The translations under genes and the position numbers were made by a program. Of a stretch of DNA of 64,000 nucleotides, positions 1-64,000 are shown in pieces. The notes beneath the pieces are model-generated. The model was not told the DNA's origin, made no database searches, and saw only the letters and a program-made list of their open reading frames with translations. Every line of letters begins with the position of its first letter. Position 1 is the first letter of the stretch. Origin of the DNA: Streptomyces spiramyceticus (GTDB taxonomy: Bacteria; Actinomycetota; Actinomycetes; Streptomycetales; Streptomycetaceae); the NCBI RefSeq assembly GCF_028807635.1, contig NZ_JARBAX010000001.1, positions 2,926,001-2,990,000 of the forward strand. Reading direction: 5' to 3'.

Positions 1-52
1 GCACACGGGCACACAGGCACACAGGCACACCGAGTGAGTGGGGAGAGACGTC

Positions 53-1042
53 ATGCGCGCAATTCAGGTGACGGAATTCGGCGGTCCGGAGGTCCTGGTG
101 GCGACCGAGCTGCCGGACCCGGTGGCCGGGCCGGGCGAGGTCGTCGTAGGGGTCGCGGTGGCCGACACCCTCTACGTCGAGACGCAGATCCGCAGCGGCT
201 GGGGCGAGTACTTCGACGTCACCCCGCCCTACGTGCCGGGCGGCGGCGCCGCCGGCACCGTGCTGGCAGTCGGCGAGGGCGTGGACCCGGCGTGGGTCGG
301 GCGCCGGGTCGTGGCGGGCCCTGGTGTCAGCGGGACGTACGCCGAGCAGGTCGTCGCCCCCGTCGACCGGCTGACGCCGGTACCGGACGGCCTCGGCCTG
401 CGCGAGGCCGCCGCACTCGCCCACGACGGTGTCACCGGCACCGGCATCCTCGACGCGATACGCATCCGGGCGGGCGAGCGGGTCCTGATCCTGGGCGCGT
501 CGGGCGGCATGGGCACGCTGCTGGTGCAGATGGCGCACGCGGCCGGGGCGCATGTCGTGGGGGCGGCGCGGGGCAAGCAGAAGCTGGATCTCGTACGGGA
601 GCTGGGAGCCGACGCGGTCGTGGACTACTCCGAGCCGGGCTGGACGGAGCGGGCCCGCGAGGCCCTGGGTGGCGTCGGCGCGGACGTCCTCCTTGACGGC
701 GTGGGCGGTGAACTCGGCCTCGCTGCCTTCGCGTTGACGGCCGACGGCGGCCGCGTATCGGCGCACGGCGCACCGAGCGGCGGCTTCGCGGCGATCGACG
801 CGGGCGAGGCGGAGCGCCGCGGCATCACGCTGCGGGGCATCGCGGAGGTCCAGTTCGCGGCGGAGACGATCACGCGACTGTCGGGGAGGGCGCTGGCAGA
901 GGCGGCCGCGGGACGGCTTCGCCCGGTGATCGCCGCGACGTTCCCGCTGGAGGGGGCGGCGGATGCGCACAGGGCGATCGAGGCACGGTCGGTGGCGGGC
1001 AAGGCACTGCTCACGGTCGGCGAGGGCACCTTGCGCAGGTAG
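53..1042 (+). CDS. Zinc-free medium-chain dehydrogenase, quinone oxidoreductase type
   Basis: A 330-aa MDR-family protein expected to use NADPH to reduce quinones or enone-like substrates in the cytosol. The GroES-like N-terminal half is followed by a Rossmann nucleotide-binding loop GASGGMG at about residues 148-154. The catalytic-zinc Cys/His ligands of alcohol dehydrogenases are absent, which points to the quinone oxidoreductase branch. I start at the ATG at 53 because GGGAGAG lies just upstream; an in-frame GTG at 38 is less likely. The gene is alone on the plus strand and converges on the cupin operon across a repeat tract. Substrate unknown. Confidence 0.85.
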   Translation: MRAIQVTEFGGPEVLVATELPDPVAGPGEVVVGVAVADTLYVETQIRSGWGEYFDVTPPYVPGGGAAGTVLAVGEGVDPAWVGRRVVAGPGVSGTYAEQVVAPVDRLTPVPDGLGLREAAALAHDGVTGTGILDAIRIRAGERVLILGASGGMGTLLVQMAHAAGAHVVGAARGKQKLDLVRELGADAVVDYSEPGWTERAREALGGVGADVLLDGVGGELGLAAFALTADGGRVSAHGAPSGGFAAIDAGEAERRGITLRGIAEVQFAAETITRLSGRALAEAAAGRLRPVIAATFPLEGAADAHRAIEARSVAGKALLTVGEGTLRR

Positions 1043-1092
1043 GGCGAGGGGCCACCGTGGCGCGAGGGGTCCCAGTGGCGCGGGGCGCCCAA

Positions 1093-1248
1093 GCCACGCA
1101 AGGACCCAGCCACGCAAGGACCCAGCCACGCAAGGACCCAGCCACGCAACGGCCCAAGCCACGCAACGGCCCAAGCCGCGCAGCGGCCCAAGTAACGCAA
1201 CGCGCCCCAGCAGCGCGCCCGAGCAGCGCGCCCGAGCAGCGCGCCGCA
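1093..1248. repeat. Tandem 16/17-bp and 13-bp repeats in a convergent intergenic gap
   Basis: Three exact copies of a 16-bp unit (GCCACGCAAGGACCCA) at 1093-1140 run into about three diverged 17-bp relatives (GCCACGCAACGGCCCAA), then three copies of a 13-bp GCAGCGCGCCCGA unit at 1210-1248. The tract fills the gap between two convergent genes. No ribosome binding site precedes any reading frame through it, so I treat it as non-coding. Confidence 0.85.
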
Positions 1249-1252
1249 CCAT

Positions 1253-1792
1253 TCAGCCGTCGTGCCGCAGCGGCGTGATCTGTTCGATGTCGTAGCGCAC
1301 GCGCAGAGCGGCGATCGCCGCCTGGTCGACGCCCGACCCACCGGCACTGTTCAGGATGTCGAGCAGTTCCTCGAAGTACTTCTCGTGGTCCGGGGGCGGC
1401 GACGCCTGGAAGAACATCCGGGCAGGGTCCGACGTCGGGTTGGCGAAGGCGTGCGGACAGCCCGGCGGGACGAGGATGACCGTGCCCGCCGTGGCCCGTA
1501 CGTACCGGCGCCCGGACGCCGACTCCCACTCCCGCCAGTTGTCGGGCGTCCGCACGCGCGGCTCGAAGGCGAGCACGTCGAGCTCGCCTTCGAGTACGTA
1601 GAACAACTCCTCGCTGCGGGCGTGCGCGTGCGCCCCGACATCGAAGCCCGGCGGAACGACCACCTCGAAACTGGACGCGCCGCGCGCGTGATCCCCGGTC
1701 ACCTTGAACGTCACCCGCTGCGCCGCAGCGGCCAGAGTGCGCCCCTCGCCCGGCGGCACGACCAGGCCCTCCGGAGGGCTGACGAGAGTCAC
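1253..1792 (-). CDS. Cupin-domain protein, MomA-like, polyketide quinone pathway
   Basis: A 179-aa single-domain cupin. The first cupin motif is clear (GAHAHARSEELFYVLEGELD, about residues 53-72), as is the second (P-G-x-P-H-A-F-A-N). Metal-binding His and Glu are present. The GTG start at 1792 overlaps the P450 stop as GTGA, so it is translationally coupled as the last gene of an rppA-P450-cupin operon. Cupins beside RppA (MomA in Streptomyces antibioticus) oxidise 1,3,6,8-tetrahydroxynaphthalene to flaviolin; that role is inferred here from context and fold. Confidence 0.85.
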   Translation of the reverse strand: MTLVSPPEGLVVPPGEGRTLAAAAQRVTFKVTGDHARGASSFEVVVPPGFDVGAHAHARSEELFYVLEGELDVLAFEPRVRTPDNWREWESASGRRYVRATAGTVILVPPGCPHAFANPTSDPARMFFQASPPPDHEKYFEELLDILNSAGGSGVDQAAIAALRVRYDIEQITPLRHDG

Positions 1793-3012
1793 CAGGCGAC
1801 CGGCAGGGCACGCGGGCCCCGGATGAGCGGACGCGGGGTCCAGGTGATCTCCTCGGCGGGTACGGCCAGCCGCAGATCCGGGAACCGTCGCAGCAGGGTG
1901 GAAAGCATGACCTCGGACTCCATCCGGGCGAGCATCGCGGCCAGACAGTGGTGCTGCCCGTGGCCGAAGGACACATGGGCGTTGTCGGTCCGGTCGAAGT
2001 CGATCCGGTCCGGGTCCTCGAACGCCGCAGGGTCGCGGTTCGCGGTGAGGTACGAGGCGTAGACGATGTCGCCGGCCGGGATGACGACCTCCCCCACCGC
2101 CACGTCCTCGGTCGCGATCCGGCCGATGCCCACTCCCCTGCGGTGCGGGATGTACCGCAGCAACTCCTCGACAGCGGCGGGCAGTACGGCCGGATCGCTC
2201 CGCAGCCGGTCCCACAGTCCGGGGCGGGTGAGCAGCAGATACACCATGTTGGCGCTGTTGTTGGTGACGGCGTGCAGCCCGCTGATCTGAATGGTGACGG
2301 CGAGTGCGACGGCCTCCCCCTCGCTCAGGTGCCCCTGCGCGAGCTCGGCCGCCAACAGGGCGGCGACGTCGTCCCCGCGTTCACCGGCGCGGCTCTGCAG
2401 AAGAGTCCCGAAGTACGCCTGGATCTCCTGCTGCGCCCGTTCGCTGTCCTCCCGGCTGTGGGCCGCCGACAGGATGAGCTCGGTGCACCGCGCGAGCGCG
2501 GGGCGGTCCGGCTCGGGCACCCCCATCAGTTCGCTCGTCACGGCCATCGGCAGCGGCCTGTGCAGATGGGCGACGAGGTCCAGGGGAGGTCCGTGGTCGG
2601 CCATGGTGTCCGCCAGTTCGTCGGCGATCCTGCGGGCCCGGACCCGCAGGCTGTCCACGCGACGGGAGGTGAAGGCCTTCGCCACGGTCCGGCGCAGCCG
2701 GGTGTGCTCGGGCGGGTCGGCGTACCCGACGGCTTCGTTGGCCGCGACCTGGTGCGGCGACATGCGGGTGACGTCCTTCCCGGCGACTTCGGTCCGGCTG
2801 AACCGGGGGTCGGAGGTGACGAGCCGGACGTCTTCGTAGCGGGTCACCAGCCAGGCGTGGCCGGTGCCGTACGGCAGCCGGATGCGGGAGACGGGCTCCT
2901 CGCGCAGCTGACGGGCGAGGAAGGGGTCGAATTCCATCTCCGGTACGTCTTCCAGGTCCCAGAGGTGGACCGGGGGAGGTGTGGTGACGGTGGGGGGAAG
3001 CAACTCGGTCAT
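1789..3012 (-). CDS. Cytochrome P450, CYP158-like (flaviolin/HPQ coupling)
   Basis: A 407-aa soluble bacterial P450. The K-helix ExxR is E283-R286 and the heme-ligand loop FGHGQHHC has Cys356. The I-helix reads S-G-L-H-A (244-248), so the usual oxygen-activating Thr is Ala. The same replacement is known in S. coelicolor CYP158A2, which couples flaviolin units. With rppA directly upstream and the cupin coupled downstream, oxidative dimerisation of flaviolin or tetrahydroxynaphthalene into pigment is the likely job. I chose the ATG at 3012 (AGGA about 6 nt upstream); a GTG at 3030, inside the 14-bp repeat, would add six residues. Confidence 0.9.
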   Translation of the reverse strand: MTELLPPTVTTPPPVHLWDLEDVPEMEFDPFLARQLREEPVSRIRLPYGTGHAWLVTRYEDVRLVTSDPRFSRTEVAGKDVTRMSPHQVAANEAVGYADPPEHTRLRRTVAKAFTSRRVDSLRVRARRIADELADTMADHGPPLDLVAHLHRPLPMAVTSELMGVPEPDRPALARCTELILSAAHSREDSERAQQEIQAYFGTLLQSRAGERGDDVAALLAAELAQGHLSEGEAVALAVTIQISGLHAVTNNSANMVYLLLTRPGLWDRLRSDPAVLPAAVEELLRYIPHRRGVGIGRIATEDVAVGEVVIPAGDIVYASYLTANRDPAAFEDPDRIDFDRTDNAHVSFGHGQHHCLAAMLARMESEVMLSTLLRRFPDLRLAVPAEEITWTPRPLIRGPRALPVAW

Positions 3013-3016
3013 CTCC

Positions 3017-3086
3017 GGTCCTGTGTTCACGGTCCTGTGTTCACGGTCCTGTGTTCACGGTCCTGTGTTCACAGTGCTGTGTTCAC
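3017..3086. repeat. Five 14-bp tandem repeats spanning the rppA stop codon
   Basis: Four exact copies of GGTCCTGTGTTCAC (3017-3072) and one copy with two mismatches (3073-3086). The tract encodes the last residues of RppA, carries its stop codon at 3055-3057, and supplies the alternative GTG start of the P450. A 14-bp unit is not a multiple of three, so gain or loss of a unit would change both the RppA tail and the spacing to the P450. Confidence 0.95.
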
Positions 3087-4221
3087 ACTGCGGGGCATTC
3101 CCTTCCAGCACCGCGACCGCAGGCAGCCCGGCGGTCATCGGGGAGAGGAAGGTGCGTACGGGGGCAGGAACGGTGTCCGTGACCCAGCTGCCGAGGGTGA
3201 TCTCGGCCGTGATGCCCGGCCCGAAGCCCGCGATGAGACCCCGCGCGGAGTCGACGGCGGAGCCTTCGTCGAAGAATCTGCCGAGGGCGTCCAGCACCAC
3301 GGCGCTCGCGATATTGCCGTACTCGGTCAGCGTCGCCCGGCTGAAGCGGAATGCCTCGGGGGGTACGTCGAGGAAGCGGCACAGGTCGTCCAGGATGCGC
3401 GGACCGCCGGCATGCACGAGGTAGAAATCGAGCTGTCCGGCGTCCCAGCCGTGCTGGGCGGCCAGTTCCTTGAGAGCCGGGGCCAGTGGCTCCATGGTGC
3501 CGGGGACTCGTTTGTCCAGCAGGAAGTGGAATCCGGTCTCGCGGACGCTGTACGCGATCCAGTCCTCGGTGTCGGGCACCAGGTGGGAGCCGTTGCGCTC
3601 CAGCGATATGCCGGTGCCTCCGGTGCCGCGCAGGGCGACGGCCGCCACCGCGTCACCGAACAGCCCGTTGGAGAGCAGCGATCCGATGCCGATGTCGGTG
3701 GGCTGGTAGCAGAGCGAGCAGAATTCGCACGAGACCACCAGCGCGTTGGCGCCCGGATAGGCGGTGCAGAAGTCGTGGGACCGGTTGATCGCCGCCCCGC
3801 CCGCCGCGCAGCCGAGCTGGGCGATCGGCATCTGCCGGGTGTCGGAGCGGAACCCCATGGTGTTGATCATCCAGGCTGTCAGGGACGGCATCATGAAGCC
3901 GGTGCACGAGACGTAGACGATGAGGCCGATGTCGGCCGGCCGTAGTTCGGCGTGGTCGAGCGCGCGCCGTACGACCTCCGGCACCCGGGCCTTGGCCTCG
4001 GACTCGTATCGCAGGTTGCGCGCCCGGAGCCCTGGGTGGCGCAGGGTCTCCTCGATCGGCTGGACAAGGTGGCGTTTTCGTACGCCGGTGTTTTCGATCA
4101 GCCTTAGCGCCAGAGCGAGTTGAGGATGATCGGCGTGCAGCGTCCGGGCCAGGTCGAGCGTCTGCTCGACGGTGATGATGTGCTCGGGTACGGAAACAGC
4201 CGGTCTGCACAGCGTTGCCAT
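3055..4221 (-). CDS. rppA: Type III polyketide synthase, 1,3,6,8-tetrahydroxynaphthalene synthase
   Basis: A 388-aa chalcone-synthase-fold enzyme that condenses five malonyl-CoA into 1,3,6,8-tetrahydroxynaphthalene. The nucleophilic Cys is at residue 138 in AQLGCAAGGA, the same number as in S. griseus RppA. The catalytic His lies in VHAGGPRIL and the Asn in GNIAS. The start MATLCRPAV follows GAGGGG by about 8 nt; an upstream in-frame Met has no such site. It is the first gene of the pigment operon. The C-terminal tail is written in the 14-bp repeat and is therefore unlikely to be conserved. Confidence 0.95.
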   Translation of the reverse strand: MATLCRPAVSVPEHIITVEQTLDLARTLHADHPQLALALRLIENTGVRKRHLVQPIEETLRHPGLRARNLRYESEAKARVPEVVRRALDHAELRPADIGLIVYVSCTGFMMPSLTAWMINTMGFRSDTRQMPIAQLGCAAGGAAINRSHDFCTAYPGANALVVSCEFCSLCYQPTDIGIGSLLSNGLFGDAVAAVALRGTGGTGISLERNGSHLVPDTEDWIAYSVRETGFHFLLDKRVPGTMEPLAPALKELAAQHGWDAGQLDFYLVHAGGPRILDDLCRFLDVPPEAFRFSRATLTEYGNIASAVVLDALGRFFDEGSAVDSARGLIAGFGPGITAEITLGSWVTDTVPAPVRTFLSPMTAGLPAVAVLEGNAPQCEHSTVNTGP

Positions 4222-4440
4222 CGGAGCACCCCTCAAGGTCATGCGATGCCCCAATACGGGCTACCGCTCGTCTGCGGCCGGGTAGGACCCTGAGCAAATT
4301 TCCCCATGAGCGGGCATACGCCAATCGCATAAGATGACGAGTGCACCCGAACGTGTCTCAAGTGCGGGCCCACCGGCCCCGCCACCCTGCCCCGGCAGCG
4401 GACTCCGGCTACCCTTCGGCCCGCGTGTCGGAGAGGCTGT
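4222..4440 (-). promoter_or_regulatory. Intergenic region expected to hold the rppA operon promoter
   Basis: A 219-bp gap between the phosphotransferase stop and the rppA start, both on the minus strand. It contains an A/T-rich stretch around 4300-4345 (minus-strand TTGAGA near 4355, then TTATG) that could be a promoter, but no element is convincing by eye. No ORF or strong terminator is seen. Confidence 0.35.
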
Positions 4441-6429
4441 TCAGGAGGCGGACGGCGTAAGTGTCGCCAGGGCAAGGCAAGGATTGTCCGTCCTGGCGCC
4501 CCGCAGACCGAGGGAAGCCGTGGCCGCCTGCAAGGTCATCGAGTACGAGTCGACGGCCCTGCGCACATTGGGCGCGTCCAGGCTCGCCCCGGTGACCAGA
4601 CGGTCGAGGTCCACGTAGGCGGAGCGGACGGTCTCGATCCAGCGGTACGTGCGCAGGTCCTGCTCCCAGCCGTCCACGTATGCGTCGCCGCGCGCCCCCA
4701 GCCTGCGTTCCCAGCGCTCGTACATCCGCCGCCGGATCTCGGGCCGGTGCGGGGTCAGGTGCAGATGGCGCACCAGGTCGTACAGCGGGTCGCCCACCAT
4801 CGCCATCTCCCAGTCGATGAGGACGAGTTGGCCGGACCGGTCGCCTCGGACGAGGTTCCAGGGGTTGAGGTCGCCGTGCAGCAGGACCGGGGCGCGCGGG
4901 GTGACGGTGTGCCGCGCCAGGATCTGCTTCAGCCGCTGTGCGCCGGGCAGGCCGAGAACGCGGGCCAGTTGGAGAGACTCCTTGGGCAGGGCGCCGACCA
5001 TCTCCACGAGACGGTCGCTCAGCCAGTGGTAGAAGCCGTCCTTGCCCATGGTGGGGTCGAGGGCGGCGGCGTCCACGTCGACCAGGGCGCAGAGCTGGTC
5101 GACGAGATCGTCGGCTTCGTGCGGCAGCAGGCCGTTGACCGGGTGGTTCGGCGGCCGTGACCCGTCGGCCGGGCCTTCGTAGGAGTGCACGGCGAACCGG
5201 TCCGACAGTGCGCTGACGCCCGTCGCGTAGATCCTGGGCGCCCGCACCCTGCCCCGCAGGCCTTCCAGTGCTTTCAGCACCACATGCTCATCGAGGAAGC
5301 ACGGCTCCCTGCGGCCGGCCGCGTTCAGTTTGCGGCGTACGACGACGGTGGCACCGGTGCTCGGGACCTGTACGACGGTATTGAGGTGCCCGGTGCCCTT
5401 GAACACCCGCCGGGCGGGGGCGGCTCCCTCCGCGGCGAGGGCCTCGGTCACCGCGCTCCAGGGGAAGGCGGGGTCTTCGGGAATGTGCTCGTCCGTCACC
5501 CAGGAGACGGCGGGCGAGGATGCGGGCAGGCAGGTTCCGGACCGGCCGACGCGGGCCGCGTGCCAGCGGTAGAGGATTCGCTCGATCTCGGCTCTGCCCG
5601 GCACGTCGGACAGCCTCAGCGGCTGCCGCGCGAGGCCGAGCGCCCGCTCCACGGCCTCCGCCGCCGCCTCCAGTCCCTCGGGCTGCTGCTCCCGCCCCAG
5701 GGATCTGGCCGCGAGCATCACGTCCGGATATACGGACTGGGCGTACTCGAAGTCCACGTAGTGGCGCAGGTCGGATTTCAGGCCGTTGGCGGCCGCCGGT
5801 CTCATCCGGAGCATGGCCCGGTACCAGGCGCGCTCGGCCTCCTCCCGCTGAGATTCGTCCGGGTACCGCATCCGCACGAGGTGGGTGGCCAGATCGTGCA
5901 GCGGGTCTCCGTACGTGGCCCGCCTCCAGTCCGCGCAGGTCACCGGCGGGTCCGCATGCGGGAAGACGATCACGTTGTCCCGGTGCAGGTCGGTATGGAG
6001 CAGGCCGAACGGGCGGCCGACCATGGGCGGCACCCGCGCGGCAAACGCCGTCAGAGCGTCCTCCGGGATTCCCAGGGCCGCGAACAGCCCGCCGAATTCG
6101 GGCCGGTTCGGCCGGCATACGTGCTGTTCGGTGAGCAGGGCCAGCTTGCGGAGGAACGACCGGCCGTGTCCGTCGCGGGGCCACTCCGGGGGCAGCCTGG
6201 GCAGGTCCTCCCGGCGCAGTACGGCCAGTTGCGCGAGGAGTCCGGCCAGCGCCTGGATCAGCCACGAGTCGACGGGCTTGCCGTTCTCACTGATGCTGGA
6301 GAGCCGCACGCCTTCCGCATACCTATGCAGAGGGTCGGGTGCGTGGGGCAGCACCTTTTTGACGGCGGCAAGGACCTGGGCTTCGTCCTGCCAGGTCCTG
6401 ATCACCACGGCCGCAGGGAGACTGCCCAC
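4441..6429 (-). CDS. Two-domain aminoglycoside phosphotransferase-family protein
   Basis: A 662-aa fusion of two APH-fold kinase domains. The first has LLHTDLHRDNVIV (H145, D147, N152) and the metal-binding ADW (D167) but only about 37 residues before its hinge-like segment, so it lacks most of an ATP-binding N-lobe. The second is complete: an N-lobe from about residue 340, LLHGDLNPWNLV (H518, D520, N525) and LIDWE (D539). The GTG start at 6429 has AGGAGAGG just upstream. It is the last gene of a GntR-HAD-APH operon, after a 140-bp gap. The substrate could be an antibiotic, sugar or amine; nothing in the sequence decides. Confidence 0.8.
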   Translation of the reverse strand: MGSLPAAVVIRTWQDEAQVLAAVKKVLPHAPDPLHRYAEGVRLSSISENGKPVDSWLIQALAGLLAQLAVLRREDLPRLPPEWPRDGHGRSFLRKLALLTEQHVCRPNRPEFGGLFAALGIPEDALTAFAARVPPMVGRPFGLLHTDLHRDNVIVFPHADPPVTCADWRRATYGDPLHDLATHLVRMRYPDESQREEAERAWYRAMLRMRPAAANGLKSDLRHYVDFEYAQSVYPDVMLAARSLGREQQPEGLEAAAEAVERALGLARQPLRLSDVPGRAEIERILYRWHAARVGRSGTCLPASSPAVSWVTDEHIPEDPAFPWSAVTEALAAEGAAPARRVFKGTGHLNTVVQVPSTGATVVVRRKLNAAGRREPCFLDEHVVLKALEGLRGRVRAPRIYATGVSALSDRFAVHSYEGPADGSRPPNHPVNGLLPHEADDLVDQLCALVDVDAAALDPTMGKDGFYHWLSDRLVEMVGALPKESLQLARVLGLPGAQRLKQILARHTVTPRAPVLLHGDLNPWNLVRGDRSGQLVLIDWEMAMVGDPLYDLVRHLHLTPHRPEIRRRMYERWERRLGARGDAYVDGWEQDLRTYRWIETVRSAYVDLDRLVTGASLDAPNVRRAVDSYSMTLQAATASLGLRGARTDNPCLALATLTPSAS

Positions 6430-6569
6430 GGGCCTCTCCTGGATACTCGCGCGGGGGGATCTATGACGATGCGCACAGAGTAACTGCGAAGTTCCTTGGT
6501 TACACCGTGACTTGGGGCACCTTGGGCCTAGCGGGTGACGCCTGCTCCGAACGGGGTACGGGTGACGGC

Positions 6570-7313
6570 TCAGGCCCGGCCCAGCTTCCGTACCAGGTGG
6601 AGCACCTGCCCCAGATCGTCGACGACCGTGGCCGCGCCCGCCTTGCGCAGGCGTTCCATGCGCGGCTGGTCGCGTCCGTAGCCGAGGAACCTCACGCCCG
6701 CCCGCCGGGCCGCGATCAGGTCCGAAGGCGTGTCGCCGATCATCAGGGAGGCTGCGGGGCGGGCACCCAGCGCGGTCAGGGCGCGGTTGAGGCAGTCCGG
6801 GGCCGGCTTCAGCCGGTCCAGGTCGGTGGTGCGGCCGTAGATGTGGGGTCTGAAACAGTCCGCGAGGCCGCGGCCGGTCAGGTACTGCTCCGCCACCAGC
6901 GGGGAATTGTTCGTCGTGATCGCGAGGCGGCTTCCGACAGCGCGCCAGGTGCGTATCAGCGGATCGGCATAGGGCGTGGGGCGGGCGGTGGCGGCTGCCC
7001 GCAGCTCCTCGCGGGTGAGTTTCTCCTCCAGCGCCTCGACCAGGTCGCTGCCGGGATGCATCCGGGCCACGGCCTTCAGTACGTCCTGCGGGTCGTCCGA
7101 GCCCAGTTCCTCCTCCGTCAGCAGTACATGCCGGCCGCGCTTCTCCAGCCAGTCGACCAGGCTGTCCGCCACCCGGTGTGCCTGGTGTCCGGCGAACAGC
7201 CGGCAGATGGGGCCGTCGAAATCGAAGAGCACACATTCCGCACCCGTGATCAAATCCCGCACTTTTTCGATCACAGATGCCGCCTGTCCGGTTTGAGTCG
7301 CGTCAGAAGTCAC
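6570..7313 (-). CDS. HAD-family hydrolase (phosphatase)
   Basis: A 247-aa haloacid-dehalogenase-fold phosphatase with all four motifs: I, FDFDGP with the nucleophile Asp; II, TTNNS; III, the Lys of KPAP; IV, GDTPSDL. The helical cap between I and II suggests a small-molecule phosphate substrate. The GTG start overlaps the GntR stop (TAGTG), so it is translationally coupled. Its place between a regulator and a kinase-fold protein suggests one phosphorylates and the other dephosphorylates the same compound, which is inference. Confidence 0.85.
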   Translation of the reverse strand: MTSDATQTGQAASVIEKVRDLITGAECVLFDFDGPICRLFAGHQAHRVADSLVDWLEKRGRHVLLTEEELGSDDPQDVLKAVARMHPGSDLVEALEEKLTREELRAAATARPTPYADPLIRTWRAVGSRLAITTNNSPLVAEQYLTGRGLADCFRPHIYGRTTDLDRLKPAPDCLNRALTALGARPAASLMIGDTPSDLIAARRAGVRFLGYGRDQPRMERLRKAGAATVVDDLGQVLHLVRKLGRA

Positions 7314-8194
7314 TAAGAGAGTGTCAGGTCCGACGTGATGGTGTTCCAGAGTGCGTTGAACCAAGTCTGGGACTCCTCAACGAACTTGGCGTTGCGCGCA
7401 CCCTCGTCCGAACCGAACGAGAACAGCAGCGATTTGAGGCCGAGCGTGTCGTACATCTCCGTCGTCACGTCCTCGATCTCCTCCTCCCGCTTCTGGATCA
7501 TGTAGTAGCCGAACAGCGCCTCGGAGCCGTTGAGGAGGTAGAGCTTCACGGGCGGCGTGAACGGCAGCGCCCGGAATGTCACCCTGACGTCGATGCCGTG
7601 CGAGCGCCGCAGCGCCAGCAGGTTGTGGCGCAGCACCTGCCCCTGGGAGTTGCGCTGGGCGAGCCAGCGCTCGTGGACCGGGCCGTCGTCGGTCGGGTCC
7701 ACCACCGGGGTGGGGAAGGCCAGCGCGATCTCCCGGCTCGGGAGCAGGATCCGGGCCTCCACGGTTTCCGGCCTGATGCGGCCTTCGTGGATCTGCCGCA
7801 GCGGCTCGCCCAGCGCGATCGTCAGCGACTCCGAGGTCAGGCTGACCGCGTCGATGCGCACCTGGGGTTCCGCGAAGGCCGTGGTGATGCGCGGCCCCAG
7901 GCTGACCATCGTCGGCTGCGCCTGCTCCGGCGCCGCAGGTGCGCCGGGCGGTGTGTCCGCGATACGGGCCGGAGCGCCCCGCGTGACACCGGTGAGGAGG
8001 CCCTCCTCCTGGAGGACCCGCAGCGCCTTGCGGATCGTGCCGCGCTCGACGCCGAACTCGCCGGCCAGGCGGGTCTGCGTCGGCATGGGGTTCCCGGCCT
8101 TGAGGTCACCGCTGTGGATGCGCTCGCGCAGGGCGTCCGCCACTTCCACGTACGAGAGCTTTCTGCCGTTCACTGTCAGCTTCTCCTGGTTCAC
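7313..8194 (-). CDS. GntR-family transcriptional regulator
   Basis: A 293-aa regulator with an N-terminal winged helix (about residues 14-75; QTRLAGEFGVERGTIRKALRV is the recognition region) and a large C-terminal domain I cannot assign to FadR, HutC/UTRA or MocR classes. It opens the minus-strand operon with the HAD and APH genes and diverges from two plus-strand genes for 62-aa membrane proteins. Repeated AGTTGG/CCAACT sites in the shared region are candidate operators for it. Confidence 0.85.
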   Translation of the reverse strand: MNQEKLTVNGRKLSYVEVADALRERIHSGDLKAGNPMPTQTRLAGEFGVERGTIRKALRVLQEEGLLTGVTRGAPARIADTPPGAPAAPEQAQPTMVSLGPRITTAFAEPQVRIDAVSLTSESLTIALGEPLRQIHEGRIRPETVEARILLPSREIALAFPTPVVDPTDDGPVHERWLAQRNSQGQVLRHNLLALRRSHGIDVRVTFRALPFTPPVKLYLLNGSEALFGYYMIQKREEEIEDVTTEMYDTLGLKSLLFSFGSDEGARNAKFVEESQTWFNALWNTITSDLTLS

Positions 8195-8205
8195 AACTCG
8201 ACGCT

Positions 8206-8296
8206 ACAACTACTCGCCATCTAACGGGAGTTGTTTGCAAGTTGTTTATTCACCTCGGCCAAGTGGGCACAAACTTGGTGTAGTTGGTTGCCAACT
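8206..8296. promoter_or_regulatory. Divergent operator region, copy 1 (GntR candidate sites)
   Basis: Three inverted repeats are stacked here: ACAACT at 8206-8211 with AGTTGT at 8229-8234; CCAAGT at 8259-8264 with ACTTGG at 8273-8278; and AGTTGG-TTG-CCAACT at 8282-8296. The same set recurs upstream of the second microprotein gene (8570-8660). They sit between the GntR gene and the first microprotein gene, so both directions could be controlled. Confidence 0.7.
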
Positions 8297-8357
8297 CGAC
8301 CGACTTGGCGAAGCCAGCACCAGCCCCTCGCAGCCCCGCCCCGAAGGAGGGACCACC

Positions 8358-8546
8358 ATGCCCGCGCTCCTGTTGCTCGCCGTTGTTGTCGTCGTCGGGT
8401 TCGAGAAGTTCGCCGAGTGGCAGTACGGCACCCTCAGCGCCGTAGGGCTGCTGCTGATCGCCGTCGGCGTCAAGGCCAAGAGCCCCACCTGCGCCGGAAT
8501 CGGGGCCGTGGTGATCGCCATGCAGGTGACCGGCCCGACGGCCTGA
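8358..8546 (+). CDS. 62-aa hydrophobic membrane protein, paralogue 1
   Basis: A 62-aa protein of two hydrophobic segments (about residues 3-14 and 25-58) around an acidic-aromatic motif FEKFAEWQYG at 15-24, with a GVKAKSPTC turn near residue 37. A strong AAGGAGG lies 7 nt before the ATG. It aligns end to end with the next gene (same length; shared E-x4-WQ-[YF]-G and GVKAK). I do not recognise a family. Position and shared operators tie it to the divergent GntR-HAD-APH operon. Confidence 0.8.
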   Translation: MPALLLLAVVVVVGFEKFAEWQYGTLSAVGLLLIAVGVKAKSPTCAGIGAVVIAMQVTGPTA

Positions 8547-8569
8547 ACCACATCTCCGACACAACTTCT

Positions 8570-8660
8570 CCAACTCCGCACTATTTAGCGGGAGTTGGAA
8601 GCGGAATGGTTACCTCTCGATCCAAGTGGGGGACAACTTCCTTAGAGTTGGTGGCCAACT
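8570..8660 (+). promoter_or_regulatory. Operator region, copy 2, before the second microprotein
   Basis: CCAACTCCGC at 8570-8579 pairs with GCGGGAGTTGG at 8588-8598, and a 15-bp AGTTGG-TGG-CCAACT lies at 8646-8660. CCAAGTGGG at 8621-8629 matches the CCAAGTGGG of copy 1. The order and spacing match the region at 8206-8296, so promoter and gene appear to have been duplicated together. Confidence 0.7.
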
Positions 8661-8715
8661 TGAACAACCTGGCCAACCAGCTGCCAAGTGGGACGAATCC
8701 CAGGGAGGGACCGCA

Positions 8716-8904
8716 ATGCCGCTCATCGCCATCCTCCTCGCCGCAGTCTTCTTCACCCTCGAAGAGCTCATCCAGTGGCAGTTCGGCGCCATGGGTCTGG
8801 TCGCCGTCGCCCTGCTGTCCATCGGCGTAAAGGCCAAGAACACGGCATGCCTGAGCCTCGGCGCCATCGTTCTGGTCCTGCTCTTACAGCCCGCGTTCGG
8901 CTAG
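8716..8904 (+). CDS. 62-aa hydrophobic membrane protein, paralogue 2
   Basis: A 62-aa protein with the same plan as its upstream neighbour: hydrophobic N-terminus, acidic-aromatic motif LEELIQWQFG (about 15-24), GVKAKNTAC turn, and a hydrophobic C-terminal segment. The ATG follows AGGGAGGG by about 6 nt. Two paralogues of identical length, each with its own copy of the control region, argue that these are real expressed genes. Two-span inner-membrane topology is inferred from hydrophobicity; function unknown. Confidence 0.8.
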   Translation: MPLIAILLAAVFFTLEELIQWQFGAMGLVAVALLSIGVKAKNTACLSLGAIVLVLLLQPAFG

Positions 8905-8933
8905 GGGGTGTCCCCGGCGGATCAGGCCGGGGC

Positions 8934-10178
8934 TCAGAAGATGTCCGGGCACCACGGGCGCCTGGACGTACGGAACAAGGCGTCGGCAATGACGGCGGCG
9001 CCCGCCGCCTCCTCCGTCACCCGCCCCAGCGCCACCAGCCGCACCGCGGACTCCTCACCCAGGTACAGCGCACCCAACTCCCGCACATCCAGCGTCAGAC
9101 CGGGCGACTCGGACGTCGGGACACACACCGCACCGTCCGGCGCCGCGTCCAGCCGGAAGCGCCCGCCCGCAAGCCCCGCCGCGTCGTGCACCTCCAGCAC
9201 GAGCGAGGCGGGCACCGCATACGTACGTGCCTCAAGGGCCCGTACGACGTCCAGCAGCCGCACCCACAGGAAATCCGCCTGACTGACGATCCTGGCAGCC
9301 CGGGGATCCGGGAGCAGGAGGGGAAGCAGATCGTCACTGGCGCGGTATCCGGACCGTACCGACGTGATCCAGTCGACCGCGCAGACGAAGTGCCACAGCG
9401 CACGCTCCGCGGCCGGCGTCACCGCGATCATGCCGCGTACGGTCGCCGTGTTCAGCGGCTGCTTGGCGTCCGCCCACTTCTCGTCGGAATCGAAGACCAT
9501 CAGGCCCTCGACCTCGCCGTGCGCCGAACGGTAGACGGCGTAGAACGGCTTGCTCCAGGGCTGGTGCGCCTGGGTCACCTGCCCGGTGTTGAGCTGCCAC
9601 CAGCGCTCGTCCCGGTCGATCGCACCGTGCTGCACCGCCCGGAAGCGCTCGTACAGCTCGGGCCCGAGCTTGCGTACGTCGGCCCCGTCGGTCAGATCGA
9701 CGCGGCCGCCGTCGTCGGGCCCCGCCCAGCGCGGGTCGAGCCCGGACCGGGGCACGTCGACCTCCCACTCGGTGAAGCCTGCGGCGGGCCCGAATCCGTA
9801 CCGCCCGTAAATGGGGTACTCGGCGGCGATCAGGGTCGACAGGACGTCGCCGCGCTCCTTCGCCGCCGCCAGGTCCGTGTCCATCATCCGGCTGAGCAGA
9901 CCACGCCTGCGGTGCGTGGCCGTCACGGTCACGTTGCTCACGGCGCTCGCCGGAAGCTGTGCGCCGCCGGGCACCGTGAGCTCCTGTGCGAAGGAGCGGT
10001 ACGTCGCGACGCACCGCCCGTCGTCGAACGCGCCCTGCACACGCTCCAGGCCCGTGTACGCCATGCGTTCGGCGACTTCGGCCTCCGAGGCGACGGTCCG
10101 CCGGAGAAAGCCGGTGGCCAGGGCAGCGAGCCAGTCGGGGTACTCGGACGCGGTGATCGTACGGACGTCGACAGTCAT
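8934..10178 (-). CDS. Eis-like GNAT N-acetyltransferase
   Basis: A 414-aa member of the Eis (enhanced intracellular survival) family: an N-terminal GNAT domain with acetyl-CoA loop [15 protein letters not shown] near residue 90, a second GNAT-like half, and a C-terminal SCP2-like domain. It ends in Phe, whose carboxylate is the catalytic base in Eis enzymes, and the length is typical. Mycobacterial Eis acetylates amines of aminoglycosides and other substrates; the substrate here is unknown. The ATG at 10178 lacks a strong ribosome binding site. Confidence 0.85.
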
Positions 10179-10288
10179 GCGCACACGCTAGGCACACGAG
10201 ACACCGCCTGTCGCCCGTATTGAGCGCCCGCAAATGACACGCCCGCAATCCAGGCCCACGCCCCCGCCGTTGGCCCCGGGCCGGGCCC

Positions 10289-11260
10289 TCAGAGCGCCGC
10301 GCGTATCTCCCCGACCTCCGCCGCCCCGCCCATCAGCGGCGACCGCCCGATGCGGTCGACGACCGGCCCGTCCACGCCGAGCTTGCGCAGTACGCCGGCC
10401 AGCACCGGGCCGAGTGCCCGCGTCGCACCGTCATCGATCTTGAACGCGAGGGCGCGGCCGTCCGGCAGAGCCACCGCCTGGACCGCCTCGGCGCCCATCT
10501 TCGACAGCGTTCCCGGCACCTCGCGCATCAGCCACGTGTCGGGGCGGCGCGTACCGGCGACGTACTCGGGGTGGGCGCGCATCGCGTCCGCGACGCGGCG
10601 CTCCGCCGTGCCCGGCTCGGCGACGACGAAGTGGCGGAAGGCGCGGGCGAGGCCGGTGAGGCTGATCGCCATCAGCGGGGCGCCGCAGCCGTCGGTCCCG
10701 ACCGCCGTGACGCGCTCGCCGCTCGCCTCCTCGACCACCTTCAGGACCAGCTGCTGAAGCGGGTGCGAGGCGTGCAGGTACGTTTCGGCGTCCCACCCGT
10801 TGACCGCGCACACGGCCAGCATCGCGGCGTGCTTGCCCGAGCAGTTCATGGTGAGGCGCTCGCGGACCCCGCCCGCGGCGAGGTACGCCTCCGCCTCCAC
10901 CGGGTCCAGCGGCAGGTCCGGCGGTGTCTGGAGGTCCGACTCCGTGAGGCCCGCCTCCGCCAGCATTTTCCGTACGAGATCCAGGTGGAACGGCTCCCCG
11001 GAGTGACTCGCGGCCGACAGCGCCAGCCGCTCCCCCGACAGCTCCAGACCGGCCCGCAGCACCGCGGCCGCCTGCATCGGCTTGTTGCTGGAGCGCGGGA
11101 AGACGGGGGCGTGCGGGTCACCGATCGCCAGGTCCACACTGCCGTCCGCCGCCAGGACGACGAGCGATCCCCGGTGGTGGCCCTCGACGAAACCGGAACG
11201 AACGACTTCGGCGAGGACCGGGGAGGGGGATATGGCAGGGGCGGCGGTGCTCGATGACAT
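10289..11260 (-). CDS. L-asparaginase, rhizobial (ReAV/class 3) type
   Basis: A 323-aa asparaginase-II-family protein of the class unrelated to E. coli AnsB. Conserved signatures are RSSNKPMQ (about residue 55), SHSGEPFH, MNCSGKHA and GTDGCGAP. Ser and Lys of these motifs form the active site and the Cys residues bind zinc in the Rhizobium etli enzyme. It is expected to hydrolyse asparagine to aspartate and ammonia in the cytosol. The ATG follows GGAAGG by about 7 nt. It lies downstream of the Eis-like gene's start and has no obvious operon partner. Confidence 0.85.
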   Translation of the reverse strand: MSSSTAAPAISPSPVLAEVVRSGFVEGHHRGSLVVLAADGSVDLAIGDPHAPVFPRSSNKPMQAAAVLRAGLELSGERLALSAASHSGEPFHLDLVRKMLAEAGLTESDLQTPPDLPLDPVEAEAYLAAGGVRERLTMNCSGKHAAMLAVCAVNGWDAETYLHASHPLQQLVLKVVEEASGERVTAVGTDGCGAPLMAISLTGLARAFRHFVVAEPGTAERRVADAMRAHPEYVAGTRRPDTWLMREVPGTLSKMGAEAVQAVALPDGRALAFKIDDGATRALGPVLAGVLRKLGVDGPVVDRIGRSPLMGGAAEVGEIRAAL

Positions 11261-11315
11261 CTTCGACCTTCCGGGGAGGGCTGGACCAGGCTCCCCGTAA
11301 GGCCAGGTCAGTGCC

Positions 11316-11918
11316 TCAGGTCAGCAGGTCGTCTACTTGCGCTTCCCCATCACGGTACCTGCGGGCAATCTCGGCACTGCAATCGTCCGCCGTCCGCTGA
11401 AGCTGTTGCCTGCGCCGCGAGACCTGCTGCTCGTAACGGACCAGCCGTCCCATCGCCTCGTGCAGCTCCTCGTCCGTACGCGCGCCGAGGTCCGACAGCT
11501 CGACATCCGCGAGCATCTCGGCGGCCAGCAGCCGGGACTCCTCGCTGTGCGGCGTGGACATCGTGACGTGCCGGGCGGAGGAGCGGTGGCTCGACGGGGC
11601 GTCGGCGAGGATCTCGGAGAGCCGGTCCACGACCGGGGACTCCGGCCCCGTACGCCGTGAGAGCTCGGCCCTGAGAATGTCGATGCGCCCGTGAAGCAGG
11701 CGCCGCACATAGCTGAGGTCCGCCTCGTTCCGCTGCGAGTCACGGCGCAGTGCGCGCAGTTCGGGCAGCCGGAGCAGCGACAGGACACCGGCATCGCTGT
11801 CGCCGGTCCGCTGCGCCGGTGGTCGTGCGGCGGAAGCGGAGGCGGCAGCGGCGGACGCCAGCTGGATCAGCGGCATAGGTACGGGCCCGGGTGGCTGCCC
11901 GATGCCAGGTGTGCTCAT
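11316..11918 (-). CDS. rsiG: RsiG, c-di-GMP-dependent anti-sigma factor for WhiG
   Basis: A 200-aa coiled-coil protein. Streptomyces RsiG sequesters the sporulation sigma factor WhiG when bound to a c-di-GMP dimer, through two copies of E-x3-S-x2-R-x3-Q-x3-D. The second copy is exact (E163, S167, R170, Q174, D178). The first is E65, S69, R72, His76, D80, with His where the consensus has Gln. The N-terminal 45 residues are Ala/Pro-rich and probably disordered. It diverges from dtd. Confidence 0.88.
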
Positions 11919-12030
11919 GGATGTTCCGTCCCCTCGACCGGTGCGCACCGGTGCGGCGCGCACCGCCTCCGTGCATCGTGCCACTCCTGACGGGGGGTAC
12001 GCAGGCGCTCGTCGCCCGTTCAGCCCCGGA

Positions 12031-12036
12031 TAGGTT
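12031..12036 (+). promoter_or_regulatory. Likely -10 element of a leaderless dtd transcript
   Basis: TAGGTT ends 7 nt before the dtd ATG and no Shine-Dalgarno sequence lies between, so transcription probably begins at the start codon. No clear -35 is seen. Confidence 0.5.
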
Positions 12037-12043
12037 GGTCCGT

Positions 12044-12469
12044 ATGCGTGCAGTGGTTCAGCGGGTGGACGGCGCGAGCGTCGTCGTGGCGGGGCAGACG
12101 GTCGGCGAGATCGTCGGCGAAGGCCTGTGTGTGCTGGTGGGAGTGACCCACGAGGACACAAAGGACAAGGCGGCACAGCTCGCCCGCAAGCTGTGGTCGG
12201 TTCGGATCCTTGCGGGCGAGAAGTCCTGCTCCGATGTGAATGCGCCGCTTCTGGTCATTTCACAGTTCACTCTCTACGGGGACGCCCGCAAGGGCCGCCG
12301 CCCCACCTGGAACGCCGCGGCGCCCGGCGAGGTGGCCGAACCGCTGGTCGACGAGGTGGTGGCGCAGCTGCGGGCGCTGGGCGCGCACGTGGAGACGGGC
12401 CGGTTCGGAGCGGACATGAGGGTCTCGCTCACGAACCACGGCCCGTTCACGGTGATCGTCGAGGTGTAG
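12044..12469 (+). CDS. dtd: D-aminoacyl-tRNA deacylase
   Basis: A 141-aa full-length DTD. It removes D-amino acids wrongly loaded onto tRNA. The catalytic SQFTLYGD motif is near residue 73, and the Gly-cisPro gate appears as NHGPFT close to the C-terminus. The ATG start is unambiguous by homology (MRAVVQRV). It is divergent from rsiG with about 125 bp between. Confidence 0.95.
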
Positions 12470-12510
12470 GGCCCGCTTTACGGCTTACGACGTATCGGCT
12501 CTGCGACGGC

Positions 12511-13476
12511 TTACGGCTCTACGACGACTTCCTGTGCGGCGGCGGTGTTCCCCACCAGCAGCTCGGCGTCGACCGGCACATTGCGCTTCACCAGCGCGAG
12601 CGCGATGGGCCCCAGCTCGTGGTGGCGGGCCGACGTTGTGATGAACCCCAGCTGGCGCCCCTCCTCGCCGTCCGCAGCGAGCCGCACCGGAGTGCCGGGA
12701 CCGGGCAGCAGAACCTCGCTGCCGTCCAGGTGCAGGAAGACCAGCCGGCGCGGCGGCTTCCCCAGGTTCTGGACCCGGGCGACAGTCTCCTGGCCCCGGT
12801 AGCAGCCCTTCTGGAGGTGTACGGCGCTGCCGATCCAGCCCAGCTCGTGCGGGATGGTGCGGTGGTCGGTCTCGAAGCCGAGGCGGGGCCGGTGCGCTTC
12901 GACGCGCAGGGCCTCGTACGCCAGGATGCCGATCGCGGGCCCGTGGGTTTCGGCGTACGACTCCAGGTCGCCGCGCGGCAGGAAGAGGTCGCGCCCGTAC
13001 GAGGTCTCCCGTACGGCTACGCCTTCGGGAACCTCGGCGATCGAGCCTGCCGGGAGGTGGACGACGGCGAAGTCGTCGGTCCGGTCGGCGGTCTCCACCC
13101 GGTAGAAGAACTTCATCGACTCCAGGTACGCGATGAGATCGCCCTGCGTGCCCGGTTCGACATGCATCCACACCGTCTCGCCGTCGTCGACGAGATACAT
13201 CGCATGCTCGACGTGCCCGTGCGCGGTGAGGATCAGCGCCTCGGTGGCCCGGCCCGCGGGCAGCTCGCTGACATGCTGCGTGATCAGGAGGTGCAGCCAG
13301 TTCAGCCGGTCGCCGCCGGTGACGGTGACGACACCGCGGTGCGAGAGGTCGACGAAGCCGGTGCCGCCGGCGAGCGCGCGCTGTTCGCGGAACAGGTCGC
13401 CGTAGTGCGCGGCGACGCCTTCGTCGCGCCCTTCGGCGGGGACGGCGCCGGGCAGGGAGAGCAGGGGACTCTTCAT
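12511..13476 (-). CDS. YgfZ/GcvT-domain folate-binding protein
   Basis: A 321-aa YgfZ-family protein with the signature KGCYRGQE in the C-terminal half, whose Cys is needed in E. coli YgfZ. The family binds tetrahydrofolate and supports iron-sulfur enzyme maturation or repair. The N-terminal T-protein fold lacks aminomethyltransferase catalytic residues. It follows nur on the minus strand with a 32-bp gap, a plausible two-gene unit. Confidence 0.88.
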   Translation of the reverse strand: MKSPLLSLPGAVPAEGRDEGVAAHYGDLFREQRALAGGTGFVDLSHRGVVTVTGGDRLNWLHLLITQHVSELPAGRATEALILTAHGHVEHAMYLVDDGETVWMHVEPGTQGDLIAYLESMKFFYRVETADRTDDFAVVHLPAGSIAEVPEGVAVRETSYGRDLFLPRGDLESYAETHGPAIGILAYEALRVEAHRPRLGFETDHRTIPHELGWIGSAVHLQKGCYRGQETVARVQNLGKPPRRLVFLHLDGSEVLLPGPGTPVRLAADGEEGRQLGFITTSARHHELGPIALALVKRNVPVDAELLVGNTAAAQEVVVEP

Positions 13477-13508
13477 ACCGGTCAGCCTACGACTTGCCTG
13501 CGACACAC

Positions 13509-13946
13509 CTACGACTCGGCGGCCGACGCCGCGGCCGTGCACTTCCTGCAGCGGCCGAAGATCGCGAAGTGCTTCATGTCCGTCTCGAAGCCGAAGGTCT
13601 CGCGCAGCTTGCCGATGAAGTCGGCGGCGACCTCGGTATCGGCCTCGATCACGTTCGTACAGTCGCGGCAGACCAGGTGGATGTGGTGATGGCGGTCGGC
13701 CAGGTGGTACGTCGGCGCCCCGTGCCCGAGGTGCGCGTGGCTGACCAGTCCGAGCTCTTCGAGCAGCTCCAGCGTCCGGTAGACGGTGGAGATGTTCACG
13801 CCGGACGCGGTTTTGCGCACCTCGGTGAGGATGTCGTCGGGCGTCGCGTGCTCCAGCGCGTCGACGGCTTCGAGGACAAGCTGGCGCTGCGGTGTCAGCC
13901 GGTAACCGCGCTGCCGCAGATCACTCTTCCAGTCGGTGCTCACCAC
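13509..13946 (-). CDS. nur: Nur, nickel-responsive Fur-family repressor
   Basis: A 145-aa Fur-fold repressor. In S. coelicolor, Nur with nickel represses nickel uptake genes and sodF. All ligands described for that protein are at the same numbers: Ni site H70, H72, H126; M site H33, H86, H88, H90. Two CxxC pairs (C93/C96 and C133/C136) could hold structural zinc, though they are not ligands in the crystal structure I recall. The GTG-GTG start gives MVSTDWKSDL, as in known Nur proteins. Confidence 0.93.
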   Translation of the reverse strand: MVSTDWKSDLRQRGYRLTPQRQLVLEAVDALEHATPDDILTEVRKTASGVNISTVYRTLELLEELGLVSHAHLGHGAPTYHLADRHHHIHLVCRDCTNVIEADTEVAADFIGKLRETFGFETDMKHFAIFGRCRKCTAAASAAES

Positions 13947-13976
13947 GCCCCCAGTGTAGGGGGACGGGGTGCAGGC

Positions 13977-14549
13977 CTACTTGAAGAAGGCGATGCCGTC
14001 GTCCGGGAGGTCACCGAGGCTCTTGGCCATCTGCTCGACCTCTTCCGGCGTGACGACCTTCTTCAGATGCGCCGACATGTACGGGCGCAGCTCGACGTCC
14101 GGGGTGGCCTTCTCGCCGACCCACATGAGGTCGCTCTTGACGTACCCGTAGAGCCGCTTGCCACCGCTGTACGGACCCGATGCGGCGGTGCGTGCGACCG
14201 CGTCCGTCACCAGGTCGATCTGCGGCTTCTGGTCGGCCAGCTCGCCGTACCAGATCTCCACGACGCCCTGGTCGCGGATCATGACGACCTCGACCTTGCG
14301 GTCCTTGTCGATGCGCCAGTAGCCGGATTCGGTCTCCAGGGGCCTCACCTTGTTGCCCTCGGCGTCGAGGATCCAGGAGTGCGAGACGTACTCCAGGAAG
14401 TCGCGGCCGTCGTGGCTGAAGGTGACTTCCTGGCCGAAGTTGGCCTTCTCCTCGCCGGGGAAGTCGGTGACGCCCGCGCCCGTCCAGTTTCCGAGGAGGA
14501 AGACGAGGGGGACGAGGTCCGGGTGGAGGTCGGACGGGATCTCGATCAT
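13977..14549 (-). CDS. Nitrobindin-like heme/fatty-acid-binding beta-barrel protein
   Basis: A 190-aa FABP-like (nitrobindin, formerly DUF1794) protein. The diagnostic GxWxGxG appears as GNWTGAG near residue 20, and the proximal heme His lies in PYMSAHLKK near the C-terminus. Family members form a 10-stranded barrel that binds ferric heme and isomerises peroxynitrite. It is upstream of nur on the same strand with a 30-bp gap. Confidence 0.85.
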   Translation of the reverse strand: MIEIPSDLHPDLVPLVFLLGNWTGAGVTDFPGEEKANFGQEVTFSHDGRDFLEYVSHSWILDAEGNKVRPLETESGYWRIDKDRKVEVVMIRDQGVVEIWYGELADQKPQIDLVTDAVARTAASGPYSGGKRLYGYVKSDLMWVGEKATPDVELRPYMSAHLKKVVTPEEVEQMAKSLGDLPDDGIAFFK

Positions 14550-14584
14550 GAGCTGCTCAGGCGATCTGTGAGGGGAGGGGTGGG

Positions 14585-14683
14585 TTAGCGCTGACCCTGG
14601 TAGAGCTTCTTCACTGCCAGCCAGGTGAAGGCGAGAACGCCGACGCAGACCAGAACCAGCAGAGCTTCGAAGAAAATCGTCAC
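14585..14683 (-). CDS. 32-aa single-span membrane microprotein
   Basis: A GTG-started ORF of 32 codons with AAGGAG 7 nt upstream. It encodes MTIFFEALLVLVCVGVLAF followed by a Trp, a basic KKLY stretch and a C-terminal QGQR. One hydrophobic span (about residues 3-21) with positive charge after it predicts an N-out/C-in membrane peptide. It lies 35 bp upstream of the nitrobindin-like gene on the same strand and is probably co-transcribed. I do not know a function. Confidence 0.65.
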   Translation of the reverse strand: MTIFFEALLVLVCVGVLAFTWLAVKKLYQGQR

Positions 14684-14777
14684 GGGGTGCTCCTTGCGTG
14701 AGCCGTGGGCGGTACGGGACCGGGCCCCAGCTTAATGGGCGGGGGTCCGGCGTTCTCTGCGAGGGGCGTGCGGGGGC

Positions 14778-14882
14778 TCAGCCGAGCAGCTGGTTCTGCA
14801 GGACGACGTGCGGCTTCGACTCGTCGTACACATGCCGCTCCGGGTAGTCGACCAGTGCGGCCCGCTCCTTTCCCTGGTTGTA
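14778..14882 (-). other. Short open frame of coding character without a clear start
   Basis: Minus-strand frame ending TGA at 14778 that reads LVDYPERHVYDESKPHVV and ends LQNQLLG. It has Streptomyces-like codon use and an AAAGGAG at about 14862-14868, but the only initiator at the right distance would be CTG. It may be a microprotein with a rare start or the remnant of a longer gene, and it overlaps the promoter of the DsrE gene. Confidence 0.25.
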
Positions 14883-14905
14883 CAGCGGCGGATTACAGTT
14901 CGGAC

Positions 14906-15268
14906 ATGGCGAAGAAGCTCGTGATCAAGGTGACTGCCGGGGCCGATGCCCCGGAGCGGTGTTCGCAGGCCTTCACGGTGGCGGCGGTGGCCGTGGCCAG
15001 TGGGGTGGAGGTTTCGTTCTGGCTGACCGGCGAGTCCTCGTGGTTCGCGCTGCCGGGCCGCGCCGCCGAGTTCGAACTGCCGCATGCGGCGCCGCTGCCG
15101 GATCTGATCGAGTCGATCATGGCCGCCGGGCAGATCACGCTGTGCACGCAGTGCGCGGCGCGGCGCGAGATCACCGAGAAGGACGTGATCGAGGGCGTAC
15201 GGATCGCAGGCGCGCAGGTCTTCGTCAGCGAGATCACGGGCGAAGGCGTCCAGGCGCTGGTGTACTGA
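14906..15268 (+). CDS. DsrE-family protein
   Basis: A 120-aa DsrE/F-like protein with a central LCTQCAARR segment carrying two Cys at about residues 80 and 83, the position of the sulfur-carrying Cys in DsrE/TusD. A sulfur-relay or persulfide role is plausible, supported by the sulfurtransferase operon 0.7 kb away, but it is inference. TACAGT ends 6 nt before the ATG with no ribosome binding site, which suggests a leaderless message. Confidence 0.8.
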   Translation: MAKKLVIKVTAGADAPERCSQAFTVAAVAVASGVEVSFWLTGESSWFALPGRAAEFELPHAAPLPDLIESIMAAGQITLCTQCAARREITEKDVIEGVRIAGAQVFVSEITGEGVQALVY

Positions 15269-15295
15269 GCGACTCTTGCACTGAGTGCGACGGGC

Positions 15296-15556
15296 TTACG
15301 GGTGGTGCTTCTTGCCGTCCAGTTCGTCCCACCACTCGTCGGACTTCGGGTCCCCGGACGGATCGTCCCACCAGCGGTCCTCCGGGCCTCTCCGGTTGGC
15401 GATCATCGCCGCGATCGGCGGTATGACCATGGCGACGACGCACATCCCGACGGCCACGGGCACGGACCACAGGCGCACGACGGACCAGGCGGACACGAAG
15501 AGGAAGAGGCATCCGCCCATCAGCAGGAAATAGTTGCGACGGCGCCGCGCGTACAT
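15296..15556 (-). CDS. DUF3099 membrane protein
   Basis: An 86-aa actinobacterial DUF3099 protein: a basic N-terminus (YARRRRNY), two transmembrane spans (about 8-26 and 31-51), then an acidic, Trp-rich cytosolic tail (DRWWDD, DEWWDEL). Function unknown. It is the distal gene after the DUF1416 gene on the minus strand, 100 bp downstream. Confidence 0.8.
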   Translation of the reverse strand: MYARRRRNYFLLMGGCLFLFVSAWSVVRLWSVPVAVGMCVVAMVIPPIAAMIANRRGPEDRWWDDPSGDPKSDEWWDELDGKKHHP

Positions 15557-15656
15557 ACCTCCACGGTACGACCGAAGGGCCGCACCCGGTCCAGGTAGCG
15601 TCCAAACCCCCTGGGGTGCGGCCCTTCGGCCAGTATTCGCGCAGGATTCGCAGGAA

Positions 15657-15944
15657 TCAGACTGCGATGGCCACCTCTGCGAGGCCGCCCGTCTGCGCCA
15701 CGACCGTACGGTCGGCCGTGCCGCCGGGGACGAGTGCGCGCAGGGTCCACGTGCCCTCGGCCGCGTAGAAGCGGAACTGGCCCGTGGCCGAGGTCGGGAC
15801 CTCGGCGGTGAACTCGCCGGTCGAGTCCAGCAGTCGGACGTAACCGGTGACGGGCTCGCCGTTGCGGGTCACGCTGCCCTGGATGGTGGTCTCACCGGGC
15901 TTGATCGTCGAGGCGTCGGGGCCGCCGGCCTTCGCTCCACACAT
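15657..15944 (-). CDS. DUF1416 protein, SseC-like partner of sulfurtransferase
   Basis: A 95-aa all-beta, carboxypeptidase-regulatory-like domain protein. It starts MCGAKAGGPDAS, with the near-N-terminal Cys typical of DUF1416. In actinobacteria, including mycobacterial sseC beside cysA2/cysA3, this family always follows a rhodanese gene, as here (32 bp after the TST stop). It likely partners the sulfurtransferase in sulfur-carrier transfer; mechanism unknown. Confidence 0.85.
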   Translation of the reverse strand: MCGAKAGGPDASTIKPGETTIQGSVTRNGEPVTGYVRLLDSTGEFTAEVPTSATGQFRFYAAEGTWTLRALVPGGTADRTVVAQTGGLAEVAIAV

Positions 15945-15976
15945 GTTGTTCTCCAGATTCTCGAAGGTCGCGGGGA

Positions 15977-16816
15977 TTACTTGTTGGCGCCGAGCTCGAT
16001 CGGAACACCGACGAGCGAGCCGTACTCGGTCCAGGAACCGTCGTAGTTGCGGACGTTCTCCTGGCCGAGCAGCTGGTGCAGCACGAACCAGGTCAGGGCC
16101 GAGCGCTCACCGATGCGGCAGTACGCGATGGTCTCCTTCGAGAGGTCGACCTGCTCGTCCTCGTAGAGGGCCTTGAGCTCCTCGTCCGACTTGAAGGTGC
16201 CGTCGTCGTTGGCGTTCTTCGACCACGGGATGTTGCGGGCGGACGGGACGTGGCCCGGGCGCTGCGACTGCTCCTGCGGGAGGTGCGCCGGGGCGAGCAG
16301 CTTGCCGCTGAACTCGTCGGGGGAGCGCACGTCGACGAGGTTCTTGTTGCCGATCGCGTTGACGACGTCGTCGCGGAAGGCGCGGATCGAGGTGTCCTGC
16401 GGCTTGGCCTTGTAGTCCGTGGCCGGACGCTGCGGGACCTCGGCGACCAGGTCGCGGGAGTCGAGCTCCCACTTCTTGCGGCCGCCGTCGAGCAGGCGGA
16501 CGTCCTGGTGACCGTAGAGCTTGAAGTACCAGAAGGCGTACGAGGCGAACCAGTTGTTGTTGCCGCCGTAGAGGACGACGGTCGTGTCGTTCGCGATGCC
16601 CTTCGCCGAAAGGAGCTTCTCGAAGCCCTCCTGGTCGATGAAGTCGCGGCGGACCGGGTCCTGGAGGTCCTTGGTCCAGTCGATGCGGATCGCGTTGCGG
16701 ATGTGGTTCTTCTCGTACGCGGAGGTGTCTTCGTCGACCTCGACGATGGCGACCTTCGGGTCCTCGATGTGGGCCTCGACCCAGTCTGCGTCTACCAGTA
16801 CGTCGCTGCGGCTCAT
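15977..16816 (-). CDS. Thiosulfate sulfurtransferase (rhodanese)
   Basis: A 279-aa tandem-rhodanese enzyme of the actinobacterial CysA/SseA type. The first domain is inactive; the second carries the active-site loop CRIGERS with Cys233. It moves sulfane sulfur from thiosulfate to cyanide or a protein acceptor. A GGAGGAG site lies 6 nt before the ATG. It is the first structural gene after a short leader peptide rich in functionally placed Cys, so its expression probably responds to cysteine supply. Confidence 0.92.
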   Translation of the reverse strand: MSRSDVLVDADWVEAHIEDPKVAIVEVDEDTSAYEKNHIRNAIRIDWTKDLQDPVRRDFIDQEGFEKLLSAKGIANDTTVVLYGGNNNWFASYAFWYFKLYGHQDVRLLDGGRKKWELDSRDLVAEVPQRPATDYKAKPQDTSIRAFRDDVVNAIGNKNLVDVRSPDEFSGKLLAPAHLPQEQSQRPGHVPSARNIPWSKNANDDGTFKSDEELKALYEDEQVDLSKETIAYCRIGERSALTWFVLHQLLGQENVRNYDGSWTEYGSLVGVPIELGANK

Positions 16817-16912
16817 GCTGTTCTCCTCCGGGGCAGTGTGCGGCGGTTATGCGCGAGGGGGGTGCGGGTGTGCGGGTACGCCGAGCGAGGGGGCGTACGG
16901 CCGTACCGGGGT

Positions 16913-16946
16913 GGCCCTGAGGCGACCGTCATAGGTCGGGAGGGCC
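16913..16946 (-). promoter_or_regulatory. Hairpin between leader peptide and sulfurtransferase
   Basis: GGCCCT (16913-16918) pairs with AGGGCC (16941-16946), and the inner GACC (16924-16927) pairs with GGTC (16934-16937). It lies in the 179-nt leader after the short peptide stop. It is a candidate attenuator or anti-attenuator stem, without a classical U tract. Confidence 0.45.
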
Positions 16947-16995
16947 GGGGGGAACGCGGGGTGTCGGAGGCTTCCGCTGCTCCGGACAAACCCAC

Positions 16996-17079
16996 TCAGA
17001 CAGTGCGACAGAGCATGGCGGCGACGCGGCACAGGTCTACTGCCCGCCGCTTCGTGAGGTCCGCCTGTCGCTTCTGCAT
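16996..17079 (-). CDS. 27-aa Cys-containing leader peptide of the sulfurtransferase operon
   Basis: A 28-codon ORF with the core RAVDLCRVAAMLC (Cys17 and Cys24 of 27). This core matches a family of actinobacterial putative leader peptides found before sulfur-metabolism genes. The ATG lies 7 nt after a TACGAT -10, so it should be leaderless. Cys-rich leaderless ORFs upstream of sulfur operons act as cysteine-responsive attenuators in mycobacteria. Translational stalling at Cys codons controlling the downstream hairpin is the likely role here. Confidence 0.75.
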   Translation of the reverse strand: MQKRQADLTKRRAVDLCRVAAMLCRTV

Positions 17080-17086
17080 GGGTCCG

Positions 17087-17116
17087 ATCGTAGGGACGTC
17101 ACGTCCGACGTGTCAC
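17087..17116 (-). promoter_or_regulatory. Promoter of the leader peptide / sulfurtransferase operon
   Basis: On the minus strand GTGACA (17111-17116) is followed after 18 bp by TACGAT (17087-17092), 7 nt before the leader ATG. This is a good vegetative-type promoter that places the transcript start at the start codon. Confidence 0.65.
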
Positions 17117-17271
17117 CGGTGTGTCGGATGTTGAGACGCGATCGTCCGCATTGCGGGATGAGAGTACGGCGCGGACCGCTTGCCCGTGCCCCGGAACGCG
17201 CCGCGTCCGCCCGTCATCTGAGGGGCGGACGCCTGCGTCTCACTATCCGGCCAAGTGGTCTTGCGGCCGGC

Positions 17272-17970
17272 TCATCCGGCCAGGTTCACATCCGTACCCG
17301 TGACGGAAATCTCTACGCCACCCTCGGCCGCCTGGACCTTTTCGAGCTTCAGCCCGTCCGGCAGGCCGCCGATCTGGCGGTCGAAGTCGGTCTTCCGGCG
17401 GACCATTCCCTCCAGCCCGGGGATGCCCTCGCCCGGAACCGCGTCGGCCCGCACCCGGATCGTATTGCCGTCGACCAGGCTGACGGTGGAGAGCACGCTG
17501 CGCGTGACATTGCGGCCGAGGACGGCGACGGTGCCGGTGACCTTCACCTTGCCGTTGCCGCCGTACGAGAGGGTCACGTCGCTCTCGGAGGCCTCGGAGA
17601 GGTCCTCGTACGAGACGTTCGCGGTGCCCGTGGCGCGCGCCGCCGTCGCACTGGAGAAGCCGGTGAGGCTGCCCCGGAGCGTTACGTCGTGGAGCTGGGC
17701 GGTCATCTCACCGACCCGCACCTTGCGGCCGGCCGCGTTCGCCTCGATGCCCTTGAGAGTGACGTCGACCTGGTCGAGCTGCTTGGACATGACCTGGGTC
17801 AGGAAGGGAAAGCCCTTGATCGACACCTCGGTGCCGCCTGCCGGCCCCTGCTGGGCCTGGACCCGCTCCGCCACCTCGGACTCGGCCATGCCGGCCGCCC
17901 AGCGGTCCAGGGCGACGAAGATGCCGCCGAGGATCACGCCGACGACCAGCAGTATTCGCAGTGCACGCAT
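17272..17970 (-). CDS. LmeA-like (DUF2993) lipid-binding secreted protein
   Basis: A 232-aa DUF2993 protein with an N-terminal signal anchor (MRALRILLVVGVILGGIFVAL) and a beta-rich body resembling lipid-binding TULIP/BPI folds. Mycobacterial LmeA of this family binds phosphatidylinositides and affects lipomannan growth. In Streptomyces a cell-envelope lipid role is the best guess. I use the ATG at 17970; an upstream GTG would add six residues. It is last on the minus strand after a 98-bp gap. Confidence 0.78.
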   Translation of the reverse strand: MRALRILLVVGVILGGIFVALDRWAAGMAESEVAERVQAQQGPAGGTEVSIKGFPFLTQVMSKQLDQVDVTLKGIEANAAGRKVRVGEMTAQLHDVTLRGSLTGFSSATAARATGTANVSYEDLSEASESDVTLSYGGNGKVKVTGTVAVLGRNVTRSVLSTVSLVDGNTIRVRADAVPGEGIPGLEGMVRRKTDFDRQIGGLPDGLKLEKVQAAEGGVEISVTGTDVNLAG

Positions 17971-18068
17971 TGCTTGCGGTTCCCCCACCTGTCTCGCCGG
18001 GCCGCCGTACGACGGCCCGTTCACGCCCCCTTGACCTTTGCGAGCCTACTGGTAGGTACCACTCGGGC

Positions 18069-19193
18069 TCAGGCGATGACCCGGCCGATCAGGTACACGG
18101 CGGGGGCGGCGGCGGTGAGCGGCAGGGCCACGCCGGCCGTCATGTGGACGAACCGGGACGGATAGTCGTAGCTCGCCACCCGCAGCCCGATCAGCGCGCA
18201 CGCCCCGGCGCCGAGCCCGAGCAGCGCGCCCCCGGTGCCCACGTCCGTCATCCCGCCGGCCGCGACACCGGCGCCCGTGGCGGCGAGCAGCGCGACGACG
18301 ACCGACGCGACGCCGGGCAGAGGCAGCGCGCGGGCCAGTACGGCCACGGCGACGGCCACGCCGCCGACCGTCACGGCCTCGTGGGCCGCAGCGAGGTGCC
18401 CGGCCGCGACGACAGCGAGTGCGGCCGAGGTGACGGTGGCCGTCAGGCCGTACATCCGCTCGTCGGCGGGGGCGCGGTTGCGCAGCTGGAGTACGAGCGC
18501 GAGCAGCACCCAGACGCCGAGCGTGCCCAGGATCGCGGCGGGCGCGTGCTCGGCGCCGACGGCCAGCAGTGCGATGTCCGCGGTGACGCCGCCGAGGAAG
18601 GCGAGCGCGATGCCCTGCCTGGCGGGCCACATCCCGTTGAGCCGGAACCAGCCCGCGGCGGTGACCGCCTGCAGCAGCACCAGCGGCACGACGAGGGCGT
18701 ACTGGCCGACGGCTGCGGCGACGGCCATCAGCAGCGCCAGAGCGGCGGTCAGCGCGGCGGGCTGCATCCCGGGCGCGATGATCGGCGACCGCCCTTCGGC
18801 GCGGGCGCGCTGGGCGTCGGTGATCCGCGCGTTGCCCGCGGTGGTCGGGGAGCTGTACGCCGCGGAGGAGGCGGCGGGGGCAGCCGCGGCCGGTTCCCGT
18901 GCGGGGACGGGCTCGTACGGCGCCGGGCCCTGGGCGTACGTGGTCGGCGAGGGGGCCTCGGGCGGCAGCGGGTAGGCGCCGCTCTGGGGCGGGAAGTACG
19001 AGGTGTCGACGGCGGCCTGGGGCTGCGCCTGCGCCTGGTACGGCTGCTGCTGACCGTACGGCTGCTGGACCGGCTGGTGCTGCGTGTCCCAGGTCTGCGC
19101 GTCCCAGGTCTGCGTGTGGGGCTCCTGGGCGTACGGCTGCTGCTCCGGGTACCCGTCGTTCCCCTCGTACGGGTAAGGCTGCTGGTTGCTCAT
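18069..19193 (-). CDS. Gln/Pro-rich polytopic membrane protein
   Basis: A 374-aa protein with a disordered N-terminal third (repeated QQPY/QPYAQ/TWD stretches to about residue 110), a short basic link, then about eight to nine transmembrane spans. Such Q/P/Y-rich cytosolic tails are common in actinobacterial membrane proteins. I do not recognise a catalytic motif. AGGAGGA lies 12 nt before the ATG, and the gene begins 10 bp after the MoaD stop, so the two are co-transcribed. Confidence 0.75.
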   Translation of the reverse strand: MSNQQPYPYEGNDGYPEQQPYAQEPHTQTWDAQTWDTQHQPVQQPYGQQQPYQAQAQPQAAVDTSYFPPQSGAYPLPPEAPSPTTYAQGPAPYEPVPAREPAAAAPAASSAAYSSPTTAGNARITDAQRARAEGRSPIIAPGMQPAALTAALALLMAVAAAVGQYALVVPLVLLQAVTAAGWFRLNGMWPARQGIALAFLGGVTADIALLAVGAEHAPAAILGTLGVWVLLALVLQLRNRAPADERMYGLTATVTSAALAVVAAGHLAAAHEAVTVGGVAVAVAVLARALPLPGVASVVVALLAATGAGVAAGGMTDVGTGGALLGLGAGACALIGLRVASYDYPSRFVHMTAGVALPLTAAAPAVYLIGRVIA

Positions 19194-19203
19194 GATCTGG
19201 GGG

Positions 19204-19458
19204 TCATCCTCCTGCGAACGGCGGGAGCACCTCGACCGTGCCGCCCTCGGCAAGCCGTACGGTCTCATGACCGCGGGTCCCGACGGGGGAACCGTCGATG
19301 AGGAACGAACACCGCTGGAGTACGCGCGTCAGCTCCCCGGGGTGGCGTTCGCGCACGGCGTCGAGCGCCTCGGCGAGCGTCCCGGCCGCGTACGGCTCCT
19401 CTGCGATCCCGGCGGCGGCCTTGGCCGCGGCCCAGTAGCGGATGGTGCCCACTGCCAT
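19204..19458 (-). CDS. MoaD/ThiS-family sulfur-carrier protein
   Basis: An 84-aa ubiquitin-fold protein ending in Gly-Gly (PPFAGG), the C-terminus that is adenylated and turned into a thiocarboxylate. It may serve molybdopterin or another sulfur-insertion pathway; no MoaE or MoeZ is nearby. AAGGAG lies 7 nt before the ATG. It follows the alpha/beta hydrolase gene by 44 bp on the minus strand. Confidence 0.88.
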   Translation of the reverse strand: MAVGTIRYWAAAKAAAGIAEEPYAAGTLAEALDAVRERHPGELTRVLQRCSFLIDGSPVGTRGHETVRLAEGGTVEVLPPFAGG

Positions 19459-19502
19459 GGCGGCGCTCCTTACGTCGGGGTCCGTTCGGCTTCCATGATG
19501 AG

Positions 19503-20465
19503 CTATGCCGCTGTGACCTCGGCGAGCCAGGCCGCGATGCGGGTGAGGAGCGTCTCGTGGGCCGCGTTCTCGGCGTGCCCCATGCCGGGCTCGATCCAGA
19601 GTTCGTGCAGGCCGGAGGCATCGGCAGCGGCGCCGGCGGCAGCGGCGGCCAGCATGCGCGGGTGGTCCAGGGGGAAGTACGGGTCGCGGTCGCCGTGCAC
19701 GACCAGCAGCGGCGTGGCCGACGCGATCCGCGCCACCGCCTCGACCGGCGAGAGCGGCACCGGATCCCACTCCCGGCCGTGGATCCGGGTACGGAACCCG
19801 AAGCGGCCGACGAGGCGCCCCACGGGCCGGGTGACGACCCAGTGCAGCCGCCGCATGGGGGCGGTGCCGCGGTAGTACCAGCGGGCGGGGGCGCTGACAG
19901 CCACGACCGCGTCGGTGTGGGCGGGGCCGCTCGACTCCACGATCGCATCGGTGTGCGCGGGGGCGCTCGACGCCACAGTCATGGCCGTACGCGCTTCTGT
20001 GCGCCCCCCGTGCGCACCCGGCCCGTTCCCGTACAGCGCCGCGTGCCGGAGCGCCACCGAGCCGCCCATCGAGAAGCCGACCGTCACCACCCTCGCGTAG
20101 CCCAGCGAACGCGCCCACCGCACCGCCGCCGCCAGGTCCAGCACCTCGCGGTCGCCCACCGTGGAGCGGCCGCCGGAGCCGCCGTGGCCGCGGAACGAGA
20201 ATGTGATTACCGCCGCATACCGCGTGAATACCCGCGCCGCGCGCCGCACCGCGGGCCGGTCGACCGACCCCGTGAAGCCGTGCGCGACCACGATGGCCAA
20301 CTCCCGCGTGGCACCCCCGGACAGGCCGCCCGACGTGCCGTCCCACGGCTCGTACAGCGCCTCGATACGTACGCCGTCATCCGTACGCAGAGTCGTGCGC
20401 CGGGGCCTGCGCGTGATCAAGGGAACAATTGATCTGCGGCTTTGCCCCTCTGCCTCGGAACCCAT
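19503..20465 (-). CDS. Alpha/beta hydrolase with an in-frame repeat insertion
   Basis: A 320-aa serine hydrolase. The oxyanion region is HGFTGS, the nucleophile elbow GFSMGG, the acid HGDRDPYFP and the base His GMGHAEN. Between the nucleophile domain and the SAPARWYYRG strand there is an imperfect in-frame repeat (SAPAHTDAI, SGPAHTDAV, VSAPA), an insertion in a loop that is normally short. Substrate unknown. The start MGSEAEG is just inside the divergent glnR control region. Confidence 0.82.
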   Translation of the reverse strand: MGSEAEGQSRRSIVPLITRRPRRTTLRTDDGVRIEALYEPWDGTSGGLSGGATRELAIVVAHGFTGSVDRPAVRRAARVFTRYAAVITFSFRGHGGSGGRSTVGDREVLDLAAAVRWARSLGYARVVTVGFSMGGSVALRHAALYGNGPGAHGGRTEARTAMTVASSAPAHTDAIVESSGPAHTDAVVAVSAPARWYYRGTAPMRRLHWVVTRPVGRLVGRFGFRTRIHGREWDPVPLSPVEAVARIASATPLLVVHGDRDPYFPLDHPRMLAAAAAGAAADASGLHELWIEPGMGHAENAAHETLLTRIAAWLAEVTAA

Positions 20466-20486
20466 GTGAGCTATTCTGATGGGAAG

Positions 20487-20525
20487 AGGACCTGGGCAAT
20501 GTTGCCCCCGGGTCCTTTTGTGTTT
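20487..20525 (+). terminator. Intrinsic-terminator-like hairpin upstream of glnR
   Basis: AGGACC (20487-20492) pairs with GGTCCT (20511-20516), and GGGCAA (20494-20499) with TTGCCC (20502-20507). The stem is followed by CCTTTTGTGTTTT. This is a textbook plus-strand terminator, yet no plus-strand gene precedes it and glnR starts 160 bp later. A short RNA or an attenuated glnR leader would explain it. Confidence 0.7.
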
Positions 20526-20684
20526 TCTGACCGTTGTTACGGACAGATGACGCGGGCGGCTCCAGGGCGCGGGGCCGCATCGTACGAAGCAGTGCCGCAT
20601 ACGTCCTCGCAGGGACCGAGGAGGAACCGACGTAATGGGCAAGCGAAACGTGCATGACCGGACGACCCGGGCAGGTGGCGGACG

Positions 20685-21512
20685 ATGAGTTCTCTGCTGC
20701 TCCTGACCAATGCCCTCCAGCCGTCGACGGAGGTGCTTCCCGCCCTCGGCCTGCTTCTGCACAGTGTGCGGGTGGCTCCCGCCGAGGGCCCGGCCCTCGT
20801 CGACACCCCTGGTGCCGACGTGATCCTGATCGACGGCCGCCGCGACCTCCCGCAGGTCCGGTCGCTGTGCCAGCTGCTGAGGTCCACCGGACCCGGCTGC
20901 CCGCTGATCCTCGTCGTGACGGAGGGCGGCCTCGCGGCCGTCACCGCCGACTGGGGCATCGACGACGTACTGCTCGACACCGCCGGTCCGGCCGAGGTCG
21001 AGGCCCGGCTGCGGCTCGCGACGGGCCGCCAGCAGATCACCTCGGACGACAGCCCGATGGAGATCCGCAACGGCGACCTGTCGGTCGACGAGGCGACGTA
21101 CAGCGCGAAGCTCAAGGGGCGGGTCCTGGACCTGACCTTCAAGGAGTTCGAGCTGCTGAAGTACCTGGCGCAGCACCCCGGCCGGGTCTTCACGCGCGCA
21201 CAGCTCCTCCAGGAGGTGTGGGGCTACGACTACTTCGGCGGTACGCGCACGGTCGACGTGCACGTACGACGGCTGCGGGCGAAGCTCGGCCCCGAGCACG
21301 AGTCGCTGATCGGGACCGTACGCAATGTGGGCTACCGCTTCGTGACGCCCGAGAAGGTCGAGCGCGCGGCGGCGGCCGAGGAGGCCAAGGCGAAGGCGAA
21401 GGCCGATTCCCGGGCCGCGTCGGAGTCCGCGACCGCGACCGCTTCGCCCGTCACCCATGCGGCGGAAACGGCCTCCCTGGAGGAAGCAGCCGTACGGCCT
21501 GCCCAGCGGTAG
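20685..21512 (+). CDS. glnR: GlnR, orphan OmpR-family nitrogen regulator
   Basis: A 275-aa regulator close to S. coelicolor GlnR, beginning [19 protein letters not shown]. The receiver-like domain keeps Asp50 but lacks the acidic pocket and Lys of phosphorylated receivers, as expected of an atypical homodimeric OmpR protein. The C-terminal winged helix (about 125-220) is complete. It activates glnA, amtB and glnK and represses ureA and others under nitrogen limitation. The last 50 residues are a low-complexity A/E/T/S tail. No cognate kinase is adjacent. Confidence 0.96.
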
Positions 21513-21523
21513 GTCACCACGCG

Positions 21524-21529
21524 TAGACT
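21524..21529 (+). promoter_or_regulatory. -10 element of a leaderless LacI-family gene
   Basis: TAGACT ends 7 nt before the GTG start, with no ribosome binding site between. The start codon is therefore fixed at 21537 and the transcript is probably leaderless and separate from glnR. Confidence 0.6.
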
Positions 21530-21536
21530 GCCGCGC

Positions 21537-22565
21537 GTGGCCAAGGTGACGCGGGACGATGTGGCACGACTGGCGGGGACTTCGACCGCGGTCGTCAGTT
21601 ACGTCATCAACAACGGACCCCGGCCGGTTGCCCCGGCCACGCGCGAGCGTGTCCTCGCCGCGATCAAGGAGCTCGGCTACCGGCCGGACCGGGTCGCGCA
21701 GGCCATGGCGTCCCGGCGTACGGACCTCATAGGCATGATCGTCCCGGACGCGCGGCAGCCCTTCTTCGCCGAAATGGCGCACGCGGTCGAGCGGGCCGCC
21801 GCCGACCGCGGAAAAATGGTCCTGGTCGGCAATTCCGACTACCGCGACGAGCGCGAGGTCCACTATCTGCGGGCCTTCCTCGGAATGCGGGTCTCCGGGC
21901 TGATCCTGGTCAGCCAGGGCCCGAGCGAGCGGGCCGCCGCCGAGATCGAGGCGTGGGACGCGCGGGTGGTGCTGCTGCACGAGCGGCCCGAGGCGATCGA
22001 CGACGTGGCGGTCGTGACGGACGACATCGGCGGCGCGCAGCTCGCGACCCGTCACCTGCTCGAACACGGTCACGCGTACGTGGCCTGCCTGGGCGGCGTG
22101 GAATCGACACCGGCGGTCGGCGACCCGGTGGCGGACCACGTCGAGGGCTGGCGCAGGGCGATGCAGGAATCGGGGCGGTCCACCGAGGGCCGCCTCTTCC
22201 AGGCCCCGTACAACAGGTACGACGCCTACCAGGTCGCCCTGACACTGCTCGCGGGCCCCGACCGGCCGCCCGCGATTTTCTGCTCCACGGACGACCAGGC
22301 GATCGGTGTGCTGCGCGCCGCGCGTGAGCTGCGTATCGACGTACCGGGCGAGCTGGCGGTGGCCGGCTTCGACGACGTGAAGGAAGCGGCGCTGACCGAT
22401 CCGCCGCTGACGACGGTCTACTCCGACCGGCCCGCGATGGCACGGGCGGCGGTGGACCTGGTGCTGGACGAAGCGCTGCGAGTGGCGGGGTCGCGGCGGG
22501 AGCGGCTGAAGCAGTTCCCGTCGGCACTGGTGGTACGCCGCTCCTGCGGCTGCGATCACTCTTAG
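21537..22565 (+). CDS. LacI-family transcriptional regulator
   Basis: A 342-aa regulator with the N-terminal LacI helix-turn-helix ([20 protein letters not shown]) and minor-groove hinge, then a periplasmic-binding-protein-like effector domain. The ligand is likely a sugar or nucleoside but cannot be read from sequence. A Cys pair near the C-terminus (CGC) is common in this branch. No transporter or sugar enzyme is adjacent. The GTG start follows a -10 at leaderless spacing. Confidence 0.88.
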
Positions 22566-22716
22566 ACGCGCCACTCGTCTTGGACGCGCCACTTGCGCCT
22601 CTCGGCCCCAGGGGGCCTCACGGGCTTCGAGACCGCTGCGCCGGACTCCGTCCGTCGGGACGGCCGTCCCCGGCGGCGTAACGCTTTCGACGGTTCTTTA
22701 CATCGGGCATACGCGG

Positions 22717-22760
22717 TTCTGTCGGGCTTCTCAGCGGCTCCTCAGACGGTTCTCATGAGC
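22717..22760 (+). promoter_or_regulatory. Four 11-bp direct repeats, candidate response-regulator operator
   Basis: Consecutive 11-bp units TTCTGTCGGGC, TTCTCAGCGGC, TCCTCAGACGG and TTCTCATGAGC end 19 bp before the protease ATG. Direct repeats at one helical turn are the usual binding mode of OmpR-family regulators, and the regulator encoded just downstream is of that family. Confidence 0.55.
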
Positions 22761-22779
22761 GCTGACGAAGCTCTGGGAC

Positions 22780-23862
22780 ATGACCGAGAGCCCCCGCCGC
22801 AGCGGCGAGTACCCCGAGCCCGAGCAGCAGCCCTCCTACGGATCAGGCGACGAAGCGCGGCAGCGCGCCAGGTACGACGCGGATCGTGCGGCGCAGGCGT
22901 ACGCCGGCGCCTACCCGCCGCCGCCCGTATACGAACCGGCGCACCCCGGCACCCCCGATTCAGAGCCGAGGGCCGGGCGCAGGCGGGCCAAGCGGCCCGT
23001 AGCACTGCTGGCCGCGGTCGCCATCGTCGCCGCCGCGATCGGCGGCGGCGCGGGGGCCTTCGCCCGGGGCCTCACGGACAACGGCTCGGGCACCGGCACC
23101 GGCGTCACCGGTACGAACGTCGCGCAGAGCAGCAAGGGCACCGTCTCCGGGGTAGCGCAGGCCGCGAGCCCGAGCATCGTCGAGATCAGTGCGACGTCGG
23201 CGTCCGGTGCGTCCACCGGGTCCGGGGTGGTCATCACCGGCGACGGCGAGATCATCACCAACAACCACGTCGTGTCCGGTGCCTCCTCGGTCAAGGTCAA
23301 GCTCAGCGACGGCAAGACGTACACCGCCGATGTGGTCGGCACCGACCCGGACAAGGACCTCGCCCTCATCAAGCTCCAGGGAGCGACTGGTCTGAAGGCA
23401 GCCACGCTCGGAAGCTCCGAGGACGTGAAGGTCGGCGACCAGGTCGTCGCGATCGGCTCGCCCGAGGGGCTGACCGGGACCGTGACCAGCGGGATCGTCT
23501 CCGCCCTCGACCGGGACGTGACGGTGTCCAAGGAGGAGGACCGGGGGCAGGGCCAGGAAGGTCAGGGGCAGCAGGGCGGCGGCCAGTGGCCGTTCGAGTT
23601 CGGCGGGCAGGAGTTCAATGGCGACACGGGATCGTCGAAGACGACGTACAAGGCGATCCAGACCGACGCCTCCCTCAACCCCGGCAACTCCGGCGGCGCC
23701 CTCATCAACATGAACGGCGAGATCATCGGCATCAACTCCGCGATGTACGCCCCGAGCGGAGCCACCGGGTCCACTGCGGGCAGCGTCGGTCTCGGCTTCG
23801 CCATCCCGGTCGACACGGTCAAGGCCGACCTGGCGAAGCTCCGCGCGAGGGACGACGAGTAA
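22780..23862 (+). CDS. HtrA/PepD-like membrane-anchored serine protease
   Basis: A 360-aa trypsin-fold protease with a disordered cytosolic N-terminus, one transmembrane span (about 73-96) and an extracytoplasmic catalytic domain. The triad is H163 (TNNHVV), D193 (DKDLALI) and S304 (NPGNSGGA). A Gly/Gln-rich loop interrupts the domain at about 254-270. There is no PDZ domain, unlike DegP or mycobacterial PepD. It precedes an MprA/MprB-like pair, matching the mycobacterial envelope-stress layout. Confidence 0.9.
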   Translation: MTESPRRSGEYPEPEQQPSYGSGDEARQRARYDADRAAQAYAGAYPPPPVYEPAHPGTPDSEPRAGRRRAKRPVALLAAVAIVAAAIGGGAGAFARGLTDNGSGTGTGVTGTNVAQSSKGTVSGVAQAASPSIVEISATSASGASTGSGVVITGDGEIITNNHVVSGASSVKVKLSDGKTYTADVVGTDPDKDLALIKLQGATGLKAATLGSSEDVKVGDQVVAIGSPEGLTGTVTSGIVSALDRDVTVSKEEDRGQGQEGQGQQGGGQWPFEFGGQEFNGDTGSSKTTYKAIQTDASLNPGNSGGALINMNGEIIGINSAMYAPSGATGSTAGSVGLGFAIPVDTVKADLAKLRARDDE

Positions 23863-23982
23863 CGACAACGACCGGCGCTGCAGCACGCCCGTGCGACGCT
23901 GGATGGCCCGCGCAGCGACCGAGACCGAGACCGATCCCGGTCCTGGCCCCGATCCCCATCCCGAGGAAGACCGAGAAGACCG

Positions 23983-24702
23983 ATGAGCAGCCCCGCCGAG
24001 CGCATCCTGATCGTCGACGACGAGCCCGCCGTGCGCGAAGCCCTCCAGCGCAGCCTCGCCTTCGAGGGGTACGGGACGGAGGTCGCCGTCGACGGAATCG
24101 ACGCTCTCGCCAAGACCGCGTCGTACGAGCCCGACCTGATCGTCCTCGACATCCAGATGCCGCGCATGGACGGTCTGACCGCCGCCCGCCGCATCCGGTC
24201 CTCCGGCGACACCATCCCCATCCTGATGCTGACCGCCCGCGACACGGTCGGCGACCGCGTGACCGGGCTCGACGCGGGCGCCGACGACTACCTGGTGAAG
24301 CCGTTCGAACTGGACGAGCTGTTCGCCCGCATCCGTGCGCTGCTGCGGCGCAGTTCGTACGCGGCCACGGGTCCGGGCGGCGAGGAGCCGCCCGGCCACA
24401 TCCTGTCCTTCGCCGACCTGCGGATGGATCTCGCGACGCGCGAGGTGACGCGCGGCAGCCGGCGGGTGGAACTGACCCGCACCGAGTTCACGCTCCTGGA
24501 GATGTTCCTCGCGCACCCGCGCCAGGTGCTGACCCGTGAGCAGATCCTCAAGGCGGTGTGGGGCTTCGACTTCGAGCCGAGCTCCAATTCGCTCGACGTG
24601 TACGTCATGTACCTGCGCCGCAAGACGGAGGGCGGCGGCGAGCCGCGCCTCGTGCACACCGTGCGCGGTGTCGGCTACGTACTACGCGGGGGTGAGGCGT
24701 GA
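23983..24702 (+). CDS. OmpR-family response regulator, MprA-like
   Basis: A 239-aa regulator. The receiver has DDE (12-14), phospho-acceptor Asp56 ([10 protein letters not shown]) and Lys in VKPF. The C-terminal winged helix has the usual RTVRGVGY-like wing, here [13 protein letters not shown]. It is followed by its kinase with a GTGA overlap. By analogy to mycobacterial MprA it should regulate the upstream protease and envelope-stress genes. Confidence 0.9.
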
Positions 24703-26129
24703 GCGGTCCGCTGCGCAGATTCCGCGCGCTGCCGCTGCGGTCGCGGCTCGCGCTGCTGACGGCGACGGCGGTGGCGGTCGCTGTGGCGGCGGTCGCCGCG
24801 TCCTGCTGGTTCGTGACCAGGGCGGAACTGCAGGAACAGCTGGACGACTCGCTCCGCAACGTCAAGGTCGACAACGCCTATGTGCGGAACCTGCGGCAGG
24901 CCTGCGCGGGCGGCACCCCCATCGTGCCGCCCGAGGGCTCGTACCGGGTGCAGATCGTCTTCGCCTCCGGCGAGACCTGCACCCCCCCGAGGTCCTCGCC
25001 GATCCCGGCGCAGCCCGGTGACGTCGCCGTGGCCACGCGCCGGCAGAGCGACGCCCTGCACACCACCGATGCCGACGACGGCGCGGAGATGCGGGTGTAC
25101 ACCTACGCGTTCGACGACGGCCCGGAGAATCTGTTCCCCGGTTCCGCGCTCGCGGTCTCCGTGGCCCGTCCGATGAGCGAGGTCGACGACCCGCTGGGCT
25201 CGCTCGCCTGGGTGCTGCTCGTTCTCTCGGGTATCGGAGTGCTGGGTGCGGGAGCGACCGGGCTGTGGGTCGCCCGCGCGGGCCTGCGTCCCGTCGACAA
25301 GCTGACCGACACCGTCGAGCATGTGGCGCGTACGGAGGACCTGACCGTACGCATCCCCGTCGAGGGCGAGGACGAGATCGCCCGCCTCTCGCGCTCCTTC
25401 AACGCCATGACCAGCGCCCTCGCGTCCTCCCGTGACCGCCAGGCCCAGCTGATCGCCGACGCGGGGCACGAGCTCCGCACTCCGCTGACCTCGCTGCGTA
25501 CGAACGTGGAGTTGCTCGCGCGCAGCGACGAGACCGGGCGGGCCATTCCGCCCGACGACCGGGCCGCGCTCATGGCGTCCGTCAAGGCGCAGATGACCGA
25601 GCTGGCCTCCCTGATCGGTGACTTGCAGGAGCTGGCCCGCCCCGACACGGCCGACCAGGGCAGCCCGCTGCGCGTCGTAGCACTGCACGAGATCGCGGCC
25701 GCCGCTCTGGAACGGGCCAGGCTGCGCGGCCCCGAGCTGACGATCAACGCGGACCTCTCCCCCTGGTACGTACGGGCCGAGCCGGCGGCTCTGGAGCGGG
25801 CGCTGGTCAATGTCCTGGACAACGCGGTGAAGTTCAGCCCGCCGGGCGGGGCGGTCGACGTGGCGCTGAACCAGCACGGCGAGCTGACCGTACGCGACCA
25901 CGGCCCGGGCATCCCGGAAGGCGAACTCCCGCACGTCTTCGAACGCTTCTGGCGCTCCCCGTCCGCCCGCGCCCTGCCCGGTTCGGGCCTCGGCCTGTCG
26001 ATCGTCGCCCGTACGGTCCAGCAGGCGGGCGGCACGATCACGCTGCGGCGCCCGAGGGACGAGGCCGGCGGCACGGAGGCCCTGATCAGGCTGCCGGGGG
26101 CGCCGACGCCGCCGCCCGAGACCGCGTGA
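24699..26129 (+). CDS. Sensor histidine kinase, MprB-like
   Basis: A 476-aa kinase. Transmembrane spans at about 16-38 and 169-191 flank a 130-residue extracytoplasmic sensor with two Cys (about residues 69 and 94) that could form a disulfide. HAMP follows, then HisKA with phospho-acceptor H257 (DAGHELRTP), then HATPase_c with N box [10 protein letters not shown] and G boxes DHGPGIP and GSGLGLS. Its GTG start overlaps the regulator stop. Confidence 0.9.
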
Positions 26130-26136
26130 ACAGCAG

Positions 26137-26174
26137 CGTGGGGCGGCACCCGGTTTCCCGGATGCCGCCCCACG
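26137..26174. terminator. Bidirectional hairpin between kinase and 5'-nucleotidase
   Basis: CGTGGGGCGGCA (26137-26148) pairs perfectly with TGCCGCCCCACG (26163-26174), in the 67-bp gap of two convergent genes. There is no U tract, as is usual in Streptomyces. Confidence 0.75.
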
Positions 26175-26196
26175 TTGGACTACCGCTCCGCAGCGC

Positions 26197-28020
26197 CTAC
26201 TTGACGACCGTGATCCGGTCGGCCGCAGGCGGGGCGATCGGGCTCGCCGCGCTGGAGTTCGCCGCCAGGTAGGCGTTGAAGACCTCCAGGTCGGACGCGC
26301 CGACCAGCTTGTTCTTGTGCTCCTTGAAGACCGGGAAGCCGTCGCCGCCGCCCGCGAGGAACTCGTTCATCGCGACGCGGTACGTCTTCGCCGGGTCGAG
26401 CGCCACGCCGTTCAGCTTCACCGACGCCGCGTCGATCCGCGCCGCGCCCGTCTTCGTCATGTCCAGCGTGTACGTGAAGCCCTTCGAGACCTGAAGGATC
26501 TTCGGCGAGGCCTCGTTCGGGCCGCTGACCTGCTGCTGCAGCGCGGTGATCAGCTGGGCACCAGTCAGGTCGACGACGTTCATCATGTTGGTGAACGGCT
26601 GGACGGTGAACGCCTCGCCGTAGGTCACCACACCGTCGCCCTCGCTCCCGCTCGCCTTGTAGACGAGGTCGGAGCGGATCCCGCCCGGGTTCATGAAGGC
26701 GATCTGCGCCCCGCCCTTGTCGGTCGGCGCCAGGCCCTCCAGCTGCGCGTCCGCGATCAGGTCGCCGAGCGGCTTCTCGGGGGTGGTCGCGCCTCGGCCG
26801 TTGATGTCGGCGGAGATGTAGCCCTGCGACTTGTTGGCGATCGGGGCGGCGAGGGTGTTCCAGCGCCCGATGAGGTCGGTCATGTCCGCGGCCTTCGGCT
26901 GGTCGCGGCTGACGATGTGGTTGGCGGACTTGGCAGTGGTCACCGACGTACGGACGATGTCCTTGGTCCTGCGGTCGTACGTCAGCGTGGTGTCCGTGTA
27001 GAGCTTGCCGTACGAGGCCGCCGAAGTGACCATGCGCGGCTTGCCCGCGGGGTCCGGGACCGTGCAGACGTACGCCTGGTGCGTGTGCCCGGTGACCAGC
27101 GCGTCGACCTTCGGGGTGATGCCCTTGGCGATGTCGACGATCGGGCCCGAGATGCCGTCGCCCGCGCCCGGCGAGTCACAGTTGTAGTTGTACGAGCCGC
27201 TGGCCGGCGAGCCGCCTTCGTGGATCAGCGCGACGATCGACTTGACGCCCTGGCGGTCCAGTTCCCTGGCGTACTTGTTGACGGTCTCGATCTCGTCGTG
27301 GAACTTGAGGCCCTTGACGCCGTTGGCCGTGACGATGTCCGGCGTGCCTTCGAGGGTGACCCCGATGAAGCCGACCTTGATGCCGTCCTTCTTCCACACC
27401 GTGTACGGCTTGAGGATCGGCTTGCCGGTCTTCTCGTTCGTGACGTTCGCGGCAAGGTAGGGGAAGTCCGCTCCCTCGAACTCCTTGCCCTTCTCGAAGC
27501 AGCCCTCGACCGGGTGGCAGCCACCGTTCTGAAGGCGTGCCAGCTCGGTCGCGCCCTCGTCGAACTCGTGGTTGCCGACGGCCGTCACGTCGAGGTCGAG
27601 CTTGTTCAGCGCCTCGATCGTCGGCTCGTCGTGGAAGAGCCCCGACATGAGCGGGCTCGCGCCGACCATGTCGCCGCCGGCCGCGGTGACGGAGTACCGC
27701 TTGCCCTCGCGCGCCTTGCGCAGCGAGGTGGCCAGGTACTCGACGCCACCGGCCGGTACGGCCTTGGTCGTTCCGTCGGCCTGCGTCTCGGTGACGGTGC
27801 CGGCCGAGCCCGCCGGGGGCTCCAGGTTGCCGTGCAGGTCGTTGAAGGACAGCAGCTGCACGTCCACGGTGCGCGACGGCTTGGTCTTGTGGCTCGGCGC
27901 GCTGTCCGGAGCGGCGCCGGCCGGCATCGCGGCGACGAGCGCGCCGGCGGTGGCGAGTCCGGCGGCCGAGGCGAGTATTCGCCGGGTCGCGCGGTGGTGC
28001 GTACGAGGGTTCGCTGACAT
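26197..28020 (-). CDS. Secreted bifunctional metallophosphatase / 5'-nucleotidase
   Basis: A 607-aa enzyme with a Sec signal peptide (about 1-36, with RRILASAAGLATAGALVAA and an AGAAP cleavage region). The calcineurin-like domain carries NDLHGN, GGDMVG, GNHEFDEG and GHTH. The C-terminal 5'-nucleotidase domain, with NPGGIRSD and GGGDGFPVF, supplies substrate-stacking residues. It should release phosphate from extracellular nucleotides or UDP-sugars, which fits a window rich in phosphate genes. It is monocistronic and convergent with the kinase. Confidence 0.92.
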   Translation of the reverse strand: MSANPRTHHRATRRILASAAGLATAGALVAAMPAGAAPDSAPSHKTKPSRTVDVQLLSFNDLHGNLEPPAGSAGTVTETQADGTTKAVPAGGVEYLATSLRKAREGKRYSVTAAGGDMVGASPLMSGLFHDEPTIEALNKLDLDVTAVGNHEFDEGATELARLQNGGCHPVEGCFEKGKEFEGADFPYLAANVTNEKTGKPILKPYTVWKKDGIKVGFIGVTLEGTPDIVTANGVKGLKFHDEIETVNKYARELDRQGVKSIVALIHEGGSPASGSYNYNCDSPGAGDGISGPIVDIAKGITPKVDALVTGHTHQAYVCTVPDPAGKPRMVTSAASYGKLYTDTTLTYDRRTKDIVRTSVTTAKSANHIVSRDQPKAADMTDLIGRWNTLAAPIANKSQGYISADINGRGATTPEKPLGDLIADAQLEGLAPTDKGGAQIAFMNPGGIRSDLVYKASGSEGDGVVTYGEAFTVQPFTNMMNVVDLTGAQLITALQQQVSGPNEASPKILQVSKGFTYTLDMTKTGAARIDAASVKLNGVALDPAKTYRVAMNEFLAGGGDGFPVFKEHKNKLVGASDLEVFNAYLAANSSAASPIAPPAADRITVVK

Positions 28021-28126
28021 CGGTCCCCTTGTGAGTTCAGCGTGAAGGTCGAGCCGCAGCCTAAAGTCAACGCGCGTAGCGCAACAGGGGGTGACGGGTT
28101 ACAAGCTGGTTGCCTTGTGGCGGCCG

Positions 28127-28132
28127 TAGGCT
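28127..28132 (+). promoter_or_regulatory. -10 element of a leaderless mshD transcript
   Basis: TAGGCT ends 7 nt before the mshD ATG with no Shine-Dalgarno sequence between, which suggests a leaderless message. Confidence 0.5.
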
Positions 28133-28139
28133 CGTACTC

Positions 28140-29066
28140 ATGACGACTGACCCACCAGCCCCCGCCCCCCTCAGGAAGATCGAGACCCTCGACGAGCTCA
28201 CCGAGGAGCAGGCCCAGCAGGTCATCGACCTCCTCGACGAAGCCGCCCGCGTCGACGGCATGCAGGCCGTCTCCGAGCAGGGCAGGCTCCAGCTCCGCGG
28301 CGGTCACCGTGAAGGCATCCGGCACTTTCTGCTGTACGTCGGCGACGGCGCCCTCCTCGGTTACGCCCAGCTGGAGGACACCGACCCCGTGGAGGCGCCG
28401 GCCGCCGAGCTGGTCGTACACCCGGCGTACCGCGGGCACGGGCACGGGCGCACGCTCGGGACGACCGTGCTCGACGCGTCGGGGAAGCGTCTGCGCGTCT
28501 GGGCGCATGGCGGGAAGTCGGCGGCGCGGCATCTGGCGCAGGTCCTCGGGCTCACCCTCTTCCGGGAACTGCGGCAGATGCGGCGCCCGTTGACGACACC
28601 GGACATTCCCGAGCCCGTGTACCCGGCCGGTGTGAGCGTCCGTACCTTCGTGCCGGGACAGGACGACGCGGCGTGGCTGGCCGTGAACGCCGCAGCCTTC
28701 GCCCACCACCCCGAGCAGGGCGGCATGACCCAGCGGGACCTGGACGACCGCAAGGCCGAGCCGTGGTTCGATCCGAAGGGCTTCTTCCTGGCGGAGCGCG
28801 GCGGCGAACTCGTCGGCTTCCACTGGACCAAGGTCCACGCCGAGGAGCAGCTCGGTGAGGTGTACGTCCTCGGGATCCGCCCCGACGCGCAGGGCGGCGG
28901 CCTGGGCAAGGCCCTGACGCTGACCGGCCTGCGGTACCTGGCGGCGCAGGGGGTGCCGACGGCGATGCTGTACGTCGATGCGGACAACACGGCGGCGCTG
29001 ACGGTGTACGAACGGCTGGGCTTCGTCACGCACGAGACGGATCTGATGTACCGCACGGAGTCGTAG
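28140..29066 (+). CDS. mshD: Mycothiol synthase
   Basis: A 308-aa double-GNAT enzyme that acetylates Cys-GlcN-Ins to mycothiol, the main actinobacterial thiol. The N-terminal domain has VVHPAYRGHGHGRTL; the catalytic C-terminal domain has VLGIRPDAQGGGLGKALT and ends ERLGFVTHETDLMY. Length and order match the family. It is monocistronic, divergent from the 5'-nucleotidase gene across 119 bp. Confidence 0.94.
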   Translation: MTTDPPAPAPLRKIETLDELTEEQAQQVIDLLDEAARVDGMQAVSEQGRLQLRGGHREGIRHFLLYVGDGALLGYAQLEDTDPVEAPAAELVVHPAYRGHGHGRTLGTTVLDASGKRLRVWAHGGKSAARHLAQVLGLTLFRELRQMRRPLTTPDIPEPVYPAGVSVRTFVPGQDDAAWLAVNAAAFAHHPEQGGMTQRDLDDRKAEPWFDPKGFFLAERGGELVGFHWTKVHAEEQLGEVYVLGIRPDAQGGGLGKALTLTGLRYLAAQGVPTAMLYVDADNTAALTVYERLGFVTHETDLMYRTES

Positions 29067-29097
29067 GGCCCGCGAACGGACAAGGGGGCGGCGCCGG

Positions 29098-29145
29098 TTG
29101 ACACCGTCCCCTTCTTCGGATCATGCTTCCACTACTTAATTAGTG
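29098..29145 (+). promoter_or_regulatory. Promoter and operator of the YtrA-type operon
   Basis: TTGACA at 29098-29103 is a consensus -35. The inverted repeat CACTA-CTTAAT-TAGTG at 29130-29145 overlaps the expected transcription start. Its A/T-rich centre stands out from the surroundings and is a likely site for the GntR-family protein encoded next, giving autorepression. Confidence 0.65.
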
Positions 29146-29163
29146 AAAGGGGGGTGCTAGCAC

Positions 29164-29562
29164 GTGGTCGAGTTCCGAATCGACCGGCGCTCCGGCGTCG
29201 CCACCTATCTGCAGATCGTCCAGCAGACCAAACACGCCCTCCGCCTGGGCCTGTTGGAACCGGGCGACAAACTCCCCACGGCCCGCGAGGTCGTCGAGGC
29301 CACCGCGATCAACCCGAACACCGTGCTCAAGGCGTACCGCGAGCTGGAGCGCGAGGGGCTGGTCGAAGCGCGACGGGGGCTCGGCACGTTCGTACGGAAG
29401 TCCCTGGGCAGCGCCCCGGCCGACTCACCGTTGCGCGGCGAACTCGTGGAGTGGGCCGCGCGGGCCCGTAAGGCCGGGCTGGAGAAGGACGACGCCGTCG
29501 CGCTCTTCACATCCGTACTGGACGAACAGTTCAAGGATCAGTTCAAGGGAGATCACGCATGA
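29164..29562 (+). CDS. GntR-family regulator, YtrA subfamily
   Basis: A 132-aa short GntR protein: a winged helix (about 10-75, with TAREVVEATAINPNTVLKAYRELE) and a minimal helical dimerisation tail, the YtrA pattern. YtrA regulators control the ABC exporter genes in their own operon. The GTG follows GAAAGGGGGG. Its stop overlaps the ATPase start (ATGA), so regulator and transporter are coupled. Confidence 0.92.
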   Translation: MVEFRIDRRSGVATYLQIVQQTKHALRLGLLEPGDKLPTAREVVEATAINPNTVLKAYRELEREGLVEARRGLGTFVRKSLGSAPADSPLRGELVEWAARARKAGLEKDDAVALFTSVLDEQFKDQFKGDHA

Positions 29563-30461
29563 CCGACACCGCCATCGAGGCGGCCGCCCTGGGCAAGAGC
29601 TACGGGCGGCGGGGCTGGGCCCTGCGCGACTGCTCCTTCCGGCTGACCGTGGGACGCGTCTGCGCGGTCGTCGGCCCCAACGGCGCCGGCAAGTCGACCC
29701 TGCTCGCCCACGCGGCCGGGCTGCTGCGCCCCACCGAGGGCTCACTCACCGTGCTCGGCACCGACCCCGCGTCGGCCCGCCACCGCATTGCGTACGTCGC
29801 CCAGGACAAGCCGCTCTACCCGCAGCTCACCGTGGCCGAAACCCTCCGCCTGGGTGCCGAGCTCAACTCGGGCCGCTGGGACGCGCGCATCGCCGACCGC
29901 GTCGTGGAGGAAGGTGAACTCGACCCCGGGGCGCGGATCCGTACGCTCTCCGGCGGTCAGCGCACCCGCGTCTCGCTCGCCCTCGCGCTCGGCAAACGGC
30001 CCGAACTCATGCTGCTGGACGAGCCGATGGCCGACCTGGACCCACTGGCCCGGCACCAGTTGATGGGCACGCTGATGGCCGAGGCCGCCGAGCACGGCAC
30101 CACCGTCGTGATGTCGTCGCACATCATCGGCGAACTGGCCGACGCCTGCGACCATCTGCTGCTCGTCTCCGGCGGCCGCATCCGCCTCGGCGGCGGCATC
30201 GACGACCTGCTCGCCGCGCACGCCCGGGTGACCGGACTGGCGCCGGCGGCGGACCTCGCACCGCACACCGTCATCGAATCCCGCGCCACAGGGCGTGGGA
30301 TCACCGCCCTGATACGCCCCGAAGGCCCGGTCGGTGACGGCTGGCAGGCCGATGAGCCCTCCCTGGAGGAACTGTTGCTCGCCCATCTCCGCTCCCCGGA
30401 CGCGCCCCCGCTGCTCGCCCCGGGCACGACGGCCCGCGTGGCGCGGGAGGTGACCGCGTGA
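29559..30461 (+). CDS. ABC transporter ATP-binding protein
   Basis: A 300-aa nucleotide-binding subunit with Walker A GPNGAGKST, signature LSGGQRTR, Walker B LMLLDEP and an H-loop in MSSHIIGE. A roughly 90-residue C-terminal extension follows the fold, as in YtrB-type exporters. It sits between the YtrA-like regulator and the permease with 4-bp overlaps on both sides. The substrate is unknown; related operons respond to cell-wall antibiotics. Confidence 0.92.
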   Translation: MTDTAIEAAALGKSYGRRGWALRDCSFRLTVGRVCAVVGPNGAGKSTLLAHAAGLLRPTEGSLTVLGTDPASARHRIAYVAQDKPLYPQLTVAETLRLGAELNSGRWDARIADRVVEEGELDPGARIRTLSGGQRTRVSLALALGKRPELMLLDEPMADLDPLARHQLMGTLMAEAAEHGTTVVMSSHIIGELADACDHLLLVSGGRIRLGGGIDDLLAAHARVTGLAPAADLAPHTVIESRATGRGITALIRPEGPVGDGWQADEPSLEELLLAHLRSPDAPPLLAPGTTARVAREVTA

Positions 30462-31483
30462 GCACCACGACCATGACCTCGCCGGACACCGACCCGAGCA
30501 CCTCGGACGCCGCCCCGCGCGGCGCCCTGCGCGGGCCCCGCTGGGCGCTCCTGCGTATTCACCGCATCCCCCTGTGGACGGCCCTCGCCTTCATCGTCCT
30601 GGCAGCAGCGGTTACGGGCTTCCTGCGCTGGGCGGCGTCGGCCTACCCCGACGAGAACGTCCCCTGCCCGAGCGGCTCCGGCGTCTGCCCCAACACCTTC
30701 CTCGGGTGGGCCAGCGCCCAGATCCTCCTGAGCGAGTACATAAAAAACGGAGCCAACGCCCTCCTGCTCCTGCCCCTGCTGGTCGGAGCCTTCGTCGCGG
30801 GCCCGGTCGTCGCCCGCGAACTGGAAGCAGGGCTTCACCGCCTCGCCTGGACCCAGTCGGTCCCGCCCGCGCGTTGGCTCGCGTCAAAGCTCGCCCTGGC
30901 CGCAACGCTCACCGTGGCGGGGACGCTCGCCCTCATGGGCATCTTGAAGCTCGGCGGGTGGGAAGTTCTGAGTGGACGGACCGGGCGCTGGGCCGATCCT
31001 GGCGTGTACGAGGCGTCCGGCCCGGCCCTCATCGCCTACTGCCTGCTCGGTGTCGCCGTGGGCGCGCTCATCGGCCTGCTCGTACGCCGCACGCTCCTCG
31101 CCATGTCGATCACGGGCGTGATCACCGGCACCGTGCTGATGGTCATGGGCAGCCTGCGGTGGAGCCTGATCCCGGTACGCACTATCACCGAGCCCGGCAA
31201 TGAGCAGGGTTTCCCCGGCCCGTACCCGCCCCTGAAGTCCTTCATCATGGACAGCGGGGTGCAGAATGCCGCCGGCGATCGCTTTGAGCGCCACGAGTGC
31301 GTCACGCACAAGATCCCCGGCGCCTACTGCCCCACCGACGTCCAGGTCACCAGCTGGTACGTGGACTTCCACCCCTACGCACACTTCTGGTACGTCCAGT
31401 TGATCGAGACCGGCATCCTGCTGGCCCTCACCGCGGCGGCCGCCTACGCCGCCTTCCGCGTCCTGCGCCGCCGCCACGCCTGA
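30458..31483 (+). CDS. ABC transporter permease
   Basis: A 341-aa permease with a charged 30-residue cytosolic N-terminus and about six transmembrane spans. A long extracytoplasmic loop (about 240-300) holds three Cys residues (near [11 protein letters not shown] in the first loop, and [13 protein letters not shown]), probably disulfide-linked outside. The GTGA start overlaps the ATPase stop. Substrate unknown. Confidence 0.85.
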
Positions 31484-31517
31484 CGACCGGACCCGACACC
31501 CGCCCGACCCGGCGCAC

Positions 31518-31558
31518 AGGGGCTCCCGGGGACGCCGAAAGGCACCCCGGGAGCCCCT
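31518..31558 (+). terminator. Terminator hairpin after the ABC operon
   Basis: A perfect 14-bp stem, AGGGGCTCCCGGGG (31518-31531) with CCCCGGGAGCCCCT (31545-31558), and a 13-nt loop, 34 bp after the permease stop. There is no U tract. Confidence 0.8.
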
Positions 31559-31722
31559 GCGTCGCATCCCGGACGTCATGTCCCCGTTACCGGGCATTCA
31601 GACACGCTTGCGACCCTCTCGGAATGCAGCCCGCTGTGCCACCCTCCCCGAACGGGAGAGCCGCCCGCACATCACCCCTTCTCGACGCGCCTGCCGACCC
31701 TCCGGCGCGGAACAATGGGGTC

Positions 31723-33954
31723 ATGAGCCAGCAGCCGAGCGCCGATACCCCTGCCCAGCACGTTCAGCCGTCCGTCGGGTCCATCGCCGCGCACCGCTCG
31801 CACACCGTGGCGGCCTCGCGGGTGCCGAATCTGGACCCGGACCTGGACTCCGATCTGGATGCGTACGTCGAGGACGGCGAGGGCGACGCCGAGCTGCCCC
31901 AGGGCCGGTTCCTCGACCGGGAGCGCAGCTGGCTGGCATTCAACGAGCGCGTCCTCGAACTGGCCGAGGACCCGGCCACTCCGCTGCTCGAAAGGGCGAA
32001 CTTCCTCGCGATCTTCGCCTCGAACCTGGACGAGTTCTTCATGGTCCGGGTGGCGGGACTCAAGCGCCGCATCGCGACCGGGGTAGCCACCCGTTCCGCG
32101 TCCGGACTGCAGCCCCGCGAGGTGCTGGAGCTCATCTGGACCCGCTCGCGCGAGCTCATGGCCCGGCACGCCGCCTGCTTCCAGCAGGACATCGCCCCGG
32201 CCCTCGCCGACGAGTCGATCCACCTGATCCGCTGGCCCGAGCTGACCGAGAAGGAGCAGGCACGCCTCTTCACGCTCTTCCGGCAGCAGATCTTCCCGGT
32301 CCTGACACCGCTGGCCGTGGACCCCGCACACCCCTTCCCGTACATCTCCGGGCTGTCGCTCAACCTCGCCGTGGTCGTACGCAATCCGGTCAGCGGCCAC
32401 CGCCACTTCGCCCGCGTCAAGGTCCCGCCGCTGCTGTCCCGCTTCCTGGAGGCGTCGCCCCAGCGGTACGTACCTCTTGAGGACGTCATCGCCGCGCACC
32501 TCGAAGAGCTCTTCCCGGGGATGGAGGTCCTCGCGCACCACATGTTCCGGGTGACGCGCAACGAGGACCTGGAGGTCGAGGAGGACGACACCGAGAACCT
32601 CCTCCAGGCCCTGGAGAAGGAGCTCATGCGGCGCCGCTTCGGGCCGCCGGTGCGGCTGGAGGTGGAGGAGTCCATCGATCCGTACGTCCTGGACCTCCTC
32701 GTCCGCGAGCTCAAGATGTCGGACGCCGAGGTGTATCCGCTGCCGGGTCCGCTGGACCTGACCGGGCTGTTCGGGATCGCCGCGCTGGACCGGCCGGAGC
32801 TGAAGTTCCCGAAGTTCATCGCCGGTACGCACCGGGATCTGTCCGAGGTCGAGTCGGCGTCCGCGCCGGACGTCTTCGCGGCCCTGCGGGAGCGCGACGT
32901 ACTCCTGCACCACCCCTACGACTCCTTCTCGACCTCCGTCCAGGCCTTCCTGGAGCAGGCGGCGGCCGACCCGGACGTCCTCGCGATCAAGCAGACGCTG
33001 TACCGGACGTCGGGCGACTCCCCGATAGTCGACGCGCTGATCGACGCCGCCGAGTCGGGCAAGCAGGTCCTCGTCCTCGTCGAGATCAAGGCCCGTTTCG
33101 ACGAGCAGGCCAACATCAAGTGGGCGCGCAAGCTGGAGGAGTCCGGCTGCCATGTCGTGTACGGGCTGGTCGGGCTGAAGACGCACTGCAAGCTGTCGCT
33201 GGTGGTCCGGCAGGAGGGCGACACCCTGCGCCGCTACTCGCACGTCGGGACCGGGAATTACCACCCGAAGACGGCGAGGCTCTACGAGGACCTGGGGCTG
33301 CTGACGGCCGACCCGCAGGTCGGCGCGGACCTGTCGGACCTGTTCAACCGGCTTTCGGGGTACTCGCGCCGCGAGACGTACCGGCGGCTGCTGGTGGCGC
33401 CCAAGTCGCTGCGGGACGGCCTGGTCGCCCGTATCAACAAGGAGGCCGCGCACCACCAGGCGGGCCGCCCCGCGTACGTGCGGATCAAGGTCAACTCGAT
33501 GGTCGACGAAGCGATAATCGACGCCTGCTACCGGGCGGCGAGGGCCGGCGTACCCGTGGACATCTGGGTGCGCGGGATCTGTGCGATACGTCCCGGGGTC
33601 GCCGGACTCTCCGAGAACATCCGGGTCCGCTCGATACTCGGCCGATTCCTCGAACACTCCCGGGTCTTCGCCTTCGGCAACGGCGGCGAGCCCGAAGTGT
33701 GGTTCGGCAGCGCCGACATGATGCACCGCAACCTCGACCGTCGCATAGAGGCACTGGTCCGGGTCACCGACCCGGCCCACCGCGCAGCCCTGAGCCGGTT
33801 CCTGGAGACCGGCATGTCCGACACCACGTCCTCCTGGCACCTCGGTCCCGACGGCAACTGGACGCGGCACGCGACGGACGCGGACGGGCAGCCGCTGCGG
33901 AACGTACAGGAGATGCTCATAGACGCCCGGAGGCGCCGGCGTGCAACACCGTGA
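31723..33954 (+). CDS. ppk: Polyphosphate kinase
   Basis: A 743-aa PPK1 that reversibly makes polyphosphate from ATP. All four domains are present: an N domain starting [22 protein letters not shown] after an acidic 60-residue extension; a head domain; and two C-terminal PLD-like domains with the phospho-His region VGLKTHCKL and the [21 protein letters not shown] segment. It is followed by CHAD and Nudix genes with overlapping starts. No convincing PHO box is seen directly upstream. Confidence 0.95.
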
Positions 33955-35074
33955 GACCGCATCGCGAGCCCGCGACGCCGCAACCGGGGAGGGCGCAATG
34001 GGTGACGTCGTTACGAGTGACCTCGTTACGGGTGACCTCGTTACCGGTGGCCTGGGTGACGTCGTAGCCGGCGAGGTCCTGGCTCCCTACCTCCACGCCC
34101 AGGCCTCGGACTTCCTGCGCAGCCTCCGCCTGAACCGCGAGAGCGGCCAGGACCCCCAGGGGGCGGCCGACGCCGTGGAGGCGGCGGCGGCGCTACGGCG
34201 CTCGGCACGCCGGATCAGTGGGACGCTGCATACGTTCCGCCCGCTGACCGACACCTCGTGGGCCGACCCCCTGCGCACGGAACTGGCCTGGCTCTCCGGC
34301 ACCCTGGCCCGCGAGCACGCCTACGCGGCCCGCCTGGCCCGGCTCCTGGACGCGCTGACCCGCCTGTCGGGGCCGGGGTCGCAGCCTGCGCCTCCGGCCG
34401 GACCGGTGCCAGGGGCGCGCGGGGGCGGTGGCGGAGGCGGTGGTGCCCAGCCCGGGGGCTCGCTGACCGTGGGGGCCGCGCGCGCCGGGGCGCTGCTGGA
34501 GCGGCAGCTGACGCTGGCCAGGACGCGGGCCCACTCTGCGGCGCTTCAGGCCCTGGGCTCGTCGCGGTTCCACGCGGTCGCCGACGCGGTGGCGTTACTG
34601 GCCTCGGACGTTCCGCTCGGCCCGGCCGCCGCCGCGCCCGCCGCCGAGGTGCTTGTCCCACTCGCGGTCGGCGCCGAGCAGCGGCTGCTGGAAGCGGTGG
34701 CCGCACTGCCACTGGGGCGTGCCGCGCACCCGTACAACGCGGAGGCCCTCGTACACGGTCTCGCCGCCGCGCCCAGCAGCGAGGCACAGGACGCCCCGTG
34801 GCACCAGGTGCGTCTGCTGCTGCGCCTGCACCGCTACGCCCAGGAGCTCGTCGGAGCCCCGGCCGACACGCTGCTGGCCGCCCAGGCTCTGGACCGCCAC
34901 CGGGACGCGGCGGAGGCGGCGGGTGCTGCGGCGTCGGCGGCCCGTACGCCGCGCATCGCCCCTGCGACGGCGTACGCACTCGGCGTCCTGCATGCCGACC
35001 AGCGGCACGAGGTGGAGGCGGCGCGCTTCGCGTTCCAGCAGGTGTGGCAGGGGGCGGCGGTGGCGACGTCATGA
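33941..35074 (+). CDS. CHAD-domain protein, polyphosphate-associated
   Basis: A 377-aa His- and Arg-rich helical protein. CHAD domains bind polyphosphate granules and are often encoded next to ppk, as here. The GTG start lies inside ppk (14-bp overlap) with GGAGG about 8 nt upstream. The first 40 residues hold a micro-repeat ([14 protein letters not shown]) and a Gly-rich run (GGGGGGGG) splits the domain near residue 160. A shorter protein from the ATG at 33998 is possible. Confidence 0.83.
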
Positions 35075-35487
35075 CCGAGGGCACCGTCCAGGCGGCGGGC
35101 TGCGTGCTGTGGCGCCGGTCCCCCTTCGACGACGCCGTGGAGATCTGCCTCGTACACCGCCCGAAGTACGACGACTGGTCGCACCCCAAGGGCAAGCTCA
35201 AGCGCGGCGAGGACCCGCTGGCCGGCGCGGTGCGGGAGGTCCTGGAGGAGACGGGCCACCACTGCACGCCCGGCGTACCCCTCCCCACGCTGCGTTACGT
35301 CGCCCACGGCCGCCCGAAGCGGGTTTCGTACTGGGCGGCGGAGGCCACGGACGGCACGTTCACCCCGAGTGACGAGGTGGACCGTATCGTCTGGCTCTCG
35401 CCCACGGCGGCCGGAAACCGCCTGACGCAACCGCGGGAACGCCACTTGATAGCCGCGCTGCTGGAGTCCCTGCACCACACACAGTGA
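35071..35487 (+). CDS. Nudix hydrolase
   Basis: A 138-aa Nudix enzyme with a complete Nudix box (GKLKRGEDPLAGAVREVLEE then TG) at about residues 41-63. It starts with an ATGA overlap on the CHAD stop. In ppk-CHAD-Nudix operons a role on nucleoside polyphosphates, diadenosine polyphosphates or inositol pyrophosphates is likely; the exact substrate is not shown. Confidence 0.9.
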   Translation: MTEGTVQAAGCVLWRRSPFDDAVEICLVHRPKYDDWSHPKGKLKRGEDPLAGAVREVLEETGHHCTPGVPLPTLRYVAHGRPKRVSYWAAEATDGTFTPSDEVDRIVWLSPTAAGNRLTQPRERHLIAALLESLHHTQ

Positions 35488-35545
35488 CGATCGGCCCGGC
35501 ATTCGGCGGCATTCTGGAACTCGGCCGAGGGAGCCACACCACACC

Positions 35546-35577
35546 GTTCGACACGGTTCACCTTCCGTTCACTCTCC
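35546..35577 (+). promoter_or_regulatory. PHO box (PhoP operator) upstream of pstS
   Basis: Three consecutive direct-repeat units, GTTCGACACG, GTTCACCTTCC and GTTCACTCTCC, match the 11-bp GTTCACC-type units bound by Streptomyces PhoP. They lie about 160 bp before the pstS start. Phosphate starvation should induce the operon through PhoR-PhoP. Confidence 0.88.
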
Positions 35578-35737
35578 CCCGTTGGCCACTTCACCTGTTC
35601 TGCCTAATTTCGGTCGTGCACAGTGCGAGGCGCATCGCAAGACGCCCGTCGCTGGGTAACTGACACCGAGAACAAACACCTCTTCGCACGCCGCCAGCCA
35701 CAAACGGACCGGCGGCTCCTGGAAGGAACACCCGAAA

Positions 35738-36871
35738 GTGAAGCTTCAGCGCAAGAACCGGCTTCGCGCCACCGCGCTCGGCGCCCTCGCCGTCTCCGGC
35801 GCCCTGGTCCTCACGGCGTGCGGCTCGGACAACAACACTGGCTCGACCGGCGGCTCCGGCGAGACCAAGGCCGCCAGCAACATCAAGTGCGGCGACGCGA
35901 AGGGCCAGCTGCTCGCGGCCGGCTCGACCGCCCAGAAGAACGCCATGGACCTCTGGGTCAAGAACTTCCAGACCGCCTGCGAAGGCGTCGAGGTGAACTA
36001 CCAGGCCATCGGTTCCGGCGGCGGTATCACCAAGTTCAACCAGGGCCAGGTCGCCTTCGCCGGTTCCGACTCGGCGCTGAAGCCCGAAGAGGTCGCCGCG
36101 TCCAAGAAAATCTGCAAGGGCGGCCAGGGCATCAACCTGCCGATGGTCGGTGGCCCGGTCGCCATCGGCTACAACCTGGACGGCGTCGAGGACCTGGTTC
36201 TGGACGCCCCGACGCTCGCCAAGATCTTCGACTCGAAGATCAAGAAGTGGAACGACCCGGCGATCGCCAAGCTCAACCCGGACGCCAAGCTCCCGGACGT
36301 CGAGATCCAGGCGTTCCACCGCTCGGACGAGTCCGGTACGACCCAGAACCTCGGCAAGTACCTCAGCACGGCCGCCCCGAAGGACTGGAAGTACGACCCG
36401 AAGTCGAAGTCGTGGCTGGCCAAGGGTGGCCAGGCCGCCAACGGCTCCTCCGGCGTCGTCTCCAACGTCAAGCAGGCCAACGGCGCGATCGGCTACTTCG
36501 AGCTGTCCTACGCGACCGCCAACAAGCTGAACACCGTCAAGATCGACACCGGCGCCTCCGCCCCGGTCGAGGCCACCACGGAGAACGCCTCCAAGGCCAT
36601 CGCCGCCGCCAAGATCGAGGGCAAGGGCAAGGACCTCGCCCTGAAGCTCGACTACGCCACGAAGGTCGAGGGTGCCTACCCGATCGTCCTGGTGACGTAC
36701 GAGATCGCCTGCGACAAGGGCAACAACGCGGAGACCCTGGCTGCCCTCAAGGCCTTCCTGACCTACGCCGCCAGCGAGGACGGCCAGAAGGTCTTGGCCG
36801 ACGCCGACTACGCGCCGCTCCCGGCCGACATCGCGGCCAAGGTCCGCGAGATCGTCCCCACCCTCTCCTGA
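35738..36871 (+). CDS. pstS: Phosphate ABC transporter substrate-binding lipoprotein
   Basis: A 377-aa lipoprotein with lipobox LTAC (Cys28) after a hydrophobic signal. The phosphate-binding loops AAGSTAQ and SGTT are recognisable (AGSTAQKN near 62; RSDESGTTQN near 195). GTG start with GGAAGGA about 10 nt upstream. It is the first gene of pstSCAB, controlled by the PHO box, and separated from pstC by a strong hairpin that should favour PstS excess. Confidence 0.96.
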   Translation: MKLQRKNRLRATALGALAVSGALVLTACGSDNNTGSTGGSGETKAASNIKCGDAKGQLLAAGSTAQKNAMDLWVKNFQTACEGVEVNYQAIGSGGGITKFNQGQVAFAGSDSALKPEEVAASKKICKGGQGINLPMVGGPVAIGYNLDGVEDLVLDAPTLAKIFDSKIKKWNDPAIAKLNPDAKLPDVEIQAFHRSDESGTTQNLGKYLSTAAPKDWKYDPKSKSWLAKGGQAANGSSGVVSNVKQANGAIGYFELSYATANKLNTVKIDTGASAPVEATTENASKAIAAAKIEGKGKDLALKLDYATKVEGAYPIVLVTYEIACDKGNNAETLAALKAFLTYAASEDGQKVLADADYAPLPADIAAKVREIVPTLS

Positions 36872-36879
36872 CCCCGGCT

Positions 36880-36909
36880 GCGGCCGGCCCCTCACTCGGG
36901 GCCGGCCGC
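36880..36909 (+). terminator. Intercistronic hairpin pstS-pstC
   Basis: GCGGCCGGCCCC (36880-36891) pairs perfectly with GGGGCCGGCCGC (36898-36909) around a 6-nt loop. Partial termination or 3' protection of pstS mRNA would give more binding protein than membrane subunits. Confidence 0.8.
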
Positions 36910-36967
36910 GCCTTCCGGTGCACCGCCGCCAGGAGCCCTCACCGGCTCCGCAGACCGGAGAAAACCG

Positions 36968-37969
36968 ATGGATATAGCGACCGAACCCACCTCATCCACC
37001 CCACCCCCGCCCGGCCCCGGAACCAAGCTCGCGTCCATGGGCAGCAGCCATGCCGGTGACCGTGTCTTCCTCACCCTGTCCAGGGGCTCCGGAATCGCAC
37101 TCCTGGTGATCATGGCCGCCATCGCGGCCTTCCTCACCTACCGCACCGGCCTCGCCGTCTCGAAGGACGAAGCCAACTTCCTCACGACCTCGGAGTGGAA
37201 CCCGGCGGGCGAGAAGCCGGTCTTCGGCATCGCCGTCCTCCTCTTCGGTACGGTCGTCAGCTCGATCATCGCGATGGCCATCGCCGTGCCGGTCGCCATC
37301 GGCATCGCGCTGTTCATCTCGCACTATGCGCCGCGCAAGCTGGCCACGCCGCTCGCGTACATCGTCGACCTGCTGGCCGCCGTGCCGAGCATCATCTACG
37401 GCCTCTGGGGCGCCGTCTTCCTGGTCCCGTACCTGGACGGCCTCAACAAGTGGCTCGACAAGTACATGGGCTGGACGTACATCTTCGACAAGACGAGCGA
37501 AGGCGTCGCCCGCAGCCTCTTCACTGTCGGCATCCTGCTGGCGATCATGATCCTGCCGATCGTCACCAACGTCACCCGTGAGGTCTTCCTCCAGTCGCCG
37601 AAGATGCACGAGGAAGCCGCCCTGGCCCTCGGTGCCACGCGCTGGGAAGTCATGCGGATGTCCGTTCTCCCCTTCGGCCGCTCAGGCATCATCAGCGCCT
37701 CGATGCTGGGCCTGGGCCGCGCCCTCGGCGAGACGATGGCCGTCGCCGTCGTGCTCTCCCCGAGCTTCATCATTTCCGGCCGCCTGCTCGACCCGGGCGG
37801 CGGCACCTTCGCGCAGAACATCGCCGCGAAGTTCAACGAGGCGGACGAGTTCGGCCGCGACGCCCTGATCGCCTCCGGTCTCGTGCTCTTCGTCATCACG
37901 CTGCTGGTCAACGGCGCGGCTCGCTGGATCATCGGCCGCCGCAAGGAGTACTCGGGGGCCAACGCATGA
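36968..37969 (+). CDS. pstC: Phosphate ABC transporter permease PstC
   Basis: A 333-aa inner-membrane subunit with six transmembrane spans and the cytosolic EAA-type loop EEAALALGATRWEVMRMSVLP that contacts PstB. Its stop overlaps the pstA start (ATGA). Confidence 0.95.
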   Translation: MDIATEPTSSTPPPPGPGTKLASMGSSHAGDRVFLTLSRGSGIALLVIMAAIAAFLTYRTGLAVSKDEANFLTTSEWNPAGEKPVFGIAVLLFGTVVSSIIAMAIAVPVAIGIALFISHYAPRKLATPLAYIVDLLAAVPSIIYGLWGAVFLVPYLDGLNKWLDKYMGWTYIFDKTSEGVARSLFTVGILLAIMILPIVTNVTREVFLQSPKMHEEAALALGATRWEVMRMSVLPFGRSGIISASMLGLGRALGETMAVAVVLSPSFIISGRLLDPGGGTFAQNIAAKFNEADEFGRDALIASGLVLFVITLLVNGAARWIIGRRKEYSGANA

Positions 37970-39045
37970 ACCAGACAAGCCAGGTAATGGACAAGCGTCC
38001 GCACTCCCCCGAGCTGCACGCGTCGCTCGTACACGCCCGCCTCCCCCGCTGGGCCCCCGCCGCCATCGCCGTCGGGTCCGTCGCGGCCGGCATCGCCGTC
38101 GGCCTCGTCGCAGGCTGGCACAGCCGCGTGCAGTGGGGCATGCTGGCGGCGCTCTTCTTCGTACTCGCCACCTTCGCGATCACCACCAAGGTGGAGGGCA
38201 GCCGCCAGGGCAAGGACCGGGTCGCCACCAGCCTCGTCTGGGTCTGCTTCATCCTCGCCCTCGTCCCTCTCCTCTCACTGGCCTGGGTCACGATCACCAA
38301 GGGCGTCAAGGTCCTCGACGGCTACTTCCTCAGCCACTCGATGAGCGGCCTGCTCGACACCGACGAGGGCGGCGGTATCTACCACGCCCTGCTCGGCACC
38401 CTGGAGCAGGTCGGCATCGCGACCCTGATCGCCGCCCCGATCGGCCTGCTCACCGCGGTCTATCTGGTCGAGTACGGACGCGGGAAGCTGGCGAAGACCG
38501 TGACGTTCTTCGTCGACGTCATGACGGGCATCCCGTCGATCGTCGCGGGTCTGTTCATCCTCGCCACCTGGAATCTGATGCTGGGCTTCGGGCCCTCCGG
38601 CTTCGCCGGCGCGCTGGCCCTCTCGATCCTGATGATGCCGGTGGTCGTCCGCTCCACCGAGGAGATGCTCAAGCTCGTCCCGAACGAGCTGCGCGAGGCC
38701 TCTCTCGCTCTCGGTGTCCCCAAGTGGCGGACTATCCTCAGGGTGGTGCTGCCGACCGCGATCGGCGGAATCACCACCGGCGTGATGCTCGCGGTGGCCC
38801 GCATCACGGGTGAGACCGCCCCGGTTCTGTTGCTCGTCTTCGGTACGAAGCTGATCAACCCGAACCCCTTCGAAGGCGCCCAGTCCTCGCTTCCGCTGTA
38901 CGTGTACGAGCAGTACATCGTCGGCACCGAAGCGTCGGTCGACCGGGCCTGGGCGGCAGCGCTCGTCCTGATCGCCTTCGTCATGATCCTCAACCTGGTG
39001 GCCCGCGGCATCGCCCGCTGGAAGGCCCCGAGCACCGGCCGCTAA
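37966..39045 (+). CDS. pstA: Phosphate ABC transporter permease PstA
   Basis: A 359-aa permease with an additional pair of N-terminal spans before the six-span core. The coupling loop is LREASLALGVPKWRTILRVVLP. The ATGA overlap with pstC and the 24-bp gap to pstB mark one operon. Confidence 0.95.
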   Translation: MNQTSQVMDKRPHSPELHASLVHARLPRWAPAAIAVGSVAAGIAVGLVAGWHSRVQWGMLAALFFVLATFAITTKVEGSRQGKDRVATSLVWVCFILALVPLLSLAWVTITKGVKVLDGYFLSHSMSGLLDTDEGGGIYHALLGTLEQVGIATLIAAPIGLLTAVYLVEYGRGKLAKTVTFFVDVMTGIPSIVAGLFILATWNLMLGFGPSGFAGALALSILMMPVVVRSTEEMLKLVPNELREASLALGVPKWRTILRVVLPTAIGGITTGVMLAVARITGETAPVLLLVFGTKLINPNPFEGAQSSLPLYVYEQYIVGTEASVDRAWAAALVLIAFVMILNLVARGIARWKAPSTGR

Positions 39046-39069
39046 GGCCAGCAGAAAGCAGTGATTCAG

Positions 39070-39846
<777 letters not shown>

Positions 39847-39898
39847 GCCGGCACTTGCTGTCCTGCGGTGCTGCATGGCGGTGCCACCGCAAGGCAAA

Positions 39899-39945
39899 GG
39901 GCCCGCCCCACGCTCCTGAGAGGGAGCGAGGGGCGGGCCCATTTT
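39899..39945. terminator. Bidirectional terminator between pstB and pit
   Basis: GGGCCCGCCCC (39899-39909) with GGGGCGGGCCC (39930-39940), inner CGCTCC/GGAGCG, and a following ATTTT on the plus strand. It serves two convergent phosphate operons. Confidence 0.88.
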
Positions 39946-39981
39946 CCGTGTCCGAGCCTTCTATGCCGCTGTACGCACCAG

Positions 39982-40980
39982 CTAGCCGAAGGCCAGCAGC
40001 ACAATCCAGTAGCTCGCCGCGGCCACCAGCGCAGCGGCCGGCATCGTAATGAACCAGCCCATCACGATGTTCTTGGCGACACCCCACCGCACCGCACGCG
40101 ACCCCTTGGTCGAGCCGACGCCCATGATCGCGGAGGTGATGACATGCGTCGTCGAGATCGGCGCGTGGAACATGAACGAGGCCGTGTACATCACGGACGC
40201 GGCCGTGGTCTCTGCGGCAAAGCCCTGCGGCGGGTCCAGCTCGATGATCCGGCGCCCCAGCGTCCGCATGATGCGCCAGCCACCCGCGTACGTACCGAGC
40301 GAAAGCGTCAGCGCACACGCGATCTTGACCCAGATCGGGATCGCGTCGCCCTGGTCCTCGACATCGGCGATGACCAGGGCCATCACCACGATGCCCATGG
40401 TCTTCTGCGCGTCCTGGAGACCGTGACCGAGCGCCATGCCGGCCGCCGAAACCGTCTGAGCGATACGGAAGCCGCGCTTGGCCTTGTGCGGGTTGGCCTT
40501 ACGGAACATCCACAGGATGACGACCATCACGAGGTAGCCGAGCAGCAGCCCGACGAACGGCGAGATGAACATCGGGATGACGACCTTCTCCAGCACCCCG
40601 GACCAGATGACCTCGGTCCCGCCCGCGAGGGCCGCGCCCACCATGCCGCCGAAAAGCGCGTGCGAGGAGGACGAAGGAAGACCGAAGTACCAGGTGACGA
40701 GGTTCCAGACGATCGCGCCGACCAGCGCGGCGAAGAGGATCCCCATCCCCTTGTCACCGTGCGGGGTGGCGATGAGCCCCTCACTCACAGTCTTCGCAAC
40801 GCCGCTGCCGAGGAAGGCACCGGCGAGGTTCATCACGGCGGCCATGACGAGGGCCGCGCGCGGGGTCAGCGCCCGCGTGGAAACCGAAGTCGCGATGGCG
40901 TTCGCGGAATCGTGAAAGCCGTTGGTGTACGTAAATCCGAGCGCGACCCCGATGGTCACGATGAGCGCAAAGGTGTCCAC
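39982..40980 (-). CDS. Low-affinity inorganic phosphate transporter (Pit/PiT family)
   Basis: A 332-aa PiT-family symporter of about ten spans with the duplicated signatures: GFHDSANAIATSVSTRAL near residue 21 and ISTTHVITSAIMGVG near 280. It imports metal-phosphate using the proton gradient. It lies 6 bp after the PhoU-like gene, the usual pit-associated pair. Confidence 0.93.
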   Translation of the reverse strand: MDTFALIVTIGVALGFTYTNGFHDSANAIATSVSTRALTPRAALVMAAVMNLAGAFLGSGVAKTVSEGLIATPHGDKGMGILFAALVGAIVWNLVTWYFGLPSSSSHALFGGMVGAALAGGTEVIWSGVLEKVVIPMFISPFVGLLLGYLVMVVILWMFRKANPHKAKRGFRIAQTVSAAGMALGHGLQDAQKTMGIVVMALVIADVEDQGDAIPIWVKIACALTLSLGTYAGGWRIMRTLGRRIIELDPPQGFAAETTAASVMYTASFMFHAPISTTHVITSAIMGVGSTKGSRAVRWGVAKNIVMGWFITMPAAALVAAASYWIVLLAFG

Positions 40981-40986
40981 CGGAGG

Positions 40987-41607
40987 TCAGGACTCCTTGA
41001 CGGCGATCGTCTCGACCGTGTTGGCGACGTGCTCGAAGGCGTCGGCCGCCTCCTCCAGCACATCCACGATCTGCTTCAGCTTGAGCACGTCCATCGCGTC
41101 GTACTTGCCGTTGAACAGGTGGGCGAGCAGCTTGCGGTGGATCTGGTCGGCCTGGTTCTCAAGGCGGTTGACCTCGATCCAGTACTCGGTGAGGTTGGTC
41201 ATGGTCCGCAGGTGCGGCATGGCCTCGGCGGTCAGCTCGGCCGCCCGTGCCAGCACCTCGATCTGCTGCTCGACACCCTTCGGCAGCTCCTCGACCTGGT
41301 ACAGCACGACCAGGTCGACGGCCTCCTCCATGAAGTCCATGATGTCGTCGAGGGACGAAGCGAGCTTGTAGATGTCTTCGCGGTCGAACGGCGTGATGAA
41401 CGAGGAGTTCAGCTGGTGGAAGATCGCGTGTGTCGCGTCGTCCCCCGCGTGCTCCGCTGCCCTCATCCGCTCCGCGATCTCGACCCGGGCGGAGGCGTCC
41501 GCACCGAGCAGTTCCATCAGGAGCTTGGAGCCCGTGACGATGTTGTCCGCGGATGCAGAAAACATGTCGTAGAAGCTCGTCTCCCTGGGGGTCAGACGAA
41601 AGCGCAC
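40987..41607 (-). CDS. PhoU-like (DUF47) Pit accessory protein
   Basis: A 206-aa all-helical DUF47 protein with the repeated acidic metal-site motif E-x2-AD style (EHAGDDATH; ENQADQIHR; EEAADAFEHVAN). DUF47 proteins modulate Pit transporters and bind metal clusters. The GTG start has GAGGA upstream; a minus-strand TTAGCC/TAGCAT pair (18-bp spacer) about 50 bp upstream may be the promoter. Confidence 0.9.
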   Translation of the reverse strand: MRFRLTPRETSFYDMFSASADNIVTGSKLLMELLGADASARVEIAERMRAAEHAGDDATHAIFHQLNSSFITPFDREDIYKLASSLDDIMDFMEEAVDLVVLYQVEELPKGVEQQIEVLARAAELTAEAMPHLRTMTNLTEYWIEVNRLENQADQIHRKLLAHLFNGKYDAMDVLKLKQIVDVLEEAADAFEHVANTVETIAVKES

Positions 41608-41753
41608 GTGGGGTCCTCGGGGTGCATTGGATTTGGTCAGGCTGATGCTAGGCGCATCATCCGGCCACGGCTAACCGGCGTTCTTCAGTGTCGCCCATCA
41701 GGCACAGTGCTCCGTACGGGCCCCCGAGCCCCTACCCGCAAAATTCGTTACCA

Positions 41754-41772
41754 TATACCCACGAGGGGTATA
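41754..41772 (+). promoter_or_regulatory. CsoR operator
   Basis: The inverted repeat TATACCC-ACGA-GGGGTATA matches the G-tract pseudo-palindrome bound by CsoR proteins. It lies 30 bp before csoR, so the gene is likely autoregulated by copper. Confidence 0.85.
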
Positions 41773-41802
41773 CAGCCCCTTTCAGGACAACGGGAGGACG
41801 CG

Positions 41803-42147
41803 ATGTCTACCACCGAGGCGACCGGCGCGACGACGACCGAAGCGCCCTCCGAAATCTCAGCAGCTGTCCACGGCTACCACAAGCAGAAGGACGAACACCT
41901 CAAGCGCCTGCGCCGGATCGAGGGCCAGATCCGCGGTCTGCAGCGGCTGGTGGACGAGGACGTCTACTGCATCGACATACTCACCCAGGTCTCGGCGTCG
42001 ACGAAGGCGCTCCAGTCCTTCGCGCTCCAGCTCCTCGAAGAGCACCTGCGGCACTGCGTCGCCGACGCGGCGGTCAAGGGCGGCGGGGAGATCGACGAGA
42101 AGGTGGAGGAAGCGACGAAGGCGATCGCGCGCCTGCTGCGGACCTGA
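41803..42147 (+). CDS. csoR: CsoR-family copper-sensing repressor
   Basis: A 114-aa four-helix DNA-binding protein. The Cu(I) ligands follow the C-H-C pattern, with Cys in VYCIDIL, and His and Cys in EHLRHC. LKRLRRIEGQIRGLQR is the family signature. Its 20-residue N-terminal extension is Thr/Ala-rich. In Streptomyces, CsoR controls copZ/copA genes elsewhere. GGGAGGA precedes the ATG. Confidence 0.93.
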   Translation: MSTTEATGATTTEAPSEISAAVHGYHKQKDEHLKRLRRIEGQIRGLQRLVDEDVYCIDILTQVSASTKALQSFALQLLEEHLRHCVADAAVKGGGEIDEKVEEATKAIARLLRT

Positions 42148-42165
42148 GGGCGGCGACCCGGCTCC

Positions 42166-42188
42166 GGGGGCGGCGGCGAACCGCCCCC
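42166..42188. terminator. Hairpin between csoR and a convergent small gene
   Basis: GGGGGCGG (42166-42173) pairs with CCGCCCCC (42181-42188) around a 7-nt loop, in the 64-bp convergent gap. Confidence 0.6.
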
Positions 42189-42211
42189 TCCCGGGCCGTC
42201 AGGACCGGCGG

Positions 42212-42430
42212 TCAGCTCCGACCGCCACCACCACCACAGCTGCGGCGGCGCTGGCGGGGCCACTCGACAACTACGTCCGCGCCCACCTTCAGCACCTCGT
42301 CGATACGGTCCGGGCTGAGCCGTTCCCCGTCCGCGGCGGACGCCGCGATCATCAACTCACCGCACAGCTCGATCTCGGCGAGGGCGATGTGGTCCTGGAC
42401 GGGCGTACTGCGCATCGGAGCCACGTGCAT
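42212..42430 (-). CDS. Small conserved-looking protein, unknown function
   Basis: About 72 aa. The central part (ALAEIELCGELMIAASAADGERLSPDRIDEVLKV) looks like a compact two-helix fold and the end is a basic Gly-rich tail (RQRRRSCGGGG). Start is uncertain: ATG 42430, a GTG six bases downstream at 42424 with GAGGTG upstream, or a later Met. No function recognised. Convergent to csoR. Confidence 0.6.
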   Translation of the reverse strand: MHVAPMRSTPVQDHIALAEIELCGELMIAASAADGERLSPDRIDEVLKVGADVVVEWPRQRRRSCGGGGGRS

Positions 42431-42504
42431 CACCTCTTTCAGCCGTCGTCGAATTCCTAGCGTAGGCAGCACGACACGCACCGCGCATGGCACGGACGGA
42501 CCAT

Positions 42505-43329
42505 TTACGACTGGATCTTCCCGGCGAAGATGTCCCGCCCGGCGGGCAGCCGCACCTCGACCGCGGCCCCGAACGCGTACAGCAGGGTCGTCGAGGCGAC
42601 GGCGACGCTGCGCCCGGCGTTGACGAAGTTGAACCGGTGGCGCACCTTGCGCAGCCGCCCCCGTTCGTCGAGGTAGGCGTCGAACGCGACGACGTCGTCG
42701 GTGAAGCCTTTCGCCGCGGCGGCGAGCGCGGCGCGGGCGTGCGGGGAGGCGGCCCGGGCGGCGCGGCCGATGTCGGTCACGCCGCGGTAATGCCGTACGT
42801 CGTCGCCGCCCAGCCTGGCCTGACCCACATAAGCCACATCTTTCACACCCCGCAGCAACTCGGCAGCGGCCAGCGGATCGGTAGCCCCACCCGTGACAAG
42901 ATTCCCGTCCGCCAGCCCGGTCGTATCGACGCGCACCCACTTGTCGGCGGGCACGCCCGCGCCCCGGTTCTTCATGTAGAGCGCGCCGGGCGCGAACAGC
43001 TCGGTGATGGGCCGGCGCTTGTCGGCCCCGGCGGGATCGGGCGGCAGGAGCACTTTGAGCCGCCCCACGTGCTTACGGAAGTCGTACGCCCCTTCGCCCC
43101 GGATGGTGACCCGGGTACCGCCGGTGGCCATCTCCATGGACGTACGCGCCTTAGAACTCCCGGCGGCGGCCAGCACATCGGCGGCCCGGCGCACGGCATC
43201 GACGGGGTCGCCGCCGCGCTGATCCCCGTCCACCGCCCCGGCACCGGAGCACCCGGCGGACGCGATCAGCCCCACGACGACGGTCACGGCGACCGCGCCA
43301 CCCTTAACCCTGTGCTGCCGCACCACCAT
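42505..43329 (-). CDS. Secreted lipoprotein, LppX/LprG-like fold suspected
   Basis: A 274-aa lipoprotein. A basic N-terminus and hydrophobic stretch end in a lipobox (ASAGC, Cys at about residue 26). The remainder alternates beta strands as in LolA/LppX-type lipid carriers (MEMATGGTRVTIRGEGAYDF; VRHRFNFVNAGRSVAVASTTLLY). An upstream ATG at 43371 would add 14 residues; I prefer 43329 as giving a normal signal. Not in an operon. Confidence 0.75.
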   Translation of the reverse strand: MVVRQHRVKGGAVAVTVVVGLIASAGCSGAGAVDGDQRGGDPVDAVRRAADVLAAAGSSKARTSMEMATGGTRVTIRGEGAYDFRKHVGRLKVLLPPDPAGADKRRPITELFAPGALYMKNRGAGVPADKWVRVDTTGLADGNLVTGGATDPLAAAELLRGVKDVAYVGQARLGGDDVRHYRGVTDIGRAARAASPHARAALAAAAKGFTDDVVAFDAYLDERGRLRKVRHRFNFVNAGRSVAVASTTLLYAFGAAVEVRLPAGRDIFAGKIQS

Positions 43330-43521
43330 CGCCGCCAACCCCCAACGCACCAGTAAGATCCCGCCCCGCATAACGACCACGGCCCACTCCCGGTCACGCG
43401 CCACCCCTCCGGCCCGTCCCCAACGCGCACCTCGCGTCACTCGGCCCCAGGGGGCCTCCTGAGCTTCGATCCGCTGAGCCGGCCTCCGACCGGCGACGGC
43501 GCACCGCCTGCCCGGTACCGT

Positions 43522-43689
43522 GTGCACGTGCTCCAAGAAGCCGAAACGGACGCTCCGACCCACCGCACCGGCACAACCGAACGCGGCTCCTTCTGCTTCG
43601 CCCACTGCACCTGCGGCTGGCGAGGCCCGGCCCGCCGCTCGCGCGAACGGGCCCGCGCGGACGCAGAGTTGCACCAAACGACGACCTGA
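43522..43689 (+). CDS. 55-aa Cys-rich small protein
   Basis: A GTG-started ORF of 55 codons with the core RGSFCFAHCTCGWRGPARRS followed by an Arg/Glu-rich helix. Cys25, Cys29 and Cys31 with His28 could bind a metal or form a knuckle. No clear ribosome binding site, so it may be leaderless. It has Streptomyces codon bias and the composition of a real protein, unlike the repeat tract after it. Family not recognised. Confidence 0.6.
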   Translation: MHVLQEAETDAPTHRTGTTERGSFCFAHCTCGWRGPARRSRERARADAELHQTTT

Positions 43690-43833
43690 CCTGCGCGCCA
43701 AGCAAAACGACCGCACAGGAAGCGTCCCCGACGGCCGCGCAGGCACCCGCACCGCGACGCCACCTGTCCGGCGCCCTGGGCCGCGAAGCCATGGGCCCAG
43801 GAGCACCCCCGATGCCCACGGACACGCCGCACC

Positions 43834-43943
43834 GGGCGTGCACGCACGAAGGCACGCCACCCGGCGTGCATGTACGCACAGAACTGCGGCACTGGCGTGC
43901 ACGCACAGAACCAAGCACCTGACGCACAGGCCCGTGCACGCGG
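43834..43943. repeat. Diverged GTGCACGCAC-type repeats
   Basis: Four imperfect copies built on GGCGTGCACGCACAGAAC occur at about 43834, 43862, 43893 and 43921. Each contains the palindrome GTGCAC. They lead into the 68-bp repeat array. Confidence 0.65.
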
Positions 43944-43970
43944 AGGCGTCACATCTGGCCCCCCGCCCAT

Positions 43971-44410
43971 GCGCCGCGAAGCGGCCGCATCAGGCCCTGG
44001 GCGCCCACCCACCCGGGGGGGCCGGGTACCGCGAAGCGGCCACACCAGACACGCGGGTGCCACCCACCCACCGCGAGGTCCGTGCGCCGCGAAGCGGCCG
44101 CACCGGGGGCCGGGGGCGCCACCCACCCCAGCCCCACCCACCAGGGTCCGTGCGCCGCGGAGCGGCCGCACCGGGGCCGGGGGCGCCACCCACCCCAGCC
44201 CCACCCACCAGGGTCCGTGCGCCGCCAACCGGCCGCGCCAGGGGCCGGGGGCGCCACCCACCCCAGCCCCACCCACCAGGGTCCGTGCGCCGCGAAGCGG
44301 CCGCGCCGGGGGACGGGGGCGCCACCCACCCCAGCCCCCACCCACCGGGGGTCCGTGCGCCGCGGAGCGGCTGCGCCGGGACGGGGGCGCGTGCGCCTCC
44401 GTCGATGCCA
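43971..44410. repeat. Seven-unit tandem array of about 68 bp
   Basis: Units start at about 43971, 44028, 44082, 44150, 44217, 44285 and 44355. The four central ones are nearly identical, with the head GTGCGCCGCGAAGCGGCCGC and tail CACCCACCAGGGTCC. Spacings of 67, 68 and 70 bp shift the frame, so no constant peptide is encoded. Together with the preceding repeats, 43690-44556 is an 867-bp stretch with no gene. Confidence 0.9.
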
Positions 44411-44556
44411 CCGCGCCCGGGGGTCCGGGGGCTTGACCCCGGTTTCGGGAAGGGGCGGGGCTGGGGAAACTCCACTGCTGCACCCGCAGCCCGCGCCGGG
44501 CACATGGAACCCGTTCCGCCACAAAGCCGTCTCGACCTCCGGGAGGCAACAAACAT

Positions 44557-46188
44557 ATGGAACGGCGCACACTTCTCACCTCGGCAGCGGCGATCGCAGC
44601 CACCGCAACAGCAACCGCCTGCACCGGACGCACCGACCCGGCGACGGGCAGAGGCACGGCCACGGGCAGGGCCACGACCACGGGAACGGCCGCAGCCACA
44701 GGCACCGCCACAACGACAGCCACAGGCACAGCCACGCGCACCGCCGCCACCGCCGCCACCCCCGACTGGACCGCCCTGGCCCGCGGCCTCGACGGCCCCC
44801 TCGTCCGCCCCGGCGACGCCGCCTACAAAACCGCCCGCCAGCTCTACAACACCCGCTTCGACAACCTGAAGCCCGCCGCAGTCGCCTACGTAGCCACGGA
44901 GGCGGACGTAAAGGAGTGCCTCGCCTTCGCCAGAAGGCACCGCACCCCCGTAGCCATCCGCAACGGCGGCCACTCCTACGCCGGCTGGTCCTCCGGCACC
45001 GGACGCCTCGTCATCGACGTATCGAAGCTGGCCCGCATCAAAGCGAACGGCAGCACGGCAACCATCGGCGCCGGCGCCAAGCTCATCGACGTCTACCAGG
45101 GCCTCGCCCGCAACGGCCGCCGCACCATCCCCGCAGGCTCCTGCCCCACCGTCGGCATCTCCGGCCTCACCCTCGGCGGCGGCCACGGCGTAGTCTCCCG
45201 CGCGTACGGCCTGACCTGCGACAGCCTGACCTCCGCCACCCTCATCACCGCCGCAGGCAAGCGCCTCCACTGCACCGCCACCGAGAACGCGGACCTCTTC
45301 TGGGCCCTGCGCGGCGCGGGCAACGGCAACTTCGGCGTAGTGACCGACCTGACCTTCCGCACCCACCCCGCCCCCGCTGCGGTGACCGCATTCCTCTCCT
45401 GGCCCTGGTCAAAGGCCCAGGCGGTCGTCAACGCCTGGCAGGAGTGGGGCCCGTCCCAGCCCGACGAGATCTGGTCGTCGGCGCACCTCGCCGCCGGCGC
45501 CGGCGGCCGGCAGCCCACGGTCAGCATCTCCGCGTTCTCCCTCGGCACCTACACCGACCTCCAGAACGCCGTCGACCGCCTCGCCGACAAGATCGGCACC
45601 CCGGCCCGCTCCGTCTCCCTGCGCCGCCGCACGTACCAGGAGTCGATGCTGATCTACGCCGGCTGTGCCGGTTTCACCGACGCCCAGTGCCACCTCCCCG
45701 GCACCACCCCCGGCCGCACCCCGCAGGGCGTCCTGGGCCGGGAGACCTACGCCGGCCGTTCCGACTTCTTCAACCGTTCGCTCTCGCCCGCCGGGATACG
45801 CGCCCTGCTCGCCCAGGCGGAGGCCTTCACCCGCATCCCCGTGGCCGAGGGCGGTGGCGGCGGCAGCATCGCGCTGACGGCGCTCGGCGGTGCGGTGAAC
45901 CGCGTGGACCCGCTCGCGACGGCCTTCGTGCACCGCCGCTCGCGCATGCTCGCCCAGTACATCGGCTCCTGGCGGGCCGGCACCCCCGGAACGGCCCAGC
46001 AGACCTGGCTGAACAACGCCCACGGGGCCATGCGCCGCTACGCATCGGGGGCGGCGTACCAGAACTACACGGACGCGACCCTGACGGACTGGCGGAAGGC
46101 GTACTACGGCCCGGCAGCCAGCCGCCTCACCAACCTCAAGAAGCGCTACGACCCCGACAGGCTCTTCGACTTCCCCCAGGCACTCTGA
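44557..46188 (+). CDS. Secreted FAD-linked oxidase (BBE-like, bicovalent flavin)
   Basis: A 543-aa PCMH/berberine-bridge-type oxidase. The N-terminus ([24 protein letters not shown]) resembles a twin-Arg or lipoprotein signal, followed by an unusual 45-residue Thr/Ala/Gly stretch. The flavin sites are both present: His in RNGGHSYAG and Cys in YGLTCDSL, so FAD is probably attached twice. The BBE C-terminal segment (NYTDATLTDWRKAYYG, then LKKRYDPDRLFDFPQ) is intact. The ATG has GGGAGG 10 nt upstream. Substrate unknown; oligosaccharide oxidases are the nearest guess. Confidence 0.88.
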   Translation: MERRTLLTSAAAIAATATATACTGRTDPATGRGTATGRATTTGTAAATGTATTTATGTATRTAATAATPDWTALARGLDGPLVRPGDAAYKTARQLYNTRFDNLKPAAVAYVATEADVKECLAFARRHRTPVAIRNGGHSYAGWSSGTGRLVIDVSKLARIKANGSTATIGAGAKLIDVYQGLARNGRRTIPAGSCPTVGISGLTLGGGHGVVSRAYGLTCDSLTSATLITAAGKRLHCTATENADLFWALRGAGNGNFGVVTDLTFRTHPAPAAVTAFLSWPWSKAQAVVNAWQEWGPSQPDEIWSSAHLAAGAGGRQPTVSISAFSLGTYTDLQNAVDRLADKIGTPARSVSLRRRTYQESMLIYAGCAGFTDAQCHLPGTTPGRTPQGVLGRETYAGRSDFFNRSLSPAGIRALLAQAEAFTRIPVAEGGGGGSIALTALGGAVNRVDPLATAFVHRRSRMLAQYIGSWRAGTPGTAQQTWLNNAHGAMRRYASGAAYQNYTDATLTDWRKAYYGPAASRLTNLKKRYDPDRLFDFPQAL

Positions 46189-46221
46189 CTTACGTAGAGC
46201 ACATCAAGAGCGTAAAGACCG

Positions 46222-46938
46222 TCACGCCGCGAGATCGCTGCGCTCGTCGTCCCCGGCCACCCGCTGGCCGGGGAACGAGGGCACGCCCTCCGGCTCCGCA
46301 CCTGCCGAGGCCGCCCCCGCCCCCTTCGCCCGTACGAGCCAACCCACCTTCTCCGAGCGCGAGATGGCAGCCATGAGCGGCGTGAGCAGCGCCATCGAGA
46401 GCGGCGCGAGCAGCAGCGCCACGGCCGTACCGAGCGCGAACCCGCCCACGACGTCGGTCGGATAGTGCACACCCATGTACACCCGGCAGAAGCCCTCAAG
46501 CACGGCCAGCCCGATCGCGGCGAGCCCGAACTTCCGGTTGGCGATGAAGACTCCGACGCCGATCGCCATCGCCATCGTCGCGTGGTCGCTGACGAACGAA
46601 TAGTCGGTCTTGCCGGCGACGAGGACCTCAAGCCCCGTGTGGTCCTTGAACGGCCGCGGCCGTTCGACAAACCCACGGATCGGAATATTGATCAGCAGCG
46701 CGATCCCCGCCGCGAGCGGCGCCCAGACGAGCCCGGCCACCGAGGTGACCGCGTCCTCGCGCCGGCGCACGCTCCACCAGCACCCGAGCGCCACCAGGAC
46801 CATGCCGAGCATGATCCCGTACTCACCGATGAACTCCATGACCCGGTCGAACCAGCCGGGGGCGTCCGCCGCCAGTCCGTTGATGTCGTAGAGCAGACTG
46901 ACATCGGGGTTGGCCCCATCGAGTGCGAGTCCAGCCAT
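46222..46938 (-). CDS. PAP2-family membrane phosphatase
   Basis: A 238-aa polytopic lipid phosphatase with about five to six spans. The three PAP2 motifs are present: ERPRPFK, SFVSDHAT (His nucleophile helper) and RVYMGVHYPTDVVGG. It would act on undecaprenyl pyrophosphate or phosphatidic acid. The C-terminal 35 residues are an acidic cytosolic tail. AAGGGG lies 9 nt before the ATG. Convergent to the FAD oxidase. Confidence 0.88.
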   Translation of the reverse strand: MAGLALDGANPDVSLLYDINGLAADAPGWFDRVMEFIGEYGIMLGMVLVALGCWWSVRRREDAVTSVAGLVWAPLAAGIALLINIPIRGFVERPRPFKDHTGLEVLVAGKTDYSFVSDHATMAMAIGVGVFIANRKFGLAAIGLAVLEGFCRVYMGVHYPTDVVGGFALGTAVALLLAPLSMALLTPLMAAISRSEKVGWLVRAKGAGAASAGAEPEGVPSFPGQRVAGDDERSDLAA

Positions 46939-47184
46939 CTGCCGCGGCCCCTTGCCTTGTTGCCTGCTGCGCGGCACGCGCGTGTGCGTGCTGCTTCTGC
47001 GAATCCCCCGGTGGTCCGTGCCTGCTGCTGTGCGGTGGGTCAGTGCATGGTCAGTGCAGTTGTCCCCGGTTGAGGGAACGCTCCGCCCGCCCCCGCCGTT
47101 CCATTCTCCACCGAAAGATCACCATGACGTTATCGAAGAGAGATGCGTAGTCGCAGCTCAGGACAGGGTGCCAACGGTGTGTTA

Positions 47185-48195
47185 CTACTCCGGACGCTTC
47201 GTCGGGAGCGCCTTCGCGCCATCCTCGGTGACCCGGGTGGCACCAAAATAATCCGGCGTATCGATCTTGTCGAAGCGGATGACGGCGCCGGTGAACGGCG
47301 CGTTGATCATGTACCCGCCGCCGACGTACAGCCCGACGTGCCGGATCTCGCGCGAGTTGGTGAGGTCGTCCGAGAAGAACACCAGGTCCCCGGGCAGCAG
47401 CTCGTCCCTCGAAGGATGCGGCCCGGCGTTGTACTGGTCGTTCGCCACGCGCGGCAGTTCGATCCCCACGGTCCGGTACGCCGCCTGCGTGAGCCCGGAG
47501 CAGTCGAAACGCCCGCCCTGCTCGGGCGTCCCGTTACCGCCCCACAGGTACTTCGTGCCGAGCTTCTTCTGCGCGAAGTAGATGGCTCCGGCGGCCTGCC
47601 GCGACGGCTGCACCCGCCCGACGGGCTTCGCGAAGCTCTGCTCCAGGGTGGTGATGACCTTCACATAATTCTGCGTCTCACGATACGGCGGTACGCCCCC
47701 GTACTTGATGACGGCGTACGCGCCCGCGTTGTAGGCGGCCAGCATGTTCTTGGTCTGATCCCCAGGCACTTTCTTCACATACCCGGCCAGTTCACAGTCG
47801 TACGACGCCGCTGACGGAATCGCATCCGCCGGATCCCAGATGTCCCGGTCCCCGTCCTTGTCCCCGTCCACCCCGTGGGTCGCCCACGTGCCGGGAATGA
47901 ACTGCGCGATACCGCGGGCGTCCGCCGGGCTCTTGGCCTGCGGATTCCAGCCGCTCTCCTGGTACAACTGCGCGGCGAGGAGGGCCGGATTGATGGCCGG
48001 GCAGAGGTTGCCCCACTTCTGCACGAGCGGCTGATAGAGCGCGGGCACGGCCCCCTTGGCCAGCCCGACCGCCCGCCCGCCACCCGCACTGCCGGCCAGC
48101 CCCGCGGCGGCGGAGAAGGTCCCGACGACGAGCAGCGCGACAAAGCTCAGACAGAGCCCTATCCCGACCCCCGAGGCCACCCAGACTTTTCGCAC
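47185..48195 (-). CDS. Lytic transglycosylase plus NlpC/P60 (C40) cell-wall hydrolase
   Basis: A 336-aa exported hydrolase. N-terminal signal anchor (about 6-32); an SLT-like domain (about 50-185) with the catalytic Glu in YQESGWNP; and an NlpC/P60 domain (about 200-336) with Cys in RFDCSGLTQ and His in RHVGLYVG. The third residue position reads Asn (MINAPFTG). It cleaves glycan strands and stem peptides. The same two-domain plan is used by VirB1-like proteins of Gram-positive T4SS, and a T4SS-like cluster starts 4.5 kb away. Confidence 0.88.
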   Translation of the reverse strand: MRKVWVASGVGIGLCLSFVALLVVGTFSAAAGLAGSAGGGRAVGLAKGAVPALYQPLVQKWGNLCPAINPALLAAQLYQESGWNPQAKSPADARGIAQFIPGTWATHGVDGDKDGDRDIWDPADAIPSAASYDCELAGYVKKVPGDQTKNMLAAYNAGAYAVIKYGGVPPYRETQNYVKVITTLEQSFAKPVGRVQPSRQAAGAIYFAQKKLGTKYLWGGNGTPEQGGRFDCSGLTQAAYRTVGIELPRVANDQYNAGPHPSRDELLPGDLVFFSDDLTNSREIRHVGLYVGGGYMINAPFTGAVIRFDKIDTPDYFGATRVTEDGAKALPTKRPE

Positions 48196-48275
48196 CCCTC
48201 AACCCTCCCCCATGCGGTCCGGGTTCACTACCGTTTTCGCCGCGCGCCCGCCGACTCCGTTCTTCCTTCAGCCAA

Positions 48276-48310
48276 AACGCCGCGCCCGCCAGGGCGGCGG
48301 ACGCGGCGTT
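48276..48310 (-). terminator. Terminator of the peptidoglycan-binding gene
   Basis: AACGCCGCG-type arms (48276-48290 with 48295-48310) form a near-perfect stem. On the minus strand it is followed by GTTTTGG, a short U tract, 15 bp beyond the stop of the gene at 48325. Confidence 0.75.
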
Positions 48311-48324
48311 GGGTTGCTTACGGA

Positions 48325-48690
48325 TCAGAGAGCGCGCAGGGCGTCCCACGTCTGGGGACCGACGATGCCGTCGACCCGGAGACCGTTCACGTCCTGGAAG
48401 TGGACGACCCAACTCTCGGTACGGGGCCCGAAGGCGCCGTCAATTGCAAGCACATCGCTGCCGCTCCAGTAATTGATGAGGCACTGCACCTCCCGGACCC
48501 GGTTGCCGGAATCACCGCGCTGGGTCGTGGCAGTGCCGTCGTAGTAGCCGCAGTACGCGGGCGGAGCGAGCTGAACGGCTGAGACGGGAGCGGCGGCCTG
48601 TGGGGAATGGGCGACGGCGGGTGCGACGGACATGGCGAGCGCGCCGAAGACTGCGGCGGTGGCGAGGGCGACCCGATGACGTGCGAACAT
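48325..48690 (-). CDS. Secreted peptidoglycan-binding domain protein
   Basis: A 121-aa protein: a signal peptide (about 1-27, cut after AVA-H) and a single PG_binding_1 domain (REVQCLINYWSGSDVLAIDG through FGPRTESWVVHFQD and VDGIVGPQTWDAL). Two Cys could pair. No catalytic domain, so it is probably a wall-anchoring or regulatory exoprotein. GGGAGA lies 7 nt before the ATG. Convergent with nothing; it has its own terminator. Confidence 0.85.
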   Translation of the reverse strand: MFARHRVALATAAVFGALAMSVAPAVAHSPQAAAPVSAVQLAPPAYCGYYDGTATTQRGDSGNRVREVQCLINYWSGSDVLAIDGAFGPRTESWVVHFQDVNGLRVDGIVGPQTWDALRAL

Positions 48691-48798
48691 GAGCAACTCT
48701 CCCTATTTGAAGCCGATTTGGCCGAAGTGCCGGAGAGGTTCGTGTCCGCGAGCGGTCGCACTATGCGCATATGCCACGAGTTCGACCCGTGTGGGTGA
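48676..48798 (+). CDS. Possible 40-aa ORF, divergent and overlapping
   Basis: An ATG-started ORF overlapping the first 15 bp of the divergent peptidoglycan-binding gene. The product runs MTCEHEQLSLFEADLAEV and continues ERFVSASGRTM to a CHEFDPCG end. Composition looks protein-like with three Cys and two His, but its A/T-rich codons (CTA, TTT, TTG, ATA) differ from neighbours. No ribosome binding site is evident. It may be a gene remnant or chance. Confidence 0.25.
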   Translation: MTCEHEQLSLFEADLAEVPERFVSASGRTMRICHEFDPCG

Positions 48799-48807
48799 CG
48801 CGACATG

Positions 48808-49260
48808 TCACCCCGCTGGGTGGATCAGCTCGACCTTCGGAAAGTAGGTGCGGTATCGCGCCACGTCCCGCGCAAGCAGGCGATAGGAGCGGACAGCCGC
48901 GTGCGCACCGATGTAGAAGTCGGGCATCGGAGAGGCTTTGGCACCGCCGCGTTGCCGGTAGGTCATGAATGCCTTGCCGGCGAGAAAACCCGCCTCGTAG
49001 GGAAGCTGTTCCCGTAGGTAGTCCTCGGGCGGCAGGGCTTCGTCCAACGCCTCGATGGAGGCGTACCCGACGGACACCTCGGCGTAGACGAGCGGATTGA
49101 TGACCACCTCCCCCTCGTCGCATGCCCGCGCGAGCGCTTCTTCCGACCAGTCGGCCCACTTCGGGTCATCGGTCGCGATGTCGAGGAGTACGCAGGAATC
49201 GACAAGGGTGACGGGGTGCTCGGCCGCGTTCCGGACCGCACGCAGATGCCTACTCGCCAC
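48808..49260 (-). CDS. PIN-domain ribonuclease toxin, VapC-like
   Basis: A 150-aa PIN-domain protein. Acidic active-site residues D21 (LVDSCVLLDI), E61 (VYAEVSVGY) and D114 (PMPDFYIGAH) are all present. It is expected to cleave RNA, probably a specific tRNA. The GTG start overlaps the antitoxin gene by 11 bp with GGAG 7 nt upstream; a later GTG at 49212 has no such site. Confidence 0.87.
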   Translation of the reverse strand: MASRHLRAVRNAAEHPVTLVDSCVLLDIATDDPKWADWSEEALARACDEGEVVINPLVYAEVSVGYASIEALDEALPPEDYLREQLPYEAGFLAGKAFMTYRQRGGAKASPMPDFYIGAHAAVRSYRLLARDVARYRTYFPKVELIHPAG

Positions 49261-49477
49261 GCAACAGCTCCATGAGCTCGTCCGTACTCAGCGCCGTTGT
49301 GGCCGTGCCGCGCAGTCGGCGCGTTGTCCGCTGCCCACGTGTGGTGCTGCCCTCCCTGCGCACTATGCGCAGCGCGCCGCCCTCCGCAACAACGTCGACC
49401 TCGTCGCCGGGCCGGATCCCGATCTGCTCCCGGAGTTCCGCAGGGATCGTCACCTGCCCCTTGCTGTTGACCCTCAC
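49250..49477 (-). CDS. AbrB/MazE-type antitoxin, VapB-like
   Basis: A 75-aa protein with an N-terminal SpoVT-AbrB swapped-hairpin DNA-binding domain (VNSKGQVTIPAELREQIGIRPGDEVDVV) and a basic, then acidic C-terminal tail that would occupy the toxin. The GTG start is fixed by AGGAGG 7 nt upstream; longer in-frame starts lack a site. Its operon partner is the overlapping VapC-like gene. Confidence 0.87.
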   Translation of the reverse strand: MRVNSKGQVTIPAELREQIGIRPGDEVDVVAEGGALRIVRREGSTTRGQRTTRRLRGTATTALSTDELMELLRGE

Positions 49478-49513
49478 AGGCCACCTCCTGTCGGAGAATT
49501 CCGCTTGTCCGCC

Positions 49514-49536
49514 GTAATACGCGTACCACGTAATAC
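49514..49536 (-). promoter_or_regulatory. Direct repeats in the toxin-antitoxin promoter
   Basis: GTAATAC occurs at 49514-49520 and again at 49530-49536, 16 bp apart, in an A/T-rich island just upstream of the antitoxin gene. Likely operator and promoter for autoregulation. Confidence 0.5.
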
Positions 49537-49545
49537 TACCTCCCG

Positions 49546-49974
49546 TCACGACAGCACACACTCCACCCAGAGCAGCTTGCCGCCCTGGCCGGGCAGGCCT
49601 GTGGCGATGGGATACGCGCCCCAGCTGTCGGCGCAGAGCTGAACGAGATGCAGACCGCGCCCGCCCTCGGCACCGTCTTCGGGCGGCCCGCCCAGCGCGC
49701 CCTCGAAGGGGGCCGGGATGTCGGGATTGGAGTCCCAGACCCCGAGCCGGAGCCGTCCTGGATCCGTGGCGCGCAGGCGAAGGGCGTACGGGCCGGTGGA
49801 GTGGAGGTGGGCGTTGGTGACGAGCTCACTGGCCAGCAGTTCGGCGGTGTCGGTCAGACGCGTCATGCCGTGCGTACGGAGTACGGCGCGGAGGGTGGAA
49901 CGCGCGATACCGGGGGCACGAGGGTCGTGCGGGAGTTGAAGGGTGTACGTCCAGGCGGGCGTTACGGTGGCCAT
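49546..49974 (-). CDS. Small HATPase_c ATP-binding protein (RsbW-like)
   Basis: A 142-aa single-domain GHKL ATPase. The N box is SELVTNAHLHS, the G1 box VWDSNPDIP and the G2 box GRGLHLV. Such proteins act as anti-sigma-type kinases or regulators and in Streptomyces are commonly encoded beside XRE-DUF5753 and DUF397 genes, as here (the XRE gene is divergent, 211 bp away). Confidence 0.85.
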   Translation of the reverse strand: MATVTPAWTYTLQLPHDPRAPGIARSTLRAVLRTHGMTRLTDTAELLASELVTNAHLHSTGPYALRLRATDPGRLRLGVWDSNPDIPAPFEGALGGPPEDGAEGGRGLHLVQLCADSWGAYPIATGLPGQGGKLLWVECVLS

Positions 49975-50093
49975 GGAAGTCTCCGATCGCGGAGGGGAGT
50001 TGAGTGGTATGGGTGCGTTGCCCAGTGACCAGGTCGCTCCGTCGAGCGGGGTTCTTCCGGGCGGGTGGCCTGAGTCACACAGTAGGGTCGATT

Positions 50094-50127
50094 CAAGGAT
50101 TCCTTGGTCGAATCCAAGGAATCCTGG
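50094..50127. promoter_or_regulatory. Double palindromic operator before the XRE-DUF5753 gene
   Basis: CAAGGATTCCTTG (50094-50106) is itself palindromic, and a near copy CCAAGGAATCCTGG follows at 50114-50127. Together they form a larger inverted repeat with 12-bp perfect arms. It lies in the divergent gap between the ATPase and XRE genes. Confidence 0.65.
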
Positions 50128-50185
50128 TCCTAATCATCCGTGTGGGTGACCTATCAACCAGGGACCGCACTCCGGGAGTTGAGTC

Positions 50186-51037
50186 ATGACAGTGAAGCGC
50201 GCCACCTCCGGGCGCCGCATGCGCCTCGGTGTTGAGCTGCGGAAACTCCGCGAGCGAGCTGGGATGACCTCCACCGAGGCAGCCCAGATGTTGGGCACCA
50301 GCGCGGGCCAGTTGAGCAACATCGAGGTGGCCCGCTTCGGAGCCAGCGCCGACCGCGTCCGGGCACTTGCCCGCATCTATGACTGCTCGGACCATGCCTT
50401 TGTCGAGGCCCTTGCAGGCATGGCCGGGGGGCGGCAGCGGGGGTGGTGGGAGGAGTACCGAGAGATCCTCCCCACCAGTCTTCTGGACCTCGCAGAGATG
50501 GAGCACTACGCGACCGCCCTGCACACGGCGTACACGTCACACATGCCCGGCCTGCTCCAGAGCGCAGACCACGCCCGCGACGTCTTCCGCCAAGTCGTGC
50601 CCGAACTGTCCCCTCCCGAGATCGAGCACCGACTCTCCCACCGCATCAAACGGCAGGCCGTCCTGTACCGGGCGGACCCCGTCCCGTACACAGCGGTCGT
50701 TCATGAGGCCGCCCTGCGCATGAGGTTCGGCGGGCCTTCGGTCGCACGTCGCCAGCTTGAGCACCTATTGGGGATGAGCGAGCGCGAGCACATCACGATC
50801 ACGGTGATCCCCTTCGACGCCGGAGGATTTCCGGGCGCGGGCCAGTCGATCGCGTACGCATGTGGCCCTGCCCCTCAGCTCGACACCGTCCACCTCGACC
50901 AGTCCCACGGCTCAGCACTCCTCGATGCCGAGGCTCAGCTCCACAAGTACCGCATGGTGCTGGACCGACTGAAAGCGTTCACCCTCACCCCGGAGAAGTC
51001 CCGGGACTTCATCCACAACATCGCCCAGCAGCTGTGA
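50186..51037 (+). CDS. XRE-family regulator with DUF5753 domain
   Basis: A 283-aa protein with an N-terminal Cro/CI helix-turn-helix (about 15-70; TSTEAAQMLGTSAGQLSNIE) and a C-terminal DUF5753 domain (about 95-275). This architecture is very frequent in Streptomyces and is typically paired with DUF397 genes, as directly downstream here (11-bp gap). Some members control development or antibiotics; this one is unassigned. Confidence 0.9.
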   Translation: MTVKRATSGRRMRLGVELRKLRERAGMTSTEAAQMLGTSAGQLSNIEVARFGASADRVRALARIYDCSDHAFVEALAGMAGGRQRGWWEEYREILPTSLLDLAEMEHYATALHTAYTSHMPGLLQSADHARDVFRQVVPELSPPEIEHRLSHRIKRQAVLYRADPVPYTAVVHEAALRMRFGGPSVARRQLEHLLGMSEREHITITVIPFDAGGFPGAGQSIAYACGPAPQLDTVHLDQSHGSALLDAEAQLHKYRMVLDRLKAFTLTPEKSRDFIHNIAQQL

Positions 51038-51048
51038 AAGGACCCGTC

Positions 51049-51306
51049 ATGCGCACACACCACTGGCAGAAGTCGTCGTACTGCGGCGAAGGTGACGCAT
51101 GCCTGAACGTTGCCGCAACCATGGACCGCCCATGGCAGAAGTCCTCGCACTGCGCGCAGGGCGATTCCTGCGTCCACGTCAGCGCAGCGGCACGCACGAT
51201 CAAACTCACCGAAAGCAGCGACGCCAGCGGGGCGATACTTTCCGCCACCCCCACCACCTGGGCAGCCCTCCTCCACGCCCTCAAGGAGAACGCGAACCGT
51301 GTCTGA
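51049..51306 (+). CDS. DUF397 protein with duplicated motif
   Basis: An 85-aa DUF397 protein that carries its signature twice: WQKSSYCGEGDACLNVA and WQKSSHCAQGDSCVHVS, each with two Cys. Most family members have one. DUF397 proteins (BldB-like neighbours) act with the adjacent XRE-DUF5753 regulator, possibly as an antagonist. AAAGGA lies 8 nt before the ATG. Confidence 0.85.
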   Translation: MRTHHWQKSSYCGEGDACLNVAATMDRPWQKSSHCAQGDSCVHVSAAARTIKLTESSDASGAILSATPTTWAALLHALKENANRV

Positions 51307-51544
51307 CATCCCCGCCGACCTCGACTGGATCCGCGCCGCCCCCGAGGGCGAGGAAGGCCCCGGCCCCTGGATCGAGATCGCCTTCGGGCCCGAGGACCTG
51401 GTCTACCTCCGTGAGACGCGCGAGCCGGACAACGTCGTCACGACGACCCAGAAGAAGTGGGACGCGTTCGTACTCGGCGTACAGGCAGGTGAGTTCGACC
51501 ACTTCGCCGAGCTCGACACCCCAGAGCCGCCGCCGGCCGTTTGA
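51299..51544 (+). CDS. Small acidic DUF397-like protein
   Basis: An 81-aa, strongly acidic protein; the middle VYLRETREPDNVVTTTQKKWDAFVLGVQAGEFD resembles the C-terminal DUF397 motif that follows the Cys part in full members. Its GTG start overlaps the preceding stop by 8 bp. Probably part of the same regulatory set. Confidence 0.75.
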   Translation: MSDIPADLDWIRAAPEGEEGPGPWIEIAFGPEDLVYLRETREPDNVVTTTQKKWDAFVLGVQAGEFDHFAELDTPEPPPAV

Positions 51545-51548
51545 CAGC

Positions 51549-51589
51549 CGACCTATCGCTTATCGATAGTATCGATAAGCGATAGGTCG
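51549..51589. promoter_or_regulatory. 41-bp perfect palindrome upstream of a three-gene microcassette
   Basis: Two perfect 20-bp arms (51549-51568 and 51570-51589) flank a single G. Each arm contains TATCGCTTATCGATA, so TATCGATA-type half-sites recur within it. It ends 22 bp before the 37-aa gene. Its A/T content is far above the surroundings. Best read as operator and promoter for the operon whose last gene is a small XRE repressor. Confidence 0.8.
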
Positions 51590-51611
51590 AGGGCAAGCAC
51601 GGGGGAGCGTC

Positions 51612-51725
51612 ATGCGTACGAAGTCATGGTGGAGCCGCACGGACAACCGGCTCCTGGAGGGCGGCCTCGCGCTGGCCATACTGCTTGTGAGCCTCTTCGG
51701 GGTACTCCTCCCGTCCTCGGAGTGA
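51612..51725 (+). CDS. 37-aa single-span membrane microprotein
   Basis: A 37-aa ORF with GGGGGAG 5-6 nt before the ATG. A basic, Trp-rich head (MRTKSWWSRTDNR) precedes one hydrophobic span (LALAILLVSLFGVLL). Its stop overlaps the next start as GTGA, so it is translated with the DUF2975-like gene. No family recognised. Confidence 0.7.
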   Translation: MRTKSWWSRTDNRLLEGGLALAILLVSLFGVLLPSSE

Positions 51726-52219
51726 CAGGCCCCTTCGATCCGATACACGTCCGCGAGGTCGCAATCGACGGAACGGCGCAGCTGGCCGGCACGGCGACAG
51801 AGGGTCAGGTGTCCCTCGCCGGCACAAGCCACGCAGACCTTGTCCTCGACGACCCCGACGCCCCGCAGCGCCTGCTGCTCGCGCTGCCCGAGATCGTCGA
51901 CAGCCTGCTGATCGTCCTGATCCTCAACCTGCTGCTCCGGATGGCCCACACCCTGCGCGACGGCGACGTCTTCGTACCGCAGAACGCCCGACGGCTGCGC
52001 ATCATCGGGGTCACGGCACTGCTGCTCGGTTACGCCGTCCCCCTGCTGACGGCGGTCACCACGGACGCCCTGGTGAGCGGAACGCCGACCGCGGAGGAGA
52101 TCCCCTTCTCGTACACCGTCTCCGGCCTGCCCGCACTCGCCGCCCTCCTCGTCCTCGCTCTCGCCGAAGCCTTCACGCGCGGCGCGAAGCTACGAGCCGA
52201 CACGGAGGGGCTTGTCTGA
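51722..52219 (+). CDS. DUF2975-like membrane protein
   Basis: A 165-aa protein with an extracytoplasmic N-terminal beta region followed by about three spans (LLIVLILNLLLRM; LRIIGVTALLLGYAVPLL; LPALAALLVLALAEAFTRG). The final segment, ALAEAFTRGAKLRADTEGLV, is the conserved end of DUF2975 proteins, which are regularly paired with a small XRE regulator, as here (TGATG overlap). The full-length family has one more N-terminal span; the preceding 37-aa peptide may supply it. Confidence 0.75.
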   Translation: MTGPFDPIHVREVAIDGTAQLAGTATEGQVSLAGTSHADLVLDDPDAPQRLLLALPEIVDSLLIVLILNLLLRMAHTLRDGDVFVPQNARRLRIIGVTALLLGYAVPLLTAVTTDALVSGTPTAEEIPFSYTVSGLPALAALLVLALAEAFTRGAKLRADTEGLV

Positions 52220-52443
52220 TGCCGCCGGAGGAAGAACACCGGATCAAGGTCCACCTGGACCAGCTTCTGGCGGACCGGGGCATGACTCTGGCCGAGCTGG
52301 CACAGCGGGTCGGCGTGACGGTCGTAAACCTCTCCATCCTGAAGAACGACCGGGCCAAAGCGATCCGCTTCACCACGCTGACCGCGATCTGCCGCGAGCT
52401 GAACTGCGAGCCCGGCGACCTGCTCGGCCTCCGCGAGGACTGA
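52219..52443 (+). CDS. Small XRE-family regulator (YozG-like)
   Basis: A 74-aa protein that is essentially one helix-turn-helix domain: MTLAELAQRVGVTVVNLSILK and the ICRELNCEPGDLLGL ending typical of YozG/YdaS-like regulators that accompany DUF2975 proteins. TGATG coupling to the upstream gene. A likely binder of the 41-bp palindrome. Confidence 0.85.
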   Translation: MPPEEEHRIKVHLDQLLADRGMTLAELAQRVGVTVVNLSILKNDRAKAIRFTTLTAICRELNCEPGDLLGLRED

Positions 52444-52706
52444 CGCCACAGCTGACCCCTCATAAAGGTGCATAACGCCAGTCATTGCCCGGAGTCACCC
52501 TCCGTGATACACAGAGTTACCATACGCGTTTGCGCATACACCCGGTCGGCACCGCAGGTCAGCGCGGTCCGGCCGGCGAGACGCGCGGAGCTCGGGTAAA
52601 GACAGCCGCCAAGTCGACATACGAGTGCGGTTCATCAGCGAAGATAGGACGTGACCCCTGTCGTGCGACGGGGGCGACGAACTACCCAACAGGGGCGGTG
52701 ACTTAC

Positions 52707-53015
52707 ATGAACCTGGCAGCCGAAAAGGGCGACATCACCACCATCATCGGTGGAATCGCCCCGAACTGGGGTCCGTTCGGAACCCTCGGCAACGAGGCCC
52801 GCGTCATGATCGAGGTCGTGATGGCCATCGCCATCCTCCTCTGCCTCGGCATCGCGATCTGGGGCGCGGCAAAGCAGCGGATCGGGGCGACCGCGCTGAG
52901 GGACACGTTCAGCGCGGAGCAGGGCAAGGGCCTGATCGTCGCCGGCCTCACCGGCGTCTTCATCATCGGCTCCCTCGGCACGCTCTTCACCATCGTGTAC
53001 GGGATGGCTGTTTAA
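52707..53015 (+). CDS. Two-span membrane protein, VirB2/pilin-like position
   Basis: A 102-aa protein with an amphipathic N-terminus and two transmembrane spans (about 34-55 and 73-98) separated by a charged loop (AKQRIGATALRDTFSAEQGKG). Its size, topology and place before VirB8- and VirB6-like genes resemble TrcC/VirB2-type subunits of minimal T4SS. No signal cleavage site is obvious. Confidence 0.65.
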   Translation: MNLAAEKGDITTIIGGIAPNWGPFGTLGNEARVMIEVVMAIAILLCLGIAIWGAAKQRIGATALRDTFSAEQGKGLIVAGLTGVFIIGSLGTLFTIVYGMAV

Positions 53016-53196
53016 CGCGCCGTCAGCCATCACCGGGTGCTCCCGGCCCCACTCCCCCACCCCACCCGTCCGTCGTGCCCACCGGCTGAGGTTGCGTCTC
53101 CCTGATGTCGAGTCACCACACCGCGCCCGCGCGGGAACCAGCACGGCTACCGTCGTACTACGCGGAACTGCAAACGGTTGAGGGGGCGTACGCGGC

Positions 53197-54048
53197 ATGA
53201 GTCTCGGCGACGAGCACGGCTACGGCAGCGACACGGGTCGTACGGACCGTGTCGGCGGCTCCGGCCAGACCCGCACGCGCCTGCCCGAAGGCGGCGGAAG
53301 CGACGTGTACGGGGGTGCGCGACGGCCCGTACGGACCTCGCGCTCCCTGATTACGGTGGTCGGTGTGGTCGTGCTGCTGATCGCGGCTATCGCGTTCGCG
53401 AACCGGGGCGACGGCGGTGTCGAAGGCTCGGGCGACGAGGCGAAGCGGGGCGACGGGGCGGAACCGACGGCGGCATCGGGCGTGAGACCGGTCACGAACA
53501 AGAACGGGGCGATCCCGTCGGGCTACGCGCAGGACGATCAGGGGGCGCAGAGCGCTGCTTCCAACTATGCGGTCGCCCTCGGATCCGACGGGATGTTCCA
53601 GAAGGACTCCCGGCACCGGATTGTCGATGCCATCTATACGCCCGACACAGCGGCGAAGCTGAAGGGCCCTCAGGACAAGGCGTACGACCCTGCCTTCCTG
53701 AAGAAGCTCGGTCTGGACGCGAACGGCAACCCGCCCCAAGGCAGCACGTTCGTCTCCCGCACCATTCCTGTGGGCACGAAAGTAGAGAGCTACAGCGGCG
53801 ACACCAGCGAGGTCTCGGTCTGGTACACGGGCCTGATCGGCATGTCCGGGAAGGGTTCGACCGACCCAGTGAGCTCTACCTGGAAGACCTGGACCTTCCA
53901 GCTGAAATGGGTGGGCGGCGACTGGAAGGTCACCGCCGACTCCCAGAAGGACGGCCCTGCCCCCGTTCCCGGGGATGTCGCGGCCTCGACCTCGGACGAG
54001 ATCAGCAAGGCAGTCGAAGAGTACGGAGGCTTCACTTATGCCAGGTAG
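53197..54048 (+). CDS. VirB8/TcpC-like conjugation-type protein
   Basis: A 283-aa single-span protein: a disordered cytosolic N-terminus, a span at about 50-68, a linker and a C-terminal alpha+beta domain (about 105-283) with NTF2-like features (QSAASNYAVALGSDGMF; KTWTFQLKWVGGDWKVTAD). This is the layout of TcpC/VirB8 scaffold proteins. It overlaps the VirB6-like gene by 11 bp. Confidence 0.7.
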   Translation: MSLGDEHGYGSDTGRTDRVGGSGQTRTRLPEGGGSDVYGGARRPVRTSRSLITVVGVVVLLIAAIAFANRGDGGVEGSGDEAKRGDGAEPTAASGVRPVTNKNGAIPSGYAQDDQGAQSAASNYAVALGSDGMFQKDSRHRIVDAIYTPDTAAKLKGPQDKAYDPAFLKKLGLDANGNPPQGSTFVSRTIPVGTKVESYSGDTSEVSVWYTGLIGMSGKGSTDPVSSTWKTWTFQLKWVGGDWKVTADSQKDGPAPVPGDVAASTSDEISKAVEEYGGFTYAR

Positions 54049-55411
54049 CCCCCGCCCCCGTGTCCGTTCGGTCGTTGCCACTTTGGCGGCCATGCAGGCT
54101 GCTGTCTTTCTCTTCGCAGCCCGGGCGGTCGCCGCACCCACGCCGACCCCGTCGCCCGACAAGAGCGACGACCCGTGCGATCTGCTGATCGGCCCTGCCA
54201 AGGAGTACTGCGAGGACGGCGAAGGCGGCGGCTCCCGCCTCCGCGCCCCCACCGACCCCGCCGAGTCCCTCGACCCCCTCTCCTCCCTCGCCAAAGGCTG
54301 CGCCGACGCCGCCGCCTGGATCGTCGGGAAGCTCTCCGACGCCGTGAAGTCGACCGCCACCGTCGACTTCACCAACCCCAAGTTCCTCCAGCAGTACGCC
54401 GTCGTCTTCGCCGCCTCCGCCGTCCTGACGCTCGTCCTCTGGCTCCTGGCCGTCGCAAAGCGGGCCATCCGTGGCGTGCCCCTCAGCACCGCGCTCTCCG
54501 AAGCCATCGGGTTCCTCTGGCTCACCGTCCTCGCGTCCGCGTTCACGCCCCTGATCCTCTACACCGTCGTATCGGCCACCGACGGCATCACCGAGGTCAT
54601 CGCCTCCAGCAGCGGAGGCCAGACCGACGTGTTCTTCGGGTCCTTCGCCGAGGCGCTGAAGAAGGGGGACGACATCGGCGGTGGGCCGATCATGCTGATC
54701 GTCGTCTCGCTCGTGACCGTCCTCGCCGCCGGCATCCTCTTCCTGGAGCTGTTCATCCGCGCCCTGCTGCTCTATGTCGGCGCGCTCCTCGGCGTGGTCG
54801 TCTACGCCGGGCTGGTCGACAAGAACATGTGGGGTCACGTACGCCGCTGGGCCGGCATCATGATCGCGATCATCATGGTCAAGCCGGTCATCGTCATCGT
54901 CCTCGGCCTGGCCGGGGCCCTCTCCTCCGACGACGGGCCGAACGCCTTCTCCGCCGTCGTGTCCGGCCTCGCCATCATCCTGCTGGCGATCTTCGCCTCC
55001 GGGATGATCTACCGCTTCGTCCCCGGCTTCGGCGACGAGATCGCGAGCGCCCGCAGCAACCGCAACAAGGCCACCGACGGCGCCCAGGCAGCCGCCGTCA
55101 TCAGCTCCCCCGCCGCACTCGTCTCGCAGGGCATCAAGACCCACAGCAGCCGAGGCGGCGGAGGCGACGGCGGCAAGGGCGGCAGCACCTCGCCGCCCCG
55201 CCAGGCCAACCCCGTCAGCGGCGGTGTCGCCGCCCACAGCGCCCGCAGCTCAGGCGGCTCAGGAAGCGCCGGCGGCGGGACCGGAGGAGGCGGCGGAACT
55301 GTCCCCTCCGCCGCACCCTCGGCCCGTAGCAACAGCACCCACACGAACCGGGGTACCGGCAACACGGGTACCGGCACCAACAGCACAGGAGCAGGAGGTG
55401 GAGGGCGTTGA
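54038..55411 (+). CDS. VirB6/TrbL-like polytopic membrane protein
   Basis: A 457-aa protein with a signal-like N-terminus (about 1-33), an extracytoplasmic region, six hydrophobic spans between about 120 and 345, and a 110-residue low-complexity Gly/Ser/Thr tail. This matches TrbL/VirB6 channel components. GGAGG lies 8 nt before the ATG. Its stop overlaps the next gene's TTG start. Confidence 0.75.
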   Translation: MPGSPRPRVRSVVATLAAMQAAVFLFAARAVAAPTPTPSPDKSDDPCDLLIGPAKEYCEDGEGGGSRLRAPTDPAESLDPLSSLAKGCADAAAWIVGKLSDAVKSTATVDFTNPKFLQQYAVVFAASAVLTLVLWLLAVAKRAIRGVPLSTALSEAIGFLWLTVLASAFTPLILYTVVSATDGITEVIASSSGGQTDVFFGSFAEALKKGDDIGGGPIMLIVVSLVTVLAAGILFLELFIRALLLYVGALLGVVVYAGLVDKNMWGHVRRWAGIMIAIIMVKPVIVIVLGLAGALSSDDGPNAFSAVVSGLAIILLAIFASGMIYRFVPGFGDEIASARSNRNKATDGAQAAAVISSPAALVSQGIKTHSSRGGGGDGGKGGSTSPPRQANPVSGGVAAHSARSSGGSGSAGGGTGGGGGTVPSAAPSARSNSTHTNRGTGNTGTGTNSTGAGGGGR

Positions 55412-56958
55412 CCACCCAGTCCCAACCGATCGCGCCCCGCCGTACGTATCTGATCGGCCGAGCCCGGCCGAACGCGATCGTCGGCAAGAACCGCGAGACC
55501 GGCGAGATCGCGCTGATCATCGCCGGCGCGTTCCTGGGCATGATGAGCGGGCTGCTGGTCCCCGTCCTGTCCCTGCGGATCGTGCTGCTGATGGGCTTCC
55601 CGCTGCTCGCACTGATGGCGGTGTACGTCCCGTTCAAGCACCGCACGTTCTACAAGTGGTTCGAGATCAACCGCAGCTACAAGCGCACCCTCCGCAACGG
55701 CACGACGTACCGCAGCGCCGCCATGGAAGCGGGCGTACGCAGCGACGGCCGCGAGGTCGAGGTCGGGCCCCCGCCCGGCATCGGGCGTATCAACTGGCTC
55801 GCCGCCCCCTTCGGCCCCGACGAGATCGCCGTGCTCCTGCACGCCGACCGCAGAACCGTCACAGCCGCCATCGAGATCGAGGGCCCCGGCGTCGGCCTGC
55901 GCGACAGCGAGGACCAGGAAGCCCTGGTGGACCGTTTCGGCACGCTGCTGAAGCATGTGGCGAACGGCGACGGCTTTGTGACCCGCCTTCAGATGCTCGC
56001 CCGCACCCTCCCGGCCGACCCCGACGCACACGCCAAGGACGTCGCCCAGCGCGGCGACGTGCATGCCCCCGGATGGCTGCAGGAGTCGTACGACCAGCTC
56101 CAGTCGATGGTGTCGACATCGAGCGAGCAGCACCGCGCGTACCTCGTCGCCTGCATGCACTACTCCCGCGAGCTGGCCGCCGAGGCCCACGCCATGGCCC
56201 GCGCCGCCCGCCCCCACAGCGGCCGCAAGCTCGACCGCGACTCCGGTCTCGCCGTCGTCATGGCGCGCGAGCTGACCGACATCTGCGCGCGGCTCGCGGA
56301 GGCCGACATCCGGGTCCGTCAGCCGCTCGGACAGGGACGGCTGGCGTCCCTCGTCCATTCCATGTACGACCCGGACCACCCCATCGACCACATCCAGGCC
56401 ATGACGAAGCGCAACGCCTGGCCGGCCGAGCTGGACGCCATGGAGGCGACGTATCTCCAGGCCAAGACGCGTGAGTCGTCAACACGCGCACCCTGGTGCC
56501 ACGCCACCGCCTGGGTGAAGGAGTGGCCGATGACGCCGGTCGGTGTGAACTTCCTGGCGCCGCTGCTCGTTCACACCCCGGACGTGATCCGTACGGTCGC
56601 GGTCACCATGGACCTCGAACCCACCGAGGTCGCCATCGAGCGCATGCTGACGGAGAAGACGAACGACGAGGCGGAGGCCAGCCGCCAGGCCAAGATGAAC
56701 CGGACGGTCGACCCGCGCGACATCGCTGCTCACGGCAGGCTCGACCAGCGGGGTGAAGATCTCGCGAGCGGTGCGGCGGGGGTGAACCTGGTCGGGTACA
56801 TCACTGTGTCGTCCCGTTCGCCCGAGGCGCTGGCCCGCGACAAGCGGACCATCAGGGCCTCGGCGGGCAAGTCGTATCTGAAGCTGGAGTGGTGCGACCG
56901 AGAGCACCACCGGGCGTTCGTCAACACCTTGCCGTTCGCCACCGGCATCCGTCGTTAG
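55408..56958 (+). CDS. SCO6880-family protein (VirB3 plus VirB4 N-terminal part)
   Basis: A 516-aa protein with two N-terminal spans (about 34-74, PrgI/VirB3-like) and a soluble domain resembling the N-terminal portion of VirB4, without Walker motifs. The start is TTG at 55408: AGGAGGTGGAGGG precedes it and TTGA overlaps the upstream stop. The ATPase half follows as a separate gene 19 bp on, so the VirB4 function is split in two. Confidence 0.78.
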   Translation: MTTQSQPIAPRRTYLIGRARPNAIVGKNRETGEIALIIAGAFLGMMSGLLVPVLSLRIVLLMGFPLLALMAVYVPFKHRTFYKWFEINRSYKRTLRNGTTYRSAAMEAGVRSDGREVEVGPPPGIGRINWLAAPFGPDEIAVLLHADRRTVTAAIEIEGPGVGLRDSEDQEALVDRFGTLLKHVANGDGFVTRLQMLARTLPADPDAHAKDVAQRGDVHAPGWLQESYDQLQSMVSTSSEQHRAYLVACMHYSRELAAEAHAMARAARPHSGRKLDRDSGLAVVMARELTDICARLAEADIRVRQPLGQGRLASLVHSMYDPDHPIDHIQAMTKRNAWPAELDAMEATYLQAKTRESSTRAPWCHATAWVKEWPMTPVGVNFLAPLLVHTPDVIRTVAVTMDLEPTEVAIERMLTEKTNDEAEASRQAKMNRTVDPRDIAAHGRLDQRGEDLASGAAGVNLVGYITVSSRSPEALARDKRTIRASAGKSYLKLEWCDREHHRAFVNTLPFATGIRR

Positions 56959-56977
56959 CCGAGAGGGCAGACCCGCC

Positions 56978-58402
56978 ATGCGAGATCCGCTGTCCGTCCT
57001 CACGGATGCCTTCACCAGCTTCCTCTTCGGGAAGGTGGAGACGACCAGACTCCCCGTCCGTACGTCGACGGGGCAGGCCCAGGCCGTCTACCTGCCGACC
57101 GCGGCGCCCGGCCTCGGCGACTCGGGCGTGATCATCGGCCGCGAGGTGTACAGCGGCAAGGGGTACATCTACGACCCCTTCCAGCTGTACGGACAGCAGC
57201 TCCCGGCGCCGCACTGGCTGGTCCTCGGCGAGTCCGGCAACGGCAAGTCGGCGCTGGAGAAGACGTACGTACTGCGCCAGTTGCGCTTCAAGGACCGGCA
57301 GGTGGTCGTCCTGGACGCACAGGGCGAGGACGGCGCCGGCGAATGGAACCTCATCGCGCAGCAGCTGGGTATAACCCCCATCCGGCTCGACCCGATGGCG
57401 GCGCTCGACGGCGGAATCCGCCTCAACCCGCTCGATCCGGCGATCACGACGACGGGCCAGCTGGCCCTGCTCCGTACGATCATCGAGGTTGCGATGGGCC
57501 ACGGCCTCGACGAGCGGTCCGGCTTCGCGCTCAAGGTCGCGCACGCGTATGTGAACGAGACGATCGTCGACCGGCAGCCGGTCCTGACGGACATCGTCGA
57601 GCAACTGCGCCACCCGGAGCCGGAGTCGGCGGAAGCGATGAACGTAGACCTGGACGACGTACGGGCCTGGGGCCTCGACGTCGCCCTCGTCCTGGACCGG
57701 CTGGTCGACGGTGACCTGCGGGGGATGTTCGACGGCCCGACGACGGTCGGCATCGACCTGGACGCGCCGCTGATCGTCTTCGACCTCTCCCACATCGACC
57801 GCAACTCGATCGCGATGCCGATCCTGATGGCGATCGTGGGCGTATGGCTCGAACACACCTGGATCAGGCCGGACCGCAAGAAGCGCATCTTCCTGGTGGA
57901 GGAGGCGTGGCACATCATCAACTCGCCCTTCGTGGCTCAGCTCTTCCAGCGGCTGCTGAAGTTCGGCCGCCGACTGGGCCTGTCCTTCGTGGCAGTGGTC
58001 CACCACCTGTCGGACGTGGTGGACGGCGCGGCGGCGAGAGAGGCCGCGGCGATCCTCAAGATGGCGTCGACGAGGACGATCTACGCGCAGAAGGCGGACG
58101 AGGCACGGGCGACGGGCCGGGTCCTCGGCCTCCCCCGCTGGGCGGTCGAGATCATCCCCACCCTGACGCCCGGCATCGCGGTGTGGGACGTGAACGGCAA
58201 CGTCCAGGTGGTCAAACACCTGATCACAGAGGCGGAACGACCACTGGTCTTCACGGACCGCGCGATGACGGAGGCCTCGGCGGACATGATCCGCGACGAC
58301 ATGGTCTCCGACGACATGCGAGCCGCGGAGTTGGAGGCGGAGCAGAGGGCGACACTCATCGAGCAGCAGATAAACGAGTCGAACGAATCGACGGTCGCCT
58401 GA
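56978..58402 (+). CDS. VirB4-like ATPase domain protein
   Basis: A 474-aa HerA/FtsK-superfamily ATPase. Walker A is GESGNGKS (84-91) and Walker B RIFLVEEAWH near residue 310. The downstream GRRLGLSFVAVVHHLSDV segment carries the sensor/Gln-motif region and RATGRVLGLPRWAVEIIPTL the arginine-finger area. It powers pilus or translocation in T4SS. It pairs with the upstream SCO6880-like gene. Confidence 0.85.
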   Translation: MRDPLSVLTDAFTSFLFGKVETTRLPVRTSTGQAQAVYLPTAAPGLGDSGVIIGREVYSGKGYIYDPFQLYGQQLPAPHWLVLGESGNGKSALEKTYVLRQLRFKDRQVVVLDAQGEDGAGEWNLIAQQLGITPIRLDPMAALDGGIRLNPLDPAITTTGQLALLRTIIEVAMGHGLDERSGFALKVAHAYVNETIVDRQPVLTDIVEQLRHPEPESAEAMNVDLDDVRAWGLDVALVLDRLVDGDLRGMFDGPTTVGIDLDAPLIVFDLSHIDRNSIAMPILMAIVGVWLEHTWIRPDRKKRIFLVEEAWHIINSPFVAQLFQRLLKFGRRLGLSFVAVVHHLSDVVDGAAAREAAAILKMASTRTIYAQKADEARATGRVLGLPRWAVEIIPTLTPGIAVWDVNGNVQVVKHLITEAERPLVFTDRAMTEASADMIRDDMVSDDMRAAELEAEQRATLIEQQINESNESTVA

Positions 58403-58403
58403 G

Positions 58404-59978
58404 ATGCACGACAGCGAGCGCCGGAGAGCGCCGGAACGCGGAATTCCCGACTCACTGCTGGTCGGCCTGCTGGGATTCCTGCTGGCCCTGACGGTACTGA
58501 CGTGGCTGGCGACCGGCCTGGCGGCCCTGTTCACCCACGGCGCGTGGCCGGACGGCGTCACCTTCACCCGCACGCCACTGGCCCTGCGTCACCTGATGGG
58601 CGCCCCGCACAACATCCCGGAGGCATGGCCGGACACACCGGCGGACCAGCTTTCGGGGTACGGGCTGTTCTGGGGCCTGCTGATCGGCGAGCTGATGGTG
58701 CTGATGGTGCTCACCATCTTCGTGCTGGGTGTGCTGGCGCGTCTGAAGGTGCAGCGGGCGGTGGCCCGGGAGCGTGCGATGGCGGGCGCGGGTAGAGGTG
58801 CGGTCTCCGGACCGCCGACCGCAGTTGAGAACACGAAGGCGGACGCGAAGCTGAGCACCCAGATGGGCGCCGAGGCGGAGAGCAGACAGGAAACCGGGGC
58901 GACGCCCACCGACCGGACCACTCCGGCGATCCCCCCGGCCCCATCGGTCCAGATGGCCCCGACCACCGCGACCCTCCCCAGCGCGACCGTCCACAGCACG
59001 CCGACAGCCCCAACAACCCCGCCCGTCCCGGCCGCCGTCCCCGCGCCCCGCACCCCCCGCGTCCTGTACGGCAGCCCCGAGACCCGCCGCCCCAGCGCCG
59101 TACAGGCCGTTCTGGAGGCCGAAGGCGCCGTGCTCGTCGTCACCTCCGACCCCACTGTGTGGGCCGACACCAAGGACGCCCGCGCCAAGCTCGGCCCCGT
59201 CCTCGTCTACGACCCGGGCCACCTCTGCGACACCCCGGCCCGCCTCCACTGGTCCCCCACCGCCGACTGCGAGCACCCCGACGTGGCAGCAGCTCGGGCA
59301 GTAGCGCTGCTGGCGCCCGTACGCCCCCAGGCCCGCCTGGACGCCGCGATGGCCGACACCGCCGAGACGCTGCTGAGCAGCTGGCTGCACGCCGCCGCCG
59401 TGGACGGGCGCCCCTTCCGACAGGTGCACCGCTGGGCGCAGGGCAGCAGTGCGCACGAGGCGGTACGTATCCTCCGTACGCATCCCAAGGCGTCGAGCGG
59501 CGCCGCGGGCCTCCTGGAGTCGGCGCTCACTGCGTACCCCGAACGCCGTGAGGTGGCCCAGGAGTTGACGGCCCGTGCACTCGCCGCGCTCTCCTCGATC
59601 CACATCCGCGAGGCCTGCACCCCGAACCGAACCGATTCGCTCACTTTGGAATCATTTATCGACGAGGGGGGCACCCTTTATGTGGTGGGTGAAGCAATCG
59701 AGGACCCCAAGCCGCGCCCGGGAGCGATGCCTCTGCTCACCGCACTAGCATCAAGCGTGGTCGAGCACGGCCGCCGCATGGCCGCACGGTCAACCGACGG
59801 TCGGCTCGACCCACCAATGACGTTCGTTCTCGACGACGTCGCGGCCGTGGCACCGCTTCCCCTGCTCCCGGAGCTGCTGTCGACCGGCCAGGACCAGGGT
59901 CTGCCTGCGCTGGTCCTGCTCCGCTCGCAGGAACAGGGCCGAGCCCGCTGGCCGGACCACCCCCTGACGACCGGTTAG
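58404..59978 (+). CDS. VirD4/TraG-like coupling protein with degenerate ATP site
   Basis: A 524-aa protein with two N-terminal spans (about 17-43 and 87-112), a Pro/Thr-rich linker (130-215) and a C-terminal TraG/VirD4-like domain. Where family members have a GxxxxGK[ST] loop it reads YGSPETRRPSA (222-232), without the Lys. The Walker B position is FVLDDVA (475-480). LLRSQEQGRARW near the end matches the family motif but the protein stops 12 residues later, so the usual C-terminal part is missing. It ends the cluster and overlaps the convergent GNAT gene by 4 bp. Confidence 0.72.
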   Translation: MHDSERRRAPERGIPDSLLVGLLGFLLALTVLTWLATGLAALFTHGAWPDGVTFTRTPLALRHLMGAPHNIPEAWPDTPADQLSGYGLFWGLLIGELMVLMVLTIFVLGVLARLKVQRAVARERAMAGAGRGAVSGPPTAVENTKADAKLSTQMGAEAESRQETGATPTDRTTPAIPPAPSVQMAPTTATLPSATVHSTPTAPTTPPVPAAVPAPRTPRVLYGSPETRRPSAVQAVLEAEGAVLVVTSDPTVWADTKDARAKLGPVLVYDPGHLCDTPARLHWSPTADCEHPDVAAARAVALLAPVRPQARLDAAMADTAETLLSSWLHAAAVDGRPFRQVHRWAQGSSAHEAVRILRTHPKASSGAAGLLESALTAYPERREVAQELTARALAALSSIHIREACTPNRTDSLTLESFIDEGGTLYVVGEAIEDPKPRPGAMPLLTALASSVVEHGRRMAARSTDGRLDPPMTFVLDDVAAVAPLPLLPELLSTGQDQGLPALVLLRSQEQGRARWPDHPLTTG

Positions 59979-60535
59979 GACGCCGAAGGCCGCGGGACCA
60001 CCATCTCCCTCTCGTTCGCGGAAGCGTCACCCGGAACCGGCGCTGTCGCACCGCTCGGTACGAACCCGACCTTCCGGTAAAGAGCCTCCGCCCGTGTGTT
60101 GCGCTCGTGCACGAACAGCCTGACCTGCTCGATCCGCGGCTCGCTCAGCGACCACGCCCACTCCAGCGCGGCCCGGAAGAGCTCCTCAGCCAGCCCGGCC
60201 CCGCGCGCCTCGGGCCGTACGAACACGCCGACGACATGCACCTGGTCGACCTCCGCCGCCTCGACGAAACTGGCCGGCGCACCGGCCCGTTCGACGATCG
60301 CGGTGACCGACCCCACCCAGCGCCCGTCGGGCGCCTCCGCGACGAACTGCCGTACCTCGATGCCCTGGACAGCCTTGTCCGTACGCTCCTGCCAGTACAA
60401 AGCCGGCTGGGCGACGGCCTTCTCGTACGTCTCCAGGAAGGCGAGGTGCGCGACCGGATCCTGAAGCGCAGCGAGCCTCAGCTCGCGCACCTTCTCCCAC
60501 TCCCCGGCGCCCACGGGCCGAATCACGTGTTCCAT
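59975..60535 (-). CDS. GNAT-family N-acetyltransferase
   Basis: A 186-aa acetyltransferase with motif A VVGVFVRPEARGAGLAEELF (R-G-A-G-L acetyl-CoA loop) and motif B ERNTRAEALYRKVGF. The substrate is probably a small amine or protein N-terminus. It lies between the T4SS-like cluster and the rRNA operon and overlaps the former's last gene tail to tail. Confidence 0.88.
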   Translation of the reverse strand: MEHVIRPVGAGEWEKVRELRLAALQDPVAHLAFLETYEKAVAQPALYWQERTDKAVQGIEVRQFVAEAPDGRWVGSVTAIVERAGAPASFVEAAEVDQVHVVGVFVRPEARGAGLAEELFRAALEWAWSLSEPRIEQVRLFVHERNTRAEALYRKVGFVPSGATAPVPGDASANEREMVVPRPSAS

Positions 60536-60601
60536 GCCGCCGATGCTGCCATCGCGCACTCGCCGAGGCGACCCAATAACCCCAATACCCCTTGAACGCA
60601 G

Positions 60602-60631
60602 AAAAGCCCCGCACCATAAAGGTGCGGGGCT
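60602..60631 (-). terminator. rRNA operon terminator
   Basis: On the minus strand AGCCCCGCACC pairs with GGTGCGGGGCT around a TTTAT loop and is followed by TTTTC. It lies 13 bp beyond the 5S rRNA 3' end. Confidence 0.92.
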
Positions 60632-60644
60632 CCCCCACAATGAT

Positions 60645-60764
60645 TGTTCGGCGGCGTCCTACTCTCCCACAGGGTCCCCCCTGCAGTACCATCGGCGCTG
60701 AAAGGCTTAGCTTCCGGGTTCGGAATGTAACCGGGCGTTTCCCTAACGCTATGACCACCGAAAC
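60645..60764 (-). rRNA. 5S ribosomal RNA
   Basis: About 120 nt on the minus strand, beginning GUUUCGGUGGUCAUAGCG and ending CGCCGCCGAACAA, whose ends pair as in 5S rRNA. The internal CCGAACCCGGAAGCUAAG is the conserved loop. Confidence 0.97.
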
Positions 60765-60816
60765 ACTATGAAGTTAAACAAACCGGTGCCGTCACAGTTC
60801 GTTACTTCAGAACTAA

Positions 60817-60833
60817 CACAGTGGACGCGAGCA
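60817..60833 (-). other. 3' half of the pre-23S processing stem
   Basis: The 17 bases 60817-60833 are perfectly complementary to 63983-63999 on the other side of the 23S gene. In the precursor RNA they would form the RNase III stem that releases 23S. Confidence 0.85.
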
Positions 60834-60838
60834 ACTGA

Positions 60839-63977
<3,139 letters not shown>

Positions 63978-64000
63978 ACAGATGCTCGCGTCCACTGTGC
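63978..64000 (-). other. 16S-23S spacer end with 5' half of the processing stem
   Basis: The window ends in the internal spacer. Bases 63983-63999 pair with 60817-60833. The 16S gene lies beyond the window. Confidence 0.85.

Follow-up and report, generated by a model that had tools for sequence, protein, structure and literature searches.

Two adjacent open reading frames of 62 codons, each standing behind the same ordered set of control elements, raise the question of what these small proteins are and what controls them. They lie in a 64,000-nucleotide stretch of the Streptomyces spiramyceticus genome (the window), beside genes for a GntR-type regulator, a HAD-family hydrolase and an APH-type kinase. 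A preliminary description of this DNA had held that no described system has this form. The locus matches both the organization and the published S. coelicolor sequence of a known locus, so that view was mistaken. It is the Streptomyces dev locus, with the GntR gene as devA, the HAD gene as devB and the two 62-aa genes as devC paralogues.

The dev locus (devA, devB, devC and devE) was described in the SCO4187-SCO4190 region of S. coelicolor (PMC3187754). The published devA upstream oligonucleotide is identical over 45 nt to loci L037 and L039 of our sample, and the devC2 product of these loci (computed 6269 Da, pI 9.52) fits the values published for the SCO4187 product (6268 Da, pI 9.5; PMC2000904). 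In the parts of PMC3187754 drawn on here, devA is negatively autoregulated, devA and devE mutants are sporulation-defective, and the devA phenotype is ascribed to misexpression of devB, with no role given to devC. Those parts treat devC as an unstudied small ORF (one passage, two mentions) and report a devC-like duplicate just for S. sviceus and S. coelicolor. They give devB as the sole target of DevA besides devA itself and name no operator or effector-domain fold; the word "operator" is absent from the main text.

In the window, devA occupies 7313..8194 on the minus strand, and its product matches the Pfam GntR domain (60.5 bits, E 1.2e-16). The true start may be the GTG at 8173, which stands behind AGGAG. 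The devB gene (6570..7364, minus strand, with a putative start) encodes a HAD-family hydrolase, a putative phosphatase (Pfam Hydrolase, 2.2e-19). It is co-oriented with devA and directly downstream of it, overlaps the end of devA, and adjoins it in relatives as well. Further downstream is an APH-type kinase region (4441..6408, minus strand), in which one open frame holds two APH-like parts (Pfam APH, 5.7e-38, two stretches). We infer that this region belongs to the same operon as devB. A related kinase is encoded in 19 of the 23 loci searched, the window's included, at just 32-44% identity in 13 of those 19; the kinase neighbour of devB varies among loci. Two or three of the genes for GNAT, asparaginase and dtd are neighbours in 21 of the 23 loci, and one is in L038 and L044. 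In this count the window locus is L048, and genome G085 enters twice (L032 and L053). Near relatives are Streptomyces sp. ISL-98, ISL-100 and A3M-1-3.

The small genes are devC1 (S1, 8358..8546) and devC2 (S2, 8716..8904), both on the plus strand and both preceded by a sequence resembling a ribosome-binding site (GGAGGGA or GGGAGGGA). Their products are hydrophobic and, on the basis of hydropathy, probably membrane proteins. Translation confirms that each is exactly 62 aa long and that they share a plan: an alignment of 55 aa gives 35% identity (E 5e-13), and both contain E-x4-WQ-[YF]-G and GVKAK. In the DevC family, an acidic residue at position 16 is nearly invariant (58 of 61 members), and basic residues are found at positions 39 (56 of 61) and 41 (53 of 61). 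The AlphaFold model has low confidence (pLDDT 62, pTM 0.32) and contains helices at residues 3-39 and 44-61. A sequence search of solved structures returned nothing up to E 1. The best matches of S1 and S2 are at E 0.15 in Pfam (below cut-off), 20.5 bits to NF047321 in NCBIfam (cut-off 45) and E 0.72 in PHROGs, and no PADLOC model is matched at E 0.01. DUF7519 is matched by four of the 61 family members (best 1.8e-4), and DUF3309 also by four (best 1.8e-3). An assignment to a defence, toxin or phage family was rejected, as none of the four collections gave a supported match. A mobile-element origin was likewise rejected: S2 is unmatched in plasmids and phages, and the neighbourhood is conserved among genomes.

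We compared substitution rates in 16 hand-chosen devC pairs (13 informative pairs within clades, two without synonymous change, and S1/S2). Every one of the 13 within-clade pairs with a synonymous change has dN lower than dS (ratios 0 to 0.46), so the DevC proteins are probably real. Of the two pairs with zero synonymous changes, one has two amino-acid changes; the ratio for S1 and S2 is 0.86. With the conserved spacing of the upstream elements, the 13 pairs uphold the earlier suggestion that both genes are probably under selection.

What stands before each gene? Outer inverted repeat 1 (CAACT-N17-AGTTG, 8207..8233) probably lies over the minus-strand devA promoter and, given its conserved spacing, may be the site of autoregulation. 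A SigB-like promoter for devC1 follows (8244..8270, plus strand), with the -35 GTTTAT at 8244-8249, a 15-bp spacer ending CCAAGT, and the -10 GGGCAC at 8265-8270. Candidate operator 1 (AGTTGG-N3-CCAACT, 8282..8296) would cover about +6 to +20 of the transcript. Ahead of devC2 are outer inverted repeat 2 (CAACT-N17-AGTTG, 8571..8597), at the putative former position of the devE promoter, a SigB-like promoter (GGTTAC-N15-GGGGAC, 8608..8634, plus strand) and candidate operator 2 (AGTTGG-N3-CCAACT, 8646..8660). In both copies the outer repeat begins 75 bp, and the promoter 38 bp, ahead of the operator. The ordered elements of the preliminary description are thus real in order and distance, and their geometry is conserved among relatives.

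One of those elements has to be read differently. CCAAGTGGG had been taken for a separate operator occurring once before each gene. It is present three times in the window (8259, 8622 and 8684) and is not an operator in its own right; in copy 1 its CCAAGT closes the SigB-like spacer and its GGG opens the -10. The stretch 8244-8270 has the GTTT -35, the spacer of about 12-15 bp and the GGGnA -10 of SigB-like promoters, and the -35 of copy 2 is GGTTAC. The S. coelicolor orthologue of this promoter, SCO4189p, was shown in an E. coli two-plasmid system to be SigF/SigH/SigN-dependent; its -35 is GTTTAT, its -10 is GGGGAC, and transcription starts 7 nt beyond the latter (PMC8346170). L037 and L039 match 43 of 44 SCO4189p bases, and the operator starts 5 bp past that start site. 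Part of CCAAGTGGG is therefore the -10. The third copy (8684-8692) belongs to the devC2 leader and immediately precedes the ribosome-binding site.

The 15-mer operator, allowing up to two mismatches, is found at just two places in the window. Such matches arise by chance (1.1 expected; 31 of 100 shuffles gave two or more), so the weight lies on exactness and position. Nowhere else in the 7.08-Mb genome is the 15-mer found without a mismatch.

We searched for the same arrangement in a genus-level draw of 150 genomes. Single-sequence and profile searches found devC in the same 85 genomes. One locus was taken from each, the window's included; ISL-98 and A3M-1-3 were added, giving 87 loci with 127 devC genes (a weak match on another contig of G123 was left out). 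In a draw from the family, devC is present in 37 of 121 genomes and four of 17 genera; in a draw from the phylum, in at least 10 of 396 genomes, all of this genus, with at most 16 candidates scored per genome. The operator is present at 11-12 of 12 positions in 101 of the 127 devC upstream regions, with 0.03 expected. It stands 38 bp from the -35 in 62 units; in five more the distance is 37 bp. Among the 101 operator-bearing units, CAACT stands at -75 in 86, AGTT at -53 in 85 and CCAA at -23 in 81. At the level of sequence comparison, the conserved operator and its geometry are decisive for the elements being real. A possible leader hairpin, CCAACT-N6-AGTTGG, just past the operator was set aside: its downstream half is at the fixed offset in only 40 of the 101 units. 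Many relatives have a weaker operator-like sequence in the promoter spacer (e.g., AGATGGCTGCCAAGT in L102), 32 bp or about three helical turns before the strong site; of this weaker operator, only the CCAAGT half is recognisable in the window.

The promoter is similarly widespread. A SigB-like pattern anywhere in the 260 bp upstream was found for 88 of the 127 devC units, against 7.5 expected. It is also present in five of the eight units beside a distant GntR gene and thus is not tied to DevA. In the consensus of 31 devE-side devC2 units the -10 is mostly GGagAT rather than GGGnAC (e.g., L037, L071 and L106), and it is GGGGAC in the window, ISL-98 and L054. The GGagAT form suggests a different sigma preference, and the sigma assignment is accordingly weaker for devC2 in general.

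Further devC-like genes were also observed. In L140-L143, from another genus of the family, devC-like ORFs near GntR genes are repeated or stand close together, apparently an independent doubling of devC; AGTTGG-N3-CCAACT is absent from all four, and L142 and L143 have SigB-like promoters. By eye, TCAACT/AGTTGA-type arms can be seen in the upstream regions of L142-L148. L041, L042, L044 and L095 carry nearby a third devC-like gene, which is more divergent and lacks the operator; in three of the four it is beside its own distant GntR gene, giving more paralogous GntR/devC pairs.

Does the operator belong to the GntR regulator? It is present in 86 of the 97 units beside a GntR gene scoring at least 280 bits, in 11 of 14 at 150-279 bits and in none of the eight below 150. 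It is also present in four of the eight units without a GntR gene directly upstream, which are the devC2 copies of the window, ISL-98, L040 and L043. The 26 units lacking an operator of at least 11 of 12 positions thus comprise 11 beside a DevA/E-class GntR gene, three at 150-279 bits, eight below 150 and four without a GntR gene directly upstream. Exact sites are kept beside devE after the loss of devC2 in L149, L150 and G013. L152 and L153 encode a strong DevA-type protein and have neither devC nor the site (best 8 and 9 of 12). The proposal that the GntR operon could share the operator stands in part: the operator mostly tracks the DevA/E class of GntR, but among three genomes with a strong DevA-type gene and no devC these two are siteless, so the regulator can occur without the site. 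The comparative evidence that DevA and DevE bind AGTTGG-N3-CCAACT is good.

The genes themselves are associated. In the 150 genomes, the GntR regulator and devC are both present in 84, devC only in one, GntR only in 17 and neither in 48 (Fisher p 1.6e-23, uncorrected for kinship). The predicted co-occurrence was thus found in 84 of 85 devC-bearing genomes. The exception, G085, keeps devC2 and has lost devA, devB, devC1 and the devC2 promoter. Its orphan devC2 (L032/L154; contig 152, ~4355-4540) is 94% identical to S2; a natural deletion has taken away its upstream DNA, promoter and operator included, together with all other parts of the dev locus.

These patterns bear on two other readings. 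DevC could be a small hydrophobic, toxin-like protein silenced by DevA, in which case the regulator would be a safety catch and not a switch in development. It would fit this that promoter-bearing units, among the 127, never lack a GntR gene at the same locus, that the sole orphan devC (G085) has also lost its promoter, and that devE without devC2 is found in 27 loci. The absence of PADLOC (E 0.01) and above-cut-off Pfam matches for the window proteins speaks against it, and a useful cell protein would equally well have a sporulation-sigma promoter and dN values lower than dS throughout the 13 pairs; we regard this reading as quite improbable. Alternatively, the operator could serve autoregulation of devA (and formerly devE) alone, with the devC genes being passengers of a SigB-like sigma factor, without meaningful control by DevA. 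In line with this, L151 has lost both devC genes and kept both operators, and 17 of the 101 GntR-bearing draw genomes lack devC, with a strong DevA-type match in only three of the 17 (G010, G020 and G080). Against it, 62 units have the 15-mer at a distance of 38 bp from the devC -35, where it would span roughly +6 to +20 of the transcript, a classic roadblock position, and the operator is kept before devC2 in the absence of devE in the window, ISL-98, L040 and L043. We consider this unlikely, and prefer the reading in which DevA controls devC.

The reach of such control may be short. We took 32 genomes of the draw, 27 of which have devC and five of which lack it. The exact site is present in 29; 45 of its copies are no more than 3 kb away from devC and 10 are in other places, compared with 38 genome-wide for a reversed control pattern. 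One of the 45 (in G103) adjoins an additional GntR gene; the G094 locus carries devC and no exact site. A large DevA regulon was considered and rejected: sites with at most one mismatch number 11 versus 9 for the reversed control in the window's own genome, and 121 versus 113 in eight genomes. All nine one-mismatch sites of the own genome are inside open frames of at least 150 codons, which is weak evidence in such GC-rich DNA. A DevA regulon with weaker sites would be compatible with these counts.

How did the second copy arise? The preliminary description proposed local duplication of a microprotein cassette. A recent tandem duplication of one such cassette in the window's lineage would account for S1 and S2 being adjacent, equal in length and alike in element order. 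The tree argues otherwise. Built from 71 of 103 rows left after thinning, over 62 columns and with the bootstrap not settled, it splits devC1 from devC2 at a single branch (support 92/91), and a clade made up of S1, S2 and their ISL orthologues is rejected by the AU test (p 0.020). S1 groups with devA-adjacent copies, and S2 is sister to the devC2 of L054, which still has an adjoining GntR gene (devE). Moreover, a GntR gene lies between the devC genes in 32 of the 36 loci with at least two of them, the exceptions being the window, ISL-98, L040 and L043. A recent local duplication is thus very improbable. From the position of GntR in the 32 loci and the placement of S2, the duplicated unit is, by comparison of loci, an old one of GntR, devC and control region, with devE then lost in the window's lineage. 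The window locus has one GntR match and no second GntR gene in the 169 bp between devC1 and devC2, and the C-terminal part of DevA is found once in the genome at E 1e-10. The reverse loss, of devC2 with devE kept, is commoner (27 loci, patterns bACA or gbACA).

The C-terminal part of DevA offers a possible signal input. The AlphaFold model (pLDDT 92 over the whole protein) is predicted to contain a phospholipase-D-like (PLD-like) alpha/beta fold as C-terminal sensor, and its Foldseek structural matches include Nuc and TrmB, with low TM-scores (0.28-0.36 for TrmBL2). The HxKx4D catalytic motif is absent: among 38 sequences position 215 is never H, K217 is present in all 38, and position 222 is N in 36, R in two and never D. 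We predict a catalytically dead PLD fold, like that of archaeal TrmB. A literature search found no paper on a PLD-like sensor on a GntR protein in such a circuit.

We propose the following circuit for this form of the dev locus, which lacks devE, and consider it probable as a whole. DevA (and DevE where present) would bind AGTTGG-N3-CCAACT just past each devC transcript start. In many relatives it would also occupy the weaker site between -35 and -10 which, being 32 bp upstream, is on the same face of the DNA. Binding to the outer repeat over its own promoter would give self-repression, so that devC1, devC2 and devA-devB are repressed together. The PLD-like domain would then bind a metabolite and the DNA would be released, allowing a SigF-, SigH- or SigN-type polymerase to transcribe devC and the 62-aa proteins to be made. 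DevC would need two inputs, a developmental sigma factor and the DevA ligand, since in this model the sigma factor acts only once the ligand frees the DNA. We infer the binding of DevA to the operator, the repression of devC, the ligand release and the role of DevC as effector. The DevC microproteins are likely a direct output of DevA, because the same putative site and a stress/sporulation-type promoter stand before each gene. Given the clustered operators and what is published on devA and devE mutants, DevC is likely a direct effector of a DevA/DevE checkpoint in aerial growth and septation; the data fit either devB or devC as the cause of the devA phenotype.

A bolder version is tentative, and we think it possible rather than probable. 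DevA and DevE would control little outside the locus, and if so the sporulation defects of the mutants would run through devB and DevC, with devC2 almost the sole direct output of devE. In aerial growth and septation, DevC would act as an effector with two inputs, requiring SigF/H/N and a metabolite-gated DevA or DevE that senses through a dead PLD domain on a GntR protein. New here are a candidate operator under strong conservation, its placement relative to a known sporulation-sigma promoter, the clustering of exact sites at this locus and no other, and the predicted sensor fold. With these, a developmental regulator so far only vaguely understood becomes part of a circuit open to direct testing, the prime candidate output of which is a neglected family of proteins of about 60 residues.

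Compared with known systems, this is a variant of a known locus, the regulatory architecture of which we did not find described in the literature examined. As in the S. coelicolor dev locus, a GntR regulator is beside a HAD hydrolase with a small ORF divergent from it; unlike that locus, the window lacks devE and keeps devC2 beside devA alone. With SCO4189p the window's devC1 promoter shares the -35 GTTTAT, the 15-bp spacer ending CCAAGT and the GGGnAC -10. It differs in that the -10 is GGGCAC for devC1 and, for devC2, GGGGAC with the -35 GGTTAC; for both, sigma dependence is predicted. The TrmB proteins are archaeal sugar regulators (2f5t), whereas DevA, at 7% identity, has a GntR winged helix and a sensor of predicted fold.
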